64,000 nt of DNA from Cellulomonas sp. NS3 (GTDB lineage: Bacteria > Actinomycetota > Actinomycetes > Actinomycetales > Cellulomonadaceae). Location: positions 2,604,001 to 2,668,000 of the forward strand of contig NZ_CP103289.1 of the NCBI RefSeq assembly GCF_024757985.1. Direction: 5' to 3'. Numbering within the stretch: position 1 is the first letter of the stretch; every line of letters starts with the position of its first letter. This document shows positions 1-64,000 of this stretch, one piece after another. The notes under the pieces are model-generated. The model did no database searches, had not been told where the DNA came from, and saw only the letters and a list, made by a program, of their open reading frames with translations. The position numbers and the translations under genes were made by a program.

Positions 1-339
1 GCGCTCGAGCCCGTGGGGTCCACGGGCCACAAGCTCTGGGCGCCGGCCGCCGGCGCGCTCGAGGACGTCCTCGCGGCCGCTGCGCGCGACGGCGTCACGA
101 TCGGCATCACCGACTCCTACCGCTCGTACGACGCGCAGGTCGACGTCGCGGAGCGCAAGGGCCTGTACTCGCAGGGCGGCCTGGCGGCGAAGCCGGGCAC
201 GAGCCCGCACGGCTGGGGCCTGGCCGTCGACCTCAAGCTCGACGCGACGGCCCAGGCGTGGATGCGCGCCAACGGTGGTCGCTTCGGCTTCGTCGAGGAC
301 ACCCCGCGCGAGCCCTGGCACTGGGTCTACCGGGGCTGA
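1..339 (+). CDS. M15-family D-Ala-D-Ala carboxypeptidase / VanY-like peptidase (C-terminal part)
   Basis: The gene enters from the left edge, so its start is missing. The visible 112 codons are the C-terminal catalytic half of a zinc-dependent M15 (VanY/DacB-type) peptidase that trims D-Ala from peptidoglycan stem peptides. The family signature SxHxxGxAxD is present as SPHGWGLAVD, supplying the first zinc His and Asp, and the last zinc His lies in EPWHWVY near the C-terminus. The upstream SYRSYDAQ segment is also typical. The protein would act outside the membrane, but the export signal would lie in the missing part. A strong hairpin follows at 453-481. Confidence 0.85.
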   Translation, partial: ALEPVGSTGHKLWAPAAGALEDVLAAAARDGVTIGITDSYRSYDAQVDVAERKGLYSQGGLAAKPGTSPHGWGLAVDLKLDATAQAWMRANGGRFGFVEDTPREPWHWVYRG

Positions 340-452
340 CCCGCCCACCGGCGAACCCGTCGACGCCGGCGTCGTCCGCCGCGCGCCCGAGCGACCGCGC
401 TCGTCCCGCTGCGCGGGGCCCGCTCCTCGCCGCGCCCGGCGGGAGCGCGGGC

Positions 453-481
453 GGACCCGGCGGGGACGTCCCGCCGGGTCC
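453..481. terminator. Bidirectional hairpin terminator
   Basis: A perfect 12-bp stem (GGACCCGGCGGG pairing with CCCGCCGGGTCC) closes a 5-nt loop, GACGT. It lies between two convergent genes, the M15 peptidase ending at 339 and the small minus-strand gene ending at 504, so it can serve both. There is no U-run, as usual in high-GC actinobacteria. The rest of 340-503 shows nothing else. Confidence 0.6.
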
Positions 482-503
482 TGCGCAGGTGCGGCCCGGT
501 GCG

Positions 504-698
504 TCAGACCGTGTCGGGGTCGCGCGGGTTGAGGTTGCCCGGGTCCGCGTCGGGGTCCGTGTACTCCCCGCCCGCGTCGGACGTGTCGCGCGGGTTGAGG
601 TTGTCCGGGTCGGTGTCCGTGTCGGTGTCCGGGTCGTACGGCTTCTCGGACTCGTTCACGGGCGTCTGGTCGCGGGTGCTCTCGGTGTTCTCGCTCAT
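504..698 (-). CDS. Small acidic protein with NLNPRD repeats
   Basis: A 64-residue, very acidic, probably disordered protein that I do not recognise. It starts with MSENTE and is dominated by Asp, Pro and Thr. The hexapeptide NLNPRD occurs twice, each time after a Asp/Pro-rich run (DPDTDTDTDPD and YTDPDADPG), so the second half is a degenerate internal duplication. An upstream in-frame ATG at 734 would add 12 residues; the inner ATG fits the acidic composition better. It faces the M15 peptidase across a hairpin. Composition suggests a soluble cytoplasmic protein, but no function can be given. Confidence 0.5.
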   Translation of the reverse strand: MSENTESTRDQTPVNESEKPYDPDTDTDTDPDNLNPRDTSDAGGEYTDPDADPGNLNPRDPDTV

Positions 699-749
699 GG
701 GCCTCACGCTGCCACCGGCGGGGTCACCCCGCATCCGATGCGGGGGCCC

Positions 750-1748
750 TCAGCCGCGACGGTGGTCCTGCACGGTGAGCCGGGGCCCGCGCCGGGGCGC
801 GAACGCCCGGCCGGTGAGCTCGAGGAGGCGGATCACGCGGTACCGGTGCGGGCGCCAGGGGGCGAGGAGCTCGAGCATCGTCGCGTCGTCGACCCGCCGG
901 CCCACGAGCGCCCACCCGACGCCCTTGGCCAGGTGGTAGTCCCCGACCGACACCGCGTCGGCGTCGCCGAGCGCGCGCTGCGCCACCTCGGCCGCGGTCC
1001 ACACCCCCACGCCGGGGACGGCCTGGAGCCGGCGCGCCGCGTCCTCGGGCGTCATCGTCACGGCCTCCTCGAGCCGCCCGGCGACCCGGGCGCAGGCGAG
1101 GACGGTCCGCGCACGCCGGGGGTCGACGCCCGCCCGGTGGAAGTCCCACTCGGGCACGCCGAGCCAACCGTGCGCGTCGGGCACGACCCGCATGCCCGCG
1201 GGCGCCGGGCCGGGTGCGGGCTCCCCGTGCCGGTCGAGCAGCCAGCGCCACGCACTGAACGCGGTGCTCGCGATCACGCGCTGCTCGAGCACCGCCGGGA
1301 CGAGCGCCTCGAGCACGCGTCCGGTGCGCGGCACGCGCAGCCCGGAGTGCCGGCGGTGGGCGTCGTGCAGGTCGGCGCGCAGCGGGCTGAACGACGACGG
1401 GTCGTCGCGGTCCCCGAGCAGCTCGGGCACCGACGCGAGCGCCTCGGCGGCCCCCGGGCCCCAGGCGGACGCGTCGACGCGGTGCGTCCCGCGCTGCACG
1501 AGGCGCAGCGTCGCGGGACCGGACGGCGGGCGGGTGGTCCGCCAGAGCGCGCCGTCGGGCGTGCGCTGCTGGGTGGGGTCGAAGCGCCCGTGCGCGAGCC
1601 GCTGGAGCGTCACGGTCAGGTCGACGGGCGTGGAGGGGCCGTAGCTCACGGTGCCCACGGCGTCGGGGCACGCGCCGTCGCGGGTGCCGACGTGTGCGCC
1701 GCCGTCGGTGCCGGCACCGGCCGACGCGGGCACCGCGGACGCGCTCAT
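750..1748 (-). CDS. DNA-3-methyladenine glycosylase II (AlkA-like, HhH-GPD)
   Basis: A 332-residue base-excision repair glycosylase that would remove alkylated purines from DNA. The central part carries LEALVPAVLEQRV, then the helix-hairpin-helix PGVGVWTAAEVAQ at roughly residues 250-262, followed by VGDYHLAK, whose Asp is the expected catalytic residue of the HhH-GPD superfamily. The N-terminal 120 residues match the beta-rich extension of AlkA-type enzymes in layout. The ATG at 1748 (MSASAV) is chosen because the longer frame upstream (to 2006) is antisense to a better small gene. The C-terminus ends in a basic tail (VQDHRRG). The gene is divergent from the acidic protein at 1885. The family call is firm; the exact substrate is not. 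Confidence 0.85.
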   Translation of the reverse strand: MSASAVPASAGAGTDGGAHVGTRDGACPDAVGTVSYGPSTPVDLTVTLQRLAHGRFDPTQQRTPDGALWRTTRPPSGPATLRLVQRGTHRVDASAWGPGAAEALASVPELLGDRDDPSSFSPLRADLHDAHRRHSGLRVPRTGRVLEALVPAVLEQRVIASTAFSAWRWLLDRHGEPAPGPAPAGMRVVPDAHGWLGVPEWDFHRAGVDPRRARTVLACARVAGRLEEAVTMTPEDAARRLQAVPGVGVWTAAEVAQRALGDADAVSVGDYHLAKGVGWALVGRRVDDATMLELLAPWRPHRYRVIRLLELTGRAFAPRRGPRLTVQDHRRG

Positions 1749-1884
1749 CGACCCATCGTGCCACTCGCGTCCGTCCGGGATGCCGCGCGACGCCCGCACA
1801 GCCACGATGGAGCGGTGGCCGCACGCCGTGGGCGGCCCGACGCACGCAGACCCGCCGCGGCGCACCGACGGGGAGGACGAGCAC

Positions 1885-2124
1885 ATGAGCGACCAGGGCA
1901 CGGACGGCGGCACGGGCGAGCACCTGGACCCGACGCTCGGGCAGGAGACCACCCCCGAGGTGCCCTCGGGGGGCCCCGAGAGCACGGGCAGCGGCACCGA
2001 CGACACCGGCGGGTCCTCGGCGGACGAGACGAGCCCCGGCTCGGACGGCGACGGCGTCGAGGCCGGCTACACCACGCCCGGCGAGCTCGTCGGCGACCCC
2101 GGTCCGGTCGAGCCGACCGACTGA
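1885..2124 (+). CDS. Small acidic low-complexity protein
   Basis: A 79-residue Gly/Ser/Thr/Asp/Glu-rich protein (MSDQGTDGGTGEH...) with no hydrophobic segment, almost certainly intrinsically disordered. GGGAGGA lies 6 nt upstream of the ATG as a ribosome binding site. It is divergent from the AlkA gene, with a 136-bp shared upstream region, and resembles the acidic protein at 504-698 in composition although not in motif. Actinobacteria often encode such short acidic proteins, but I cannot assign a function. Confidence 0.5.
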   Translation: MSDQGTDGGTGEHLDPTLGQETTPEVPSGGPESTGSGTDDTGGSSADETSPGSDGDGVEAGYTTPGELVGDPGPVEPTD

Positions 2125-2183
2125 GATGAGGCAGCCGGGGGGTGGTGGTTCCGCTCAGGGCGGAACAGGAGGATGATCGAGGG

Positions 2184-2426
2184 GTGGCCCCCCAGCAGAC
2201 CGGTCCCCGCCGGCACCTCCCCAACAGTCCCTTCAACGCCGCCCGCGAACGCGCGGCAGCAGCAGCCGTCTTCGAGCGCATCCCCGTGGGCGAGCGCGTC
2301 TCGCACGAGCGGCACGGCCTCGGTCGTGTGGTTGCGCTCTCAGGCGAGAGCGACGTCATCGTCGACTTCGGCGGCGGCGACCGCCGTCGCGTCTCCCTCG
2401 CCAGCTCCAAGCTCGAGCGTCTCTGA
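2184..2426 (+). CDS. Small UvrD/PcrA C-terminal (Tudor-like) domain protein
   Basis: An 80-residue protein. The first 35 residues are polar and Ala-rich. Residues from about 36 onward (VGERVSHERHGLGRVVAL, then VIVDFGGG and LASSKLERL) follow the pattern of the small beta-barrel at the C-terminus of UvrD/PcrA helicases, which in PcrA contacts RNA polymerase. Here it stands alone without a helicase. The GTG at 2184 is preferred because AGGAGG lies 11 nt upstream; a GTG at 2142 is also in frame. It may be a transcription- or repair-associated adaptor. That role is inference from the fold-like pattern only. Confidence 0.5.
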   Translation: MAPQQTGPRRHLPNSPFNAARERAAAAAVFERIPVGERVSHERHGLGRVVALSGESDVIVDFGGGDRRRVSLASSKLERL

Positions 2427-2516
2427 CCGACCGCGCGTCCCCCACCGCACGGCGCGTGGACCGATGAGTCCGCCGCGGACCGTCGGTCTTCCCTCCAGAC
2501 CGAGCTGGAGGCGCGC

Positions 2517-2820
2517 ATGCCCGACGAGACCGAACCGACGCGACACGCGCCTGCGGCGTGCTCGCGTGTCCGGCTGATGCTGGCTGTCGCCGCGCGCACC
2601 GTCGTGCGCGATGCGAGCGGGCTCCCGCCGGACCTCGCGAGCGTGGACGCGCTCGCGCGCGCCCCACCTCGAGGCGCTGCGCTCGGGTCGGCGCACGGTG
2701 CTGCGCGGCGCGAGCGACGACCTGGTCGAGCTGCTGCGCTTCGCGGGCCTCGTGGACGTGCTGCGCGTCGAGACGGTCGTCTCGCCGATCCGCCGCCCCG
2801 CGGGCGACGCGGCCCCCTGA
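2517..2820 (+). pseudogene. STAS-domain protein (anti-sigma antagonist type), frameshifted
   Basis: Two overlapping frames join into one STAS-like protein of about 100 residues. The first frame, from the ATG at 2517, gives MPDETEPTRH and LPPDLASVDALAR. The second gives HLEALRSGRRTVLRG, DDLVELLRFAGLVDVL and the end at 2820. The break is near 2670, where GCGCGCGCCCCAC has one C more than the expected Ala-His codons. STAS proteins without a kinase usually bind anti-sigma factors or phosphatases. The position next to an ECF sigma gene is suggestive but not proof. A single sequencing error would restore the gene. Confidence 0.55.
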
Positions 2821-2845
2821 GCCGTCCGGCCGCGCGGACGTGCCT

Positions 2846-2970
2846 GCTCAGCAGGGCGACGTGCCGGCTCTGCGGGTGGACATGCCATGCCGGGCTCAGC
2901 AGGGCGACGAGCCGGCTCCGCAGGAGGGCATGACGTGCCGGCTCAGCAGGGCGACGTGGCGGCTCAGGCG
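2846..2970. repeat. Tandem repeat, about 48-bp unit, 2.6 copies
   Basis: The 16-mer GCTCAGCAGGGCGACG recurs exactly at 2846, 2894 and 2941, giving periods of 48 and 47 bp. The intervening bases are also similar (TGCCGGCTCTGCGGG / AGCCGGCTCCGCAGG / TGGCGGCTCAGGCGG). The array fills the gap between the STAS remnant and the sigma factor gene, and its last copy runs over the sigma factor stop codon. No open frame makes sense across it. Confidence 0.8.
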
Positions 2971-3992
2971 GGCGCGTCCGCCACGTCGAGGTGGTCGGGC
3001 AGCCCGAACGCCGCGAACAGCCGGGTGTCGACGAAGTTCGTGATGCTCGAGATGGAGCCGTCCCGGATCTCGAGGACGTGGATCGCCCAGGGCTCGAGCC
3101 GACCCGCGACGGCGCTCGGCTTGTACTGCGCGAACGCCGGGGAGCCGTTCGCGTCGACCTGCAGCAGCCGGGACCCTCGGCAGGCGCCGCCCGGGCCCAG
3201 GTGCCACAGCCCGATGTCGACGGGGCCGCTCAGCCACAGGGCCCACGGCGGCATCGACTGCGTCGCGTCCGCGTGCAGGAGCCGCACGAGCGCCTCGATG
3301 TCGTAGGCCTCGAACGCCGTGACGTACTGGTCGAGCAGGGCGGCGTGCTCCGGGTCCAGCGGGTCCGGGGCGCTCGACCCGCGCTCCGCCGCACCGTTCG
3401 CGAGGGTCGCCCGCGCGCGCTGGAGCGCGCTGTTCACCGACGCGACCGTCGAGCCGAGCAGCGTGGCGACCTCCTCGGCACGCCAGCGCAGCACCTCGCG
3501 CAGGATGAGCACGGCGCGCTGGCGCGGCGGCAGCTCCTGCAGCGCCGCGACGAACGCCAGCCGCACGGACTCGCGGGCGACGGCGACGTCCGCGGGGTCG
3601 CCCGAGTCGGGGAGCACCCGCTCGTCGGGTGCCGGCCCCAGCCACGTCGGGTCGCCGAGCTTCTCGCCGAGGGACGCCTCGACGGGCGGCGAGGCAGCCG
3701 GCGAGAGGTCCATGGGCAGCGCGCGCCGGCGGGTGCCGTCGAGCGAGTCGAAGCACACGTTGGTCGCGATGCGGTAGAGCCACGAGCGCAGGCTGGACCG
3801 GCCGTCGAAGCGGTCGAGCGCGCGCCACGCCCGCACCATCACCTCCTGGACGGCGTCCTCGGCGTCGTAGATCGACCCGAGCATCCGGTAGCAGAAGCCG
3901 GTGAGCTCCCGGCGGTACTGCTCGAGCTGGTCGGGCGTCGCCGCGGGGGTGCGTGCGGCGACGGGGGCGGCTGCGGGGACCAGACCGGTCAC
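2964..3992 (-). CDS. ECF RNA polymerase sigma factor with C-terminal SnoaL-like domain
   Basis: A 342-residue ECF sigma factor. Sigma region 2 spans roughly residues 25-95 (FCYRMLGSIYDAEDAVQEV, RSWLYRIATNVC) and region 4 roughly 160-225 (LPPRQRAVLILREVLRW, STVASVNSALQRAR). About 100 further residues form a SnoaL/NTF2-like domain (LLDQYVTAFEAYDIEALVRL, then VLEIRDGSISSITNFVD). This is the layout of the SigJ/SigX5-like ECF groups, in which the tail is thought to replace an anti-sigma factor as sensor. GTG at 3992 is chosen: GAGAGG lies about 8 nt upstream and the conserved region begins soon after. No anti-sigma gene is adjacent. Confidence 0.85.
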   Translation of the reverse strand: MTGLVPAAAPVAARTPAATPDQLEQYRRELTGFCYRMLGSIYDAEDAVQEVMVRAWRALDRFDGRSSLRSWLYRIATNVCFDSLDGTRRRALPMDLSPAASPPVEASLGEKLGDPTWLGPAPDERVLPDSGDPADVAVARESVRLAFVAALQELPPRQRAVLILREVLRWRAEEVATLLGSTVASVNSALQRARATLANGAAERGSSAPDPLDPEHAALLDQYVTAFEAYDIEALVRLLHADATQSMPPWALWLSGPVDIGLWHLGPGGACRGSRLLQVDANGSPAFAQYKPSAVAGRLEPWAIHVLEIRDGSISSITNFVDTRLFAAFGLPDHLDVADAPA

Positions 3993-4131
3993 GACGGGGA
4001 CCTCTCGACGTCCGGGGTGGGCGTGGTGCCCGCCGTCGGGGCGGCGGGCACCCACGACCTCACGATCCTGACAGTGCGTCCCGTCCGGCGACAACCCTCT
4101 CGGACGCGCGATCAGGTCGGGGTGCACCGCG

Positions 4132-4536
4132 TCAGCCCCCAGCACCGGCCGGCTCCATGAACATCGCCTCCCAGACGTGGCCGTCGGGGTCCTGGAACGA
4201 GCGCGAGTACATCCCGTCCTCCTCGATCCCCGGCGTCGACGTGCTGCCGCCCGCGGCGAGCGCCGCCTCGACGACCTCGTCGACGCGGCTCCGCGAGCCG
4301 ACGGAGAACGCGACGATGACCTCGGTGGCCGTCGTCGCGTCGGCGACCGGCTTCGTCGTGAACGTCGCGAAGAACGGGTCGACGAGCAGCATCACGAAGC
4401 TCTCGGACCCGAGCACGAGGCACGCGGCCCGCTCGTCGGTGTACTGCGGGTCGAAGTCGAGCCCGAGCGCCGTGAAGAACGCCGTCGACCTGGCGAGGTC
4501 GCGGACGGGCAGGTTGACGAACACCATCGAGCGCAC
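4132..4536 (-). CDS. VOC-family protein (glyoxalase/bleomycin-resistance fold)
   Basis: A 134-residue single-domain VOC protein of the PhnB-like type. It begins MRSMVFVNLPVRDLARSTAF and ends with SRSFQDPDGHVWEAMFM, the usual first and last strands of the two beta-alpha-beta-beta-beta modules. A GTG start follows GGAGGT. Members of this group bind a metal and small electrophiles, but most have no known substrate. It lies between the sigma factor and a Ddn-like protein, all on the same strand; the spacing of over 80 bp leaves an operon uncertain. Confidence 0.8.
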   Translation of the reverse strand: MRSMVFVNLPVRDLARSTAFFTALGLDFDPQYTDERAACLVLGSESFVMLLVDPFFATFTTKPVADATTATEVIVAFSVGSRSRVDEVVEAALAAGGSTSTPGIEEDGMYSRSFQDPDGHVWEAMFMEPAGAGG

Positions 4537-4618
4537 GCGGGACCTCCGGGACCTCTCGGCTGCTGGTGCAGGGCAGACCGGCCCCGCGACCGGAACTCAT
4601 CGCCGGACCGTGCCCGGG

Positions 4619-5023
4619 TCAGGTGCGCGTGAGCTCGACGACCGGGATCGTGCGCGACGTCGCAGCGGCGTGCTCGCCGAAGAAGGGGTAGAGCGCGACG
4701 AGGCGCGCCCAGACGTCCGTGCGGTCGGTGCCGGCGAGCGGCGCCGCGACCGCGTCGAAGGCCTCGTCCCCGACCTCGACGCGCACGTGCGGCTCGGCGA
4801 CGAGGTTCCCGTACCAGTGGGGGTGCGCGGGCGCGCCCATCGCGGACGCGACCACGAGGAGCCGGTCCCCCTCGCGGTGGAACATCATCGGCGTCGTGTG
4901 CGGTCGGCCGGAGCGCGCGCCGGTCGTGGTGAGGAGCAGCAGCCGCTCGCGGTGCATCCCCTCGACGGGGCCACCGGCCCGGAACTGCTCGACGACCCGT
5001 CTGTTCGTCTCCCGGACGTCCAT
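4619..5023 (-). CDS. Ddn-like deazaflavin (F420)-dependent nitroreductase family protein
   Basis: A 134-residue split-barrel protein. The pattern MHRERLLLLTTTGARSGR, then TTPMMFHREGDRLLVVAS, then HPHWYGNLVAEPHVRVEVG is characteristic of the Ddn/Rv3547-type family, which uses F420H2 to reduce quinones or nitro compounds. Residues 30-105 hold the core and the C-terminal helix contains FFGEHAAATSRTIPV. The ATG at 5023 is selected because the sequence further upstream is low-quality Pro/Arg-rich antisense. Actinobacterial F420 chemistry fits the inferred host. The substrate is unknown. Confidence 0.8.
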   Translation of the reverse strand: MDVRETNRRVVEQFRAGGPVEGMHRERLLLLTTTGARSGRPHTTPMMFHREGDRLLVVASAMGAPAHPHWYGNLVAEPHVRVEVGDEAFDAVAAPLAGTDRTDVWARLVALYPFFGEHAAATSRTIPVVELTRT

Positions 5024-5117
5024 CGCAGCCGCCTCGCCACCGTGTCGGGGGACCCTCAGGTCGGGTGCCCAGGCTCCGCACGCTACCCGTGTCGCCGGGC
5101 TACCCTGCGGCGGGCCG

Positions 5118-5717
5118 TCAGGCCTCGTGGTGGGTCGCGCCGTGCCCGGGGGGCACGAACGCGCGGTCGCGCGTCCCGGCGTTGCGGGCGATCGCCATGT
5201 GACCGCCGAGGTAGCCACCGACCCCGCTCACCGCGCCACCGGCGAGCGCGAGGAGCGACCCCGTCACCTGGCTGCCCCGGCGCCGTGCGAGCCACGAGGC
5301 GCCGTACAGGACCACCGAGACCGTGTTGGCCCCGGCGTGCACGACCCCGACCCGCTGCGTCGTGCGGTCCGCAGCCGCCCACTCGGCCCAGCCGGTGAGC
5401 ACCGTCGGCACCGCGGCGAGCAGGCCGGTGCCGACGAGCGTCTGCGCCGCGCGCCCGCCCCGCACGCCCGGCGTCAGGTCGAGGACCGACGCCGACATCC
5501 ACGCACCGAGCGGCACGTCGGTGAGGAACGGGTGCACGGCGTGCCCGAGACCGCGGCCGTGCAGGACCCACCGGCGGACCGGACCGCCGACGAGCCGCGC
5601 GGCGAACGGCCGCGCGGCGTCGACGGCGGCGTCGAGCGCGGTGAGCCGCTCCAGGGCGGCGGTCGCCCGGACGAGCACCGGCCGGCCCTGGAGCGCGCTG
5701 CTCCTCGCGTGGGGCAT
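5118..5717 (-). CDS. DUF2231-type membrane protein
   Basis: A 199-residue membrane protein. After a soluble N-terminal segment comes the diagnostic GLGHAVHPFLTDVPLGAW motif at about residues 57-74, then hydrophobic segments around 75-100, 120-140 and 150-165, and VGGYLGGHMA near the C-terminus. DUF2231 proteins have an unknown role; the conserved His pair has led to suggestions of metal or heme binding. Its start is separated by one base from the stop of the DUF4383 gene (TGA-C-ATG), so the two are almost certainly co-transcribed. It is the last gene of the minus-strand membrane cluster beginning at 8334. Confidence 0.8.
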   Translation of the reverse strand: MPHARSSALQGRPVLVRATAALERLTALDAAVDAARPFAARLVGGPVRRWVLHGRGLGHAVHPFLTDVPLGAWMSASVLDLTPGVRGGRAAQTLVGTGLLAAVPTVLTGWAEWAAADRTTQRVGVVHAGANTVSVVLYGASWLARRRGSQVTGSLLALAGGAVSGVGGYLGGHMAIARNAGTRDRAFVPPGHGATHHEA

Positions 5718-5718
5718 G

Positions 5719-6147
5719 TCAGCGCCGACCCGTGGCGTCGCGGCGCGGCCAGAGCGCGATCGCGAGGCCCGCGAGCGTGCTCGCGATGTGCAGGCCGTTG
5801 TCGGCGCCGTTGATGTTGAGGAGGTTGGCGTCGGGGTTGTTCGCGACGACCAGGCCGTAGATGCTCGTCGCGCCGTAGCCGATCGCGAGGATCCAGCCGT
5901 AGGTGCGGGCGCCCGAGTCGGTGCGCCACAGCGCCAGCCCGAGCCCGCCGATGAGCAGGTGCACGATGTTGTGCAGCGGGTTGACCGCGAAGCCGAGGAG
6001 CGTCTGGCTGTGGTCGTGCTCCGTGAAGCCGTCGAAGCCGGTCACGAAGAAGCCGAGGATCCCGATCAGCAGGTACACGGCGCCGATGAGGAGCGCGAGG
6101 GTCTGGCTGACGGTGCGGGTCCGGCGGGAGGTTGCGGGCGACGTCAT
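5719..6147 (-). CDS. DUF4383-type four-helix membrane protein
   Basis: A 142-residue protein with four hydrophobic segments: TLALLIGAVYLLIGILGFF, LHNIVHLLIGGLGLALW, YGWILAIGYGATSIYGLVV, and HIASTLAGLAIALW. The NPLHNIVHLLIG segment is the signature of DUF4383. The ATG at 6147 is preferred over in-frame codons to 6225 because the family begins just before the first helix. No function is known. It is translationally close to DUF2231 downstream and lies 209 bp after the DUF3618 gene, with a 17-bp tandem repeat in that gap. Confidence 0.8.
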   Translation of the reverse strand: MTSPATSRRTRTVSQTLALLIGAVYLLIGILGFFVTGFDGFTEHDHSQTLLGFAVNPLHNIVHLLIGGLGLALWRTDSGARTYGWILAIGYGATSIYGLVVANNPDANLLNINGADNGLHIASTLAGLAIALWPRRDATGRR

Positions 6148-6296
6148 GGGAGTTCTCCGTCCAGAGCTGTGCCTACGTGTCGCGCACGTGTCTCGACGCG
6201 CTTCGGGCTCCTCGCCCGGGGGCACGCCTCCGTCGGCCCCGTGCCACGGGGGCAGGGGGCCGACGGGAGCGTGAGTCCTGGTCGTCCGACGTGACG

Positions 6297-6364
6297 CCGG
6301 TCGACCAGTGCTGCAGGTCGATCAGTACCACAGGTCGATCAGCACCGCAGGTCGATCAGTACTG
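6297..6364. repeat. Four tandem copies of a 17-bp repeat
   Basis: Three close copies of CAGGTCGATCAGTACCA occupy 6314-6330, 6331-6347 and 6348-6364, and a diverged copy lies at 6297-6313. The last copy overlaps the stop codon of the DUF3618 gene (TCA at 6356-6358 on the plus strand). Each unit contains GTCGATCAG, partly self-complementary, so a regularly spaced binding-site array is possible. Confidence 0.8.
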
Positions 6365-7005
6365 CTGGCGGGACTCCTGCACGGAGTCCTTGGCACCCTT
6401 GGCGTCCTCCGCGAGGCCCTGGGCCTGCGAGGTGCCCTCGTCCTTGAGCGTCGACGCGGCCTCGGTGGCACGGTCCTTGACGGCCTGCACCGCCTCCTGG
6501 GCCGGCTCGCGCAGGTTCTCCGCGACGTCCTGCGCAGCGAACTTGACCTCCTCGACGAGCCCCGAGGTCGAGTCCTGCACGCGGCGTGCGGCCTGCTGCT
6601 CGACGCGCGTCGAGGGCAGGAGCGAGGACGCGAGCCAGCCGATGCCGAAGGCGATCAGGCCGGCCGCGAGCGGGTTGCCCTCGGTCTGGCGACGGACGAG
6701 CTGCGGGGTGTCCCCCACGGCGTGCGCGGCGCTGGACGCGCTCGACGAGACCGACGACGTGGCGCCGTGCGCCGAGCCGCTGACGCGGTCCTTGGCGTCC
6801 TGCGCGGTGCCGGCGACCTTGTCCTTGGCGTCGTGCGCCGAGCCCATGATGCGGTCCTTGAGGCCGAGGGCCGAGCCCTTGACCTTCTCGACCTGACGGC
6901 TGGCGACCGCGCTGGGACGCACCTGCTCGCCGAACGCGTCGACGTCCTGGCTCAGCTCGGCCCGCGTGCGCTCGATGTCCGCTCGGATCTGGTCCGGGTC
7001 GTTGC

Positions 7006-7009
<4 letters not shown>
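6356..7009 (-). CDS. DUF3618-containing membrane-associated protein
   Basis: A 217-residue protein. The first 40 residues (DPDQIRADIERTRAELSQDV) are the DUF3618 signature. A long Ala/Lys/Asp amphipathic stretch follows with repeated HDAKDKV / QDAKDRV units, then one hydrophobic helix GLIAFGIGWLASSLLP near residue 130, then a second amphipathic helical region (VQAVKDRATEAASTLKDEG) resembling LEA/apolipoprotein-like helices. The start overlaps the stop of the holin-like gene by ATGA at 7006-7009, so the two form one operon. DUF3618 proteins accompany Phage_holin_3_6 proteins in many actinobacteria. The function is unknown; an envelope-stress role is inference. Confidence 0.8.
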
Positions 7010-7503
<494 letters not shown>

Positions 7504-7507
<4 letters not shown>

Positions 7508-8334
7508 CGTCCGTCCTCCACCGTGACCCCGCCGAGCGGGTCACCTGCGGCCGTGCCGCCGAGACCCGTCGCCGGGGCGCCCGGGGCGCGGTGCGCGCCC
7601 GTGCCCTCGTCGACCTCCTCGGTCCCGTAGACCGGGCCCGTGCCGTACGTCGAACCGGTCGTCCCGTAGGAGCCGGTCGACGTGCCGTACGTGCCGCCGG
7701 TCGTCTCGTAGCCCGTGGTCGTGGCCGCCGTGTCGGTCAGGCCGTAGCCCGTGCCCGTCGTCGCGTACTCGGTCGTCGCCGGGTAGGGCGTCGTGGTGTC
7801 CGTGTACGAGGCGGTCCCCGTCGTCGTGTCCTTGGCCGCGTCCTTGGCACCACGCGTCAGGCGTCCGGCGAGGACACCCGCGCCGACGGCGATCGCGAGG
7901 AACGTGCCGGGGCTGCGGCGCGCGAAGGTCTTGACCTCCTCGAGGAGGTCGGCCGGCTCCCGCGCCTCGAGCCAGGACGCGACGGAGTCGGTCCGGCCGG
8001 CGACCTGCCGGGCGATGTCCGCGGCGAGCCCGCCCTCGGAGCTCTCGGCCATCGAGCCGAGGTCGCTCCCGAAGGTCCGGATGCCGCTCGCGACGCGGCT
8101 CTGCTGCGAGCTCGCCTGGTCGGCGAGCCCCGCCCGCGTCTGCCCGAAGACGTCCTTGACCTGGCTCTTTGCCTCGTGCGCGACCTCGCGGGCCTGACTC
8201 TTCGCCTCCTGCGCGAGGTGCTGCGTGCTCTCCGCGGCGCTGTGGGCGACGCCCGACGCCTCCTCGCGGACGGCCTGTGCCGTCGATCCCTGCGAGCCGT
8301 CTGCCGGCTGAGCAGTTCCGTAGTCGTTCGTCAT
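7504..8334 (-). CDS. Low-complexity Tyr/Thr/Gly-tailed helical protein of the membrane/stress operon
   Basis: A 276-residue protein that I do not recognise by family. Residues 20-130 are polar helical repeats (HLAQEAKSQAREVAHEAKSQ) like LEA or YtxH-type proteins. A single hydrophobic helix, FLAIAVGAGVLAGRL, follows near residue 150. The C-terminal 110 residues are low complexity with recurring TTGYE, GTYGTSTGSYGTTG and GPVYGTEE units. The ATG at 8334 is preferred because GGAGGG sits 6 nt upstream; the ATG at 8340 directly abuts it. Its stop overlaps the holin-like start (ATGA, 7504-7507). Operon order and composition suggest an envelope or stress role. Confidence 0.7.
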
Positions 8335-8340
8335 CGTCAT

Positions 8341-8673
8341 CCCTCCGAGTCGACGGGATCCGTCGTGTGCTGTGGGGGTTCGGAGACGTCACCGCGGTGA
8401 GCATGCGGGACACCCACCCGAACCCTCCCTGGGTGGCGCCGACGACTTGCCTGCGTCGGTGCTTCGTGCCGCCCGGTCGAACGCCGTGGGACGCCGCCCG
8501 GGGACGTTGACGACGCTATGCACACCGGCAGGTGTCCGCCACCGGAGAGCCGCCCGCGGACCCCGCACCGTCAACCCGTACGGGGCCCGGCGAGCACACG
8601 TACTGATGGGCGGCAGGTGCGCCGGGAAGTCTGGTCGGCAACGTCCTTGCCGACCCCGGCCGAGAGGTCCTCC
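8341..8673 (+). promoter_or_regulatory. Intergenic region with a structured leader in front of nhaA
   Basis: No gene is supported in these 333 bases, which separate two divergent genes. The half nearest nhaA contains several stems. ACACC-GGCA-GGTGT lies at 8522-8535 and the palindrome CCCGTACGGG starts near 8576. A perfect 9-bp hairpin (GGTCGGCAA, loop CGTCC, TTGCCGACC) at 8633-8655 is enclosed by a GCCGG/CCGGC outer stem and ends 18 nt before the nhaA ATG. This looks like a folded 5' leader. Confidence 0.4.
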
Positions 8674-9990
8674 ATGACACCGCACGCCCCCGGATCGCCG
8701 CTGCTCACCCGAGGTTCGTGGGCCGAGGCGTCCCGCATCGCCGAGGTCCTGCGCAAGGAGACCGTCGGGGGTGCGCTCCTCCTGGTCGCGACCGTCGCGG
8801 CACTCGTCTGGGCGAACTCGCCCGCCGCGGGCTCCTACGCCGCGCTGCGCGACCTCGAGGTCGGACCGGAGGCGCTGCACCTGCACCTCTCGCTCGGCAC
8901 GTGGGCGGCGGACGGGCTGCTCGCGATCTTCTTCTTCGTCGTGGGCCTCGAGCTCAAGCGCGAGTTCGTCGCCGGCGACCTGCGCGACCCGCGGCGGGCG
9001 GCCCTGCCGATCCTCGCCGCCGTGGGCGGGATGGTCGTGCCCGCGCTGGTGTACGTGGCGCTCAACGCCGGGACCGCCGACGGCGCGCTGCGGGGCTGGG
9101 CGATCCCGACCGCGACGGACATCGCGTTCGCGCAGCTCGCGGTCCTCGCGGTCGTGAGCACCCACCTGCCGACCGCGCTGCGCACGTTCCTCCTCACGCT
9201 CGCGGTCGTGGACGACCTGCTCGCCGTGACGGTCATCGCGGTCTTCTATACGACGGAGCTGAACGTCGGCGCGCTGCTGCTGGCCCTCGTCCCGCTCGCG
9301 CTGTTCACCGTCGCCGTGCAGCGCCGGGTCCGCTCGTGGTGGCTGCTGCTGCCGCTCGCGTTCGCCACCTGGGCGCTCATGCACGCGTCGGGCGTGCACG
9401 CGACGGTCGCAGGCGTGCTGCTCGGCTTCGCGGTCCCGGTGGTCCGCAGCCACGCGGCGGGCGGCCCCGACGCGGGGCCGGGCCTCGCCGAGCACTTCGA
9501 GCACCGCTTCCATAGGCCGCTCTCCGCCGGGTTCGCGGTGCCCGTGTTCGCGTTCTTCGCGGCCGGGTGTGCCGTGGGCGGGCTGAGCGGGCTCGTCGAC
9601 TCGCTGCAGGACCGCGTCGCGCTCGGGATCGTCGCCGGGCTGGTCGTGGGCAAGACGGTCGGGATCCTCGGCACGACGTGGCTCGTCGCCAGGTTCACGC
9701 GCGCGCGGCTCGACGAGGGCCTGAGCTGGCTCGACGTGCTCGGCGTCGCGGTGCTCGGCGGCATCGGGTTCACGGTGTCGCTGCTGGTCGGCGACCTGGC
9801 GTTCGGTGCGGGCAGCGTGCGCGACGAGCACGTCAAGGTCGGCGTGCTCGCCGGCTCGGTGCTCGCCGCGCTGCTCGCGTCCGTGCTGCTGCGCGCCCGC
9901 AACCGCGCGTACCGGCGGATCCACGCGCTCGAGACCGCTGACCTCGACGCCGACGGGATCCCGGACGTGTACCAGCGCCCCGAGGGCTGA
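8674..9990 (+). CDS. nhaA: Na+/H+ antiporter NhaA
   Basis: A 438-residue inner-membrane sodium/proton antiporter of full family length. Expected motifs are present: [14 protein letters not shown] after the second helix, [10 protein letters not shown] with the helix-4 region Asp, and [14 protein letters not shown] with the paired Asp residues of the ion-binding site. [16 protein letters not shown] near residue 370 is also typical. It uses the proton gradient to export Na+ or Li+ and helps pH control. The ATG at 8674 (MTPHAPGS) follows GAGAGG. The extreme C-terminus ([16 protein letters not shown]) has a DxDxDG-type acidic tail not usual in NhaA; it could bind Ca2+. Confidence 0.93.
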
Positions 9991-9997
9991 GCAGGGC

Positions 9998-11649
9998 CTA
10001 GGTGGCCACGAGGTCGCGCCGCCGGAACGCCGCCGCACCCGCCGCCGTCAGCGCGAGCGCGACGACCGCCATGCCGACGAGCGGCGCTGCCTCGAGCGGC
10101 GCCTCCGGGACGGCGGGGACGAGCCCGAACGGCGCCGCGTCGAGCAGGGGCTGCGGGAGGTCGAGCAGCGGGCCGTACACGCCGACGACGATCGAGGCGA
10201 CGAGCACGACCCACACGCCCCAGGTCGGCGCCCCCAGCCCGTACGCGAGCACGGCGAGGCCGGCGAAGCACGCGAGGACGGGCAGGTAGGCGAGGCTCGC
10301 CAGCGCGAGCTCCCCGACCAGGCCCGGGGCGCCGAGCGATCCCGCGGCGCCGGCACCCAGCGCGAGCCCGGTGACGAGCAGCAGGAGCACCGACCCCCAG
10401 CCAGCGACGCGAGCAGGTGCTGTCCGAGCCAGGCGGTCCTGCTCACGCCGCACGCCAGGACGCCGGCCGCGCGGCCGTCGGCCTCCTCACGCCGCAGGTG
10501 GTGCACCCGAGACGACGGCGTGCACGACGACGGGCCATCGCGAAGAAGGACAGAAACGCCGAGACCGCGGCCCGCGCGAGGTCGCCGCCGCCCCCCGCGA
10601 ACAGCTCCGCGAGCTCGGGCCGGGCCTCGAAGCTCGCGACCTCGCTCTCCGCGAGCGACCCGGTGAGCAGCGCGAACACCCCGAGCCCGACCGCCCCCCC
10701 GAGCAGCCCGCCGCGCCCCAGGCGCACCGCGAGCCCGAACGGCGGACACGAGCGTGGCGCGCGCGTGCGTGCGCCCCGCCCGGGTCGCGGCGAGCAGCCC
10801 GGCACCGACGTCGCGGCGGTCCGCGAGCGCGTGGGCGAGCGCGGTCAGCGCCAGCCCGAGGACGGCGCACAGCGCGAGCGGCCACCAGCGCAGGTCGACG
10901 AAGGCGCGGCTCTGCTGGACCCACCCGATCGGCGAGGCCCACGACAGGGCGCTGCCGCCCACCTCCCGCGCGTCGCCGATCCCCCGCAGCACGTACGCGA
11001 GCCCGAGCAGCGCGCCCGCCGTGCCGGACGCCACGCGCGCGTGCTGCGCGAGCTGCGCCGTGACCCCCGCGAGGGACCCGAACACCCCAGCCGACGAGCG
11101 CGATCCCGGCGCCAGACGGCGACGGAGTCGGGCGCCGCGAGCCCCGCCCCTAGCAGCGGGAGCACCACGGCCGTCCCGACCGCGACGTTCGCGACCAGGA
11201 CGGCCCCGAGCGCCGCGGTCAGCGGTGCCCGGCGTCCCACCGCGACGGCCCGCACGAGATCGGCCCGGCCGACTCCTCCTCGGCCCGCGTCTGGCGGACC
11301 ACCAGGAAGACCGACATGAGGGGCCGCGGCGACCGCGAGCATCCCGAGCGTCTCGTTCGCGACCATGACACCGAGCGTGTAGTCGTCGAGCCCGTACCGC
11401 GGTCCGCCGAGGAAGGCCCCGGCGGGCTCGGCCATGATCGCGGCGCGCGTCCGGCGCGACGCCGCGTCGGGGGTAGACGCTCGGGAGCGCGACGACGACG
11501 TACCCGACGAGCCCGCCGAGGCTCAGCGCCCAGACGGCGATCCGGAGCCGGTCCCGGCGCAGCGCGAACCGCAGGAGGCGTCCGGCGCCGGCCGCGGGCC
11601 GGGCCCCGGCCCGCGTCCGCGGTGCACGGCCGGCCACCGTCGCCGTCAT
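9998..11649 (-). pseudogene. ABC-2 exporter permease (polyketide/antibiotic exporter type), multiply frameshifted
   Basis: Pieces in different frames join to a permease of about 550 residues. The start ([20 protein letters not shown], with [15 protein letters not shown]) lies just after the ATPase stop. Middle pieces include [27 protein letters not shown]-type helices and [20 protein letters not shown]. The end is intact from about 10450 to 9998 ([37 protein letters not shown]). The RGIGDA and [11 protein letters not shown] motifs match the TnrB3-like exporter permeases that pair with a CcmA-type ATPase in drug or tetronasin export. At least four frame changes are needed, so the sequence as given cannot make a full protein. 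Confidence 0.6.
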
Positions 11650-12614
11650 CGCGCACCCCGCGCGGGCGCGCCGGACGTCGCGTGCGCCCCGGAGCGCGCG
11701 GGCCCGTCGCCGGCCGGCTCGTAGTGGTGCACGAACAGCTCCTCGAGGCTCGGCGGGGCCGCCTGGAGGTGGACGATGCCGGACTGCGCCAGCACCGCCA
11801 GGACGCCCCGACATCGCCCCGCCGTCGACCGCGAACTGGACCTCCTCCCCGTCGACGCGCGCGTCGTGCACAGCCCGGTGCGCCCCCGACCCGGGCCAGC
11901 ACCTGCGCGGCGGGCGCCTCGCACTACGACGGTCACGTCCGTGCGGTGCAGGTGGCGCAGCTCCGCGAGCGTCCCGCTCTCGACGGCCCGGCCCGCGCGG
12001 ACGAGCGTGACCCGGTCGCACAGGCGCTCGGCCTCGGCGAGGAGGTGGCTCGAGAGCAGCACGGTCGCACCCCGGGCCACGACCTCGCCGACGCACTCCT
12101 GGAACACGAGCTCCATGAGCGGGTCGAGCCCGGACGTCGGCTCGTCGAGCACGTAGAGCTCGACGTCGCTCACGAGCGCCGCGACCAGGGCGACCTCTCT
12201 GCCGGTTGCCCTTCGAGTACGCGCGCGTCTTCTTGCCGGGGTCGAGGTCGAACCGCTCGAGGAGCTCGGCGCGGCGGCTGCGGTCGACCGGCCCGCGCAG
12301 CCCCGCGAGCACGTCGATCGCCTCTCCGCCCGTCAGCGACGGCCACAGGCTCACGTCGCCCGGGACGTAGGCGAGCCGGCGGTGCAGCGTGACGGCGTCG
12401 GCCCACGGGTCGGCGCCGAGCACGCGCACGAGCCGCCGTCGGCGCGCAGGAGCCCGAGCAGGACCCGGAGGGTCGTGGACTTCCCCGCGCCGTTCGGGGG
12501 TCCCGAGGAACCCGTGCACCTCGCCACGCTCTCGACGGTCAGGTCGAGACCGTCGAGCGCCCGCACGCGGCCGAACGACTTCGTGAGCTGCTGGACGTCG
12601 ATGACAGCACTCAT
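11646..12614 (-). pseudogene. ABC exporter ATP-binding protein, multiply frameshifted
   Basis: From the ATG at 12614, [20 protein letters not shown] begins a classic drug-export ATPase. The Walker A is still readable as [16 protein letters not shown] but in a shifted frame. Later pieces supply [20 protein letters not shown], the D-loop region [11 protein letters not shown], and [20 protein letters not shown]. The end, [17 protein letters not shown], is intact and its stop overlaps the permease start (ATGA, 11646-11649). Frame breaks occur near 12525, 12430, 12200, 11905 and 11815. Gene order and motifs make the identity firm; whether the damage is biological is doubtful. Confidence 0.65.
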
Positions 12615-13141
12615 GGCGGGTCCTCTCCCGGAGCTCAGGGGTCGGTGGTGCGGGGGTCGAGCGGCCCGTGCGGGCGAGGGAGCCGTGCGCCAGCGCGACG
12701 CGTCGCCGGGGTCCTCGGGCGGGTGCAGGCTCAGGCCGGGCAGGAGCGCCCGGGGGCCCTGGACGGTGCGGTACCGCGCGCGGGCCTGCTCGGTGGGCGG
12801 GCGTCCCGCCGCGCCTCCCGAGCCTCGCGGTCCTGCGTGCGCCGAGCGCATGCTCCAGCACCCAAACGGTCGTCCAGCACCACCGTCAAGCCGCTCTCAG
12901 CCCGCGCACAGCGCAGGTGACGCGACCCACCCTCTCGCGGGACCCGGCCGTGGAGCGGGGGACGGGTGCGCGCCGCCCGCCGCGGTTGCCGACGCCGGTC
13001 CCCCACCGCAGGATCGGTCGTACGACACCGCAGGCCCAGGACCGCGGCCGCGCGCCGTGCTCCGCCCGCGGGCGCGAGAGGAGAGCTCCGATGACCACGC
13101 AGCACGAGGGACGAGTCGCACCGGAGCGAGGGGGACGCACG
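12615..13141. other. Region without a confident gene; possible frameshifted small minus-strand frame
   Basis: No intact gene is supported. On the minus strand, pieces in three frames between about 12893 and 12636 could join into a short protein ([16 protein letters not shown], then [19 protein letters not shown], then ending DPRTTDP with a TGA just before the ATPase start). Codon use looks coding-like, but I recognise no family. An ATG at 13091 could alternatively extend the YihY-like gene by 17 residues (MTTQHEGR). Confidence 0.25.
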
Positions 13142-14298
13142 ATGAGCGAGCGCCGCAGCACCACGAAGGCCCAGACCGCCCCCGACCCCGAGGACCCGCG
13201 CAAGCCCGACGACCCGACGGACATGAGCAAGCCGGGGTGGAAGTACTCGCTCCGACTCCGCACGGTGACGGGAGTTCGGCCACGACCAGTGCACCGACCT
13301 GGCCGCGGCGCTCACCTACTACGGCGGTGCTCGCGATCTTCCCCGCGCTCATCGCGCTCATCTCCGTGCTCGGCGTGTTCGGGCAGGGCAAGAGCACGAC
13401 CGACGCGCTCGTCGAGGTCGCCGGAGGGCTCGTGCCCCCGAGGAGACGACGAACACGATCAAGGAGGTCATCGACGGGCTGCAGACCAACCAGGGGGCCG
13501 GCCTCGGCCTGGTCCTCGGCCTCGCGCGGGTGCCCTGTGTGTCCGCCTCGGGCTACGTCGGGGCGTTCAGCCGCGCGATGAACCGGATGTACGAGATCGA
13601 CGAGGGACGCCCGATCTGGAGAGCTGCGTCCCGCGATGCTGCTGGTGACGCTCATCAGCGTGATCCTCACCGCGATCGGCGCGCTCATCCTCGCGGTCAG
13701 CGGGCCCGTGGCCCAGGCGATCGGCGACGCGGTCGGGCTCGGCGACCAGGCCGTGACGATCTGGAACATCGCGAAGTGGCCGGTGCTGCTCGGGATCGTC
13801 ATCGTGGTCATCGCGATCCTGTACTACGCGACCCCGAACGTCCGGCAGCCCAAGTTCCGCTGGATGAGCACGGGCGCGCTCATCGCGATCGTCGTGTGGG
13901 CGCTCGCGTCGGCCGCGTTCGGGTTCTACGTCGCGAACTTCGGCAGCTACAACAAGACGTACGGCTCTCGCTCGCGACCGTCATCATCTTCCTGCTCTGG
14001 CTGTGGATCACGAATCTCGCGCTGCTGTTCGGCGCCGAGTTCGACGCGGAGGTCGAGCGCGGGCGCGAGCTCGAGGCCGGGATCGCCGCCGAGGAGGATC
14101 GATCCAGCTGCCGCCGCGCGACACGCGGGCCAGCGACAAGAAGGCGAAGAAGGCCGAGAAGGACGTGGAGGACGGCCGCTCGCTGCGACGCCGCCGGGCC
14201 GCCGAGCTCGAGGCGGAGGGCAAGGGGCCGTCGAGCGGGGACGCCGACGGCGAGCAGGGACGCGCGGTTGGCGACACCCGCCGGGAGCGCGCCGCTGA
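13142..14298 (+). pseudogene. YihY/BrkB-family membrane protein, multiply frameshifted
   Basis: Joined across at least seven frame breaks, the pieces give a protein of about 380 residues. MSKPGWKYSLRLR comes first, then AVLAIFPALIALISVLGVFG, then SASGYVGAFSRAMNRMYEID. The longest intact run follows from 13636, with VTLISVILTAIGALILAVSG and FGFYVANFGSYNKTYG. IIFLLWLWITNLALLFGAEF and a charged tail (DKKAKKAEKDVEDGR) complete it. The YVGAFSRAMNRMYE and NLALLFGAEFDAE motifs are diagnostic of the YihY/BrkB family of six-helix inner-membrane proteins. They are annotated loosely as ribonuclease BN or virulence factor but have no proven biochemical role. Breaks fall near 13265, 13318, 13437, 13535, 13615, 13965 and 14098. 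The end point is approximate. Confidence 0.6.
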
Positions 14299-14312
14299 CC
14301 CCCGACCCCGGC

Positions 14313-14838
14313 GTGCGGCTCCTGCTGCTGCCGACACCCACCTGCCGACCCGTGCGCGCGACCTCCCGGCGGAGGTCTGGGCGGCGGTCGCCGCGGCGGA
14401 CGTCGTGCTGCACGCCGGGGGACTGGTTCGACGTCACGCTCCTCGACGCGCTCGAGCAGCGCTGCGCGCGGCGGCTCGTCGGCTGCTGGGGCAACAACGA
14501 CGGGCCGGCCCTGAGGGCGCGCCTGCCGAGGTCGCCCGCGTCGAGCTCGGGGGGCTGTGCGTCGGGGTCGTGCACGAGACGGGGCGCCTCGACCGGCGCG
14601 CGAGGCCCGCGCGCCGACGACGCGGCCTACCCGGACTTCGACGTGCTGGTGTTCGGGCACAGCCACATCCCGTGGGACACCACGACGCCGCCACGCGCAC
14701 GGCTCCGGCTGCTCAACCCGGGCTCGCCGACCGACCGCCGGCGCCAGCCCGCGTGCACGTACCTGACGGCGCGGGCGCAGGACGGCGCGCTGCACGACGT
14801 TCGAGCTCCACCGGCTGCCGGTGCGCGCCGCACGCTGA
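14313..14838 (+). pseudogene. YfcE/MJ0936-type metallophosphoesterase, frameshifted
   Basis: The pieces give a small calcineurin-like phosphodiesterase of about 175 residues. They are VRLLLL plus a damaged ADTHLP metal motif, LPAEVWAAVAAADVVLHAG, FDVTLLDALEQRC, VGCWGNNDGPALRARLP (the GNND metal/catalytic motif), PDFDVLVFGHSHIPWDT (the GHS motif), and LLNPGSP, ending ELHRLPVRAAR. Family enzymes hydrolyse phosphodiesters with two metal ions. At least three single-base breaks are needed. It follows the YihY-like gene closely and converges on the TetR gene. GTG 14313 is a best guess for the start; a TTG at 14268 is another. Confidence 0.6.
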
Positions 14839-14893
14839 CCGGCACCCGTCGCCCCGTCCCGGGCGGACGACGCCCGGGGCCGGCCGACCACGC

Positions 14894-15536
14894 TCAGATG
14901 CAGCGAACGCCGGCTCCGGCCCGCGACGGCCGCTGTGAGGATCGCGTCGATCGCGAACGCCGACGCGTGCGCGAGGTCGACCGCCTCGGGGTCGAGCAGC
15001 CACTGGACCTGGAGCCCGTCCATGACGGCGAGCACCGCGGCGGCGGCGGCGTCGAGCTCGCGGTCGGCCGGCGGGTCGTCGGGGTCGCACACCTCGCGCA
15101 GGGCGGCACCCACGTCGGCGCGCAGCTGGGTGTACCGGTGCCGGAACCAGTCCTTCGCCGGGTGGCCCTCGGTGACCGACTCCGCGGAGAGCACCGCGTA
15201 CGTCTGGACGATCCCGGCACGGTCGGCGTTGAGCCGCGCGGTCGTCACGAGGTGCCGGAACAGGTCGAGGCCGCCCGGGATGTGCTGGCCCTCGAGGTGC
15301 TCGACGTCCGTCTTGTCGCGGAAGTCGAGCATCTCGAGGAGCAGCAGGTCCTTGGACCCGAAGTGGTGGAGGACCCCCGCGTGCGTCATGCCGACCTGGT
15401 CGGCGATCTCCGCGAGCGAGCCGTTCTTGTACCCCCGGCTGCCGAACGTGGTGATGGCGGCGCGCAGGATGTCCTCGCGCCGTCGGGCGGTCTCCTCGCG
15501 GGGCCGCTGGGCGCGTCGTGGCGCACGTGTCGACAT
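14894..15536 (-). CDS. TetR-family regulator, probable controller of the GH3/Opp-type operon
   Basis: A TetR repressor of about 213 residues. The N-terminal HTH is intact at roughly residues 20-65 (ILRAAITTFGSRGYKNGS, LAEIADQVGMTHAGVLHHF). The ligand domain contains GHPAKDWFRHRYTQLRAD and AVLAVMDGLQVQWLLDPEAV. The uninterrupted frame has no stop near the expected end and runs on antisense; a frame change near 14930 reaches a TGA at 14894 and gives a normal length, so one indel at the 3' end is likely. It is divergent from the GH3 remnant. A 22-bp palindrome lies 26 bp upstream of its ATG, and a related one precedes the importer operon at 23967. Confidence 0.75.
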
Positions 15537-15540
15537 GACC

Positions 15541-15556
15541 GTCACCATACTGTGAC
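15541..15556. promoter_or_regulatory. Small dyad GTCAC-6-GTGAC
   Basis: GTCAC and GTGAC form a perfect 5-bp inverted repeat around CATACT, just upstream of the TetR start. It may be part of the TetR promoter or a second protein site. Confidence 0.3.
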
Positions 15557-15562
15557 CCACGT

Positions 15563-15584
15563 CATTACTGACAGGTTAGTAATG
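15563..15584. promoter_or_regulatory. Probable TetR operator, copy 1
   Basis: A 22-bp palindrome with arms CATTACTGAC and GTTAGTAATG around AG; 9 of 10 arm positions pair. It lies between the TetR gene and the GH3 remnant, so it can control both. The half-site TTACTGAC recurs as its exact complement in the dyad at 24046-24067. Confidence 0.65.
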
Positions 15585-15633
15585 CATGCTTCGATGGCTT
15601 CTGTCCGGCGACGACGCCCGCATCGGAGACCCT

Positions 15634-16089
15634 GTGACGACCACGCACTCCCCCGCCGCGCCCGGCTCGGAACCGGGCGGGACGACCTGGCGGTACGACG
15701 ACGCGTACCAGGTGCTCGCCGCCGAGGCCGACGCGGTGCGCCTCGAGGTCGACGTCACCAACACCGGCCCGCGGCGCGGCACGGCGACCGTCGAGGTGTA
15801 CCTCGAGGCGGAGCCGGTCGACGGGCTGGACCGCCCGGAGCGCTGGCTCGCCGGGCACACGACCGTGACGGCCGAGTCCGGGACCCGCACCGCCGCGACC
15901 GTACGGCTGCCCCGGCGCACGTTCGAGGTCTGGGACGCGTCCCGCCGCCTGTGGACCACCCCGCCCGTGCGGTACCGCGCACGCATCGGTCGCTCCGTGC
16001 GCGAGCTGCCGCTGACCGTCGAGGTCGTGCCCCTCGGCGTCCCCACCGCGCGCCTCGGTGGCGCGGGCACCGGGCGCGCCCGGCGCTGA
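15634..16089 (+). pseudogene. Remnant of a GH3 glycosidase: C-terminal Fn3-like domain only
   Basis: The 151-residue frame from GTG 15634 starts with a short Thr/Pro-rich leader, then switches at GGTTWRYDDA into a typical GH3 C-terminal fibronectin III-like domain: AVRLEVDVTNTGPRRGTATV, RWLAGHTTVTAESG, RRTFEVWDASRRLWTTPP, YRARIGRSVRELPLTVEV. The two catalytic GH3 domains, about 600 residues, are absent. The leader plus domain stays in frame, so this looks like an internal deletion that kept the original start and end. The TetR operator lies in front. It cannot be enzymatically active as given. Confidence 0.6.
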
Positions 16090-16142
16090 ACCCCCGCCCG
16101 GCACCCGCCCGCGGGGGCTCGGCAGTCGCACCGCTCCGCGCG

Positions 16143-16162
16143 GGGCGCCGTCACCGGCGCCC
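16143..16162. terminator. Hairpin between convergent GH3 genes
   Basis: A perfect 8-bp stem (GGGCGCCG / CGGCGCCC) with loop TCAC lies between the GH3 remnant ending at 16089 and the GH3 gene ending at 16219 on the other strand. Confidence 0.45.
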
Positions 16163-16218
16163 AGCCCCGGCCGCCCGCCTGCACCCGGGCGTCCGCGGCG
16201 TCGCGCACCGGGGACCGG

Positions 16219-18513
16219 TCAGAGCCGGGCCTCGAAGCGCGCGGTCAGCAGAGCCTCCGGCCGCGACGACGGCCCGACGAGCACCTCGAACGCCCCGGCC
16301 TCGACGACCCGGTGCCCCGCCGCGTCCACGACGGTGCACGCCGCGACGGGGAGCGTGAGCTCGACGGTCTCCGCCGCGCCGGGCGCCACCTCCACCCGCC
16401 GGTACGCCTTGAGCTCCCGGTCCGCCCAGCTCACGGACGCCACGGCGTCGCGCACGTACAGCTGCACGACCTCGTGGGCCGGGCGCTCCCCGACGTTGCG
16501 GACGGTGACCCGGGCGCGGACGGTGTCGTGGACCGTGTACGCGTCCGCGTCCAGCCGCAGGTCCTCGTAGACGACCTCGCTGTAACCGAGGCCGTGACCG
16601 AAGGGGAACGCCGGCCGCTGCGTGAGGTCGGCGTACCGGTCGCCGTGCTGGCCGCGGATCTGGTTGTAGTACGTCGGCTGCTGACCGACGTGCCGGGCGA
16701 ACGAGACCGGCAGCCGGCCCGCCGGCTCGACGACGCCGAGCAGCAGCTCCGCCAGCGCCTGACCGCCCTGCATGCCGGGGTTCGCGGCCCACACCAGGGC
16801 GCCTGCGCGGTCGGCGGACGCGGGCAGCACCAGCGGCTTCGACGCCAGCAGGACGACCACGGTGGGCGTCCCCGTGGCCACGACGGCGTCGAGCAGCGCG
16901 ACCTGCGACCCGACGAGCTCCAGCGTCGCGGTCGAGCGCGCCTCCCCGACGAGCTCGATGCGGTCACCGACGACGACGACGGCGACGTCCGCCGCGGCCG
17001 CGGCCTCGACGGCTGCGGCGAGCTGGTCCTCGTCGACCGGCGCCGGGACGACGACCGGCCAGCGCGGCTGCCCGTCGGGGAACCGGTCCCCCTCGGGGTC
17101 GGGCTCGAGCGTGAGGATCTCGGCGCCGCGGGCGTGGTCGACGGACCAGTCCACCGGGACCGTCGCCCGCAGCCCGTCGAGCACGGTGCGGATCATCGAG
17201 CGGGGGTGGCCGTCCGGCATCCAGTCCACCTGGCCCGAGCTGCCGGCCCAGTCGCCGAGCTGCGCCTGCGCGTCGTCGGCGAGCGGCCCGAGGACCGCGA
17301 CGCGCCGGGCCGGGCCGTGCCCGACCGCGCGGCCCGTGGCGTCCGTGGTGCCCGGCGTGAGCGGCAGCACGCCGTCGTTGCGCAGCAGCACCAGCGACCG
17401 GCGGGCGACCTCCAGGTTCAGCGCCGCGTGCTCGGGCGCGCCGACGCACGCACGGATGCGCTCCGCGTCGGGCACGCGCGGATCCTCGAACAGCCCGAGC
17501 TCGAACTTGAGCGTGAGGATGCGGGCGGCGGCGCGGTCGAGGTCCGGCTCCGCGAGCAGGCCGCGGTCGACGGCCTCCAGCGCGCCCTCGAAGAACCGGG
17601 GCGTGGCCATGATCATGTCGTTGCCGGCCCGCACCGCGGCGGCGGCGGCGTGGGCGAGGTCGGGCTGCACCTTCTGCTCCCACACCATGCGGCCCACGTT
17701 GTCCCAGTCGGTGACGAGGATGCCGGTGTAGCCCCACTCGCCGCGCAGCACCTCGGTGAGCAGCCACTCGTTGACGGTGATCGGCACCCCGTCGAGGGTC
17801 TGGTAGCCGAGCATGAACGTGCGGCACCCCTCCCGGGCGACCCGCTCGAACGGCGGCAGGAACCACGAGCGCAGCTTGCGGTGCGAGAGGTCCGCCTCGC
17901 TCGCGTCCCGGCCGCCCTGCGTCTCGGAGTAGCCGGCGAAGTGCTTCGCGGAGGCGAGCACGGCGGTCGCGTCGCCGAGCCCGCCGCCCTGGTACCCCCG
18001 CACCATCGCCGAGGCGAGCTCGCCGATGAGGAACGGGTCCTCGCCGAACGTCTCGTCGACGCGGCCCCACCGCAGGTCACGGGCGATGCACAGCACCGGG
18101 GAGAACGTCCAGTGGATGCCGGTCGCGGCGGCCTCGACGGCGGTCGCACGGGCCACCCGCTCCACGAGCCCGGCGTCCCACGCAGCGGCCATGCCCAGCT
18201 GGGTCGGGAAGATCGTCGCGCCCTCGAAGAACGAGTGGCCGTGGATGCAGTCCTCCGCGACCAGCAGCGGGATGCGCAGCGGCGTGCGGGCGACGAGCTC
18301 GTGCTGGCGCGCGAGGTGCTCGGGCGACGCGTGCAGGATCGAGCCGACGTGGCGCTCCAGCACCTGGTCGTCGATGCCCTCGCGCGCGTCGAGCTGCATC
18401 ATCTGCCCGACCTTCTGCTCCACGCTCATGCGGGAGACCAGGTCGGCGACGCGCTCGTCGACCGGCAGCGCCGGGTCGAGGTAGGGGGCGGTGCCGACGT
18501 CGGTGGCGGTCAC
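16219..18513 (-). CDS. GH3 beta-glycosidase, last gene of the Opp-type importer operon
   Basis: A 764-residue intracellular GH3 enzyme with no signal peptide. The N-terminal TIM-barrel domain contains IPLLVAEDCIHGHSFFEGAT, SAKHFAGYSETQGGRD, and the nucleophile Asp in GILVTDWDNVGRM near residue 268. The alpha/beta sandwich follows (SLVLLRNDGVLPL, VAVVVVGDRIE), then PFGHGLGYSEVVYEDL and an Fn3-like tail. It hydrolyses terminal beta-linked sugars from oligosaccharides, probably glucose or xylose. The GTG start overlaps the permease stop (GTGA, 18510-18513). This places it in the same transcript as the importer and implies that it cleaves what the importer brings in. Confidence 0.9.
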   Translation of the reverse strand: MTATDVGTAPYLDPALPVDERVADLVSRMSVEQKVGQMMQLDAREGIDDQVLERHVGSILHASPEHLARQHELVARTPLRIPLLVAEDCIHGHSFFEGATIFPTQLGMAAAWDAGLVERVARATAVEAAATGIHWTFSPVLCIARDLRWGRVDETFGEDPFLIGELASAMVRGYQGGGLGDATAVLASAKHFAGYSETQGGRDASEADLSHRKLRSWFLPPFERVAREGCRTFMLGYQTLDGVPITVNEWLLTEVLRGEWGYTGILVTDWDNVGRMVWEQKVQPDLAHAAAAAVRAGNDMIMATPRFFEGALEAVDRGLLAEPDLDRAAARILTLKFELGLFEDPRVPDAERIRACVGAPEHAALNLEVARRSLVLLRNDGVLPLTPGTTDATGRAVGHGPARRVAVLGPLADDAQAQLGDWAGSSGQVDWMPDGHPRSMIRTVLDGLRATVPVDWSVDHARGAEILTLEPDPEGDRFPDGQPRWPVVVPAPVDEDQLAAAVEAAAAADVAVVVVGDRIELVGEARSTATLELVGSQVALLDAVVATGTPTVVVLLASKPLVLPASADRAGALVWAANPGMQGGQALAELLLGVVEPAGRLPVSFARHVGQQPTYYNQIRGQHGDRYADLTQRPAFPFGHGLGYSEVVYEDLRLDADAYTVHDTVRARVTVRNVGERPAHEVVQLYVRDAVASVSWADRELKAYRRVEVAPGAAETVELTLPVAACTVVDAAGHRVVEAGAFEVLVGPSSRPEALLTARFEARL

Positions 18514-19526
18514 GCGTCGTCCGAGGTGGACGTCGTGGTCCGCACGGCCGTCACCGGGTCGTTGACGTCGAGGCCCCGCCTCTTCATGGCGCGGGCGCGC
18601 TCGCCGGCGGACCGCAGGCGCGGGTTGACGTACTCGTCGATCCCGAAGTTGATGAGCGACAGCGCCACGCCGATGGCGGCGATGCACAGCCCCGGCGGCA
18701 GGAACCACCACCACTGGTTCTGCCGGAACGCTCCCTGGGCGCCGGCCCAGTTCAGGATCGTGCCCCAGTTGTAGGTGTTCACCGGGATCACCCCGATGTA
18801 GGAGAGCGTCGTCAGGCCGAGGATCGCGGCGGTCACCGTGCCGACGAAGCTCGCCGCGATGAGCGCCATGAGGTTGGGCAGCATCTCGTTGCCGATGATG
18901 CGGCGCAGCGGCTCGCCGTTCGCGCGGGCGGCCTGGACGAAGTCGCGGTTGCGGAGCGACATCGTCTGCGCGCGCAGCACCCGGGCCCCCCAGGCCCAGC
19001 CCGTGAGGCCCAGCACGGCAGCGATCACCACGAGCGGGGGGTCGTCGAACATCGAGGCCACGATGATGATCAGCGGCAGCCCCGGGATGACGAGGAAGAC
19101 GTTCGTCAGCGCCGAGAGGCTCTCGCTGCGCCAGCCGCGCAGGTAGCCCGCGACGACCCCGACGACGACCGCGATGATCGTCGCCATGATCGCGGCGAGG
19201 AAGCCGACGACGATCACGCCGCGCGTGCCGTGGACGACCTGGCTGAGCACGTCCTCACCGAGGTGGGTCGTGCCGAGCCAGTGCTCCGCCGACGGCGGCT
19301 GCAGGCGCGCCGTGTTGTCGACCTTGGTGGGCGAGTACGGCGCGAGGACGTCCGCGAGGATCGCGACGAGCACGAAGAACCCGAGGATCGCCAGGCCGGT
19401 GATCGACTTGCGGTTGCGGAACATCGCGAAGGCGGACGCCAGGCGGACGCGGACCGTCGCCCTCGGACGCGGTGCGCGCACCGGGGCGAGCTCGGGCGCC
19501 GGCTCCGTGCGGAGGTCGGTGGTCAT
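18510..19526 (-). CDS. ABC importer permease, DppC/OppC type
   Basis: A 338-residue inner-membrane permease of the peptide/nickel-type importer family. It has an N-terminal OppC_N-type helix (SITGLAILGFFVLVAILADV) and then HWLGTTHLGEDVLSQVVHGT, the usual OppC signature. The cytoplasmic coupling loop is ANGEPLRRIIGNEMLPNLM (EAA-like region). About six helices are visible. The sequence QNQWWWFLPPGLCIAAIGV is typical of the C-terminal part. The neighbouring GH3 gene points to oligosaccharide rather than peptide transport, as known for Opp-like sugar importers in several polysaccharide degraders. Confidence 0.88.
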   Translation of the reverse strand: MTTDLRTEPAPELAPVRAPRPRATVRVRLASAFAMFRNRKSITGLAILGFFVLVAILADVLAPYSPTKVDNTARLQPPSAEHWLGTTHLGEDVLSQVVHGTRGVIVVGFLAAIMATIIAVVVGVVAGYLRGWRSESLSALTNVFLVIPGLPLIIIVASMFDDPPLVVIAAVLGLTGWAWGARVLRAQTMSLRNRDFVQAARANGEPLRRIIGNEMLPNLMALIAASFVGTVTAAILGLTTLSYIGVIPVNTYNWGTILNWAGAQGAFRQNQWWWFLPPGLCIAAIGVALSLINFGIDEYVNPRLRSAGERARAMKRRGLDVNDPVTAVRTTTSTSDDA

Positions 19527-19529
19527 GGT

Positions 19530-20603
19530 TCAGGCCTCCGTCTGGCGGGTGCGAGGGTCGAGGAACGCGTAGGCGACGTCGGCCAGGATGTTGGCGACGA
19601 GCACGGACAGCGTGATCACGAGGAACACGCCCTGCATCAGGGCGTAGTCCTTCGCGTTGGTGGCGTCCAGGAGCAGCTTCCCGACGCCGGGGTAGCTGAA
19701 GACCATCTCCATGACGATGGTGCCGCCGACGATGAACCCGATCGAGAGCGCGAAGCTCTGGATCTGCGGGAGCACGGCGTTGCGCGCGGCGTAGCGCCAG
19801 AGCACGCGGCTGTTGGGCAGGCCCTTGGCCTGCGCCACCGTGACGTAGTCCTCGTCGAGCACCGTAAGCATCATGTTGCGCATCCCCAGCATCCAGCCGC
19901 CGAGCGAGGCGATCACGATGGTCACCGCGGGCAGCGTGCCGTGGTGGACGACCTGGCCGATGAACTCCGCCGACCACTCCGGCCGCATCCCGACCCCGTA
20001 GGCCTTGCCGATGGGGAACCACCCGAGGTTCACCGAGAACAGCGCGATCCCCAGCAGCCCCAGCCAGAAGTAGGGGATCGTCGCGAGGAACGTGGTCACG
20101 GGGATGAGCGCGTCGAGCCGGCTCCCCCGGCGCCAGCCGACGATCGCGCCGCCGACGGTCCCGATCGCGAACGAGACGACGGTCGCGAAGCCGACGAGGC
20201 CCACGGTCCACGGCAGCGCCTGGCTGATCACCTCGGTGACCGGGCGCAGGCCGTGCAGCAGCGAGACGCCGAGGTCGCCCCGAAGCAGCAGGGCCCAGTA
20301 GTCGACGTACTGCTGCACGAGGGTCTTGTCGGTGTCCAGGCCGAGCAGCGACCGCAGCGCGTCGGCCGCCTCGGGGCTGACGTTGCGGTTGCGGGACAGG
20401 TACTGGTCGACCGCGTCGCCCTTCATCATGCGCGGCAGGAAGAAGTTGATCGTGACCGCGGCCCACAGGGTGAAGAGGTAGAACGCGGCGCGCCCGGCGA
20501 GGAACCGCCACGGGATACGCGAGCGGCCCTTGACGGCGGTGGTCGCCGTGGTGCCGACCTCGAGGGCGTCCTGGGTGGGCATCGCGGGCTGGACGGCGGT
20601 CAC
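19530..20603 (-). CDS. ABC importer permease, DppB/OppB type
   Basis: A 357-residue permease. The first helix FYLFTLWAAVTINFFLPRM and the following periplasmic NRNVSPEAADALRSLLGLD are OppB-like. The core includes ATIPYFWLGLLGIALFSV and the coupling segment QAKGLPNSRVLWRYAARNA. The late motif VMEMVFSYPGVGKLLLDAT is the strongest family marker. GTG start overlaps the stop of the ATPase gene (GTGA, 20600-20603), and its own stop lies 3 bp before the OppC start. It forms the heterodimeric channel with the protein encoded at 18510. Confidence 0.88.
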   Translation of the reverse strand: MTAVQPAMPTQDALEVGTTATTAVKGRSRIPWRFLAGRAAFYLFTLWAAVTINFFLPRMMKGDAVDQYLSRNRNVSPEAADALRSLLGLDTDKTLVQQYVDYWALLLRGDLGVSLLHGLRPVTEVISQALPWTVGLVGFATVVSFAIGTVGGAIVGWRRGSRLDALIPVTTFLATIPYFWLGLLGIALFSVNLGWFPIGKAYGVGMRPEWSAEFIGQVVHHGTLPAVTIVIASLGGWMLGMRNMMLTVLDEDYVTVAQAKGLPNSRVLWRYAARNAVLPQIQSFALSIGFIVGGTIVMEMVFSYPGVGKLLLDATNAKDYALMQGVFLVITLSVLVANILADVAYAFLDPRTRQTEA

Positions 20604-21405
20604 AGCGCACCTCCGAGCGAGCCGGACAGCGAGGCGAAGTGCGCCTCGGGGTCGGGGGACGCCGCGCGCAGCTCCCGGGTGTAGGGGTCCTGCGGGCGGA
20701 GGATGACGTCGTCGGCCGGGCCGCGCTCGACGACCCGTCCCTGGTTGAGCACCATGATCTCGTCGCTGAAGTGCCGGGCGGTCGCCAGGTCGTGGGTGAT
20801 GTAGAGCACGCCCAGACCCTCCTCCCGCCGCAGGTCGGCGAGCAGGTTGAGCACCCCGAGGCGGATCGAGACGTCGAGCATGGAGACCGGCTCGTCGGCC
20901 ACGAGGAGGCGCGGCCGGGAGGCCAGCGCCCGGGCGATCGCGACGCGTTGCCGCTGGCCGCCCGACAGCTCGTGCGGGCGGCGGTCGACCACCACGTCGG
21001 GGTCGAGCCGCACCCGCTCCAGCAGCCGCCGCACCTCGTCCTCCTGCTCGGACCGGGGCACCACGTCGTCGAGGCGCAGCGGTCGCTCGAGGTGATAGCG
21101 CACGGAGTGGTACGGGTTGAGCGACGCGAACGGGTCCTGGAAGACCATCCGCAGCTTCTGGCGGTACGCCCGCAGCCCGGCCCCGCGGCGCGGGATCGGC
21201 TCCCCGTCGAGGCGGACCTGCCCGCTCGTCGGCGTCTCGAGCTGCGTGAGGATCTTCGCGATCGTCGACTTGCCGCTGCCGGACTGGCCGACGAGCCCGA
21301 TCGTCTGACCGGACGTCAGGGTGAAGCTCACGTCGTCGAGCGCCTTGATCTGGCCTGCGCCACGGACCGCGTAGGTCTTGGTGACGCCGTCGAACTCCAG
21401 GACGG

Positions 21406-21409
<4 letters not shown>
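20600..21409 (-). CDS. ABC importer ATPase, OppF/DppF type
   Basis: A 269-residue nucleotide-binding protein with all motifs: Walker [14 protein letters not shown]-loop [12 protein letters not shown], signature [17 protein letters not shown], Walker [13 protein letters not shown], and H-loop [14 protein letters not shown]. It ends with [16 protein letters not shown], the shortened C-terminal region of OppF-type subunits. Start ATG 21409 overlaps the stop of the partner ATPase. It powers uptake together with the protein at 21406. Confidence 0.9.
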
Positions 21410-22230
<821 letters not shown>

Positions 22231-22263
22231 CAGTGCGGGCTCGCTCTCGTGGATGTCGGCGAT

Positions 22264-22295
22264 GGCGGGGCGGGTGCGCGCGCACCCGCCCCGCC
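22264..22295 (-). terminator. Intra-operon hairpin after the binding-protein gene
   Basis: A perfect 14-bp stem (GGCGGGGCGGGTGC / GCACCCGCCCCGCC) with a 4-nt loop GCGC lies between the substrate-binding protein stop and the first ATPase. Such hairpins commonly protect or partly end the transcript, so that the binding protein is made in excess over the membrane parts. That use here is inference. Confidence 0.5.
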
Positions 22296-22305
22296 GTGGA
22301 CGGGA

Positions 22306-23967
22306 CTACTCGGCGGGCTCCAGGTTCACCAGGACCTGGACGACCCCCGGCTGCGTCGGGTCGGCGGACGCGTACGCGTCCTCCTCCGACGGCCACCCGA
22401 CGTAGTTGCGGGTGTTGAACTCACCGAGCAGCGGGTGCGAGCCGAGCGGGATGGCCGGCACCTGCTCGACGAACGCCTTCTGCAGCACGGCCGAGGCGGC
22501 CGCGCGGTCCTCGTCGGAGGACGCGGTGGCGTAGGTGTTCAGCGCCTCGGTGACCGCGGGGTCGTTGAACCGGCCGAAGTTGAACTGCGCCTTGTCGTCG
22601 ACGATCCACTTCGGGTCCATCGTCGAGGTGTACAGGCCGTACGCGTTCCCGGTGTCCTCGAGCCAGTGGATGATCGCCTGGAAGGTGCCCTCCTGGCGCG
22701 CGGCGTCCCAGCCGCCCCAGTCGGGCTGGTCGACGACGACCTCGATGCCCAGGGCCTCGTTCAGCTCCTCGGCGATCAGCGCCTGCTCCGTGTTCCAGTC
22801 GCTCCACCCGGCGGGCACGGAGATCGTGAACGAGACCCGCTCGCCGTCGGGGTCGACCAGGGCCTCGTCCTGCCAGGTGTAGCCGGCGTCGGTGAGGATC
22901 TGCCGGGCCTTGTCGACGTCGACCGAGTAGTCCTCGCCCTGGTACTCGGGGACGATCTCGTCCTCCAGCACTCCGCCGAGCCCGGTGGCGTTCCAGACGA
23001 CCTCGCTCGCGCCCTCACGGGCGATGTCGACGTAGGCCTGACGGTCGATCGTCCAGGCGAGCGCCTTGCGCAGCGCCACGTCGTCGAACGGCTTGGTCTG
23101 CAGGTTCATGAACAGCGTGCCGGCGCCCGCGGTGGGCGCGGCGAGGAACTGGTTGTCCTCGTCGGCGGACAGGTAGCTGTCCTCGATCTGCGGGATGAAC
23201 GCCTGAGCCCAGTCGGCCTCGCCCGAGACGAGCGCCGTGGTGAGGGCGGCGTTGTCGCCGTAGGAGATGTAGTGCAGCTCGGGCACCGCCAGCTCGCCAC
23301 CCCAGTAGTCGGGGTTCGCCTCGAGGGTGACGGACTCCGTCGACCACGAGTCGAGCACGTACGGACCGGTGCCCACGGCCAGGCCGTCCTCCGTCAGCGG
23401 GTCGGTGTTCGGGTCGGCGATGTTCTCCCAGATGTGCTTCGGCACGATCGGGGTGTGCAGCACCCGCGCCTGGGCGGTGTACTTCGAGTTGGCGAACTTC
23501 AGGGTGATGGCGTCGCCGTCGACCGTCGCGCCCTCGTAGCCCAGACCCGAGGTGTCGGTGAGCGTGCCGTTGAGGTACTGGTCGAAGGTGAAGACGATGT
23601 CGTCACCGGTGAACTCGGTGCCGTCGCTCCACGTCACGCCGCTGCGCGGGACCACCGTGAGCTCGGTGTAGTCGTCGTTCCACTCCACCGACTCGGCGAG
23701 CCACGGGGTGGTCCCGAGGTCCCCCGTGGGGTTCACGAGCGCCAGCGGTTCGAAGATCACCTTGGCGTAGCCGTACTTCGAGGCCGACGAGTCCCCCAGG
23801 TACGGGTTGTGCGACTCGGTGGTGATCGCGCCGTCGGGCTTCGCGATCGTGAGGGCGGCGCCGCCTTCGGCAGGGGTGCCGGCGGTGCCGTCCTGTGACG
23901 ACGAGCAGGCGGTCAGCACGAGCGCCGTCGCGACGCTCAGGGTGACGAGGGAGGACCGTAGCTTCAT
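22306..23967 (-). CDS. Extracellular solute-binding protein family 5 (lipoprotein) of the Opp-type importer
   Basis: A 553-residue lipoprotein. The signal peptide ends in LVLTACSSS, a lipobox with Cys near residue 21. The mature part has the family-5 motifs: TTPWLAESVEWNDDYTELTV, VTWSDGTEFTGDDIVFTFDQ, LALRKALAWTIDR-like FDDVALRKALAWTIDRQAYV, and the late GWSDWNTEQALIAEELNEAL. It would capture an oligosaccharide or peptide outside the membrane; the linked GH3 gene favours a beta-linked oligosaccharide. The ATG at 23967 follows AAGGAGAA. A 22-bp dyad matching the TetR operator lies about 80 bp upstream. Confidence 0.9.
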   Translation of the reverse strand: MKLRSSLVTLSVATALVLTACSSSQDGTAGTPAEGGAALTIAKPDGAITTESHNPYLGDSSASKYGYAKVIFEPLALVNPTGDLGTTPWLAESVEWNDDYTELTVVPRSGVTWSDGTEFTGDDIVFTFDQYLNGTLTDTSGLGYEGATVDGDAITLKFANSKYTAQARVLHTPIVPKHIWENIADPNTDPLTEDGLAVGTGPYVLDSWSTESVTLEANPDYWGGELAVPELHYISYGDNAALTTALVSGEADWAQAFIPQIEDSYLSADEDNQFLAAPTAGAGTLFMNLQTKPFDDVALRKALAWTIDRQAYVDIAREGASEVVWNATGLGGVLEDEIVPEYQGEDYSVDVDKARQILTDAGYTWQDEALVDPDGERVSFTISVPAGWSDWNTEQALIAEELNEALGIEVVVDQPDWGGWDAARQEGTFQAIIHWLEDTGNAYGLYTSTMDPKWIVDDKAQFNFGRFNDPAVTEALNTYATASSDEDRAAASAVLQKAFVEQVPAIPLGSHPLLGEFNTRNYVGWPSEEDAYASADPTQPGVVQVLVNLEPAE

Positions 23968-24045
23968 TGCTTCTCCTTCGATGTGCGGGGGTACGGTGCG
24001 GCCGCAACCCCAGGGCGCTCTCCACGATGAGGGTGCGCGGCGTGA

Positions 24046-24067
24046 ACTTACCGATGAGTCAGTAAGT
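24046..24067. promoter_or_regulatory. Probable TetR operator, copy 2, in the importer operon promoter
   Basis: Arms ACTTACCGA and TCAGTAAGT (8 of 9 pairs) form a 22-bp dyad of the same length and centre as the site at 15563-15584. Its right half GTCAGTAA is the exact complement of TTACTGAC in copy 1. It lies about 80 bp upstream of the binding-protein ATG. TTTACA at 24072-24077 (minus strand) could be an associated -35 element. Confidence 0.6.
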
Positions 24068-24219
24068 ATGTAAATCCCCGGCGTCGACTCGACACCATCT
24101 CGATGCACGATCGTGACCTCGGTGCGACGACCGCGAGCCTCCGTGGACCGGCGCCGGCTCGACCCGCGCGCAGCGGCGCTCGCGCCGGCGGGGCGTCGCC
24201 CGGGGGTAGCGTGCCCGGC

Positions 24220-24996
24220 ATGCGACTGCGACAGCTCGCCTGGCGGGCCTGCTACGAGCTGCTCGCGGCGCGCGTGCGGCGCCCCGAGTGGGCGTTCATG
24301 AACTACGGGTACGCCCCGCTCGACCCCGCGCTGCCGCCGCTCGCGCTGGACCCCGCGGACGAGGTCGACCGGCTGAGCGTGCAGCTCTACGCGCACACGC
24401 TCGAGGGCGTCGACGTCGCCGGCACCGACGTGCTGGAGGTCGGCTCCGGGCGCGGCGGCGGGGCGTCCTGGGTCGCCCGGTCGCTCGGCCCGCGGACGAC
24501 GACCGGGCTCGACTTCTCGGCCGCGGCCGTCGGGCTCTCCCGGCGCGACCGCCGCGGCCCGGGGCTGCGCTTCGTGCGCGGGGACGCCCAGGCGATGCCG
24601 TTCCGCGACGCCTCGTTCGACGTCGTCGTCAACGTCGAGTCCTCGCACTGCTACGGCTCGGTGGAGGAGTTCGTGGCCGAGGTGCACCGCGTCCTGCGCC
24701 CGGGCGGGACGTTCGTGTGGGCCGACCTGCGCGGCGCCGACGACGTCGCCGCGACGCGCGCACAGCTCGCGTCGAGCGGTCTCGTGCCGGTCCGCGAGCG
24801 CGACATCACCGCCGAGGTGCTGCACGCGCTCCGCCTCGACGACGCGCGCAGGGCCGGGCTCGTGCGCGCCTGGATCCCGCGTCCGTTCCACCGCGTGTTC
24901 CGGCCGTTCGCCGGCCTCGAGGGCACGCGCAACCACGAGGGGTTCGCGGCCGGCACCCTGCGGTACCTGAGCGCCCGGCTCGTCCGACCGGCCTGA
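24220..24996 (+). CDS. SAM-dependent methyltransferase (class I)
   Basis: A 258-residue Rossmann-fold methyltransferase. Motif I is VLEVGSGRGGGASW at about residue 70, followed by TTGLDFS (motif II acidic region), GDAQAMPFRDASFDVVVNVE (motifs Post I to IV), and HRVLRPGGTFVWADLR. The GRGGGAS form of motif I and the N-terminal AFMNYGYA stretch resemble mycobacterial lipid or glycolipid methyltransferases such as the phthiotriol type, but the substrate cannot be fixed. The start ATG 24220 is chosen over upstream Pro/Ala-rich codons. It is divergent from the importer operon and shares the 250-bp region that holds operator copy 2. Confidence 0.8.
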   Translation: MRLRQLAWRACYELLAARVRRPEWAFMNYGYAPLDPALPPLALDPADEVDRLSVQLYAHTLEGVDVAGTDVLEVGSGRGGGASWVARSLGPRTTTGLDFSAAAVGLSRRDRRGPGLRFVRGDAQAMPFRDASFDVVVNVESSHCYGSVEEFVAEVHRVLRPGGTFVWADLRGADDVAATRAQLASSGLVPVRERDITAEVLHALRLDDARRAGLVRAWIPRPFHRVFRPFAGLEGTRNHEGFAAGTLRYLSARLVRPA

Positions 24997-25116
24997 CCGC
25001 GACCCGCGCGACCGGCCTCCCGTCCGGTGCGCGCGCACGGGGGATGATGGGGCGCCGGCACCGGGCCGGCCGTCAGCACAGCCGGCGGCGTCGCGCGCCG
25101 CGAGGGAGGCAGCACC

Positions 25117-26133
25117 ATGACCGTCGTCGACAACGCCGTCTACGTCGCCGGGCGCCGGCACAGCGAGCCCCGCTCCCTGACGCAGACGTACGAGACGCTG
25201 CGCGAGGCGCACGGCATGGCGTGGATCGGCCTGTACCGGCCCGACACGCTCGAGATCACCTCGGTCGCGCACGAGTTCGCCATCCACCCGCTCGCCGTCG
25301 AGGACACCGTCAAGGCCCACCAGCGCCCCAAGCTCGAGCGCTACGGCGACGTGCTGTTCACCGTGCTGCGACCCGCGCGGTACATCGACTCCGAGGAGCG
25401 CGTCGAGTTCGGCGAGCTGCACGTCTTCACGGGGCGCGACTTCGTGCTGACCGTCCGGCACGCCGAGTCGCCCGACCTCGCGCGCGTGCGCCGGCGCATG
25501 GAGGCGACGCCCGGGCTGCTGCGGCTCGGCTCGGAGGCGGTGCTGTACGCGATCCTCGACGAGGTCGTCGACGAGTACGCGCCCGTCGTCGCGGGCCTGC
25601 AGAACGACATCGACGAGATCGAGGACGAGCTCTTCGCGGGCGACCCGAACGTCTCGCGGCGCATCTACGAGCTGTTCCGCGAGGTCATGGCGTTCCAGCG
25701 CGCGACGCACCCGCTGCTGGACATGCTCGAGGGGCTCGCCGCCGGCGCCTCGAAGTACGACGTGGACGAGGAGCTGCGCCGCAACCTGCGCGACGTGCAG
25801 GACCACGTGGTGCGCGTCGTCGAGCGCGTCGACGCGTTCCGGGCCCTGCTGCAGAACGCGCTCACGGTCAACGCGACCGTGGTCGCCGAGCGGCAGAACG
25901 AGGAGATGCGCGCGATGACCCAGGCGAGCCTCGACCAGAACGAGGAGGTCAAGAAGATCTCCTCGTGGGCGGCGATCCTGTTCGCGCCCGCGCTCGTCGG
26001 GACCGTGTACGGGATGAACTTCGAGCACATGCCCGAGCTCGACTGGCGCTACGGCTACCCGCTCGCGCTCGCGCTCATGGTGGCGGGGTCGCTCGCGCTG
26101 TTCGCGGTGTTCCGCGCCCGCCGCTGGCTCTGA
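25117..26133 (+). CDS. corA: CorA-family magnesium/cobalt transporter
   Basis: A 338-residue CorA channel of normal length. A soluble N-terminal domain (HEFAIHPLAVEDTVKAHQRP, the conserved EDxxxxxQRPK-like patch) is followed by a long helix region (LQNDIDEIEDELFAGD). Two C-terminal membrane helices follow; the first ends in the obligatory YGMNFEHMPELDW loop (GMN selectivity motif plus MPE). It conducts Mg2+ or Co2+ into the cell as a pentamer. GAGGGAGG precedes the ATG. Confidence 0.93.
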   Translation: MTVVDNAVYVAGRRHSEPRSLTQTYETLREAHGMAWIGLYRPDTLEITSVAHEFAIHPLAVEDTVKAHQRPKLERYGDVLFTVLRPARYIDSEERVEFGELHVFTGRDFVLTVRHAESPDLARVRRRMEATPGLLRLGSEAVLYAILDEVVDEYAPVVAGLQNDIDEIEDELFAGDPNVSRRIYELFREVMAFQRATHPLLDMLEGLAAGASKYDVDEELRRNLRDVQDHVVRVVERVDAFRALLQNALTVNATVVAERQNEEMRAMTQASLDQNEEVKKISSWAAILFAPALVGTVYGMNFEHMPELDWRYGYPLALALMVAGSLALFAVFRARRWL

Positions 26134-26140
26134 CCGCGCG

Positions 26141-26534
26141 TCAGGCGCCGAGCGCGTCGCCGGGGGCGCGCGTCCAGCCGGAGCTGCCCCTCGGTCGTCC
26201 AGTGCACGAGCACGAGCGTCGCGTCGTCCTGCAGCACCCCCCCGCTGCCGGGCGAGGATCTCGCTGCACAGCCGGCGCACGACCTCGGGAGCGGCGTCCC
26301 GGTGCCCGACTGCCGCTCGGTGAGCACGAGGTCGCCCGAGGCCGCGACGCTCTGCTGCCCACCCCCGGAGCTGCTGAGCGTGACCCCGGCTCCCGCGGCG
26401 CCGGGCACGGCGTGCGTCGCGACCGACGTCAGCAGGTCGAGCGTCGTGCCGACGGTGCCCTCGGACAGCAGGAGCCCGCCCATGCGCGCGACGACGGTCA
26501 TGAGCTGGTCACCGGCCGGGACGTCGGGTGCCAC
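26141..26534 (-). pseudogene. GAF-SpoIIE phosphatase with internal deletion and frameshift
   Basis: GTG 26534 follows GGGAGG. The first 75 residues are the start of a GAF domain (DQLMTVVARMGGLLLSEGT, VGTTLDLLTSVATHAVPGAA, AGVTLSSSGGG). After residue 85 the sequence jumps to the last 50 residues of a PP2C/SpoIIE phosphatase: VRRLCSEILARQRGG, then QDDATLVLVHWT with the terminal DDAT metal motif, ending RPGDALGA. The rest of GAF and almost the entire phosphatase, about 300 residues, are missing, and one or two frame changes lie in the join. A related intact gene is at 48467. Confidence 0.55.
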
Positions 26535-26670
26535 GGTGCCTCCCGCCCCTGGAGAGGATCTCTCGACGGTATACCCGTCCCTCGGTTGCAGCCCCAGGTG
26601 CCCGGTGGCAGCGTGAGGAGTCCTTCCTGCAGCGCGGAGGCACCGTCCGGCCCACGCTCGAAGGAGCTCC

Positions 26671-27111
26671 ATGACCCGTAGGACCACCCTGGGCGCCGTC
26701 GCCGGCGTCCTCGCGCTCGGCGCCCTCGCCGCCGCCCGGAGCCGCACCGGCGCCGTCCCGGACCGCTGGCACGTCGTCACCGTCCACCGCGACCCGTCCG
26801 ACGTCGACGTGGCGGCGGCGCGCCCCCGGCCGCTCGCCGCGCTCGGGGACGCGGTCGAGCTGCGCACCGCCCCGGCACCCGGGGACCGCGGCACCGAGCT
26901 CGCCGCGCGGGTGCGCCCCGACAGCGGGCTGTCGGCCTCGGACGCGAAGGACCTGGACGGGCACGTGCGCCAGGCGCTGCGCGACACGCGCTGCCTGCTC
27001 GAGACGGGCGAGGTCCTGCGGCCCGACGACCTCGGCACGTCCCGCGCGACGCTCACGAACGCCCCGCTGCGGTTCGCGCTGCGCCGGGCGAAGACGGGAG
27101 GCCGGCTGTGA
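26671..27111 (+). CDS. Membrane-anchored small protein of the dehydrogenase operon (unknown function)
   Basis: A 146-residue protein that I do not assign to a named family. A short N-terminal hydrophobic segment (TLGAVAGVLALGALAAARS) would anchor it, leaving DRWHVVTVHRDPSDVDVAAA and a polar domain of about 110 residues inside the cell or outside. RWHVVTVHRDP and the following DAVELRTAPAPGDRGTELAA resemble SRPBCC/cyclase-associated proteins loosely. Its stop overlaps the GTG of the dehydrogenase gene (GTGA, 27108-27111), so the two are translationally coupled. It may modify or anchor that enzyme; this is inference from position. Confidence 0.65.
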   Translation: MTRRTTLGAVAGVLALGALAAARSRTGAVPDRWHVVTVHRDPSDVDVAAARPRPLAALGDAVELRTAPAPGDRGTELAARVRPDSGLSASDAKDLDGHVRQALRDTRCLLETGEVLRPDDLGTSRATLTNAPLRFALRRAKTGGRL

Positions 27112-28277
27112 AGGCGCTGATGTGGGAGGGCGTGAACAAGCTCGCGGTCGGTGAGGTGCCGGACCCCCGGATCCTCAACGACCAGGACGTGATCGTGCGG
27201 GTCCTGCGGACCGTCACGTGCGGGTCCGACCTGCACCTGCTGAGCGGCTACATGCCGACCATGCAGGCGGGCGACGTCATCGGCCACGAGTTCCTCGGCG
27301 AGGTCGTCGAGGTCGGTCCCGCCGTTCGCAAGCACCGCGTGGGCGACCGCGTCGTCGTGTGCTCGTTCGTCTCGTGCGGGCGCTGCTGGTTCTGCTCGCA
27401 CGGCCTGTACGCCGCGTGCGACAACGGCAACACCAACCCGGTGATCGGCGAGACGCTGTGGGGCTTCGCGCCGGGCGGCTGCTTCGGGTACTCGCACGCC
27501 ATGGGCGGCAACGCGGGCAGCCACGCGGAGTACGTGCGCGTGCCGTTCGCGGACGTCGGGGCGTTCCGGGTGCCGGACGGCGTGAGCGACGAGCGCGCGG
27601 TCTTCGCGTCCGACGCCGCGCCGACCGGGTGGATGGGCGCCGAGGACGGCGGGGTCTCCCCCGGCGACGTCGTCGCCGTCTGGGGCGCCGGCGGCGTCGG
27701 GCAGATGGCGGCGCGCGCGGCGATGCTGCTCGGCGCGGAGCGCGTGCTCGTGATCGACCGGCTGCCCGAGCGCCTCGAGCAGGTCACGCGGCACATCGGG
27801 GCGGACGTGCTTGACTACTCGCGCGTCGACGTGGGCGAGGCGCTGCTCGAGGCGACCGGCGGCCGCGGGCCGGACGTGTGCATCGAGGCCGTCGGCATGG
27901 AGGCGCACTCGACCGGGCCGGCCTACGCGTACGACAAGGCGAAGCAGTGGCTGCGCCTGCAGTCCGACCGCCCGACGGCCGTGCGCGAGGCCGTGTACCA
28001 CGCCCGCAAGGGCGGCACGGTGTTCGTGCTCGGCGTCTTCGCGGGCGTCGTCGACACGTTCCCGCTCGGGGCGATCGTCAACAAGGGGCTGACCGTCAAG
28101 GGCTCGCAGATGCACGGGCAGCGCTTCATCCCGAGGCTTCTCGACCTCATGGAGCGCGGCGAGCTCGTCACCGAGCACCTCGCGACCCACGTCATGCCGC
28201 TCGACGACGGCCCACGTGGCTACGAGCTGTTCAAGAAGAAGCAGGACGGGTGCGTGAGGTCGGTGTTCGTGCCATGA
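27108..28277 (+). CDS. Zinc-dependent alcohol dehydrogenase (formaldehyde-dehydrogenase-like MDR)
   Basis: A 389-residue medium-chain dehydrogenase. Catalytic zinc ligands are visible in RTVTCGSDLHLLSG (Cys) and VIGHEFLGEVVEVG (His-Glu). The structural zinc lobe is CGRCWFCSHGLYAAC. The NAD-binding Rossmann motif is VWGAGGVGQMAARAAMLLGA, with Asp in VLVIDRLPERLE suggesting NAD over NADP. The insert DNGNTNPVIGETLWGFAPGG resembles the glutathione-independent formaldehyde dehydrogenase group. GTG start overlaps the upstream gene, and its stop overlaps the metallo-beta-lactamase gene, giving a tight three-gene operon. The substrate is not certain. Confidence 0.88.
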   Translation: MKALMWEGVNKLAVGEVPDPRILNDQDVIVRVLRTVTCGSDLHLLSGYMPTMQAGDVIGHEFLGEVVEVGPAVRKHRVGDRVVVCSFVSCGRCWFCSHGLYAACDNGNTNPVIGETLWGFAPGGCFGYSHAMGGNAGSHAEYVRVPFADVGAFRVPDGVSDERAVFASDAAPTGWMGAEDGGVSPGDVVAVWGAGGVGQMAARAAMLLGAERVLVIDRLPERLEQVTRHIGADVLDYSRVDVGEALLEATGGRGPDVCIEAVGMEAHSTGPAYAYDKAKQWLRLQSDRPTAVREAVYHARKGGTVFVLGVFAGVVDTFPLGAIVNKGLTVKGSQMHGQRFIPRLLDLMERGELVTEHLATHVMPLDDGPRGYELFKKKQDGCVRSVFVP

Positions 28278-29020
28278 CGTTCCACCGCGACGTCGCCGAC
28301 GGCGTCCACCGCCTCGACGTCGGCCACGTGAGCTGCTACCTGCTCGAGGGGGCGGGCGGCGGGCTCACGCTCGTCGACGCCGGGCTGCCCGCCGTGTGGC
28401 CGGTGCTCGGGCGTGCCCTGCGCGAGCTGCGCCGCAGCCCCGAGGACCTGCGCGCCGTCGTGCTCACGCACGCGCACTTCGACCACCTCGGAGTCGCCGA
28501 GCGCCTGCGCCGGCGCGGCGTCACCGTGTGGGGCCACCTGCACGAGCACGAGCTCGCGCGCCACCCGTACCGCTACAGCCACGAGCGGACCCGCGCCTCC
28601 TACCCGTTCCGCTACCCGAGGGCGGTGCCGATCCTGGGCGGGATGGTCCGCGCGGGCGCGCTCCAGGTCCGGGCGGTGCGCGAGGTGCGGCCGATGCCGA
28701 CGGGCACCCGGCTCCCGGTGCCCGGCGAGCCCGAGGTCGTGTTCAGCCCGGGGCACACGTGGGGCCACTGCGCGCTGCACGTGCGCGACCGGGACGTGCT
28801 GTTCTCCGGCGACGCCCTCGTGACGCTCGACCCCTACACCGCGCACACCGGCCCGCGGATCATCGCGGGCGCCGCGACGGCCGACAGCGGGCTCGCGCTG
28901 CGGTCGCTCGACGCGCTCGCCCGCACGCGCGCGGGGCTCGTGCTGCCGGGGCACGGCGAGCCGTGGACCGGGGGGATCCGGGCGGCCGCCGCGGAGGCCA
29001 GGTCCGCCGGGCCGTCGTGA
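28274..29020 (+). CDS. MBL-fold metallo-hydrolase
   Basis: A 248-residue metallo-beta-lactamase-fold protein. The metal motif THAHFDHLG lies at about residue 67, a later His in FSPGHTWGHCALHV, the Asp in VLFSGDALVTLD and the last His in VLPGHGEPW, so both metal sites are complete. The ATG overlaps the dehydrogenase stop (ATGA, 28274-28277). In an operon with a formaldehyde-dehydrogenase-like enzyme, a thioester or lactone hydrolase step in detoxification is possible, but many MBL subfamilies share these motifs. Confidence 0.85.
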   Translation: MTFHRDVADGVHRLDVGHVSCYLLEGAGGGLTLVDAGLPAVWPVLGRALRELRRSPEDLRAVVLTHAHFDHLGVAERLRRRGVTVWGHLHEHELARHPYRYSHERTRASYPFRYPRAVPILGGMVRAGALQVRAVREVRPMPTGTRLPVPGEPEVVFSPGHTWGHCALHVRDRDVLFSGDALVTLDPYTAHTGPRIIAGAATADSGLALRSLDALARTRAGLVLPGHGEPWTGGIRAAAAEARSAGPS

Positions 29021-29023
29021 GGC

Positions 29024-29485
29024 TCAGCCCGCGAGGCGTGCGGCGAGCCGGTCGAGCAGCTCCTCGTGCGCGGCCACGACCCGCGGGCGTGCCTCGTCGA
29101 GCGGCCACCAGCGCACCACGTCGAGCTCCGGGAACGTCGCCTGCCGGCCGGAGCGCGGCGGCCACTCCATCGTGAACGTCCCGGGCGTGCCCGCACCCGG
29201 GTCGAGGTCGCCCTCCCGCGCCCACACCGCGACGACCTTGCCGCCGCGCTGGCGCACCTCGCCGAGCGGGACGTCGGCGCCGGGCGGCGGCGGCTGCCCG
29301 ACCTCCTCGGTGAACTCCCGCACCGCGGCGTCGAGCGGGTCCTCGGGCGGCACGTACTCGCCCTTCGGGATCGTCCACGCGCGCGCGTCCTTGCGCGCCC
29401 AGAACGGCCCGCCCATGTGCCCGAGCAGCACCTCGACCCGCCCGTCGACGCGGCGGTGCAGCAGCAGTCCCGCGCTCGTCGCCAC
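29024..29485 (-). CDS. NUDIX hydrolase
   Basis: A 153-residue protein with a full Nudix box, GEYVPPEDPLDAAVREFTEE followed by VG, fitting Gx5Ex7REUxEExGU with one Gly spacing typical. The N-terminus SAGLLLHRRVDGRVEVLLGH and WTIPKGEY are also standard for the DR1025/MutT-like small group with GH/KGEY motif. It hydrolyses nucleoside diphosphate derivatives; the exact substrate is unknown. The GTG at 29485 is used. It converges with the MBL gene, 3 bp apart. Confidence 0.85.
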   Translation of the reverse strand: MATSAGLLLHRRVDGRVEVLLGHMGGPFWARKDARAWTIPKGEYVPPEDPLDAAVREFTEEVGQPPPPGADVPLGEVRQRGGKVVAVWAREGDLDPGAGTPGTFTMEWPPRSGRQATFPELDVVRWWPLDEARPRVVAAHEELLDRLAARLAG

Positions 29486-29668
29486 GCTCGCCCCGTCCCG
29501 TCGTGCCGCCGTCCCGTCGTGCCGTCGCCGCCCACGCTAGCCCGCGACGGCACGTGCCCCGTGCCGGGCCGCTCGCGCACGACGAGCGCTCGGCGCGGAC
29601 GTGCTGCACAGTGGACGAGTCGCTCGGGCAGACGTGGCGTCGTCGATGAAGACACGCAAGGGGTCCCC

Positions 29669-30325
29669 ATGCACCACCTCCTCCGCCGTACCGCCGTCGT
29701 CCTGGTCGCCGCAGCGGGCGGTCTCGCCCTCGCGGCCGGGCCCGCGGCCGCCGCCCCGAACGCGCAGGACCAGGAGTTCCTGGTCGGCGCCCACCAGGGC
29801 AACCTCGCCGAGATCGCCGCGGGCCAGGCCGCCCTCGCACAGGCGACCACGCCGCAGGTCAAGGAGATGGGCCAGATGCTCATCACCGACCACCAGACGC
29901 TCGACGCGCAGCTCGTGCCGGTCGCGCAGCAGCTCGGGGTCACCCTCCCCGACGCCCCGAGCGCGAGCCAGGCGGCCGCCCTGGCGCGGGTGCAGTCGCT
30001 GAGCGGCGCCGAGTTCGACAAGGCGTGGGTCGCGCTGCAGATCGAGTCCCACCGGGCCACCCTCGCGCTCGGCGAGAGGGAGCTCGCCAGGGGTGCGGAG
30101 CCGTCCGTGCAGGCGCTCGCGACGGCGTCCGCCCCGGTGGTCCAGCACCACCTCGACATGGCGCTCGCCGCGGCCGGCGCCCTCGGGGTGCCGACCTCCG
30201 TCCCGGCCGGGTCGGGCGGGGACGCGGCCGGCTCGACGCAGGGTGCCGGTCTCGCGGTCGCCGGAGCCGGGCTGCTCGTGCTGGCGGCGACGGCGCTCGT
30301 CGCGGTCCGTCGCCGGCACGTGTGA
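29669..30325 (+). CDS. Secreted DUF4142 protein with C-terminal membrane anchor
   Basis: A 218-residue exported protein. A signal peptide (LVAAAGGLALAAGPAAAAPN, cleavage near residue 28) precedes a DUF4142 four-helix ferritin-like bundle: DQEFLVGAHQGNLAEIAAGQ, VKEMGQMLITDHQTLDAQL, SLSGAEFDKAWVALQIESHR. A Gly/Ser linker, one hydrophobic helix (LAVAGAGLLVLAATALVAV) and RRRHV end the protein. The tail looks like a sortase-type anchor without a recognisable LPxTG motif. A class F sortase gene begins 16 bp later. Confidence 0.82.
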   Translation: MHHLLRRTAVVLVAAAGGLALAAGPAAAAPNAQDQEFLVGAHQGNLAEIAAGQAALAQATTPQVKEMGQMLITDHQTLDAQLVPVAQQLGVTLPDAPSASQAAALARVQSLSGAEFDKAWVALQIESHRATLALGERELARGAEPSVQALATASAPVVQHHLDMALAAAGALGVPTSVPAGSGGDAAGSTQGAGLAVAGAGLLVLAATALVAVRRRHV

Positions 30326-30341
30326 GCGGGACGGGACGGGC

Positions 30342-31304
30342 ATGAGCAGGACGCGGCCGGCGGGTCCGCCCGTCGGCCGCGTGCCGCCCCGCGGCGGCCA
30401 CGTGCCGTCCCGCGGCGCGGTGCCGCCCGGCGACGTCACGATGTCCGGCACGAGCGTGCCGCCCGGCGACGACGCGCCGTCCGGCGGCCGCCTGCCGAGG
30501 GACGGTCGCAGGCGGGCCGGCGGCCGCCGGCGGACGGGCCGGAGCCGGGGGGACGTGCCCGTCGTCGGGCTGCGTCTCGCCGCGGCCGCCGGTGCGGCCG
30601 CCGTCGCCGTCGGGAGCTGGCTCGCGCTGCAGCCCGCGCAGTTCGCCGCCGCGGACGCCGGGGTCGTCCCCGGCTCGTCGCCGACCGCCGCCGCGGGCGG
30701 TGGCGAGGGCACGGAGCGCACGGGCGTGCCCGGTGCGGCACAACCGGGGTCCGGGACCCGGGGCGCAGGCGCCGCCGCTCCCCCGGCCGGCACCCCGGCG
30801 GGGACGTCCGCGCCGATCACGGAGCCGGGCGCGACGACCGCGCCACCCGCACCCGCGCCCGCCGTCGCACCCGTGCGCCTCGAGGTGCAGGGCCGGGCGG
30901 CGCCCGTCGAGGTCGTCCCGGTCGGGGTCGAGCCCACGGGCGCGCTCGTCGTCCCGGACGACCCCGACGTGCTCGGCTGGTGGCAGTCGGGTCCGGGCGT
31001 GGGCGCGCCGGCGGGCAGCACGGTGCTCGTCGGGCACCTCGACGTCCCGGGCGACCTCGGGGTCATGCGCGCGCTCGCGGTGCTGCCGGTCGACACGCCA
31101 GTGACGCTCGTCGACGGGCAGGGCGGCACCGCGACGTACCGCGTCGCGGCCCGCCGCACGTTCAGCAAGGACGACGGGCTGCCCACGGACCTGTTCCGCA
31201 CCGACGGGGCGCCGCAGCTCGTCCTCGTGACGTGCGGCGGCGCGTTCGACGCCCGCACCGGCCACTACGCCGACAACGTCGTCGTCTACGCGGTCCCGGC
31301 CTGA
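30342..31304 (+). CDS. Class F sortase
   Basis: A 320-residue membrane-anchored transpeptidase. A long basic Pro/Gly/Arg-rich cytoplasmic N-terminus (about 65 residues) precedes one helix (LRLAAAAGAAAVAVGSWLAL), a Pro/Ala/Thr-rich linker and a catalytic beta-barrel. Catalytic residues are visible: His in VLVGHLDVPGDL, Cys in LVLVTCGGAF, and the conserved TGHYADNVVVYA end with an Arg in FDARTGHY. Class F sortases are typical of actinobacteria and act on wall or membrane proteins. Its direct neighbour, the DUF4142 protein, is the obvious candidate client even though a canonical sorting motif is not visible. Confidence 0.85.
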   Translation: MSRTRPAGPPVGRVPPRGGHVPSRGAVPPGDVTMSGTSVPPGDDAPSGGRLPRDGRRRAGGRRRTGRSRGDVPVVGLRLAAAAGAAAVAVGSWLALQPAQFAAADAGVVPGSSPTAAAGGGEGTERTGVPGAAQPGSGTRGAGAAAPPAGTPAGTSAPITEPGATTAPPAPAPAVAPVRLEVQGRAAPVEVVPVGVEPTGALVVPDDPDVLGWWQSGPGVGAPAGSTVLVGHLDVPGDLGVMRALAVLPVDTPVTLVDGQGGTATYRVAARRTFSKDDGLPTDLFRTDGAPQLVLVTCGGAFDARTGHYADNVVVYAVPA

Positions 31305-31404
31305 GGACCGGACCGCCGCCAGGAGCCTGACGGGCACGGCCGCCGTCCGTGGGCGAGACGTGCCGCGCGGGGCGGGACGACGCGGTCCGTGGCACGGTGG
31401 GTCG

Positions 31405-32064
31405 ATGGCCTCCTCCCCCGCACGCGACGTGCTGCACGTCGTCGACTGGCGCCGGCGCGTCGCCCGGCTCTACGCCGAGGTGCGGCACGCCGCGACCGAC
31501 GACCCGCTCGTCGCGCACGCGCTGTGGGTCACCGGGCGCGACGAGCTGTTCGCCGAGCACCCGGCGTCGCCGCTCGACCCCGACGCCCGCGCGGCGTTCG
31601 CGGGCCTCGACGTCGCGCCCTACGACCCGGCGTTCCGCTTCGACGCCGAGGTCCTCCCGGCCCCCGGTCGCCGGCTCGACGTGCCGACGGGGACGGACGG
31701 CGTCGTCCCGTTCGAGGAGGTCGGCCGGGTGGCTCTGGGCGACCTCGGGACGGTCTCGCTCTGGGCCCTGCGCAGCTACGGCGGCGGTCTGTTCGTGCCG
31801 GTCAAGGACGCCACCGCGGGGCGGCCCGGCGGGACGTACGGTGGCGGGCGGTACGTGCTCGACACGATCAAGGGCGCCGACCTCGGGAGCGGCGGCGGCG
31901 CCGGCCGCGTGGTCGTCGACCTGAACTTCGCCTACAACCCGTCGTGCGCCTACGACCCGGCGTGGGCGTGCCCGCTCGCGCCGCCGGAGAACACCCTCGC
32001 GGCGCCCGTCCCCGTCGGGGAGCGCGTCCCGCTCGCCGCGCTCGTCGCTCCGTCCTCCCTCTGA
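31405..32064 (+). CDS. DUF1684 protein
   Basis: A 219-residue cytoplasmic protein. The DUF1684 hallmark VVVDLNFAYNPSCAYDPAWA followed by CPLAPPENTL is present near the C-terminus, as is SYGGGLFVPVKDAT and TYGGGRYVLDTIKGAD in the middle. The family is widespread in actinobacteria and has no proven activity; the Cys pair and the Asn/Asp-rich motif hint at a metal or substrate pocket. The start ATG 31405 has no strong Shine-Dalgarno. It converges on the antiporter gene, 15 bp apart. Confidence 0.85.
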   Translation: MASSPARDVLHVVDWRRRVARLYAEVRHAATDDPLVAHALWVTGRDELFAEHPASPLDPDARAAFAGLDVAPYDPAFRFDAEVLPAPGRRLDVPTGTDGVVPFEEVGRVALGDLGTVSLWALRSYGGGLFVPVKDATAGRPGGTYGGGRYVLDTIKGADLGSGGGAGRVVVDLNFAYNPSCAYDPAWACPLAPPENTLAAPVPVGERVPLAALVAPSSL

Positions 32065-32079
32065 GCGTCGAGCGCTGCG

Positions 32080-33384
32080 TCAGACGGGCGTGCCCGCGAT
32101 CGTGACCTCGTCCTTCGCGTCCGCCGCGCGTGCCCGCCGGCGGTCGAGCGCCGCCATGACGGGGGTCGCCCCGATGCCGTGCACCACGATCGAGCCCACC
32201 ACGACGAGGCCCGCGATCCCCCACAGCTCGGCCTCCCGCGGGAAGGTCGCGTGCTCGAGCGCGTACGCGACGTAGTAGAGCGTGCCGACGCCCCGCACCC
32301 CGAAGAACGCGATGACGGCGCGCTCCCCCGGTCCTGTCTTGCCGGGCGTCAGCGCCAGCCACCCGGCGAGCGGGCGGACGACGAGCAGGAACGCCGCGGC
32401 GACCCCGACCTCGGCCCAGCCGAGCTCGTCGAGCAGCCCGCGCGCGACGGCGCCGCCCAGCAGCACGACGACCGCGACGGTCAGCAGCCGCTCGATCTGC
32501 TCGACGAACTTGTGCAGCACCGCGTGGTACCCGTGCTGGCGCTCGGCGGTCCGCACGGTGCACGCGCACACGAAGACGGCGACGAACCCGTAGCCCTCCA
32601 CGAGCTCCGCGGCACCGTACGCGAGGAAGGTCGCGGCCAGCGCCACGAACCCCTCGGCCTTCTCCGTCAGCCCGAGCTTGTCCGCGACGGTCGAGAAGAA
32701 CACCCGTCCGAGCACCCACCCGACGCCGAACCCCACGAGGACCCCGAGACCGAGCCGCCAGACGACGTCGACCAGCAGCCACTCGGGCACCCACGCACCC
32801 GGGCCCTCGCCCGTGGCGGCCGCCGCGCTCAGCGCGATCGCGAGGTACGTGAACGGGAACGCGAGGCCGTCGTTGAGGCCGGCCTCGGACGTCAGGGCGA
32901 AGCGCGCCTCGTCGTCCGCCGCCTCGCCGTCGGTGACCGGCTCGCTGACCTGGACCTCGGTCGCGAGCACGGGGTCCGTCGGGGCGAGGGCCGCCGCGAG
33001 CAGCACGGCGCTCGCGGCGCCGAGCCCGAGGACCGCCCAGCCGAGCACGCCCACCGCGAGCATCGACAGCGGCATCGCGATCGCGAGCAGGCGCCACGTC
33101 GTCGACCACGTGCGCCAGCCGAGCGGGCGGTTGAGCGCGAGACCCGCGCCCATCAGGGAGACGATCACGCACACCTCGGTGAGGTGCTCGGTGATGCTGC
33201 CGTGCTCGAGCGGGTCGGGGTCGGGCAGCCCGGGCAGGACCGCGAAGCCGACGAACCCCGCGGCGAGGAACACCATCGGCATCGACACGGGTGCCCGGCC
33301 CAGGAGCCGGGGCAGGAGCGCCGCCGCCAGGGTGGCCAGGCCGATGGCAGCGAAGAGGCCGCCCGGTCCCTCGAACTCGATCAC
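32080..33384 (-). CDS. Cation:proton antiporter, CPA1 type
   Basis: A 434-residue membrane protein with about 12 helices. The ion-binding region is VLLAAALAPTDPVLATEVQV followed by FALTSEAGLNDGLAFPFTYL, the Asn-Asp pair expected in CPA1 Na+/H+ exchangers. FFGVRGVGTLYYVAYAL near the end is the GxRG(V/I) motif of the family. It would export Na+ or K+ in exchange for protons, making it the second antiporter in the window beside NhaA. No regulatory tail is visible beyond 20 polar residues. Confidence 0.88.
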   Translation of the reverse strand: MIEFEGPGGLFAAIGLATLAAALLPRLLGRAPVSMPMVFLAAGFVGFAVLPGLPDPDPLEHGSITEHLTEVCVIVSLMGAGLALNRPLGWRTWSTTWRLLAIAMPLSMLAVGVLGWAVLGLGAASAVLLAAALAPTDPVLATEVQVSEPVTDGEAADDEARFALTSEAGLNDGLAFPFTYLAIALSAAAATGEGPGAWVPEWLLVDVVWRLGLGVLVGFGVGWVLGRVFFSTVADKLGLTEKAEGFVALAATFLAYGAAELVEGYGFVAVFVCACTVRTAERQHGYHAVLHKFVEQIERLLTVAVVVLLGGAVARGLLDELGWAEVGVAAAFLLVVRPLAGWLALTPGKTGPGERAVIAFFGVRGVGTLYYVAYALEHATFPREAELWGIAGLVVVGSIVVHGIGATPVMAALDRRRARAADAKDEVTIAGTPV

Positions 33385-33405
33385 CGCGTGAGCGTAGGCG
33401 CGGGT

Positions 33406-34302
33406 TCAGCGCGGCGCGCGCCGGGAGCGTCGGCCCTGCGCGCGGGGCGGGACCGGCAGACGCTCCGCCGACCAGTGCGCGGGCCGATCGAGGCCGGGCG
33501 GGAGGCGCGTGGCGGCGTCCCCGCGCGCGGCGTTCACCTGCGACTGGGTCAGGAACAGGGTGTCGGTGAGGTCGGCCCCGGCGAGGTCGGTCCCGCGCAG
33601 GTCCGCACCGACGAGGTCCGCGAGCCGCAGGTCCGCCCCGCGCAGGTCCGCGCCGACGAGCAGCGCGCCGGCGAGGGCCGCGCCGCGCAGGTCGGCGCGG
33701 CGCAGGTCGGCGCCGAGGAGGTCCGCCCCGCGGTGGTCGGCGGTCCGGGCACCGGTGGTGGAGCGGACGAGCGCGCTCGCCCGGCGCAGCGTCACGGCGA
33801 CCGCGTCGCGGTGGGGTCCCACGTCGAGGACCCGCAGCGCCGGCGCCTCCGACCGTGCGAGCCGCTCGGTCTCGGCGAGGTGGCGGGCGAGCTCGCCGTG
33901 CACGGGGGCCGCACCTGGGAGGGCCAGCGCCGCCGTGAGGTAGAAGAGCAGCTCGTGGAGCTGCCGCGCGACGGGGAACACCGCGAACATCTCCTCGGCG
34001 ACCGCGGGGTCGGACCGCCAGTCCCGGCCGCCGTACGTCAGCTGGACGACGTCCTGCCCGGCGCCGAAGCAGTCGTACACCGTGCACCCCGGGAAGCCGC
34101 GCTCGCGCAGCTGGGCGTGGATGCCGCAGCGCGCGTCCGGCTGCAGGTGCAGGCAGGGGGTCGCGGCCGGCTTGGTGAACGCGAAGTCCGACGACGCGAC
34201 GAACGCCGGGACGACGCAGCACAGGCCTGCGCACCGGGCGCAGTCGGCACGCAGGGAGAGCGGCTCGGCGGGTGCGGCGGGTTCGGCGTCCACCCGCACC
34301 AT
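33406..34302 (-). CDS. Cys-rich YkgJ-like domain fused to pentapeptide repeats
   Basis: A 298-residue soluble protein of two parts. The N-terminal third is a Cys cluster domain (DCARCAGLCCVVPAF, then CLHLQPDARCGIH, then FPGCTVYDCFGAGQ), the CxxC pattern of zinc/iron-chelate UPF0153-like proteins. Residues about 195-265 are pentapeptide repeats, A(D/N)LxX-type (GADLLGADLRRADLRGAALA, VGADLRGADLRLADLVGADL), which form a right-handed beta-helix. The start at 34302 is chosen in front of the Cys domain; GTG 34299 is equally possible. Pentapeptide proteins can mimic DNA or bind partners such as gyrase. The fused Cys domain points to a metal-dependent sensor or scaffold, which is inference. Confidence 0.75.
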   Translation of the reverse strand: MVRVDAEPAAPAEPLSLRADCARCAGLCCVVPAFVASSDFAFTKPAATPCLHLQPDARCGIHAQLRERGFPGCTVYDCFGAGQDVVQLTYGGRDWRSDPAVAEEMFAVFPVARQLHELLFYLTAALALPGAAPVHGELARHLAETERLARSEAPALRVLDVGPHRDAVAVTLRRASALVRSTTGARTADHRGADLLGADLRRADLRGAALAGALLVGADLRGADLRLADLVGADLRGTDLAGADLTDTLFLTQSQVNAARGDAATRLPPGLDRPAHWSAERLPVPPRAQGRRSRRAPR

Positions 34303-34362
34303 CGTGCCGCACCGACGGACCACCACCGCGCACGGCCGCGAGGTGCGGCATAGCGTGGCCGG

Positions 34363-35040
34363 ATGCGCACCGTCATCGCGGGTGGCCACGGCCAGATCGC
34401 CCGCCGCCTGTCCCGTCTGCTGTCCGCCCGCGGCGACGAGCCCGTCGCGCTCGTCCGCAACCCCGACCACACCGCCGACGTGAGTGCCGACGGCGCCGTG
34501 CCCCTGGTGCTCGACCTCGAGCGCGCGAGCGTCGAGGAGCTCGCGGCGCACCTCGCGGGGGCCGACGCGGTCGTCTTCGCGGCCGGCGCCGGTCCGGGCA
34601 GCGGGTCGGCGCGGAAGGACTCGATGGACCGCGGCGGCGCGGTGCTGCTGGCCGACGCCGCGGTGCTCGCGGGCGTCCGGCGGTACGTGCTCGTGTCGTC
34701 GATGGGGGTCGACGAGGCCGACGCCGTGGAGGACGAGGTCTTCGCCGCCTACCTGCGCGCGAAGGCCGCGGCTGAGCAGGAGGTGCGTCGCCGCCCGCTG
34801 GACTGGACCGTGCTGCGCCCCGGCGGGCTCACCGACGACCCCGGGACGGGGCGGGTGCGGCTCGAGCCGACGGTCGGCCGCGGCTCGGTCCCGCGTGACG
34901 ACGTCGCCGCGGTCCTGGTGTCGCTGCTCGACGAGGCGTCGACGATCGGGCTCGTGCTCGAGCTCGTGGGCGGGGACGACGTGGTCGACGCCGCGGTCCA
35001 GGCGGCGGGTCGGTCGGAGCCGGGCGACGGGTCCCTCTGA
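34363..35040 (+). CDS. NAD(P)-binding oxidoreductase, atypical SDR (NmrA/SDR_a5-like)
   Basis: A 225-residue Rossmann protein. The nucleotide motif is MRTVIAGGHGQIARRLSRLL (GxxGxxA/G pattern), ADAVVFAAGAG follows as the strand-4 motif, then YVLVSSMGVDEAD and AYLRAKAAAEQEV with the SDR-like Tyr-x-x-x-Lys in reduced form, and WTVLRPGGLTDDPGTGRV. This is the layout of atypical short-chain proteins such as YwnB/YtfG, often NADP-dependent redox sensors or isomerases. It is divergent from the Cys-rich/pentapeptide gene, 60 bp apart, so the two may share a promoter region. Confidence 0.82.
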   Translation: MRTVIAGGHGQIARRLSRLLSARGDEPVALVRNPDHTADVSADGAVPLVLDLERASVEELAAHLAGADAVVFAAGAGPGSGSARKDSMDRGGAVLLADAAVLAGVRRYVLVSSMGVDEADAVEDEVFAAYLRAKAAAEQEVRRRPLDWTVLRPGGLTDDPGTGRVRLEPTVGRGSVPRDDVAAVLVSLLDEASTIGLVLELVGGDDVVDAAVQAAGRSEPGDGSL

Positions 35041-36773
<1,733 letters not shown>

Positions 36774-36847
36774 GGCACGAGGTCACCCTGAGCCTCACGG
36801 GCCCTCGCGACGGGACAGGTCCCGCGGGCTGACGTGAGCACCTGGAG

Positions 36848-36887
36848 GACGGGCGGGCCGGCACCGGGAGGTGCCGACCCGCCCGTC
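36848..36887. terminator. Xylanase terminator hairpin
   Basis: A near-perfect stem pairs GACGGGCGGG-CC-GGCACC with GGTGCC-GA-CCCGCCCGTC around loop GGGAG, 75 bp after the xylanase stop. It stands between convergent genes (xylanase and the symporter) and may serve both. Confidence 0.65.
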
Positions 36888-36928
36888 GTCGCGTCGGGGC
36901 GGCGCCGGTGCGCCCGACCGCACCGCAC

Positions 36929-36963
36929 GCGAGCCGCACCGGCACCTCGCCGGCGCGGCTCGC
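36929..36963 (-). terminator. Symporter terminator hairpin
   Basis: A perfect 9-bp stem (GCGAGCCGC / GCGGCTCGC) closes a 17-nt loop immediately beyond the symporter stop at 36968. Confidence 0.45.
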
Positions 36964-36967
36964 GCGG

Positions 36968-38500
36968 TCAGGCGGTGACGGGAGCCGACGTCCCGCGCGC
37001 GGGCACGGCGTCCTCCTCCGCGGCGACGTCGGCCTCGACCGGCAGCCCGTCCGCGAGAGCCCACGCCTCCTCGGTCACCGTCCGCGGCCAGACGAGCGCG
37101 GCGACGACGTACGCGAGCAGGGACGCCACCGCGCCGTAGAACGTCGGCCAGCCGTCGAACGAGGCGTCGACGAGCGCGTTCGGCACGTGCAGCACGTCGT
37201 TGGGGACGCCGTACATCGTCGGCGTCAGGACGAACAGCGTGATGCGCACCGTGAGCCCGACGACGAGCGCCGCGACCGCCGCCCGCGTGCCGCCGCGCTT
37301 CCAGAACATCCCGAGCAGGAACGGCACCACGAGCCCCGCGAGCATGAGGTCGAAGGCGAGCGTGAGCAGGATCCCGGTCTGCGCGACCTGCAGCGCGACG
37401 AGCACGCCCGCGACGACGACCGGGACCATCGCGACCCGGGTCCAGCGCAGCAGCGGGTCCGGCCCGGCGTCGACCACGCGGCGGACGCCGAGGACGTTGC
37501 GCACGGCGACCGCGGAGGTCGCGAGGATCGCGCCGGACGCGGTCGAGAACGACGCGGCCACGATGCCGGAGAGCACGAGGATGGTCAGGCCGGTCGGCGC
37601 GTGGTCGTCGAGCAGCTGGAAGAGCACCGGGCCGTCGTCCATCGACAGGCCGAGCACCGACGCGGCGCTCAGCGCGACGAGCGCGTACGCGACGCCGACG
37701 ACGGCCGTCCCCGCGGCGCCCGTGAGGCACGCGCGGCGCGCCACGTCGGGGTTCTTCGCCGCGAAGATCCGCTGCATGAAGTCGATCGCGACGATGTCGC
37801 CGATGCCGAGCGAGACGAGCGTCGCCCAGTTGATCGGCGCACCCTGGTCGGTCGACGAGAGCTGGCCGAGGTCGAACGGGCCCATGCCCTCGGCGATCTC
37901 GAAGCCGATGGTCGCGCCGACCCACCACAGCAGCGCGACGGTCGCGACCACGGTGATCGCGATCTGGATCGCGGCGGTGTACGCGTCGGAGAACATGCCG
38001 CCGCCGACCGTGTAGACGAGCACGAGCGCGACGGCGAGGAGCACCCCGAGGGTGTAGTCGAGCCCGAGGAACCGCTCGAGCAGGTACCCGCACGCGACGA
38101 GGTTCCCGGCCATGAGGATCGCGAACGCGAAGATCATCAGCACCGAGGACGCGACCTCGACCCCGCGCCCGTACCGGAGCCGGTAGAAGTCCGCCAGCGT
38201 GAACAGGCCCATGCGGTTCATCGGCCGGGCCAGGAAGAGCCCGGTCAGGAGCAGGCAGATCGCGAGGCCCAGGGCGAGCGACGCCCCGGACCAGAAGCCG
38301 AACGAGGCGGTGAGGTCGGTGTTGCCGACCGTGGCGTTGGAGTCGACGGCGGCGGCCATGAGCGACGCGGCGACCAGCGGTGTGCCGAGGCGGCGGCCGG
38401 CGACGAGGTAGTTCGCGCTGTCGCCGTCGACCTTGCGGGCGACGACGATCCCGACGAGGACGACTGCGAGGACGCTGAGGCCGACACCGGCGATGATCAT
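36968..38500 (-). CDS. Sodium:solute symporter (SSS family)
   Basis: A 510-residue membrane transporter with about 13 helices. Family marks include LVAGRRLGTPLVAASLMAAA, TLADFYRLRYGRGVE, VYTVGGGMFSDAYTAAIQIA (GG(M/L)xxxxxTDxxQ-type sodium motif) and IVAASFSTASGAILATSAVA. The ATG at 38500 follows GGAGGACCC. It uses the Na+ gradient to import a small solute, possibly urea, guanidine or a related nitrogen compound, given the divergent TetR and the DUF1989/carboxylase operon beyond it. That substrate is inference. A CCTGTCA dyad 22 bp upstream matches the one in front of the operon. Confidence 0.88.
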   Translation of the reverse strand: MIIAGVGLSVLAVVLVGIVVARKVDGDSANYLVAGRRLGTPLVAASLMAAAVDSNATVGNTDLTASFGFWSGASLALGLAICLLLTGLFLARPMNRMGLFTLADFYRLRYGRGVEVASSVLMIFAFAILMAGNLVACGYLLERFLGLDYTLGVLLAVALVLVYTVGGGMFSDAYTAAIQIAITVVATVALLWWVGATIGFEIAEGMGPFDLGQLSSTDQGAPINWATLVSLGIGDIVAIDFMQRIFAAKNPDVARRACLTGAAGTAVVGVAYALVALSAASVLGLSMDDGPVLFQLLDDHAPTGLTILVLSGIVAASFSTASGAILATSAVAVRNVLGVRRVVDAGPDPLLRWTRVAMVPVVVAGVLVALQVAQTGILLTLAFDLMLAGLVVPFLLGMFWKRGGTRAAVAALVVGLTVRITLFVLTPTMYGVPNDVLHVPNALVDASFDGWPTFYGAVASLLAYVVAALVWPRTVTEEAWALADGLPVEADVAAEEDAVPARGTSAPVTA

Positions 38501-38521
38501 GGGTCCTCCGGGGGACGTGTG

Positions 38522-38537
38522 CCTGTCAAGTGACAGG
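38522..38537. promoter_or_regulatory. Probable TetR operator, symporter side
   Basis: CCTGTCA and TGACAGG form a perfect 7-bp inverted repeat around AG, 22 bp upstream of the symporter ATG. It contains TTGACA on the minus strand, so binding could mask a -35 element. The same 16-bp dyad design recurs at 39449-39464. Confidence 0.7.
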
Positions 38538-38641
38538 AACATTGACCACCCGGGCCGTGTCGGCGGTGCTGCCGCCACGAAACAAGCGTGTTAACGCCGC
38601 CGGCGGTCCGCGGCGCGGGCCCCACGGCGGCTGCACCTAGC

Positions 38642-39373
38642 ATGGCGACCGTGGCACCCGCACCCGCACCGGCCAAGGGCCGTCCCCGCGTCGGCGTCTC
38701 GGCCCACCCCGACCTCCCCGCGCCCGAGCAGATCCTGCGCGCGGCCGCCCGGCTCTTCGTCGACTGCGGCTACGACGCGACGTCGACCCGCGCGATCGCC
38801 GCCGCCGTGGGGATCCGCCAGGCGTCGCTGTACTACCACTTCGCGAGCAAGGCGGACATCCTCGCGGAGCTCCTGAGCCGGACGGTCGCGCCGTCGCTCG
38901 ACGCCGCGGAGCGCCTGCTCGCGGACGACCGCGACCCGGCGGTGCGGCTGCACGCGCTCGTGACGGTCGACTGCCGGCTGCTGCTCGACGCGCCGGCCAA
39001 CGTCGGCGCGCTGTACCTGCTGCCCGAGGTGCGGGCCGAGCGCTTCGCCGACTTCCGGGCGCAGCGTACCCGCCTGCGCGACGCGTACGGGACCCTCGTC
39101 GAGCAGGCGGCGGCACCGGGCGCGGCGCTGGGGCCGCTCGACGTGCTCACCGACGTCGTCTTCGGGCTGGTCGAGAGCGTGATCGGCGTGCGCGGGCGCG
39201 AGGCCGGCGGCGGCGGGCCGGGCGGCACGGTCGGCACCGACCACGCGCGCGCCGTCCCGGACAGCGAGGCGCTGGTCACGACGGTCGCCCGCTCGGTGCT
39301 GCGGGTGCTCGGCTGGGGCGAGGACGGGCTCGCCCGCATCGAGCGCGCGTCGGGAGACCGCACGCCGGCCTGA
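38642..39373 (+). CDS. TetR-family regulator of the symporter and carboxylase genes
   Basis: A 243-residue TetR protein. After a Pro/Ala-rich start comes the HTH: QILRAAARLFVDCGYDATST, RAIAAAVGIRQASLYYHFAS. The ligand domain continues with LAELLSRTVAPSLDAAERLL and LDAPANVGALYLLPEVRAER. The ATG 38642 is preferred because codons before it are atypical. The gene lies between two gene units that carry matching CCTGTCA palindromes and is transcribed away from the symporter, so it is the obvious repressor. DUF1989/carboxylase clusters in actinobacteria often carry such a regulator. Confidence 0.85.
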   Translation: MATVAPAPAPAKGRPRVGVSAHPDLPAPEQILRAAARLFVDCGYDATSTRAIAAAVGIRQASLYYHFASKADILAELLSRTVAPSLDAAERLLADDRDPAVRLHALVTVDCRLLLDAPANVGALYLLPEVRAERFADFRAQRTRLRDAYGTLVEQAAAPGAALGPLDVLTDVVFGLVESVIGVRGREAGGGGPGGTVGTDHARAVPDSEALVTTVARSVLRVLGWGEDGLARIERASGDRTPA

Positions 39374-39446
39374 CGGCGGCCGCCGCGAGGGTTTACGCCC
39401 CGGACACACGGCGGTGACCGCGCGGGAACGCGCGCCTCGCAGTGTG

Positions 39447-39466
39447 TTCCTGTCACTCGACAGGAA
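39447..39466. promoter_or_regulatory. Probable TetR operator, carboxylase operon side
   Basis: TTCCTGTC and GACAGGAA form a perfect 8-bp inverted repeat around ACTC, 17 bp upstream of the first DUF1989 gene and just before its ribosome binding site (GGGAGGG). The core has the same 16-bp span as the symporter-side dyad. Confidence 0.7.
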
Positions 39467-39483
39467 CCACCGGGAGGGCCGCC

Positions 39484-40353
39484 ATGACGGCATCCAGCAC
39501 GTCCACGACCGCAGGGGCGCGGGAGCACGCCCGCGCCCAGGAGGCTGCCGCCGCCGGTGCGGTGCGCACCCGCCCGGTCCTGCCCGCGAGCGCCTGGCTG
39601 ACGCCGCCGGACGGCGTCGGGCCCGAGGACCTCGTGTGGGCCGAGACGGTCGCGGGCGGGGGCTACACCCACCTGTCGGTCGCGCGGGGGACGCACGTGC
39701 GGCTCACCGACCTCGACGGGGACGCCTGCGCGCACGTGCTCGCGTACGACGCCGCGCAGCCGTGGGAGCGCCTCAACGTCGCCGACACCGTCAAGGTCCA
39801 GTGGCAGGTGTACCTGACCGCCGGGCACCTGCTGCTCTCGGACCAGGGCCGGGCGCTCGCGAGCGTGGTCGAGGACACCTCCGGCCACCACGACACGCTG
39901 TTCGGCACCAGCACCCGGGCGCGCAACGAGGCCCGGTACGGCGACGGCGCGGCGCACGGACCCTCCCCCGCGGGACGCGAGCTGTTCGCGCTCGCCGCCG
40001 CCAAGCACGGGCTCACGCGGCGGGACCTGCCACCGAGTCTCTCGTTCTTCCAGGGCGTGCGGGTCGACGAGCACGGCGCCCCGCACCACCACGGCTCGGC
40101 CGGGGCCGGCGCGCACGTGACGCTCGTGGCCGAGGTCCCGCTGATCCTCCTGGTCGCGAACACCGCCCACCCGCTCGACGCGCGCGAGCGCTTCACGTGC
40201 ACGCCGCTCGAGGTCCTGGCATGGCGCGGCGAGCCGACCGCGCCGGCCGACCCCCGCTGGGACGCCACCCCCGAGGGGCGCCGTGCGCTGACCAACGCCG
40301 CCGCGTCCCTCGCCACCCGCACCGCCCGTCCGACGGCAGGAGCAGCCCGATGA
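39484..40353 (+). CDS. DUF1989 protein 1 (urea-amidolyase-associated / carboxyguanidine deiminase subunit type)
   Basis: A 289-residue protein of the DUF1989 family, formerly called urea-amidolyase-associated protein 1. Visible marks are HVRLTDLDGDACAHVLAYDA, VEDTSGHHDTLFGTSTRARN (conserved His-His-Asp and Cys/Arg region), LTRRDLPPSLSFFQGVRVDE and VPLILLVANTAHPLD. In several bacteria the paired DUF1989 proteins act with a carboxylase as a deiminase that converts carboxyguanidine to allophanate (CgdAB). ATG 39484 follows GGGAGGG. The stop overlaps the start of the second DUF1989 gene. Confidence 0.88.
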   Translation: MTASSTSTTAGAREHARAQEAAAAGAVRTRPVLPASAWLTPPDGVGPEDLVWAETVAGGGYTHLSVARGTHVRLTDLDGDACAHVLAYDAAQPWERLNVADTVKVQWQVYLTAGHLLLSDQGRALASVVEDTSGHHDTLFGTSTRARNEARYGDGAAHGPSPAGRELFALAAAKHGLTRRDLPPSLSFFQGVRVDEHGAPHHHGSAGAGAHVTLVAEVPLILLVANTAHPLDARERFTCTPLEVLAWRGEPTAPADPRWDATPEGRRALTNAAASLATRTARPTAGAAR

Positions 40354-41135
40354 CCACGACCGAGACCCACGCTCAGCCGTCCGGCGGACCGGCGCGCATC
40401 GCGCCGCTCCCCGGCGCGAACCTCCCGCCCGCCGCCGTCGGCGCCGTCGTGCTCGACGCCGTCGTCCCGGCGCGCGCGCCCTGGTCCGCGGTCGTACGGC
40501 GCGGCCAGCTGCTGACGATCGTGGACCTCGGCGGCAACCAGGCGGTCGACTTCCTCGCGTTCGACGCCCACGACACGTCGCTGCGGTACAGCGCGCCCGA
40601 CACCATCCAGGCGCAGTCCTCGGTCTTCCTCACGACGGGGAGCGTGCTGCGGGACTGCGAGCACGCGCCGATGATGACGCTCGTCGCGGACGACTGCGGG
40701 CGCCACGACACGCTCGGTGGCGCGTGCTCGAAGGAGTCGAACACGCTGCGCTACGGCCACCACACCGCGAGCCAGCACGCGTGCGTCGAGAACTTCCTGG
40801 CCGAGGGCGGCCGCCACGGCCTGGGCAAGCGCGACCTCGTCTCGAACATCAACTGGTACATGAACGTGCCGGTCGACCCGGACGGCGCGCTCGGCATCGT
40901 CGACGGCATCTCGGCGCCGGGCCTGAGCCTGACGCTCCGCGCCGAGAAGGACGTCCTCGTCGTCGTCTCCAACTGCCCCCAGGTCAACAACCCGTGCAAC
41001 GGCTTCGACCCGACGCCCGTCCGGATGGTCGTCACGGACCCGCGCCAGGACCCGGGCGCGGACCCGGCGCCCGGGCCGCACGCGACCCGCCCGGACGCCG
41101 CGGGCCCGCTCCCGACCGACCCGAGCGAGGGCTGA
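40350..41135 (+). CDS. DUF1989 protein 2 (urea-amidolyase-associated / carboxyguanidine deiminase subunit type)
   Basis: A 261-residue DUF1989 protein of the second type. LLTIVDLGGNQAVDFLAFDA, MTLVADDCGRHDTLGGACSK, VENFLAEGGRHGLGKRDLVS, NINWYMNVPVDPDGALGI and VVSNCPQVNNPCNGFDPTPV are strongly conserved; the last two contain the likely metal-binding Cys/Asn residues. Its start overlaps the previous stop (ATGA, 40350-40353) and it lies 3 bp before the carboxylase gene. The pair probably acts as a heteromer. Confidence 0.88.
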   Translation: MTTTETHAQPSGGPARIAPLPGANLPPAAVGAVVLDAVVPARAPWSAVVRRGQLLTIVDLGGNQAVDFLAFDAHDTSLRYSAPDTIQAQSSVFLTTGSVLRDCEHAPMMTLVADDCGRHDTLGGACSKESNTLRYGHHTASQHACVENFLAEGGRHGLGKRDLVSNINWYMNVPVDPDGALGIVDGISAPGLSLTLRAEKDVLVVVSNCPQVNNPCNGFDPTPVRMVVTDPRQDPGADPAPGPHATRPDAAGPLPTDPSEG

Positions 41136-41138
41136 GCC

Positions 41139-44100
41139 ATGACGTTCGACACGCTGCTCGTCGCGAACCGCGGCGAGATCGCCGTCCGCATCCTGCGCAC
41201 CGCGCGCGAGCTCGGCCTGCGCACGGTCGCGGTGTACTCCGAGGCCGACGCGGGCGCGGCGCACACGCACCTCGCCGACGAGGCGGTGCTGCTCGGGCCG
41301 GCGCCGGCCGCGCACAGCTACCTGCGCGCCGACCGGATCGTCGAGGCCGCCCTCGCGACCGGCGCGGGCGCGATCCACCCCGGCTACGGCTTCCTCTCGG
41401 AGAACGCGGGCTTCGCGCGCGCCGCCGAGGACGCCGGGATCGCGTTCGTGGGCCCCCGCCCCGAGCACCTGGAGCTCTTCGGGTCGAAGCACACCGCGCG
41501 CGACGCGGCCCGCGCGGTCGGCGTCCCGATGCTCGCGGGGACGGGCCTGCTCGCGACGCTCGACGAGGCGCTCGCCGCCGCGGAGACGATCGGGTGGCCG
41601 GTCATGCTCAAGGCGACGGCGGGCGGCGGCGGGATCGGCATGCGCGCGTGCCACGGGCCCGACGAGCTGGCGGGCGCCTGGGAGGCGGTGCGTCGCGTCG
41701 CGGGTGCGAGCTTCGGGACCGCCGGGGTCTTCCTCGAGCGGCTCATCACCGCGGCCCGGCACGTCGAGGTGCAGGCGTTCGGCGACGGGCTGGGCACGGT
41801 CGTGACGCTCGGCGACCGGGACTGCTCCCTGCAGCGCCGCAACCAGAAGGTCTGCGAGGAGGCACCCGCCCCGGCGCTGCCGGACCACGTCCGCAGCACG
41901 ATCGCCACGGCGGCACGGGACCTGTGCGCGTCGGTCGCGTACCGCTCGGCCGGCACGGTCGAGTACGTGTACGACGCCGAGCGCGAGGAGGTCGCGTTCC
42001 TCGAGGTCAACACCCGCCTCCAGGTCGAGCACCCGGTCACCGAGGCGGTCTACGGGGTCGACCTCGTCGCGTGGATGCTCCGGCTCGCGCAGGGCGACAC
42101 GTCCGTGGTCGAGACCCCGCTCGTCGCGCGCGGGCACGCCGTCGAGGCGCGGGTCTACGCCGAGAACCCCGACCACGACCACCTGCCCAGCGCCGGGACG
42201 GTGACGTGCGTGCGGACGCCACCGGGCGTGCGGGTCGACACGTGGGTCGAGGCCGGCAGCGAGGTCAGCACGCACTACGACCCCCTGCTCGCCAAGGTCG
42301 TCGTCGCGGGCGGGGACCGGGCGTCCGCGTGGGCCGCGCTCGGCGACGCGCTCGCGGAGACCCGGGTCGAGGGGGTCGCCACGAACGTCGGGCTGCTGCG
42401 CTCGATCGCGCGCGACGGCGACATGCTCGCCGCGACGCACACGACCGCGACGCTCGCGCACGTGCGCGACGAGTCACCGCGGGTCGAGGTGCTGCGCGCC
42501 GGGATGCTCACGACCGTGCAGGACTGGCCGGGGCGCACCGGGTACTGGCACGTCGGCATCCCGCCGTCGGGCCCGATGGACGACCTGTCCTTCCGGCTCG
42601 GCAACCGTGCGCTCGGCAACCCCGAGGGTGCGCCGGGGCTCGAGTGCACGATGACGGGCCCGTCGCTGCGGTTCGCGACCCCGGCGACGGTGCTCGTGGC
42701 GGGCGCACCGACGCCCGTGACGCTGGACGGCGAGCCCGTCCCGCAGTGGGAGCCCGTCGAGGTCCCCGCAGGCGGCGTGCTCGACGTGGGCACCGCGAGC
42801 GCCGGCATGCGGGCGTACGTGCTCGTCAGCGGCGGGCTCGACGTCCCGCACGTGCTCGGCTCGGCGGCCACGTTCGACCTCGGGGAGATCGGGGGCGCGA
42901 CGGGCCGACCGCTGCGGCCCGGCGACCTGCTCGCCCTCCGGACCGCGGACGCCGCGGCGCCCGCACCCGCCGGCGTCCCGCAAGACGGGCGCCCGGCGTT
43001 CGGCGACACGTGGCGGATAGGCGCGCTCGAGGGCCCGCACGCGGCGCCGGAGTTCTTCACGCCCGAGGACGTGACGGAGTTCTACGCCGCGCGCTGGTCG
43101 GTGCACTTCAACTCGGCGCGCACCGGGGTCCGTCTCGTCGGCCCCAAGCCGACATGGGCTCGGCCCGACGGCGGCGAGGCGGGGCTGCACCCGTCGAACA
43201 TCCACGACACCCCGTACGCGGTCGGCGCGGTCGACTACACGGGCGACGTCCCGATCCTGCTGGGCCCCGACGGCCCGAGCCTCGGCGGCTTCACGTGCCC
43301 CGCGACGGTCGCCGTCGGTCAGCTCTGGAAGCTCGGGCAGCTCCGGCCCGGCGACACCGTGGAGTTCGTGCCCGTCGACGAGCCGCAGGCCGAGGCCCTG
43401 CGGCAGGCGCCGCTGACGCTGCCGGTGCCGTCCCGCCCCGCGCACCACGACGGCGGCGTGCTCGGGCGGCTCGACGCGTCGACCGACCGCCCGGCGGTGA
43501 CGTACCGGCGCTCGGGCGACGACAACCTGCTCATCGAGTACGGCCCGATGCAGCTCGACCTCGCGACGCGCCTGCGGGTGCACGCGCTCGCCGAGCGCAT
43601 CGCCGCCGACGGCCGCGCGGGCGTCGTCGACCTCACGCCCGGGATCCGCTCGCTCCAGGTCCACCTCGACCCCGACGTGCTGCCGCTGCGCACGATGCTC
43701 GACCTCGTGCAGGAGGCCGAGGACGGGCTGCCCCCGACGAGCGACCTCGTCGTGCCGTCCCGCACCGTGCACCTCCCGCTCAGCTGGGACGACCCGGCGA
43801 CCCGCGAGGCGACCGAGCGCTACATGGCGGGCGTGCGCGACGACGCCCCGTGGTGCCCGTGGAACATCGAGTTCATCCGCCGGATCAACGGCCTGGGCTC
43901 GGTCGACGACGTGCACCGCACCGTGTTCGACGCGGAGTACCTCGTGCTCGGGCTCGGCGACGTCTACCTCGGCGCGCCCGTCGCGACACCGCTCGACCCG
44001 CGGCACCGGCTCGTCACCACGAAGTACAACCCGGCGCGGACCTGGACCCCGCAGAACGCCGTGGGGATCGGCGGCGCCTACCTGTGCATCTACGGCATGG

Positions 44101-44717
44101 AGGGGCCGGGCGGCTACCAGTTCGTCGGGCGCACCGTGCAGGTCTGGGACACGCACCGCCAGCGCGGGCCGTTCGAGCCCGGCACGCCGTGGCTGCTGCG
44201 CTTCTTCGACCGGATCCGGTGGTTCCCGGTCGAGGCCGACGAGCTGCTCGACATGCGCGCCGACATGGCCGCCGGGCGGCTCGACGTGCGGATCGACGAG
44301 GACGAGTTCGTGCTCGCGGACCACGAGCGCTTCCTGCGGGACGAGGCCGGCTCGATCGCGGAGTTCCAGGCGCGGCAGTCGGCGGCGTTCGCGGACGAGC
44401 GAGCCGCGTGGGAGGCCGCCGGGGAGTTCGACCCGCGGCCCGAGCCGGCGCTCGCCGTCGCCCCGCCCGCGGCCGCGCTGCCGGCCGGGTGCGCGAGCGT
44501 CGACGCGCCGTTCGTCGGCACGGTGTTCCGGGTCGACGTCACGCCGGGCGACCGCGTCGAGGCCGGCCAGGTGCTGCTCGCGCTCGAGGCCATGAAGATG
44601 GAGGCCCCCGTCACGGCGCTCACCGCGGGGGTCGTCGTCGACGTCGCCGTGGCCCCCGGCGACCAGGTCGGCCCGGGCCAGGCGCTCGTGGTCGTCCGCG
44701 AGGAGGTGGCGGCCTGA
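41139..44717 (+). CDS. Urea/guanidine carboxylase (biotin-dependent)
   Basis: A 1192-residue biotin enzyme. Residues 1-110 are the biotin carboxylase N-domain (LLVANRGEIAVRILRTAREL). About 115-320 are ATP-grasp (MLKATAGGGGIGMRACHG, EVNTRLQVEHPVTEAVYGVD). About 335-440 are the BC C-domain, 445-740 the KipA/AHS2 carboxyltransferase half (LTTVQDWPGRTGYWHVGIPP), and 770-980 the KipI/AHS1 half. The biotinyl domain carries ALEAMKMEAPV near residue 1150. It carboxylates urea to allophanate, or guanidine to carboxyguanidine; the DUF1989 partners favour guanidine. The sequence alone does not settle this. Full family length, no break. Confidence 0.93.
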   Translation: MTFDTLLVANRGEIAVRILRTARELGLRTVAVYSEADAGAAHTHLADEAVLLGPAPAAHSYLRADRIVEAALATGAGAIHPGYGFLSENAGFARAAEDAGIAFVGPRPEHLELFGSKHTARDAARAVGVPMLAGTGLLATLDEALAAAETIGWPVMLKATAGGGGIGMRACHGPDELAGAWEAVRRVAGASFGTAGVFLERLITAARHVEVQAFGDGLGTVVTLGDRDCSLQRRNQKVCEEAPAPALPDHVRSTIATAARDLCASVAYRSAGTVEYVYDAEREEVAFLEVNTRLQVEHPVTEAVYGVDLVAWMLRLAQGDTSVVETPLVARGHAVEARVYAENPDHDHLPSAGTVTCVRTPPGVRVDTWVEAGSEVSTHYDPLLAKVVVAGGDRASAWAALGDALAETRVEGVATNVGLLRSIARDGDMLAATHTTATLAHVRDESPRVEVLRAGMLTTVQDWPGRTGYWHVGIPPSGPMDDLSFRLGNRALGNPEGAPGLECTMTGPSLRFATPATVLVAGAPTPVTLDGEPVPQWEPVEVPAGGVLDVGTASAGMRAYVLVSGGLDVPHVLGSAATFDLGEIGGATGRPLRPGDLLALRTADAAAPAPAGVPQDGRPAFGDTWRIGALEGPHAAPEFFTPEDVTEFYAARWSVHFNSARTGVRLVGPKPTWARPDGGEAGLHPSNIHDTPYAVGAVDYTGDVPILLGPDGPSLGGFTCPATVAVGQLWKLGQLRPGDTVEFVPVDEPQAEALRQAPLTLPVPSRPAHHDGGVLGRLDASTDRPAVTYRRSGDDNLLIEYGPMQLDLATRLRVHALAERIAADGRAGVVDLTPGIRSLQVHLDPDVLPLRTMLDLVQEAEDGLPPTSDLVVPSRTVHLPLSWDDPATREATERYMAGVRDDAPWCPWNIEFIRRINGLGSVDDVHRTVFDAEYLVLGLGDVYLGAPVATPLDPRHRLVTTKYNPARTWTPQNAVGIGGAYLCIYGMEGPGGYQFVGRTVQVWDTHRQRGPFEPGTPWLLRFFDRIRWFPVEADELLDMRADMAAGRLDVRIDEDEFVLADHERFLRDEAGSIAEFQARQSAAFADERAAWEAAGEFDPRPEPALAVAPPAAALPAGCASVDAPFVGTVFRVDVTPGDRVEAGQVLLALEAMKMEAPVTALTAGVVVDVAVAPGDQVGPGQALVVVREEVAA

Positions 44718-44823
44718 CCCGGCGGACGGCGCGGGTATTCCCCGGCGGCGACGTGAGGATCCGCACGCGACCGGCAGCCGAACATCCCCAGCGGCTCCTG
44801 CGCGCGTGTGGTCGAATCGGACC

Positions 44824-45654
44824 ATGCCCATGAACGCCCTGATCCGCACCGCCGCAGTCGCCACCACGCTCGCCCTCTCCCTCGCCGCGTGCTCGGCCGC
44901 GGAGCCGGAGGCCGGCTCCGGGTCGAGCCCCGCGACCGGCGGCGGCGACGACTCGCTGCAGCGGGTCCTCGACTCCGGGACGCTCACCGTCGGCACCGAG
45001 GGCACCTACCGGCCCTTCTCGTTCCACGAGGGCGGCTCGGGCGAGCTCACCGGGTTCGACGTCGAGGTCGCCCGCGCCGTCGGCGAGGAGCTCGGCGTCG
45101 AGGTCGAGTTCGAGGAGACGCAGTGGGACGCGATCTTCGCGGGCCTCGAGGCGGGGCGGTTCGACGTCATCGCGAACCAGGTCTCCATCACCCCCGACCG
45201 CGAGGAGTCCTACACCTTCTCGACGCCGTACACGGTCTCGACGGGCGTGATCGTGGTGCCCGAGGGCGACACCGAGATCACCTCGTTCGCGGACCTCGCG
45301 GGCAAGCGGACCGCGCAGTCGCTCACGAGCAACTGGCACGAGCTCGCGGAGGAGTCGGGCGCGACGATCGAGGCCGTCGAGGGGTGGGCGCAGGCCGCCG
45401 CCCTCGTCCAGCAGGGCCGGGTCGACGCGACGATCAACGACAAGCTCACGTTCCTCGACGCCCAGCAGGAGGGCGGGGCCGACGGCCTCGAGATCGCGGT
45501 CGAGACCGAGGAGTCCTCGCAGAGCGCGTTCGCGCTCCCCAAGGGCGCCGACGCGCTCAAGCAGCGCATCGACGAGGCGCTCGCCGCGCTCGCGGAGGAC
45601 GGGACGCTCGCCGAGATCTCCGAGACGTACTTCGGCGAGGACGTGACGCGCTGA
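44824..45654 (+). CDS. Amino-acid ABC importer binding lipoprotein
   Basis: A 276-residue lipoprotein of the SBP family 3. The signal peptide ends LALSLAACSAAE, a lipobox. The mature protein shows GTLTVGTEGTYRPFSFHEGG, TGFDVEVARAVGEELGVEVE and FDVIANQVSITPDREESYTF, close to cystine/polar amino-acid binders (FliY/TcyJ-like). The ending EDGTLAEISETYFGEDV is also standard. A second ATG lies two codons in. It is the first of a binding protein-permease-ATPase set that follows the carboxylase by 106 bp on the same strand. Confidence 0.88.
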   Translation: MPMNALIRTAAVATTLALSLAACSAAEPEAGSGSSPATGGGDDSLQRVLDSGTLTVGTEGTYRPFSFHEGGSGELTGFDVEVARAVGEELGVEVEFEETQWDAIFAGLEAGRFDVIANQVSITPDREESYTFSTPYTVSTGVIVVPEGDTEITSFADLAGKRTAQSLTSNWHELAEESGATIEAVEGWAQAAALVQQGRVDATINDKLTFLDAQQEGGADGLEIAVETEESSQSAFALPKGADALKQRIDEALAALAEDGTLAEISETYFGEDVTR

Positions 45655-45688
45655 CGACGCCGCCCGGACCCGACGCGGGGCGCGCGCC

Positions 45689-46354
45689 GTGAACGAGACG
45701 TGGGAGCTGTTCGCGTCGTCGCTGTGGCCCATCGCGTCCGGGGCGATCACCGGCACGATCCCGCTCGCGATCGTGTCGTTCGTGATCGGGCTCGCGCTCG
45801 CGCTGGTCCTGGCCCTCATGCGGCTGTCCCGGCACGCCTGGGCCGCCGGGACCGCCCGCGCGTACATCTCCCTGGTCCGCGGGACCCCGCTGCTCGTCCA
45901 GCTCTTCCTCGTCTTCTACGGGCTGCCGTCGGTCGGCGTCGTGATCGACCCGTGGCCCAGCGCGATCGCCGCGTTCTCGATCAACGTGGGTGGCTACGCG
46001 GCCGAGGTCATCCGCGCCGCCATCCTCTCCGTGCCCAAGGGGCAGTGGGAGGCGGCGTACATGATCGGCATGTCGCGACGGCTCGCGCTGCGCCGGATCA
46101 TCCTGCCGCAGGCCGCGCGCGTGTCCGTGCCGCCGCTCTCGAACACGTTCATCAGCCTGGTCAAGGACACCTCGCTCGCGTCGGTCATCCTCGTGACCGA
46201 GCTGTTCCGCAACGCGCAGGAGATCGCGGCGTTCAGCGGGGAGTTCATGCTCGTGTACCTCGAGGCGGCGCTCGTGTACTGGGTCATCTGCCTCGCCCTG
46301 TCCGCAGGGCAGACGCGGATCGAGACGCGATTGGACCGCTATGTCGCCCACTGA
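45689..46354 (+). CDS. Amino-acid ABC importer permease (HisMQ type)
   Basis: A 221-residue permease with about five helices. Marks: ALMRLSRHAWAAGTARAYIS, LVRGTPLLVQLFLVFYGLP, INVGGYAAEVIRAAILSVPK and the coupling loop GQWEAAYMIGMSRRLALRRI. GTG start at 45689. It overlaps the ATPase gene by 14 nt. It forms the channel as a homodimer with the ATPase at 46341 and is fed by the lipoprotein at 44824. Cystine or a polar amino acid is the likeliest cargo. Confidence 0.88.
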   Translation: MNETWELFASSLWPIASGAITGTIPLAIVSFVIGLALALVLALMRLSRHAWAAGTARAYISLVRGTPLLVQLFLVFYGLPSVGVVIDPWPSAIAAFSINVGGYAAEVIRAAILSVPKGQWEAAYMIGMSRRLALRRIILPQAARVSVPPLSNTFISLVKDTSLASVILVTELFRNAQEIAAFSGEFMLVYLEAALVYWVICLALSAGQTRIETRLDRYVAH

Positions 46355-47141
46355 CGGCGCCACCGCCGCCGCCTCGTCCGGGGTCGGCGAGCCGCTGCTG
46401 ACCGTGCGCGGCCTGCGCAAGAGCTTCGGGGACAACCCGGTGCTCCGGTCGGTCGACCTCACCGTCGAGCGCGGACGCGTGCTCGCGCTCATCGGCCCGT
46501 CGGGCTCGGGCAAGACGACCGCGCTGCGCTGCCTCAACGGCCTCGAGACCGCCGACGCCGGCACCATCACCGTGGGCGACGACGTCCGGCTCGACTTCGC
46601 CAGCGCACCCTCGCCGCGGTCGCTCGCGACGCTGCGTGACTGCTCGGCGATGGTGTTCCAGCACTACAACCTCTTCCCGCACAAGACGGTCCTCGAGAAC
46701 GTGCTCGAGGGGCCGGTCGTCGTGCAGCGGCGCCCGGTCGCCGACGTGACCCGCGAGGCGCTCGGGCTGCTCGAGCGGGTCGGGCTCGCCGAGAAGCGCG
46801 ACGCCTACCCGTTCGAGCTCTCGGGCGGGCAGCAGCAGCGCGTGGGCATCGTCCGCGCGCTGGCCCTGCGCCCGCGCCTCCTGCTGTTCGACGAGCCGAC
46901 GTCCGCGCTCGACCCGGAGCTCGTCGGCGACGTGCTCGGGCTCATCAAGGAGCTCGCGCTCGAGGGCTGGACCATGGTCATCGTCACGCACGAGCTCCAG
47001 TTCGCCCGCGAGGTCGCGCACGAGGTCGCGTTCGTCGACGGCGGCACGATCGTCGAGCACGGCGACCCGGCGCAGGTGCTGCGGGCGCCGCAGCACGAGC
47101 GCACGCAGCAGTTCCTGCGCCGGCTGCTGCACCCGTTCTGA
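46341..47141 (+). CDS. Amino-acid ABC importer ATPase (GlnQ/TcyN type)
   Basis: A 266-residue ATPase. Walker A GPSGSGKTTALRCLNGLE, Q-loop MVFQHYNLFPHKTVLENVLE (the YNLFPH motif of amino-acid importers), signature ELSGGQQQRVGIVRALA, Walker B LLLFDEPTSALDPELV, and VTHELQFAREVAHEVAF. It completes the three-gene importer. A protein of unknown function follows 11 bp later. Confidence 0.92.
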   Translation: MSPTDGATAAASSGVGEPLLTVRGLRKSFGDNPVLRSVDLTVERGRVLALIGPSGSGKTTALRCLNGLETADAGTITVGDDVRLDFASAPSPRSLATLRDCSAMVFQHYNLFPHKTVLENVLEGPVVVQRRPVADVTREALGLLERVGLAEKRDAYPFELSGGQQQRVGIVRALALRPRLLLFDEPTSALDPELVGDVLGLIKELALEGWTMVIVTHELQFAREVAHEVAFVDGGTIVEHGDPAQVLRAPQHERTQQFLRRLLHPF

Positions 47142-47151
47142 GGCGGCGCGC

Positions 47152-48423
47152 GTGGAGCTCCGGGACGTCGCGCACGAGCTGTACGGGCTCGCCCCCGCCG
47201 ACTTCACGGCGGCCCGGAACGCGCGCGCCAAGGAGGCCCGGGCCGCGAAGGACCGGGCGCTCGCGACCCGGCTGGCGGCGCTCCCCCGGCCCAGCGCCGC
47301 CGCCTGGGCCGTCAACCTGCTCGTGCGCCGCGACCCCGGGCTCGTCGACCAGCTCCTGTCGATGGGCGCCGCGCTGCGGGAGGCCCAGGCGTCGCTGTCC
47401 GGCGCCGACCTGCGCGACCTGAACCGCCAGCAGCACCAGCTGCTCGTCGAGGTGCGCCGGCGCGCCGAGGCCGCGGCGCGCGACGCGGGCCACCCGCTGA
47501 GCCCGACGATCGCGCAGAACGTGCACGCGACCCTGCACGCCGCGATGGCCGACCCGGACGCCGCCGAGGCGGTGCGCTCCGGGCTGCTCGTCGCCGACCT
47601 GCAGAGCACCGGCTTCGGGCCGGTCGACGTCGACGGGGCGGTCGCGCCGGTCGACGCGACCGCGGACGGGGAGGACGCCGAGCCGGCCGCACCGACCCGC
47701 CGCCGGGCGCGTCCGGACGTCGACGAGCTCGAGGTCGCACGTCAGCGGCGGGCGGCGGCCGGGCGTGCGCCCGGACGGTCGCGCGGGCGCGCCCCCACGG
47801 CGTCGACGGACCGTGCTCGACGCGGCGGCGCGACGGGCGAGGACGACCCCGGGGCCGGCGCCGAGGCACAGGACGGCGGGGCGCGTGACGCCGGGTCGCG
47901 CGATCGTGCGACCCGGGACCGGGACGAGGCCGGGCGCGCCGACCGGGAACAGGCCGAGCAGGAGCGGGCCGCGCAGGAGCAGGCCGAGCGGGAGCGGGCG
48001 GAAGCCGAGAGGGCTGCAGCCGAGCGCGAGCGCGCCGAGCGGGCCGAACGCGAACGGGCGGAGCGGGAGCGCGCCGCCGCCGAGCGTGCGGCGGAGCGCG
48101 AGCGCGCGGCGGCGGAGCGGCGCCGCCGAGCGGAGGTCGGCCGGCGCCTCGCGCGCGCGGAGAAGGAGCTCGCCGCCGCCGAGCGCAGCCTCGCCGCCGC
48201 CGACGAGACCGTCGAGGACGTCGAGGGACGTCACGAGCAGACGGTCCGTGAGATCGCCGAGGCGGAGCAGCGGCTCGCCCGGCTGCGGGCCCGGCGGACC
48301 GAGCTCGACGCGCAGCTCGGGACCGCGCGCGCGGCGGCCGACGACGCCGCGGCGACGCGCGACGACGCGCAGAGCGAGGTCGACCGGCTCCGCGACGAGC
48401 TCGACGAGCCGTCGGCGGACTGA
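47152..48423 (+). CDS. Long Ala/Glu/Arg coiled-coil protein, unknown function
   Basis: A 423-residue soluble protein found in actinobacteria as a hypothetical. The N-terminus is conserved-looking (ELYGLAPADFTAARNARAKE, LPRPSAAAWAVNLLVRRDPG, RDLNRQQHQLLVEVRRRAE). A charged low-complexity region follows (about 185-265), then a long highly charged coiled coil (AERERAERAERERAERERA to RRTELDAQLGTARAAADDA). No catalytic motif is visible. GTG 47152 is 11 bp after the ATPase stop, so it may be transcribed with the importer, but a functional link is doubtful. Confidence 0.7.
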   Translation: MELRDVAHELYGLAPADFTAARNARAKEARAAKDRALATRLAALPRPSAAAWAVNLLVRRDPGLVDQLLSMGAALREAQASLSGADLRDLNRQQHQLLVEVRRRAEAAARDAGHPLSPTIAQNVHATLHAAMADPDAAEAVRSGLLVADLQSTGFGPVDVDGAVAPVDATADGEDAEPAAPTRRRARPDVDELEVARQRRAAAGRAPGRSRGRAPTASTDRARRGGATGEDDPGAGAEAQDGGARDAGSRDRATRDRDEAGRADREQAEQERAAQEQAERERAEAERAAAERERAERAERERAERERAAAERAAERERAAAERRRRAEVGRRLARAEKELAAAERSLAAADETVEDVEGRHEQTVREIAEAEQRLARLRARRTELDAQLGTARAAADDAAATRDDAQSEVDRLRDELDEPSAD

Positions 48424-48466
48424 CCCGCCCGCCGAGCGCGCGTCGGTCGGCTCCTCGCCGGCGCCG

Positions 48467-50617
48467 TCAGCCCGGCTGCGGCGTGATCTCGGGGGTGTCG
48501 GGGACGTCGGGCGGCACCACGTTGGGGCCGGCCTCCGCCGGCCGCGGCCGGTCCTGGCGGTGCAGCCGGACCGCCACGAGCGCGACGTCGTCCCCGGGTC
48601 GTGAGGGCAGCATGCGGTGCATGACCTCGTCGCACAGCTCGTCGAGGCCGAGCCCGAGCGCCGCGACCTCCTCGAGCGTGTCGCGCAGGAGCGTCATGCC
48701 CTCCTTGAGCCCCCGGTCCCGCCGTTCGACGAGCCCGTCGGTGTAGAGCAGGACGGTCGAGCCGCGGTCGAGCGCGACCTCCGACTCCGTGCGCCGGGAG
48801 TCCGGCTGCACGCCCAGGAGCATGTCGGGACCGAGGCCGGAGAGCGCGAGGACGGTCCCGTCGGGGTTGACGACCATCGGCGGCGGGTGCCCCGCGTTCG
48901 ACCAGCGCAGGTGCGTGACGCCGCGGGCGCGCTCGTCGTCGGTCTGCTCGATGCGCGCGACCACCGCGGTCGCGAGCGTCTCGACCTGGAGCGTGCGCAG
49001 CGCCCGGTCCACCTTCGTGACGAGCTCGCCCGGACCCGCGCCCGTCGCGACCGCGATGCCGCGCAGGATCGAGCGGACCTGGCCCATGGACGCGGCGGCG
49101 GTGATGTCGTGCCCGACGATGTCGCCGATCACGAGGACCGTCGCGCCGTCCGGCTGCAGGAACGCGTCGTACCAGTCGCCGCCGACCTTCGCGGCCTCCG
49201 CAGCGGGCTCGTAGCGCACGACGATCTGCACGTGGTCCGGCTCGGGCGGCGCCGTGAGCAGCGAGCGCTGGAGCTCCTCCGCGACCTGTCGCTGACGGCG
49301 GTAGAGCCGCGCGTTGTCGAGCGCGAGCCCGGCCCGGCCCGCGACCTCGACGGCCGTCGCCAGGTCCTCGGCGCCGATCTGCCCGCGGGCGGCACCGTTG
49401 AAGAGGGTGACCGCCCCCACCGTCCGCCCGCGCCCGCGCAGCGGCAGGATCGTGGCGCTCTCCGGCGCGAGCCGCCCGACGAGGTCGTGGGCCTCCCCGG
49501 CTGCCAGCACCCCGCGCACGGCCTCCGTCGCCCCGTGCGGGACGTCGACGACCTCGCCGGTGGCCAGCGCCCGCAGGAGGAAGGAGGAGTCCGCGAGCGC
49601 CGAGAGCCGCACCTCGGAGTACCGCGCCGCGAGCGCCCGGGCCTGCGGGTCGACGTGCCACGACCCGACGTCGCGCAGGCGCCGGCGCGGTCCGCGCGAC
49701 TCGTCGTCCTCGACGAGCGTCACGACGCACCAGTCCCCGAGGGCGGGCACGACGAGCTGGGCGAGCCGTGCGACGGCCTCCTCGGCGTCGAGGGTCTCGG
49801 CGAGGCTCGACGTGACCGACGCGGTGAGCGCCGCCCGGACGACCGCGTTCTCGGCGGTCGCCTGCGCGCGCCGGCGCGCGGTGATGTCGAGGAAGTAGAC
49901 GGCCAGCCCGTCGGGCCCCGGCCACGCCCGCACCTCGTACCAGGCGTCGAGCGGCGCGGGGTAGTACGCGTCGAACACCACGGCCTCGCCGGTCGTGACG
50001 GCCCCTCGGTAGCTGCGCTCGAAGTCCGACCCGACGGCCGCCGGGAACAGCTCCCAGAGGTCGCCGCCGAGCAGCTCGTCGCGTGTGCGCCCGAGGAGGC
50101 GCTCGGCCTCGGCGTTGACGTAGGTGAAGCGCCAGTCGAGCCCCACGGAGAAGAACGCCGTCGGGATGGCCTCGAGGATGCGCGCGACGCGCGCCTCGCC
50201 GTCGTGACGCGCCGTGGCGTCGTAGCCGGCGCCGAGCACGCGCACGGCGGTCCCGTCGGGGCCCGGCAGGACCCGCCCGCGGGCGACGACCCAGCGCGTG
50301 TCCCCGTCGTCGAGCACGACCCGGTACTGCATCTCGAAGTCGCTGCACGCCGCGATCGCCTCGTCGAGCAGGCTCTCGACGGTGGCCAGGTCGTGCGGGT
50401 GCACGCGCGCCTGGAAGCTCTGGAACGTGTGGTCGAACGAGCTCTCGTCGTGGCCGAAGAGCTCGAGCATCCGGGCGTCCCACCGGATCCGGCCCGTGCG
50501 CAGGTCCCAGTCGTAGGTCCCGATGCCGGCCGCCTCGATCGCGAGCTCGCCGAGCAGGAGCGCCGGGTCGGGGACCACCTCGTGCCCGTCGTCCGCACGC
50601 GCACCCGGGCTGACCAT
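48467..50617 (-). CDS. PAS-PAS-GAF-SpoIIE phosphatase (PP2C-type signalling protein)
   Basis: A 716-residue cytoplasmic signalling phosphatase. PAS 1 lies at about residues 25-135 (GTYDWDLRTGRIRWDARMLE), PAS 2 at 145-255 (TAFFSVGLDWRFTYVNAEAE), GAF at 275-430 (LVVPALGDWCVVTLVEDDES) and SpoIIE at 460-690 (AAEAAKVGGDWYDAFLQPDG, LVIGDIVGHDITAAASMGQV, LLYTDGLVERRDRGLKEGMT, RPGDDVALVAVRL). All metal-binding Asp residues of the PP2C core are present. Such proteins dephosphorylate anti-sigma antagonists with STAS domains, so the STAS frame at 2517 is a conceivable partner. ATG 50617 follows AGGAGGT. Confidence 0.9.
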   Translation of the reverse strand: MVSPGARADDGHEVVPDPALLLGELAIEAAGIGTYDWDLRTGRIRWDARMLELFGHDESSFDHTFQSFQARVHPHDLATVESLLDEAIAACSDFEMQYRVVLDDGDTRWVVARGRVLPGPDGTAVRVLGAGYDATARHDGEARVARILEAIPTAFFSVGLDWRFTYVNAEAERLLGRTRDELLGGDLWELFPAAVGSDFERSYRGAVTTGEAVVFDAYYPAPLDAWYEVRAWPGPDGLAVYFLDITARRRAQATAENAVVRAALTASVTSSLAETLDAEEAVARLAQLVVPALGDWCVVTLVEDDESRGPRRRLRDVGSWHVDPQARALAARYSEVRLSALADSSFLLRALATGEVVDVPHGATEAVRGVLAAGEAHDLVGRLAPESATILPLRGRGRTVGAVTLFNGAARGQIGAEDLATAVEVAGRAGLALDNARLYRRQRQVAEELQRSLLTAPPEPDHVQIVVRYEPAAEAAKVGGDWYDAFLQPDGATVLVIGDIVGHDITAAASMGQVRSILRGIAVATGAGPGELVTKVDRALRTLQVETLATAVVARIEQTDDERARGVTHLRWSNAGHPPPMVVNPDGTVLALSGLGPDMLLGVQPDSRRTESEVALDRGSTVLLYTDGLVERRDRGLKEGMTLLRDTLEEVAALGLGLDELCDEVMHRMLPSRPGDDVALVAVRLHRQDRPRPAEAGPNVVPPDVPDTPEITPQPG

Positions 50618-50711
50618 CCGACCTCCTGCATGTGCGCCGGACGGTGGACCCGCAGCGTGAGGGACCATCATTCCCCACGAACGCGCGTGCTCGGTCGCGC
50701 TGTGCGGGACG

Positions 50712-51199
50712 TCACCCGGTCGGGACGTCCCGCCCCGCGTCCGGCGGCACCTGCCGGTGTCCCGTGTCGGCGACGAGCCGGTCGAACGCCTCGCCCGCGA
50801 GGGCGTCGGTGCGTGCGACGACGCGGGCGAGCATCTTCCGGCGGGCGAGACCGCGCTGGCCGGAAGCGATCGTCAGCGCCTGGTCGATGCGGTCGGCACC
50901 GCGGCGCCACTCCGCGACCTGCTCGAGGAGCGCCGCGTCGTCCGGCGCCTGCGCGGCGCACTCGTCGGCGAGCCGGCGGACCGTGGCGAGCGTGGCCCGC
51001 ACGCGCGCCTCGGGTGAGCGCTGCTGCTGCGCGGCGGCGAGGCGCGCGCGCCCGACCTCGAGGGTGCGCTGCGCCGCCGCGGGCAGCTCGGGGGCTGACG
51101 CAGGAACTCGTCGACGGCGCGCCACGTCTGGACGACGCGGGGCCACTGCTCCGCGACCGCCCGCCACGCCGATCCGGCGAGCTCCGTCCGTCCTGCCAT
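50712..51199 (-). pseudogene. Small helical protein of unknown function, single-base frameshift
   Basis: Two frames join into a protein of about 162 residues. From the ATG at 51199, MAGRTELAGSAWRAVAEQW and VVQTWRAVDEFLRQ are read. After a run of five C on the coding strand near 51095, the frame must change to continue PELPAAAQRTLEVGRARLAA, ATVRRLADECAAQAPDDAAL and ASGQRGLARRKMLARVVART to the stop at 50712. One missing C would restore it. It is rich in Ala, Arg and Glu helices and matches no family I recognise. Confidence 0.5.
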
Positions 51200-51425
51200 C
51201 CGTGTCTCCCCTCGCTCGACCGCCGGCCGGGGCACGTGGCCCGACGCGTCGGTCCCAGGGTGCTCGCAACGGGGCGCACCTGCACCCGCAGCGTCACGAC
51301 CCGCGGGCGGGCGCTGACGTGCGACGCGCGGGGCGTGCGGCGTTCACGGGCACGGCCGACGAGGTCGTACGCTTTGTCGCAAGTGCCCGGTCGACGAGGA
51401 CGGGGCAGCTCGGAGGGGGACCCTC

Positions 51426-51581
51426 ATGCACGACACGCATCCCTACACGATGTTCGCCGGCGCGGGCGAGAACCCGGCCGCCGGTGGTCGCCGGCTGGTC
51501 GCCTCGGTCGTGCTCGTGGCCGCCGTCTTCCTGGCCGGTCCGGCGGCGCTCGACCTGGTGGCCGGGCTCACCGGACGCTAG
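51426..51581 (+). CDS. 51-residue single-helix membrane protein
   Basis: A short gene with a good ribosome binding site (GGAGGGGGA, 5 nt upstream of the ATG). The protein has a polar start (MHDTHPYTMFAGAGENP), then GGRRLVASVVLVAAVFLAGP continuing ALDLVAGLTGR, so one membrane helix with the basic residues on its N-terminal side. I know no family. It converges with the LuxR-type gene at 51948 and is preceded by an ordinary intergenic region. Confidence 0.55.
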   Translation: MHDTHPYTMFAGAGENPAAGGRRLVASVVLVAAVFLAGPAALDLVAGLTGR

Positions 51582-51711
51582 GCCCGGCGCCCCACGCGCC
51601 GAGCGGACCGGCGGCCCGGGGGCCGCGTCGGTCCCGGCTGGAGACCGACGCCCAGCACCCCTGCTGCTGCAGCGCGCGTCGCCGTGGACGCACGCCGCTC
51701 GACCCGGCCGG

Positions 51712-51948
51712 TCAGCTGAGGCCGGCCGCCCGCGCCCAGGCGACGGCCTCGGCACGCGTCGAGACGCCGATCTTGCGGTACGCGCTGCGCACCTGGGACT
51801 TCACGGTGTTGCGCGAGACCCACAGCCGGGCCGCGATCTCCTCGAGCGTGACGTCCTCCGAGAGCTCGGCCAGGACGACGCGCTCGCGCCGGGTCAGCGG
51901 CTCGGCGAGGGGGGTGATCAGGGTGCGCGTGGCCTCGATCGTGCTCAT
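51712..51948 (-). CDS. Stand-alone LuxR-type (GerE) DNA-binding domain
   Basis: A 78-residue protein that is nothing but a LuxR C-terminal HTH: LTRRERVVLAELSEDVTLEE, IAARLWVSRNTVKSQVRSAY, RKIGVSTRAEAVAWAR. All helix-turn-helix core positions are normal. No receiver, PAS or AAA domain precedes it, as in short GerE-like orphan regulators. The ATG at 51948 follows GGAGGACC. The regulatory input is unknown; such proteins may act constitutively or bind partners. Confidence 0.85.
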   Translation of the reverse strand: MSTIEATRTLITPLAEPLTRRERVVLAELSEDVTLEEIAARLWVSRNTVKSQVRSAYRKIGVSTRAEAVAWARAAGLS

Positions 51949-52088
51949 GGTGGTCCTCCGGGGGTGGCACGACCCGGTCCGTCGGGTCGTGCTCGAGCGT
52001 CTGTCACCCGATGAGAGGCACCACCGTCACCGCTATGACGCGGTTTCGTGAACTTCTTCTCACCTGTTCGTGAGCGAGTCCACGCACC

Positions 52089-52133
52089 CGTCCGGGGGCG
52101 GTCCGCGGCGTCGCCGCCGACCGCCCCCGGACG
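52089..52133 (-). terminator. Terminator hairpin of the esterase/GDPD gene
   Basis: A perfect 15-bp stem (CGTCCGGGGGCGGTC / GACCGCCCCCGGACG) closes a 15-nt loop, 10 bp beyond the stop at 52143. Adjacent ACGCA and TGCGT can extend it across a small bulge. Confidence 0.65.
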
Positions 52134-52142
52134 TGCGTCCGG

Positions 52143-54440
52143 TCAGCCGACCGCGGCGACCGCGAGGTCCGGGTGGTCGCTGAAGAGACCGTCCATGCCG
52201 GCGTCGACGAACGCCCGGATCTCGCCGGCGAGGTCGCCGTACGCGTTCGGGTCGGCGCTGCTGCGCAGGTCCGCGGGCAGGAACTGGTTCTCCGCACGGA
52301 AGGTCCACCCGTGCACCACGAGGTGTGCGCGGTGCGCGTCGGCGATCACGCGGGTCGGCTCACCGAGGGTCCCGTCGGCCGCGCGCGGGATCATCACGTC
52401 CTTGCAGAGGCCGACGCCGTCCGCGTAGCGCGCGACGTCGCGGAGCCCGGCGCGGGTCACGAGGTCGGCGTACGTGCGGGGGTCACCCGCAGCGACGAGG
52501 TCGTACGGCGCTCCGGAGCAGCTCACGAGCTGCGCGAGCCGCACGCCGGTCATCCGGTCGAGGTCCCGGAGGTTGCCCGTCTCGAAGCTCTGCACGATGA
52601 CCGGCGCCTTGCGCCCGTCGAGCCGCGCCGCCTTCAGCTCCGCGACGAGCGGCTCCTCGAGGGACAGCCCGATCGAGTCGAAGTACGTCGGGTGCTTGGT
52701 CTCCGGGTAGACGCCGACCTGCTGGCCGTCGCACGTGACGGAGCGGCGGGCGAGGTCGAGGACCTCGTCGAGCGTCGGGATCTCGTAGAGGCCGTCGAAC
52801 GCCGTGTTCGCCGGGCGGGTCGCCGGGATGCGCTCCTTGGCGCGCAGCGTCCGGAGCTCGGCGAGCGTGAAGTCCTCGGTGAACCAGCCGGTGAGGGCGA
52901 CCCCGTCGATGGTCTTCGTGACGCGACGGTCCGCGAACTCCGCGCGGGTCGCGACGTCGGTCGTCCCGCCGATCTCGTTCTCGTGCCGCGCGACGAGCAC
53001 CCCGTCCTTGGTCGAGACGAGGTCGGGCTCGATGTAGTCCGCGCACTGCAGGATCGCGGTCTCGTAGGCGGCGAGCGTGTGCTCGGGCCGGTAGCCCGAG
53101 GCGCCGCGGTGCCCGACGACGGTGATCTCGCCCGGGCGCTCCGCGCGCGTCTTCCGCAGCTCGACGAGTGCGACCTCGGTGTCGTCCGGCGTGCCCGGCA
53201 CGCGCGCGGCGTTGCCCGGGTAGTTGTTGTCGTTGGCGATCAGGAGCCGCCCGTCCGCGAGGCGCACGACCGTCTCGAACGACTGCACCGGGAACGCGAA
53301 CGGGTCGCCCGTGCCGTAGCCGTCGCCGGCGCCGATGCCGTCGGGGTTCGCGATCTTCAGCGCGTCGAGCACGAGGGTCTTCTCGAGGTAGCCGTCGCGC
53401 TCGCGGTGCCGCAGGTCGATCCCGTACACGCGCTTCGTGACCGACGCGGGCCCGTCGAAGTTGTCCCGCTCGACGACCAGCAGCTCGTGCCGGCTGGTCA
53501 TGAACGCGTCGCCGACGACGTTCGCGGCGCGGTCCGTCTGGTACGCCCACGTGCGGCCCGTGTACTCCCCCGTCCGGGTGTCGAGCTGGTAGACCGTCCG
53601 GCGGCGCTGGTCGGGGTCGTCGACGAACGCGCCCTCGGTGATCGGGTAGAGGTACTTCCCGTCGGGCGAGCCGGCGAGCGCCTCGAAGCCGTTGCTCGCG
53701 CGGAGCCGGGGGGTCTCGCCCGGCGTCAGGTACGGGTTCTGCGGCGACTTCGCGTCCGGCAGCGGGACGGGCGGGGCGAGCAGCGCACCGTCGGCGTCGA
53801 CGTGCAGCACGAACGGGCCGAACTCCTCGCCGATCCAGAACGTCCCGTCGGGGGCCCGCACGATGGACTCGACGTCGAAGTCGGCCCCCGTGAGCAGCCG
53901 CTCGGGAGTCGCGTCGTTGACGATCGGGAAGTCGACGTGGTGGTCGGGGTCGCTCAGCGAGAGGTGCTCGCCGAGCTCGAGCGCGCCCGGGCCGCCGTCG
54001 GCGGTCTGCCACTGCGGCGTGACGCGGTAGACGCGGAGCAGGAAGTCGGCGGAGTTCGCCTTGGTGCCGAAGCCGTTGTCGGGCAGCGCCCAGAAGGTGC
54101 CGTCGCCGGCGTCGACCATCCCCGAGAAGCCGGGGACGACCTGTCCCGGGAACGGGCCCTGGCGACCGTTCGCGGGGGTCGCGAGCGCCCCGGAGGGCGG
54201 CCCCTCGGTGAGCGTGTCGGCCGAGAGCGTCGCGCGCGCGACGAGCGTCGGGGTCGTGGTCGTGCGGCGGTCGCCGCGTCCGGCGTCCGCCGCCCCGCTG
54301 GACGAGGTCGCGGTGGACGACTCGTCCGCGGGCGCCGCCGTGGTGCTCGCGGTCGCGGCCGCCGCAGGGGCGAGCAGGGTCGCCGCGAGCGTGAGGGACA
54401 GGGGCACGGCGAGGAGAGGGAGGGCTGCTCTGCGTCTCAT
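52143..54440 (-). CDS. Secreted esterase-like (phytase-type) domain fused to glycerophosphodiester phosphodiesterase
   Basis: A 765-residue exported protein. Signal peptide (LPLLAVPLSLTLAATLLAPA), a Ser/Thr-rich linker, then an esterase-like-of-phytase beta-propeller at about residues 60-430 (GTFWALPDNGFGTKANSADF, FDVESIVRAPDGTFWIGEEF, GKYLYPITEGAFVDD, LLIANDNNYPGNA). From about residue 445 a GDPD barrel begins (VVGHRGASGYRPEHTLAAYE with catalytic His and Arg, IEPDLVSTKDGVLVARHENE with Glu/Asp/His). It would cleave glycerophosphodiesters outside the cell for phosphate or glycerol; the fusion suggests sequential attack on phospholipid- or teichoic-acid-derived esters. Confidence 0.88.
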   Translation of the reverse strand: MRRRAALPLLAVPLSLTLAATLLAPAAAATASTTAAPADESSTATSSSGAADAGRGDRRTTTTPTLVARATLSADTLTEGPPSGALATPANGRQGPFPGQVVPGFSGMVDAGDGTFWALPDNGFGTKANSADFLLRVYRVTPQWQTADGGPGALELGEHLSLSDPDHHVDFPIVNDATPERLLTGADFDVESIVRAPDGTFWIGEEFGPFVLHVDADGALLAPPVPLPDAKSPQNPYLTPGETPRLRASNGFEALAGSPDGKYLYPITEGAFVDDPDQRRRTVYQLDTRTGEYTGRTWAYQTDRAANVVGDAFMTSRHELLVVERDNFDGPASVTKRVYGIDLRHRERDGYLEKTLVLDALKIANPDGIGAGDGYGTGDPFAFPVQSFETVVRLADGRLLIANDNNYPGNAARVPGTPDDTEVALVELRKTRAERPGEITVVGHRGASGYRPEHTLAAYETAILQCADYIEPDLVSTKDGVLVARHENEIGGTTDVATRAEFADRRVTKTIDGVALTGWFTEDFTLAELRTLRAKERIPATRPANTAFDGLYEIPTLDEVLDLARRSVTCDGQQVGVYPETKHPTYFDSIGLSLEEPLVAELKAARLDGRKAPVIVQSFETGNLRDLDRMTGVRLAQLVSCSGAPYDLVAAGDPRTYADLVTRAGLRDVARYADGVGLCKDVMIPRAADGTLGEPTRVIADAHRAHLVVHGWTFRAENQFLPADLRSSADPNAYGDLAGEIRAFVDAGMDGLFSDHPDLAVAAVG

Positions 54441-54559
54441 GCTCCGATCGAACTGCCGGTCGCCGACGCACGCCACAACTCCGGGCGTGGCACGGGTGAC
54501 CATCGGGTGAATCGGCACCTTCGGGCAGCCGAGGTACGAGCACCGGGCAGCCGCGGTCG

Positions 54560-54913
54560 TCAGCGCGGGGCGCCGTCCCCACCCAGCGCCGCGAGCTGCG
54601 CGTCGAGGTCGAAGACGCACTCGAGCACGACGAAACCCTCGTCGGGCGGCCCGTCGGACCCGAACAGCTCGGCCATCTGCGCCTGCCACCGCGCGTTGAC
54701 CTCGCGCGCCGCCATCGCCTCCCGCGCCGCGTCGAAGTCGTCCACGTCGACCACGCCCACGAGCAGCCCGTCCGGCGCGAGGTGCAGCGTGTAGTCGCGC
54801 CACCCCGTCTCGCGCAGCGCCTCGAGCATCTCCGGCCACACCTCCGCGTGCCGTGCGCGGTAGACGTCGATCCGGTCGGGACGGATGCGGGACAGGAAGC
54901 AGACGCGGGCCAT
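54560..54913 (-). CDS. rhaM: L-rhamnose mutarotase family protein
   Basis: A 117-residue ferredoxin-like-fold mutarotase. RVCFLSRIRPDRIDVYRARH, EVWPEMLEALRETGWRDYTL and LVGVVDVDDFDAAREAMAAR are typical, with the conserved His of RARHAEVWP. It speeds exchange of alpha and beta L-rhamnose or a related sugar. It follows the GH3 gene on the same strand, but a 20-bp hairpin (55017-55059) intervenes, so it may have lower or separate expression. No other rhamnose gene is in the window. Confidence 0.85.
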   Translation of the reverse strand: MARVCFLSRIRPDRIDVYRARHAEVWPEMLEALRETGWRDYTLHLAPDGLLVGVVDVDDFDAAREAMAAREVNARWQAQMAELFGSDGPPDEGFVVLECVFDLDAQLAALGGDGAPR

Positions 54914-55016
54914 GGGACCTCCGGTGCGGACGGCCGCGCGGGCGGCGCGGGCGGGTGCGTGCGGGCGCGGACGGCCCGCACCAGGAGGATGCCTCCCCCG
55001 GCACCGCGCCGCCACG

Positions 55017-55059
55017 CACGAGCGGCGGGCACCCGGTGACCGGGTGCCCGCCGCTCGTG
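55017..55059 (-). terminator. Very strong perfect hairpin after the GH3 gene
   Basis: A perfect 20-bp stem with a 3-nt TGA loop: the left arm is CACGAGCGGCGGGCACCCGG and the right arm its exact complement. It lies 28 bp beyond the GH3 stop. It is the longest hairpin in the window and probably ends the importer-GH3 operon. Confidence 0.75.
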
Positions 55060-55086
55060 GAGGCGGACGGAGCCGCGCGGCGCCTG

Positions 55087-57417
55087 CTACGACGCGCGCG
55101 TCACGTCCACCTGCGCGCAGCGCGGGTCCGCGACGGTGACCGGGTGCACGCTCCCCACGAGCGTCACCCGCCCCTCGAGCACGCGGTCCTCGCACGAGCG
55201 GCCCACCCAGACGTCCACGGCCCCGGGCTCGACGACGCGGCGCAGGCTGCGGTCGCTGAATGCGAGCCGTGTCGTCGGCACGGCGAGGTGCACCGTGGCC
55301 TGCTCCCCCGGCGCGAGCTCGACGCGCGCGTACGCGAGGAGCTGCGCGACGGGCCGCGTGACCGAGCCGACGACGTCGTGCCCGTACAGCTGGACGACCT
55401 CGGCTCCCGCGCGGTCGCCGTCGTTGCGCACGTCGACCGCCACGTGGATCGTGCCGTCCGTGGGCACCTCGGAGTCGCGCAGCACGAGGCCCGGGTAGGA
55501 GAACGTCGTGTACGCCAGGCCGTGGCCGAACGGCAGCACCGGCGCGGTGGCGACGCTGCTCACCGACGACGCACCGCCGAGCGGCGGGTGGAGGTAGGAG
55601 TACGGCTGCGTCCCCGCCGAGTTCGGCAGGCTCACGGGCAGCCGGCCCGAGGGGTTGACCCGGCCGGACAGGACGCCCGCGATCGCGGCGGCGCCCTCCT
55701 CGCCCGGGAAGAAGGCCTGCACCACGGCCGCACAGCCCTCGACCGCCCACCCGATCGCGTACGGGCGCCCGGTGAGCAGCACGAGCACGACGGGCGTCCC
55801 CGTCGCGACGACGGCCTCGACGAGCTCGCGCTGGACGCCGGGCAGCTCGAGGCTGTCCCGGTCGCACCCCTCGCCGACCGTCCCGCGCCCGAACAGGCCC
55901 GCCTGGTCGCCGACGACGACGACCGCGACGTCGGCCAGGCCCGCGGCGGACACCGCGTCCGCGATGCCGTCGCGCACCTCGTCGTCGACCTCGCACCCGC
56001 GCGCGTACGTGACCTCGGCACCCGTGAGCTCGCCGCGCAGCGCGTCGAGGACCGTCGCGACGTCGATGCCGAGCTCGGTCCCCGGGTGCTGGGGCAGCAC
56101 GTGGTTGACGAACGAGTAGCAGCCGAAGAGCGCCTCGGGGCGGTGCGCGTTCGGGCCGACCACGGCCACGCGGGCCGGACCGCGCAGCGGCAGCACCCCG
56201 TCGTTGGCGAGCAGCACGACCGACTCCTCGGCCAGCCGCGCCGCGAGCGCCCGGTGCTCGGCGGGGTCGAGGTCGACGCCGCCATCCCGGGGATCCGCGC
56301 TGAAGTCGGCGTCGAGCAGCCCGAGCTCCTCCTTCTGCGTCAGCACCCGCAGGACGGCGAGGTCCACGAGGCCCGAGGAGACGTCGCCGCACTCGACGGC
56401 CATCGCGAGCGGCTCGAGGAACGCGTTGCCCGTGGGGAGCTCGATGTCCACGCCCGCCTCGAGCGCCTGGCGCGCGGCGTCCGCGAGGTCGCCGGCGACG
56501 GCGTGCAGCGTGTGCAGGAACGCGACACCGAAGTAGTCGGCGACGACCGTGCCGTCGAAGCCCCACTGCTCCCGCAGCAGCTCCGTGAGCAGGGTGCGGT
56601 CGGCCGCGGCGGGGACGCCGTCGACCTCCGCGTACGAGTGCATGACCGAGCGGGCACCGCCGTCGAGCACCGCCATCTCGAACGGCGGGAGCAGCAGGTC
56701 CGCGAGCTCGCGCGGCCCGGCGTGGACCGGCGCGAGGTTGCGTCCGGCCCGCGACGCCGAGTACCCGACGAAGTGCTTGAGCGTCGCGACGATCCCCGCG
56801 CTCTGCAGCCCGCGCACGTACGCGGTGCCGATCGTGGCGACGACGTACGGGTCCTCGCTGATGCACTCGTCGACCCTGCCCCAGCGGGGGTCCTGGATGA
56901 CGTCGAGCACGGGCGCGAGGCCCTGGTGCACCCCGAGGTCCGCCATGCTCGCGCCGATCGCCGCGCCCATGCGCTCGACGAGGTCGGCGTCGAAGCTCGC
57001 GCCCCACGCGAGCGGCGTCGGGAACGTCGTGGCCTTCCACGCCGCGAGCCCCGTGAGGCACTCCTCGTGCGCGATCGCCGGGATGCCGAGGCGGGTGTTC
57101 GCGACGAGCCAGCGCTGGGCGTCCCGCAGCGCGCGCCGACCGGCCTCGGGCTCGACGGGACGCGTCCCGAAGATGCGCGTCAGGTGGCCGAGGCCGTCCC
57201 CCGCGAACTCCTCGAACGGCGGCGCCTGCTCCCCGAGCATCGCGTCCTGCAGCGGGGCGACGACCTCACCGTCCGCGCCGGCGCCGACCCACAGGCCGAC
57301 GAGCTGCGCGAGCTTCTCCCGCAGCGTCATCTGCTGCTGGAGGGCGACGACCCGGTCGCTCCAGGGGCCGTCGGAGGTGGTGTCCGGGCGCGCGACGCCC
57401 AGGTCGATGTCTGTCAC
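55087..57417 (-). CDS. GH3 beta-xylosidase/beta-glucosidase (BxlA-like)
   Basis: A 776-residue cytoplasmic GH3 enzyme. Motifs in order: MTLREKLAQLVGLWVGAGAD, IPAIAHEECLTGLAAWKATT, ATLKHFVGYSASRAGRN, the nucleophile Asp in GTVVADYFGVAFLHTL near residue 293, SVVLLANDGVLPLRG, LPFGHGLAYTTFSYPGL and an Fn3-like tail. It is the last gene of a binding protein-permease-permease-GH3 operon whose order matches bxlE-F-G-A of streptomycetes, so it probably splits xylobiose or a short xylo-oligosaccharide inside the cell. GTG 57417 is chosen (VTDIDLGVA). Beta-glucosidase activity is the main alternative. Confidence 0.88.
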   Translation of the reverse strand: MTDIDLGVARPDTTSDGPWSDRVVALQQQMTLREKLAQLVGLWVGAGADGEVVAPLQDAMLGEQAPPFEEFAGDGLGHLTRIFGTRPVEPEAGRRALRDAQRWLVANTRLGIPAIAHEECLTGLAAWKATTFPTPLAWGASFDADLVERMGAAIGASMADLGVHQGLAPVLDVIQDPRWGRVDECISEDPYVVATIGTAYVRGLQSAGIVATLKHFVGYSASRAGRNLAPVHAGPRELADLLLPPFEMAVLDGGARSVMHSYAEVDGVPAAADRTLLTELLREQWGFDGTVVADYFGVAFLHTLHAVAGDLADAARQALEAGVDIELPTGNAFLEPLAMAVECGDVSSGLVDLAVLRVLTQKEELGLLDADFSADPRDGGVDLDPAEHRALAARLAEESVVLLANDGVLPLRGPARVAVVGPNAHRPEALFGCYSFVNHVLPQHPGTELGIDVATVLDALRGELTGAEVTYARGCEVDDEVRDGIADAVSAAGLADVAVVVVGDQAGLFGRGTVGEGCDRDSLELPGVQRELVEAVVATGTPVVLVLLTGRPYAIGWAVEGCAAVVQAFFPGEEGAAAIAGVLSGRVNPSGRLPVSLPNSAGTQPYSYLHPPLGGASSVSSVATAPVLPFGHGLAYTTFSYPGLVLRDSEVPTDGTIHVAVDVRNDGDRAGAEVVQLYGHDVVGSVTRPVAQLLAYARVELAPGEQATVHLAVPTTRLAFSDRSLRRVVEPGAVDVWVGRSCEDRVLEGRVTLVGSVHPVTVADPRCAQVDVTRAS

Positions 57418-57440
57418 GGTTCGTGTCCTCACTGGAGGAG

Positions 57441-57467
57441 CGCCCGGCGGCGGACGCACGCCGGGCG
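57441..57467 (-). terminator. Intra-operon hairpin between the last permease and GH3
   Basis: A 9-bp stem (CGCCCGGCG / CGCCGGGCG) lies in the 124-bp gap before GH3. A second, imperfect GC-rich stem follows at about 57468-57522. They may set the GH3 to importer ratio. Confidence 0.4.
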
Positions 57468-57541
57468 GCGGCCCCCCGGCCGGGCGCGCGTCCGGTGACG
57501 TGCGCGCGGCCGGGGGCCGTGGTGGTCCGAGCGGGCGGGCG

Positions 57542-58435
57542 TCAGCCCTTGACCGCGCCCTGCAGGCCGTTGACGATGCGCTTCTCCATCGCCAGGAAGA
57601 AGACCAGCGCCGGGATCATCGCGAGCGAGGTGAACGCCAGCACCCCCGCGGTGTCCTGCGCGTGCTCGCTCGAGAAGCTCGCGACCCCGAGCGGCAGCGT
57701 CTGCGTCGTCGGGTCGCTGAGGATCAGCAGCGGCAGCAGGTACGCGTTCCAGGACGCGACGAACGCGAGCACGCCGACCGTCACGAGGCCGGGGCCCGAG
57801 AGCGGCAGGAGGATCCGCCAGAAGAACCCGACGCGCGACGTGCCGTCGATCATGGCCGCCTCCTCGAGCTCCTTGGGCAGCGCCATGAGGAACGGGCGCA
57901 GGATCACGATCGTCATCGGCAGCGCGAACGCCGCCTGCGGGAGCGCGACGCCCCAGAACGTGTTGTTCAGGTTGAGGTCACGGATCATCAGGAACAGCGG
58001 GATGATCGCGACCGTCAGCGGGAACAGCAGGCCCATCGTGAAGACCGTCGTGAGCATCGCGCGGCCCCGGAACTGGTACCGCGCGAGCGGGTACGCCGCC
58101 ATGACGCCGAAGACGGCGACGATCACGGTCGTGATGAGCGAGATCACCGTCGAGTTGAACGCGTACCGCCAGAAGCTCGCGGACGTCAGCACGTTGACGT
58201 AGTTGCTGACGACCCACGGGTCGGGCAGGCCGACGGGCTCCGCGGCGAGCTGCGCGTTCGAGCGGAAGCCGCCGAGGATCGCGTAGAGCACGGGCCCGAG
58301 GGTCGCCGCCGCGACGACGAGGGCCGCGACGTAGACGAGCGGGTTGCCGCCCGTGGCGGACGAGCCACGCCGGCGACGCGGGGTCTCCAGCACAGCCGGC
58401 CGACCCGGGGCGGGCGTCACGGCAGGGGCGCTCAT
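57542..58435 (-). CDS. CUT1 sugar ABC permease, MalG/BxlG-like
   Basis: A 297-residue permease with six helices. The family coupling motif is PKELEEAAMIDGTSRVGFFW (EAAxxDGAs type). LVYVAALVVAAATLGPVLYA, LARYQFRGRAMLTTVFTMGL and PLLILSDPTTQTLPLGVASF are typical of MalG-like sugar permeases. ATG 58435 overlaps the stop of the partner permease (ATGA, 58432-58435). No ATPase gene is in the operon, so a shared MsiK-type ATPase elsewhere is expected, as in other actinobacterial CUT1 systems. Confidence 0.9.
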   Translation of the reverse strand: MSAPAVTPAPGRPAVLETPRRRRGSSATGGNPLVYVAALVVAAATLGPVLYAILGGFRSNAQLAAEPVGLPDPWVVSNYVNVLTSASFWRYAFNSTVISLITTVIVAVFGVMAAYPLARYQFRGRAMLTTVFTMGLLFPLTVAIIPLFLMIRDLNLNNTFWGVALPQAAFALPMTIVILRPFLMALPKELEEAAMIDGTSRVGFFWRILLPLSGPGLVTVGVLAFVASWNAYLLPLLILSDPTTQTLPLGVASFSSEHAQDTAGVLAFTSLAMIPALVFFLAMEKRIVNGLQGAVKG

Positions 58436-59478
58436 CGCTGGACCTTCCTCGGCTTGGGGGCGTCCTGGTTGTCACGGCGCAGGACGAAGTACTGGTAGAG
58501 GGCGGCGAGCACGAGCGAGATGCCGAACAGCAGCACCGCGACGGCGGACGCGTAGCCGTACAGGCTCCGGTTGGTCCCCTGGTTGATCAGGTACGTCGCC
58601 ATGGTCATCGTCGAGTTCGCCGGGCCGCCCTTGGTGAGGATCCACACCATGTCGAACAGCTGCAGTGAGCCGATCATCGACAGGAAGCCCCACGTCCGGA
58701 TCGTCGGGCCGAGCAGCGGGATGGTGATCCGGCGCTGCACCTGCCACCACGACGCACCGTCGAGCTGCGCCGCCTCGTAGAGGTCCGTCGGGACGCCCTG
58801 GAGGCCGGCGAGGAACAGGATGATCGCGAGACCCAGGTACTTCCAGGTCAGCACCACCATCACGGTGTAGAGCGCGATCTCCGGGTTGCCGAGCCACAGC
58901 TGCTTGGCGGCCGAGAGACCGAGCCCGTCGAACACGGCGTCCACGAGGCCGCCGGGCTGCAGCAGCATGAGCCACACGACACCGGCGACGACCTCGGCGA
59001 GGACGTACGGGACGAAGATGATGACGCGCATCGCCGCGCGGCCCCGGATCTCCCGGTTGAGCAGCAGCGCGATCGCCAGACCCAGGGGCAGCTGGATCAC
59101 GATCGACAGCACGATGATGATCAGGTTGTGCGTGACCGCGCCGGTGAAGACCTGGTCGCGCAGCGCGTTCGCGTAGTTCTGGAGCCCGACGAAGTCGTCC
59201 ATCGGGCCGAGGCCGTTCCACTTGTACGTCGAGTAGCGCACGGCCTGGAGGACCGGCGTCACGACGAACACGGCGAACAGCGCGAGAGCCGGGGTGACGA
59301 AGAAGAGGATCTCCAGGCGCTTGCGCCACTCCACGGTGACCGAGGCACGCGGCCGCCCGCCCGCGGCGCGGGCCGCCGACCGGGGAGCCCGGTCGGCGGC
59401 ACGCGCGGTGTCGCGAGGGGTGGCAGCGACGTCCGTGCGCGTCGGGCGTGCGGTCACGTCGTCTGCCACCTCGTTCAC
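58432..59478 (-). CDS. CUT1 sugar ABC permease, MalF/BxlF-like
   Basis: A 348-residue permease with a long Arg/Ala-rich cytoplasmic start (about 50 residues) and six helices. Marks are ILFFVTPALALFAVFVVTPV, YSTYKWNGLGPMDDFVGLQN, and the coupling segment PTDLYEAAQLDGASWWQVQR, then FDMVWILTKGGPANSTMTMA, the usual MalF C-terminal motif. GTG start overlaps the stop of the binding-protein gene. It forms the channel with the protein at 57542. Confidence 0.9.
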   Translation of the reverse strand: MNEVADDVTARPTRTDVAATPRDTARAADRAPRSAARAAGGRPRASVTVEWRKRLEILFFVTPALALFAVFVVTPVLQAVRYSTYKWNGLGPMDDFVGLQNYANALRDQVFTGAVTHNLIIIVLSIVIQLPLGLAIALLLNREIRGRAAMRVIIFVPYVLAEVVAGVVWLMLLQPGGLVDAVFDGLGLSAAKQLWLGNPEIALYTVMVVLTWKYLGLAIILFLAGLQGVPTDLYEAAQLDGASWWQVQRRITIPLLGPTIRTWGFLSMIGSLQLFDMVWILTKGGPANSTMTMATYLINQGTNRSLYGYASAVAVLLFGISLVLAALYQYFVLRRDNQDAPKPRKVQR

Positions 59479-60770
59479 TCGCTCTCGGCCGCGGCCTGCG
59501 TGGCGTCGACGATGCCCTGGGGGGTCCCCTGGCCGGCGAACAGCAGCGCGATCTCGTCGTTCATCGCCCCTCCGATGTTCTCACCGAAGGCCGTGTCGAA
59601 GTACAGCTGGACGAACGGCGCCTCGTCGCGGAACGTGAGCAGCTCGGCGAGTGCCGGGTCGGCCACCGAGCCGGTCGCGGCGGGGTTGGTCGGCAGGCCC
59701 ATGCTCTGCTCGGCGAAGCCGATCTGGACCTCGTCGCTCAGCAGGTAGTTCACGAAGTCGACGCACTCCGGCGGGGCCTCCGCCGAGCACGCCCACGCGT
59801 CGCCGCCGCCGAGCGCCGCGGCGGGGTCACCCTCGCCGCCCTCGACCGCCGGGAACGGGAACCAGCCGGTGTCGGCGCCGAGGCCCTGCTTGTCCTCGGT
59901 GAGCCCCTGCATGACGCCGGGCTCCCAGTGACCGGCGAGCTCCATGGCGACCTTGCGCGTCGCGAGGAGGCCGGAGGCGCTCGTCGGGCCGGTCTGCGCC
60001 GGCGTGGCGAGGAAGCCGGAGTTGAACGGCTCGGCCAGGATGAGCTTCTCGAGGTCCTCGCCGGCCGCGACGAAGCACGGGTCCGAGAAGTCCTTGAGCG
60101 TGACGGCGTCCGTCAGGACCTGCTCGCTGCAGTGGCGCAGGGCCAGGTAGTACCAGTAGTGCGCGGCGGGCCACTTGTCGCCCGCGCCGACCGAGATCGG
60201 CTCGATGCCCGCGGCCTTGAGCTTGTCCGCCACGGCGACGAGGTCGGTCATCGTGGCGGGCGGCTCGGTGATGCCGGCCTGCTCGAAGAGCGCCTTGTTG
60301 TACCAGAAGCCCACGACGCCGAGGGAGAACGGCAGCGCGTAGGTCTTGCCGTCGACCTGCCAGCCCGCGACCGAGCCGCCGATCTTCTCGATGGCCTCCG
60401 ACGAGCCGTCGGTCAGGTCCTGGACCAGGCCGGCCTCGACGTGCGCCGCGAGCTCGCCGCCGCCGCGCTCCATGTAGACGTCGGGGGTGTCGCCCGTCTG
60501 GAAGGACGCGTCGAGCTTGGTGAGCATGTCCTCGTGCGCCAGCGCGCTGATCTCGACGGTCACGCCCGGGTTGGCGGCCTCGAAGTCGGCCGCCACCTTC
60601 TCGTAGTAGCCCTTGCCGGGCTCGTTGTTGGAGTTGTGCCACCAGGTGAGCGTGGTGCCGTCCGCGGAGTCGTCGGACGTGTTGCCGCTCCCACCGCCGC
60701 TGCATCCGGCGGCCAGCAGGGCCACTCCGGCAGTCATCGCAACAGCCGAGAGCAGTCGGTTCCTCGCCAT
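59475..60770 (-). CDS. Sugar-binding lipoprotein (BxlE-like)
   Basis: A 431-residue SBP family 1 lipoprotein. The signal peptide ends GVALLAAGCSGGG, a lipobox. TTLTWWHNSNNEPGKGYYEK, ADFEAANPGVTVEISALAHE and VYMERGGGELAAHVEAGLV resemble streptomycete BxlE, the xylobiose-binding protein; CVDFVNYLLSDEVQIGFAEQ is the usual CUT1 tail. The start ATG 60770 follows GGAACTCACT. It captures an oligosaccharide outside the membrane. Xylobiose is the best guess from operon order and the nearby xylanase. Confidence 0.9.
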   Translation of the reverse strand: MARNRLLSAVAMTAGVALLAAGCSGGGSGNTSDDSADGTTLTWWHNSNNEPGKGYYEKVAADFEAANPGVTVEISALAHEDMLTKLDASFQTGDTPDVYMERGGGELAAHVEAGLVQDLTDGSSEAIEKIGGSVAGWQVDGKTYALPFSLGVVGFWYNKALFEQAGITEPPATMTDLVAVADKLKAAGIEPISVGAGDKWPAAHYWYYLALRHCSEQVLTDAVTLKDFSDPCFVAAGEDLEKLILAEPFNSGFLATPAQTGPTSASGLLATRKVAMELAGHWEPGVMQGLTEDKQGLGADTGWFPFPAVEGGEGDPAAALGGGDAWACSAEAPPECVDFVNYLLSDEVQIGFAEQSMGLPTNPAATGSVADPALAELLTFRDEAPFVQLYFDTAFGENIGGAMNDEIALLFAGQGTPQGIVDATQAAAESE

Positions 60771-60811
60771 AGTGAGTTCCTTCGTCGTCGTTGACTGGGT
60801 AATTCGCGGCG

Positions 60812-60841
60812 AGCATGCCACACCGTTTCGTCCACGGTCAA
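60812..60841 (-). promoter_or_regulatory. Promoter of the BxlE-like operon
   Basis: On the minus strand TTGACC (60841-60836) and CATGCT (60817-60812) are spaced by 18 bp and lie about 45-70 bp upstream of the ATG at 60770. The LacI-type operator immediately abuts the -35 element. Confidence 0.5.
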
Positions 60842-60842
60842 T

Positions 60843-60856
60843 CGTTATCGATAACG
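60843..60856. promoter_or_regulatory. LacI-type operator
   Basis: The perfect 14-bp palindrome CGTTATCGATAACG has the CG-centred form bound by LacI-family regulators, and AA/TT flanks extend it with one mismatch. It lies between the divergent LacI gene and the BxlE-like operon, next to the -35 element of the latter, 27 bp upstream of the LacI start. Confidence 0.75.
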
Positions 60857-60882
60857 TTTTCGTACCGGTAGCATCACCGTCC

Positions 60883-61941
60883 GTGACCGAGCGTCAGCAG
60901 CTCCCTCGCGGGGCCGAGGACCTCCACCGCGTGACGATCACCGACGTCGCACGCGCGGCGGGGGTCTCCGTCGCGACCGTCTCCAAGGTGATCAACGAGC
61001 GCTACGGCGTCGCGGCCCGCACGTCCGAGCACGTGCAGCGCGTGATCGAGCAGCTCGGGTACGAGTCGAGCCTCGTCGCCCGGAGCCTGCGCAGCCACAG
61101 GACGCACGTGATCGGCATCCTCGTGCCCGAGTTCGAGCCGTTCAGCACCGAGGTCCTCAAGGGCACGTCCCGCGCGATCACCGGGACGGGCTACGAGCTG
61201 CTCGCCTACTCGGGCGGCGGCCGGGCGGGTGAGGTCGTGGGCTGGGAGCGCCGCTACCTGTCGCGGCTCAGCGGCACGCTGATCGACGGCGCCATCATGA
61301 TGACGCCCACCGTGGTCCGGACCGCCGGCTCCGTGCCGGTCGTCGCGATCGACCCCCACGCGGGCCCCGCGGACAGCCCCACCGTCGACGCCGACAGCTA
61401 TGCGGGTGCGGTCATGGCGACCGAGCACCTCCTGCAGCTCGGGCACCGGCGCATCGGCTTCCTCGGCGGGCGCCCCGACCTCGACTCCGCCCGGCTGCGC
61501 GAGGACGGCTACCGGGACGCGCTCGCGTCGGCGGGCATCCCGGTCGACCCGGACCTCGTCCGGCTCGGCGGCTACCGGCGGCAGGTCGCCACGGCGCCCA
61601 CGCGCGAGCTGCTGTCCCTGGCCGACCGGCCGACCGCGATCTTCGCGGCGAACGACCTCTCGGCGATCGGCGTCCTGGACGTCGCGTACGAGCTCGGCCT
61701 CTCGGTGCCGGCCGACCTCTCGGTCGTGGGCTTCGACAACGTGCCGGAGTCCGCCCTCACGGAGCCCCCGCTGACGACCGTGCAGCAGCCGCTGCAGGAG
61801 ATGGGCGCACAGGCGGTGCACCTCCTGCTGCGGCTCGTCCACGGCGAGCCCGGCGCGAGCACGCACGTACGCCTGCCGACGTCGCTCGTCCGGCGCGGCT
61901 CGACGGCTCCGCCGAGCACGACGAGCGTCGCCCGTCGCTGA
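60883..61941 (+). CDS. LacI-family regulator of the BxlE-like operon
   Basis: A 352-residue LacI repressor. The HTH is VTITDVARAAGVSVATVSKV followed by INERYGVAARTSEHVQRVIE at about residues 17-70 from GTG 60883; a GTG at 60931 is an alternative start that loses 16 residues. The sugar-binding domain contains GILVPEFEPFSTEVLKGTSR, HLLQLGHRRIGFLGGRPDLD, AIFAANDLSAIGVLDVAYEL and VGFDNVPESALTEPPLTTVQ. Divergent position and the perfect palindrome between the genes identify the target. The likely inducer is the imported sugar, for example xylobiose. Confidence 0.9.
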   Translation: MTERQQLPRGAEDLHRVTITDVARAAGVSVATVSKVINERYGVAARTSEHVQRVIEQLGYESSLVARSLRSHRTHVIGILVPEFEPFSTEVLKGTSRAITGTGYELLAYSGGGRAGEVVGWERRYLSRLSGTLIDGAIMMTPTVVRTAGSVPVVAIDPHAGPADSPTVDADSYAGAVMATEHLLQLGHRRIGFLGGRPDLDSARLREDGYRDALASAGIPVDPDLVRLGGYRRQVATAPTRELLSLADRPTAIFAANDLSAIGVLDVAYELGLSVPADLSVVGFDNVPESALTEPPLTTVQQPLQEMGAQAVHLLLRLVHGEPGASTHVRLPTSLVRRGSTAPPSTTSVARR

Positions 61942-62019
61942 CGGGTCGCCGACCGTCACCCGGCGAGCGTCCGGGGCCCGGGGCGGTGGGCTCGTGCGGC
62001 CGCCGAGTCCCCGCCGGGC

Positions 62020-62967
62020 TCAGAGCCCCGCCGCTCCCAGGTGCAGCTCGGCGAGCGGCTCGGCGTCGAGCACGTCGCCGACCACCGCGGCGACCGTGAG
62101 CGCGTGCAGCGTCGGCAGCGCCGCGCGCAGGAGCACCGGGTCGGGGTCGTCCTCCGCACCGACCAGCGCGGCCGTGACGTCGAGCACCGCGACGAGCTGG
62201 GCGTGCAGGCGTCCCGTGCCGTAGGCGGCCCACGCACCCGCGTGCATCGCGCGGGCCCACCGCCCGGGCGGCCACCCGACGGCCGCGAGCCGGTCGAGCG
62301 TGACCTCGCGGCGGGCCAGCGCCGCGCACAGGTCGGCGACCGCGTCCGCCCGGGGTCCGTGCGACTCCGCCGGAGGGACGAGGGGGGTCCCGACGTCCCC
62401 CAGCGCGGCGTGCCAGGGCCCGCCGAGCACGAGCGCGTCGCGCGCCCCGAGGTCGGGCGACGCCCACCAGACGCCCACGACGCCCGCGGCCGCTGCGGCG
62501 GGCGCCGGCACGACGTCGCCGCCCGCCACCGCGGCACCCGGTGCGGCGGGCCACGCGGCGGCCTCGCGGGTCACGAGTCGGACGACGTCCGCGACCCGGC
62601 CGAGCCGGCTGCGCGCGAGCGTCCGCGCCGAGCCGGGGGCGCCGTGCGCCGCGTCCCGCAGCAGCGCCGGCGTCGTGGGGGTCCGGGAGTCGAGGTCCTC
62701 GACCGACTGCCACGCGGCCGCCCGCTCCCCCGGTGCCACGTCGAGGACCGCGAGCCCGAGGTGCGTCAGCGCGGCGTCGGTCAGCCGGAACGTCGCGCTG
62801 AGCGCCCCCAGCAGGTCACGGGCCGCGGGGTGGCATGCGGCGTCGGTCGCGAGCACGGTCGGCGAGGACAGCGTGTACACCGGGGCCTCGCCTCCATGCG
62901 GGAACTCGGACAGCACGACCGTAAACGCCCGCAGCCCGACCGAGCGGACGAATCCCCCGTGTGCCAC
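62020..62967 (-). CDS. Protein of unknown function (315 residues)
   Basis: I do not recognise this protein. It reads from GTG 62967 as VAHGGFVRSVGLRAFTVVLS, then LSATFRLTDAALTHLGLAVL, SRLGRVADVVRLVTREAAAW, an Ala/Gly/Pro-rich stretch near the middle, DALVLGGPWHAALGDVGTPL, and LLRAALPTLHALTVAAVVGD. No signal peptide or long membrane helix is evident. Codon use is normal for the window. The sequence upstream in the same frame is antisense-like and there is no good ribosome binding site, so the start is uncertain. It lies 82 bp after another unrecognised gene on the same strand. Confidence 0.55.
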   Translation of the reverse strand: MAHGGFVRSVGLRAFTVVLSEFPHGGEAPVYTLSSPTVLATDAACHPAARDLLGALSATFRLTDAALTHLGLAVLDVAPGERAAAWQSVEDLDSRTPTTPALLRDAAHGAPGSARTLARSRLGRVADVVRLVTREAAAWPAAPGAAVAGGDVVPAPAAAAAGVVGVWWASPDLGARDALVLGGPWHAALGDVGTPLVPPAESHGPRADAVADLCAALARREVTLDRLAAVGWPPGRWARAMHAGAWAAYGTGRLHAQLVAVLDVTAALVGAEDDPDPVLLRAALPTLHALTVAAVVGDVLDAEPLAELHLGAAGL

Positions 62968-63049
62968 GGCACCCGTGCGGCGCGGCCCTCGGGGGTCACC
63001 CGGCTGGGCGACCCGTCCGGCGCCCGACGGCGGCGCAGGGTCCGGCCCG

Positions 63050-63751
63050 TCAGGCCCCGGTGCCGCCGTCGAGGTGCTCCTCGAGCTGCTCCCGTGTGAT
63101 GCCGACGTGGTCGGCGATGTGGGTGCGCGTCTGGACGCGTGCGGCGTCGACGCCCCGCACGGCCTCGCGCACGAGGTCGGGATCGACCGCCGTCCCGCGC
63201 GCCGCGAGCTCGCGCAGCAGGCGGTCCCCGTGGGTCGCGTACCAGGCGGCGGCGAGGTCGGCCCGGCTCGGCTCGAGGGCGAGGACCGCACGGCACAGCG
63301 CGCCCGTCGCGGCGACGAGCCCCGGACCGTCCGAGTGGGTGAGCCACGCGGCGACGAGCCGGGTCTCCCGCCGGGCGTCGGTGTCGTCGTCGGCGGGCAG
63401 GTGCCGGAACGTGCGGCGCAGGTCGAGCGCGACCTGCATGCGCGTGTCCCAGTCCCACGAGCCGACGGCCTCGGTCGAGGTGGCGAGCGCGAGGGTCCAC
63501 GGCTCGTCGTGGCCGTGCTGGACCGCCTCGATCGCCCGGAACCGCAGCAGGTGCGCGCCGCACTGCCCGGCGGAGGCCGTGCGCCGCGCGGCCCGGTGCC
63601 CGGTGCGGGGGCGCTCCTGACCGGCCTCGGCGGTGGCCCAGGCGCCGTCGTCGTCCGCCGCGGGCGCCGCAGCGGCCCGGGTCCGGTCGACGAGCTCGAG
63701 GATCGGGCCGGCCCACTCGTCGGGCAGCGGGGCGTGCGCACGCGGGGTCAT
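63050..63751 (-). CDS. Protein of unknown function (233 residues)
   Basis: An unrecognised soluble protein starting MTPRAHAPLPDEWAGPILEL. Notable stretches are RFRAIEAVQHGHDEPWTLAL, WDTRMQVALDLRRTFRHLPA, RLVAAWLTHSDGPGLVAATG and YATHGDRLLRELAARGTAVD. The C-terminal THIADHVGITREQLEEHLDG resembles a short HTH-like helix pair. No membrane helix. It is upstream of, and probably co-transcribed with, the gene at 62967, and divergent from the ArsR-type gene at 63884 with an A+T-rich region between. Confidence 0.55.
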   Translation of the reverse strand: MTPRAHAPLPDEWAGPILELVDRTRAAAAPAADDDGAWATAEAGQERPRTGHRAARRTASAGQCGAHLLRFRAIEAVQHGHDEPWTLALATSTEAVGSWDWDTRMQVALDLRRTFRHLPADDDTDARRETRLVAAWLTHSDGPGLVAATGALCRAVLALEPSRADLAAAWYATHGDRLLRELAARGTAVDPDLVREAVRGVDAARVQTRTHIADHVGITREQLEEHLDGGTGA

Positions 63752-63847
63752 CGGGCGTCTCCTCGGCGTCGTCTCACGGTCGGTGCCCGTGGGCGGGAAC
63801 GCGCCGGACGGACCTCGGCAGCCTACGGCGGGCCAGGGACATAGGCC

Positions 63848-63877
63848 TTGTTTTATATAAGTACCCACCGATATCCT
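63848..63877 (+). promoter_or_regulatory. Promoter of the ArsR-type gene, probably leaderless
   Basis: TTGTTT at 63848-63853 and TATCCT at 63872-63877 are spaced by 18 bp, and the GTG start follows only 6 bp after the -10 element, as in leaderless actinobacterial transcripts. The spacer contains the palindrome TTATATAA, unusual in this GC-rich DNA and possibly an operator. Confidence 0.5.
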
Positions 63878-63883
63878 CTCGCC

Positions 63884-64000
63884 GTGCACGCCTTCGACGT
63901 CCTGGGTGACCCGGTCCGCCGCCGGATCCTCGAGCTGCTGCTCGAGGACGAGCGGTCGTCCGGCGACGTCACGGCCGTCATCCGCGCCGAGTTCGGCATC
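63884..64000 (+). CDS. ArsR-family winged-helix regulator (N-terminal part)
   Basis: Only the first 39 codons are inside the window. VHAFDVLGDPVRRRILELLL followed by EDERSSGDVTAVI is the start of an ArsR-type winged helix. The GDPVRRRIL pattern is the first helix of the HTH in this group. The gene continues past the right edge, and a partner gene cannot be seen. Confidence 0.75.
   Translation, partial: MHAFDVLGDPVRRRILELLLEDERSSGDVTAVIRAEFGI

What the first reader, a model, noticed from the sequence alone, without database searches (positions are those of the whole stretch)
15563..24067. Two matched 22-bp TetR-type operators link a GH3 remnant to an Opp-type GH3 importer operon
Seen: a dyad at 15563-15584 (arms CATTACTGAC / GTTAGTAATG) next to the TetR gene, and one at 24046-24067 (ACTTACCGA / TCAGTAAGT) in front of the importer operon. 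Both are 22 bp with the same centre, and the right half of the second (GTCAGTAA) is the exact complement of the left half of the first (TTACTGAC). Known: TetR proteins usually bind a palindrome beside their own gene. Inference: this TetR controls uptake and cleavage of one oligosaccharide, a regulon not obvious from gene order since the sites are 8.5 kb apart.
Basis: partly seen in the sequence, partly recalled or inferred. Interest (0 to 1): 0.72.

Follow-up and report, generated by a model that had tools for sequence, protein, structure and literature searches.

The report
TetR switch for beta-1,3-glucan use
Two matching DNA switches in this Cellulomonas-like genome belong to a widely conserved set that probably lets one repressor protein turn on both the breakdown and the uptake of beta-1,3-glucans, the sugars of fungal walls, algae and some bacterial stores.

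Summary
Both 22-bp dyads are at the stated places. A profile trained only on tetR-upstream sites of other named genomes ranks them first and second in the window (31.0 and 24.8; next 2.8).

The motif, about ACTTACTGACNNGTCAGTAAGT, is upstream of 76 of 79 tetR orthologues examined, against 4 of 1312 random windows. Importer genes are in 76 of 80 such loci.

In the window's genome 9 places match at 3 or fewer mismatches; 8 pass the profile. They precede tetR, the importer, a second GH3 of the same family, a CBM11-GH3 protein, a beta-1,3-oligosaccharide phosphorylase, GH64, GH16 and GH55 genes. In relatives, 25 of 28 profile-passing regions away from tetR have GH55, GH16 or GH3 first.

The pair is mosaic: the tetR falls outside the clade that normally accompanies this importer type, and its own GH3 is reduced to a C-terminal remnant.

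Binding, inducer and repression are untested. Only 4 of 30 GH55 and 2 of 30 GH64 loci sampled carry the site.

The parts
14919..15536 (-). TetR-family regulator, residues 1-206 (start ATG at 15536); the stop is displaced by small indels relative to C. cellasea NBRC 3753
   Evidence: PF00440 2.5e-12 and PF13977 1.6e-9; orthologue printed as 100% identical in G001; end compared
15563..15584 (.). operator 1, 27 bp upstream of tetR and before the divergent GH3 remnant
   Evidence: profile score 24.8, second best in the window; same place in G001
15634..16089 (+). C-terminal (Fn3-like) remnant of a Celf_0468-type GH3 gene; catalytic part absent. That operator, leader and start codon of the old gene are kept is a reading by eye
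   Evidence: PF14310; NF052330 positions 690-815 of 817; aligns with four intact relatives from about residue 712-720 on, the first 14 residues do not align clearly
16219..18513 (-). GH3 enzyme, exo-beta-1,3/1,6-glucosidase type
   Evidence: NF052331 1374.5 bits, cut-off 1330
18510..19526 (-). OppC-type permease
   Evidence: PF00528, PF12911
19530..20603 (-). OppB-type permease
   Evidence: PF00528
20600..21409 (-). ABC ATPase 2
   Evidence: PF00005
21406..22230 (-). ABC ATPase 1
   Evidence: PF00005
22306..23967 (-). solute-binding protein, SBP_bac_5 family; first gene of the operon
   Evidence: PF00496 1.8e-63; among nearest solved chains 1zty, named chitin oligosaccharide binding protein
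24046..24067 (.). operator 2, beginning 79 bp upstream of the binding-protein gene
   Evidence: profile score 31.0, best in the window; a site stands before the same gene in G001 and in seven further close importer loci L137-L143
24069..24074 (-). -35-like hexamer TTTACA beside operator 2
   Evidence: TTTACA stands within a base or two of the operator in 6 of 9 close importer loci L135-L143; the other three read TATACA, TTGACA and TGGACA. Promoter role inferred

Best explanation
The two dyads are operators of one TetR-family repressor that governs a scattered beta-1,3-glucan utilisation regulon. Without substrate the TetR dimer sits on the dyads over the promoters. When a beta-1,3-gluco-oligosaccharide (or a product) is taken up and bound by the TetR, it releases. 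Secreted GH55, GH64 and GH16 enzymes then cut the polymer, the Opp-type importer brings in the oligomers, and GH3 and phosphorylase enzymes finish them inside the cell. In this lineage the regulator comes from an ancestral tetR/GH3/importer locus that lost its importer and most of its GH3. It now most likely serves an importer whose own tetR is gone. Shown: sites, conservation, target identity by family, tree position. Inferred: binding, repression, inducer, transport substrate, cell location of the enzymes.
For: Conservation: 76 of 79 tetR orthologues in other named genomes have a site at 4 or fewer mismatches in a 360-bp stretch reaching 300 bp upstream, against 4 of 1312 random windows. Importer genes are in 76 of the 80 loci (my reading). 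Own genome: 8 of 9 places at 3 or fewer mismatches pass the profile (score over 10), and these 8 precede tetR, the importer or glucan-type enzyme genes. Relatives: of 32 fetched regions with a listed site away from tetR, 28 pass the profile, all 28 intergenic by my ORF calls, and 25 have GH55 (18), GH16 (3), GH3 of the same family (3) or CBM11-GH3 (1) as first gene, in 19 genomes of 6 genera. Motif presence follows TetR presence: 61 of 79 genomes with the TetR against 5 of 42 without, Fisher P 2e-12, phylogeny not corrected (from the lists). Mosaic: the 67-row branch holding every B and A2 type regulator in the tree has support 100/100 and excludes the window, while the importer's binding protein is 87-92% identical to eight close loci of that importer type.
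Against: The site is on only a minority of candidate genes: 2 of 30 GH64 and 4 of 30 GH55 upstream flanks, against 0 of 30 GH6 and 0 of 90 downstream flanks. Five of the own-genome sites are weak (profile 10.6-19.5). Between G000 and G001 the GH64 and GH16 sites lie in stretches conserved throughout, so their conservation is not selective evidence. GH16 and GH3 families hold other activities too, and the substrate of the CBM11-GH3 protein is untested. Three of 28 relative regions have no fitting target (L213, L214, L234). 18 of 79 TetR genomes have no site at 2 or fewer mismatches, and 5 of 42 genomes without the TetR have one. Distant B loci (Microbacterium type) deviate from the consensus at up to 4 positions. 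No binding, expression or inducer data. Which TetR acts at operator 2 is not shown.
Confidence: 0.8

Rival explanations
1. Operator 2 is a relic of the lost native TetR of this importer type; the present TetR binds only operator 1.
For: The native regulator clade was not found in this genome: one match at E 1e-45, and at E 1e-30 only a 42% paralogue besides, which falls in the outgroup. Tree position excludes the window tetR from that clade.
Against: Operator 2 still scores 31.0, 30.1 and 35.8 in three genomes with no native regulator found (G000, G001, G138), although the binding protein differs by about 8% between G000 and the other two. Distal sites in the own genome fit the same profile. 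Window-type and close B-type loci share the same core motif.
Confidence: 0.12
2. The sites serve another regulator of the cell, and the match with tetR is coincidental.
For: TetR binding is untested; at least one other related TetR gene exists in the genome.
Against: The site is upstream of tetR itself in 76 of 79 orthologous loci, and motif presence follows TetR presence across genomes.
Confidence: 0.05
3. The importer and enzymes serve another sugar, such as cello- or chito-oligosaccharides, and the beta-1,3-glucan reading is wrong.
For: Solved relatives of the binding protein include chitin- and mannoside-binding proteins; the Celf_0468 GH3 model is named plain beta-D-glucosidase.
Against: Targets include GH55 (close to solved chains 4pew and others), GH64, a relative of a beta-1,3-oligosaccharide phosphorylase (6hq6, 1038.6 bits) and exo-beta-1,3/1,6-glucosidase models over cut-off. 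None of 30 GH6 loci has the site.
Confidence: 0.1
4. The dyads are chance palindromes in a GC-rich genome.
For: 79 stretches in the window pair at 9 or more of 11 positions.
Against: The shared AT-rich motif is found nowhere else in the window at comparable score and is conserved in other species.
Confidence: 0.01

Closest known systems
CebR/CelR (LacI family) cellulose regulon of Actinobacteria (passages of PMC4898821 and PMC3377646 read)
   Same: One repressor with a palindrome scattered before glycoside hydrolases and an oligosaccharide ABC importer
   Different: Regulator is TetR family, the motif is TTACTGAC-type and not TGGGAGCGCTCCCA, the importer is Opp/SBP_bac_5 type, and the targets are beta-1,3-glucan-type genes
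TetR/AcrR family repressors (best solved chain TtgR, matching residues 10-77 only)
   Same: HTH domain and an imperfect dyad upstream of the own gene
   Different: Targets are carbohydrate breakdown and import, not efflux (efflux role of TtgR from recall)
Opp-type oligosaccharide importers with SBP_bac_5 binding proteins (1zty and others)
   Same: Binding protein, two permeases, two ATPases
   Different: In an operon with an exo-beta-1,3/1,6-glucosidase; none of the NCBIfam models shown for its subunits reached its cut-off (for each ATPase only the best 25 were shown)

Membership tests
TetR-family transcriptional regulator | N-terminal TetR HTH domain | tested here: met
   PF00440 46.8 bits, cut-off 24
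TetR-family transcriptional regulator | dyad operator close to its own gene, conserved in orthologues | tested here: met
   27 bp upstream; site in 76 of 79 orthologous loci
TetR-family transcriptional regulator | ligand-relieved DNA binding | not testable with these tools
   needs purified protein
exo-beta-1,3/1,6-glucosidase (NF052331) | score over the equivalog cut-off | tested here: met
   operon GH3 1374.5 and second GH3 1432.3 bits, cut-off 1330; the CBM11-GH3 protein does not reach it (300.4)
Celf_0468-type GH3 (NF052330) | full-length match over cut-off | tested here: not met
   remnant 92.7 bits, positions 690-815 of 817 only; three relatives with catalytic domains 1001-1125 bits, also below the 1300 cut-off
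Opp/Dpp-type ABC importer | SBP_bac_5 protein, two permeases and two ATPases in one operon | tested here: met
Opp/Dpp-type ABC importer | substrate is a beta-1,3-gluco-oligosaccharide | not testable with these tools
   inferred from the shared motif with beta-1,3-glucan-type enzymes
single regulon | same motif before functionally related genes in the same genome | tested here: met
   9 places found; 8 pass the profile and precede tetR, importer or glucan-type enzyme genes; the ninth fails it
single regulon | co-expression and loss of repression in a tetR mutant | not testable with these tools
   no expression data

The most novel reading that the evidence does not exclude
A TetR-family sugar sensor is the master regulator of beta-1,3-glucan (laminarin, curdlan, fungal wall) use across Micrococcales and some other actinobacteria, a role that LacI-type repressors play for cellulose. 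In the Cellulomonas cellasea-like genomes and Actinotalea ferrariae a regulator from one paralogous locus has taken over an importer operon whose own regulator was lost, without a change of operator.
Probability: 0.6. Interest if true: 0.65.

Novelty: new variant of a known kind. Interest (0 to 1): 0.55.

Why it matters
No listing from ten searches of the held library showed a paper on a TetR-controlled beta-1,3-glucan regulon in actinobacteria (open-licence papers only). The motif gives a direct way to predict laminarin, curdlan and fungal-wall degradation genes, including GH55, GH64 and phosphorylase genes, in Cellulomonadaceae and their kin. It also bears on an open remark in PMC3544764 (passage read) that it is unclear how C. 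flavigena reutilises the curdlan it makes. The mosaic pair is a natural test of how regulators are swapped between paralogous operons that share one operator code.

Tried and rejected
Palindromicity as evidence: rejected, 79 stretches in the window pair at 9 or more of 11 positions. GTACTGACCGGTCAGTAC-type sites: near matches, but the own-genome one (4273785) scores -0.7 and the regions L207, L211 and L212 have no place above 10; set apart as another motif. Sampling GH64 and GH55 genes as such: weak enrichment (2 of 30, 4 of 30; GH6 0 of 30; flanks shortened by contig ends were not corrected), so the site marks some members, not the families. A shift of operator sequence after the regulator swap was considered and not seen by eye in L135-L142. 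BLAST 'GH64' labels for the 538- and 476-aa proteins in L231, L233 and L235 come, I judge, from a shared ricin-type lectin domain, which Pfam shows in the L231 protein and in the own GH64; not counted as GH64.

From my own judgement or recall: names A1, A2 and B for neighbour types are mine, and loci were assigned to them by eye. 'LacI-type is the usual carbohydrate regulator', the label GH149 for relatives of 6hq6, the GH55 identity of the 4pew entries (the tool names them putative secreted protein; the title of a 2015 GH55 laminarin paper was seen in a reference list), and the biochemical origin of the NF052330/NF052331 names are recalled.

One search translated a wrong frame of tetR; P0001 was not used. 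Structure prediction was not run because nothing in the argument turned on it. No genome-wide profile scan of the own genome was possible, so sites with 4 or more mismatches there are unknown. The listing was cut, so sites in the unlisted genomes were not looked at.

Full report
Observation. The two dyads are at the stated coordinates with the stated arms. Symmetry alone is common in this GC-rich window (79 stretches with 9 or more of 11 pairs), so I tested the motif. A symmetric 22-position profile was trained on distinct sites upstream of tetR orthologues in named loci L015-L093; the near-identical locus L014 (C. cellasea NBRC 3753) was left out. 76 of 79 loci had a site at 4 or fewer mismatches in a stretch from 300 bp upstream to 60 bp into the gene; L050, L089 and L091 had none. 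Random 360-bp windows of the same loci had one in 4 of 1312. The profile ranks operator 2 (31.0) and operator 1 (24.8) first and second in the window, with 2.8 next.

Anatomy. tetR (minus strand, residues 1-206 intact) has operator 1 at 27 bp. Divergent from it is a short open frame, the C-terminal Fn3-like part of a GH3. The operon SBP5-ATPase-ATPase-OppB-OppC-GH3 is on the minus strand and reads towards tetR, with operator 2 beginning 79 bp upstream of SBP5. The operon GH3 passes the NCBIfam exo-beta-1,3/1,6-glucosidase cut-off (1374.5 against 1330). The remnant matches only positions 690-815 of the Celf_0468-type model. Against four intact relatives it aligns from about residue 712-720 on. 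Its first 14 or so residues do not align clearly; that operator, leader and start are kept from the old gene is a reading by eye. So the two GH3 genes are of different subfamilies.

Relatives. The TetR has orthologues in 126 of 200 family genomes at E 1e-45 (200 drawn from a larger group). Of the 80 named loci, I read importer genes in 76 (not in L016, L019, L050 and L091). Three layouts occur. A1: tetR | GH3(Celf_0468-like)-SBP-ATPase-OppB-OppC-ATPase. A2: tetR | GH3(Celf_0468-like)-SBP-ATPase-ATPase-OppB-OppC. B: tetR | SBP-ATPase-ATPase-OppB-OppC-GH3(exo-1,3/1,6). In B loci of close relatives (L137, L139-L142) operator and distance match the window (72-75 bp from site to gene match, window 75), with TTTACA or a variant beside the operator. 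Site 2 thus lies in the likely promoter, which suits repression by occlusion (inferred). More distant B loci (Microbacterium type) differ from the consensus at up to 4 positions.

Regulon. In the own genome the pattern with up to 3 mismatches gives 9 places, control 1. Eight score above 10: SBP5 31.0, a second exo-1,3/1,6 GH3 30.3, tetR 24.8, GH64 19.5, GH16 16.8, GH55 15.8, a CBM11-GH3 protein 15.1, and a site of 10.6 between a protein with a weak concanavalin-like match (below Pfam's cut-off) and a relative of a solved beta-1,3-oligosaccharide phosphorylase. The ninth (4273785), between what look by eye like an MFS gene and another tetR, scores -0.7 and is set apart. In G001 the second-GH3, GH64, GH16 and phosphorylase sites are present too. 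The region of the second GH3 has diverged with gaps, yet the dyad arms remain; the GH64 and GH16 regions are conserved throughout and so tell nothing special.

In 121 family genomes with up to 2 mismatches (the listing was cut, so this covers the listed part) I fetched the 32 regions whose listed sites, outside G000 and G001, are not beside a tetR. Four fail the profile (L207, L209, L211, L212). The other 28 hold a site that is intergenic by my ORF calls. In 25 the first gene is GH55 (18), GH16 (3), the same GH3 family (3) or CBM11-GH3 (1); 3 have no fitting target. Several are close kin (six from one genus with one GH55), so the independent number is smaller: 19 genomes of 6 genera. GH55 identity was checked against solved chains for the own enzyme and two relatives, and for the rest by BLAST to the own GH55.

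Results against. Sampling the enzyme families first gives much weaker figures: site above 10 upstream of 2 of 30 GH64 (G000 and G001 only) and 4 of 30 GH55 loci, against 0 of 30 GH6, and 0 of 90 downstream flanks (the 30 loci returned by each). 18 of 79 TetR genomes have no place at 2 or fewer mismatches, and 5 of 42 without the TetR have one. In C. carbonis, which keeps a native-type tetR beside the importer (L137), the orphan window-type tetR has only a weak site (8.6). GH16 and GH3 families hold other activities too.

Mosaic origin. In a tree of 117 TetR rows, 67 rows, among them every B and A2 row, form a branch with support 100/100. The window and C. cellasea NBRC 3753 lie outside it with A1 rows (100/83 with L017; 91/76 with L015 and L005). 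The window's binding protein is 92% identical to those of G001, C. carbonis and A. ferrariae, 87-89% to five further close loci and 48-66% to the other matches listed. No B-type tetR was found in the own genome. A. ferrariae shows the same state: an orphan tetR (78% identical) with a strong site (34.9), and a B importer with a strong site (35.8) and no tetR beside it. The simplest account is loss of the native regulator and service by the A-type TetR, which reads the same core motif.

Literature. Passages of PMC3377646, PMC4898821, PMC12772271 and PMC3544764 were read by term search; other papers only as listings. The first two describe CelR/CebR cellulose regulation and hold no occurrence of TetR in their main text. 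PMC3544764 notes predicted curdlanases GH16, GH55 and GH64 in C. fimi and that curdlan reuse in C. flavigena is unclear. No listing showed a TetR beta-1,3-glucan regulon in actinobacteria; most subscription journals are not held.

Verdict. Real operators and a real, conserved regulon, broader than claimed; mechanism inferred from family and site position; regulator-importer pair mosaic.

Noticed in passing
window 8000-15000: Many frameshifting indels against C. cellasea NBRC 3753 (3 to 13 per kb, against 0 to 2 per kb from 15 to 22 kb); ORFs there are broken, which suggests poor sequence quality or decay. The tetR stop codon is displaced by this.
   Followed up: partly
L166:2286 (own genome 4273785), L207, L211, L212: A second palindrome family, GTACTGACCGGTCAGTAC type, beside what look by eye like an MFS gene with its own tetR, and near ABC-type genes in relatives; probably another TetR operator.
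   Followed up: partly
L239:2094-7144: A beta-1,3-oligosaccharide phosphorylase relative divergent from a protein with only a weak concanavalin-like match, sharing one site; the latter may be an unrecognised beta-glucanase.
   Followed up: partly
L231, L233, L235: Two sites in one intergenic region between a lectin-GH55 gene and an alginate-lyase-like gene (Pfam shown for L231) in one genus.
   Followed up: partly
L213:3531: A perfect site (0 mismatches) between what looks by eye like a polysaccharide deacetylase gene and a small membrane protein, with no glucan gene next to it.
   Followed up: no
L016/L179: In Actinotalea ferrariae the orphan tetR lies between a large protein that looks GH16-like by eye and phage-like genes.
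   Followed up: no
window 35346-36773: Protein that looks by eye like a GH10 xylanase with a C-terminal CBM2-type domain; not tested.
   Followed up: no
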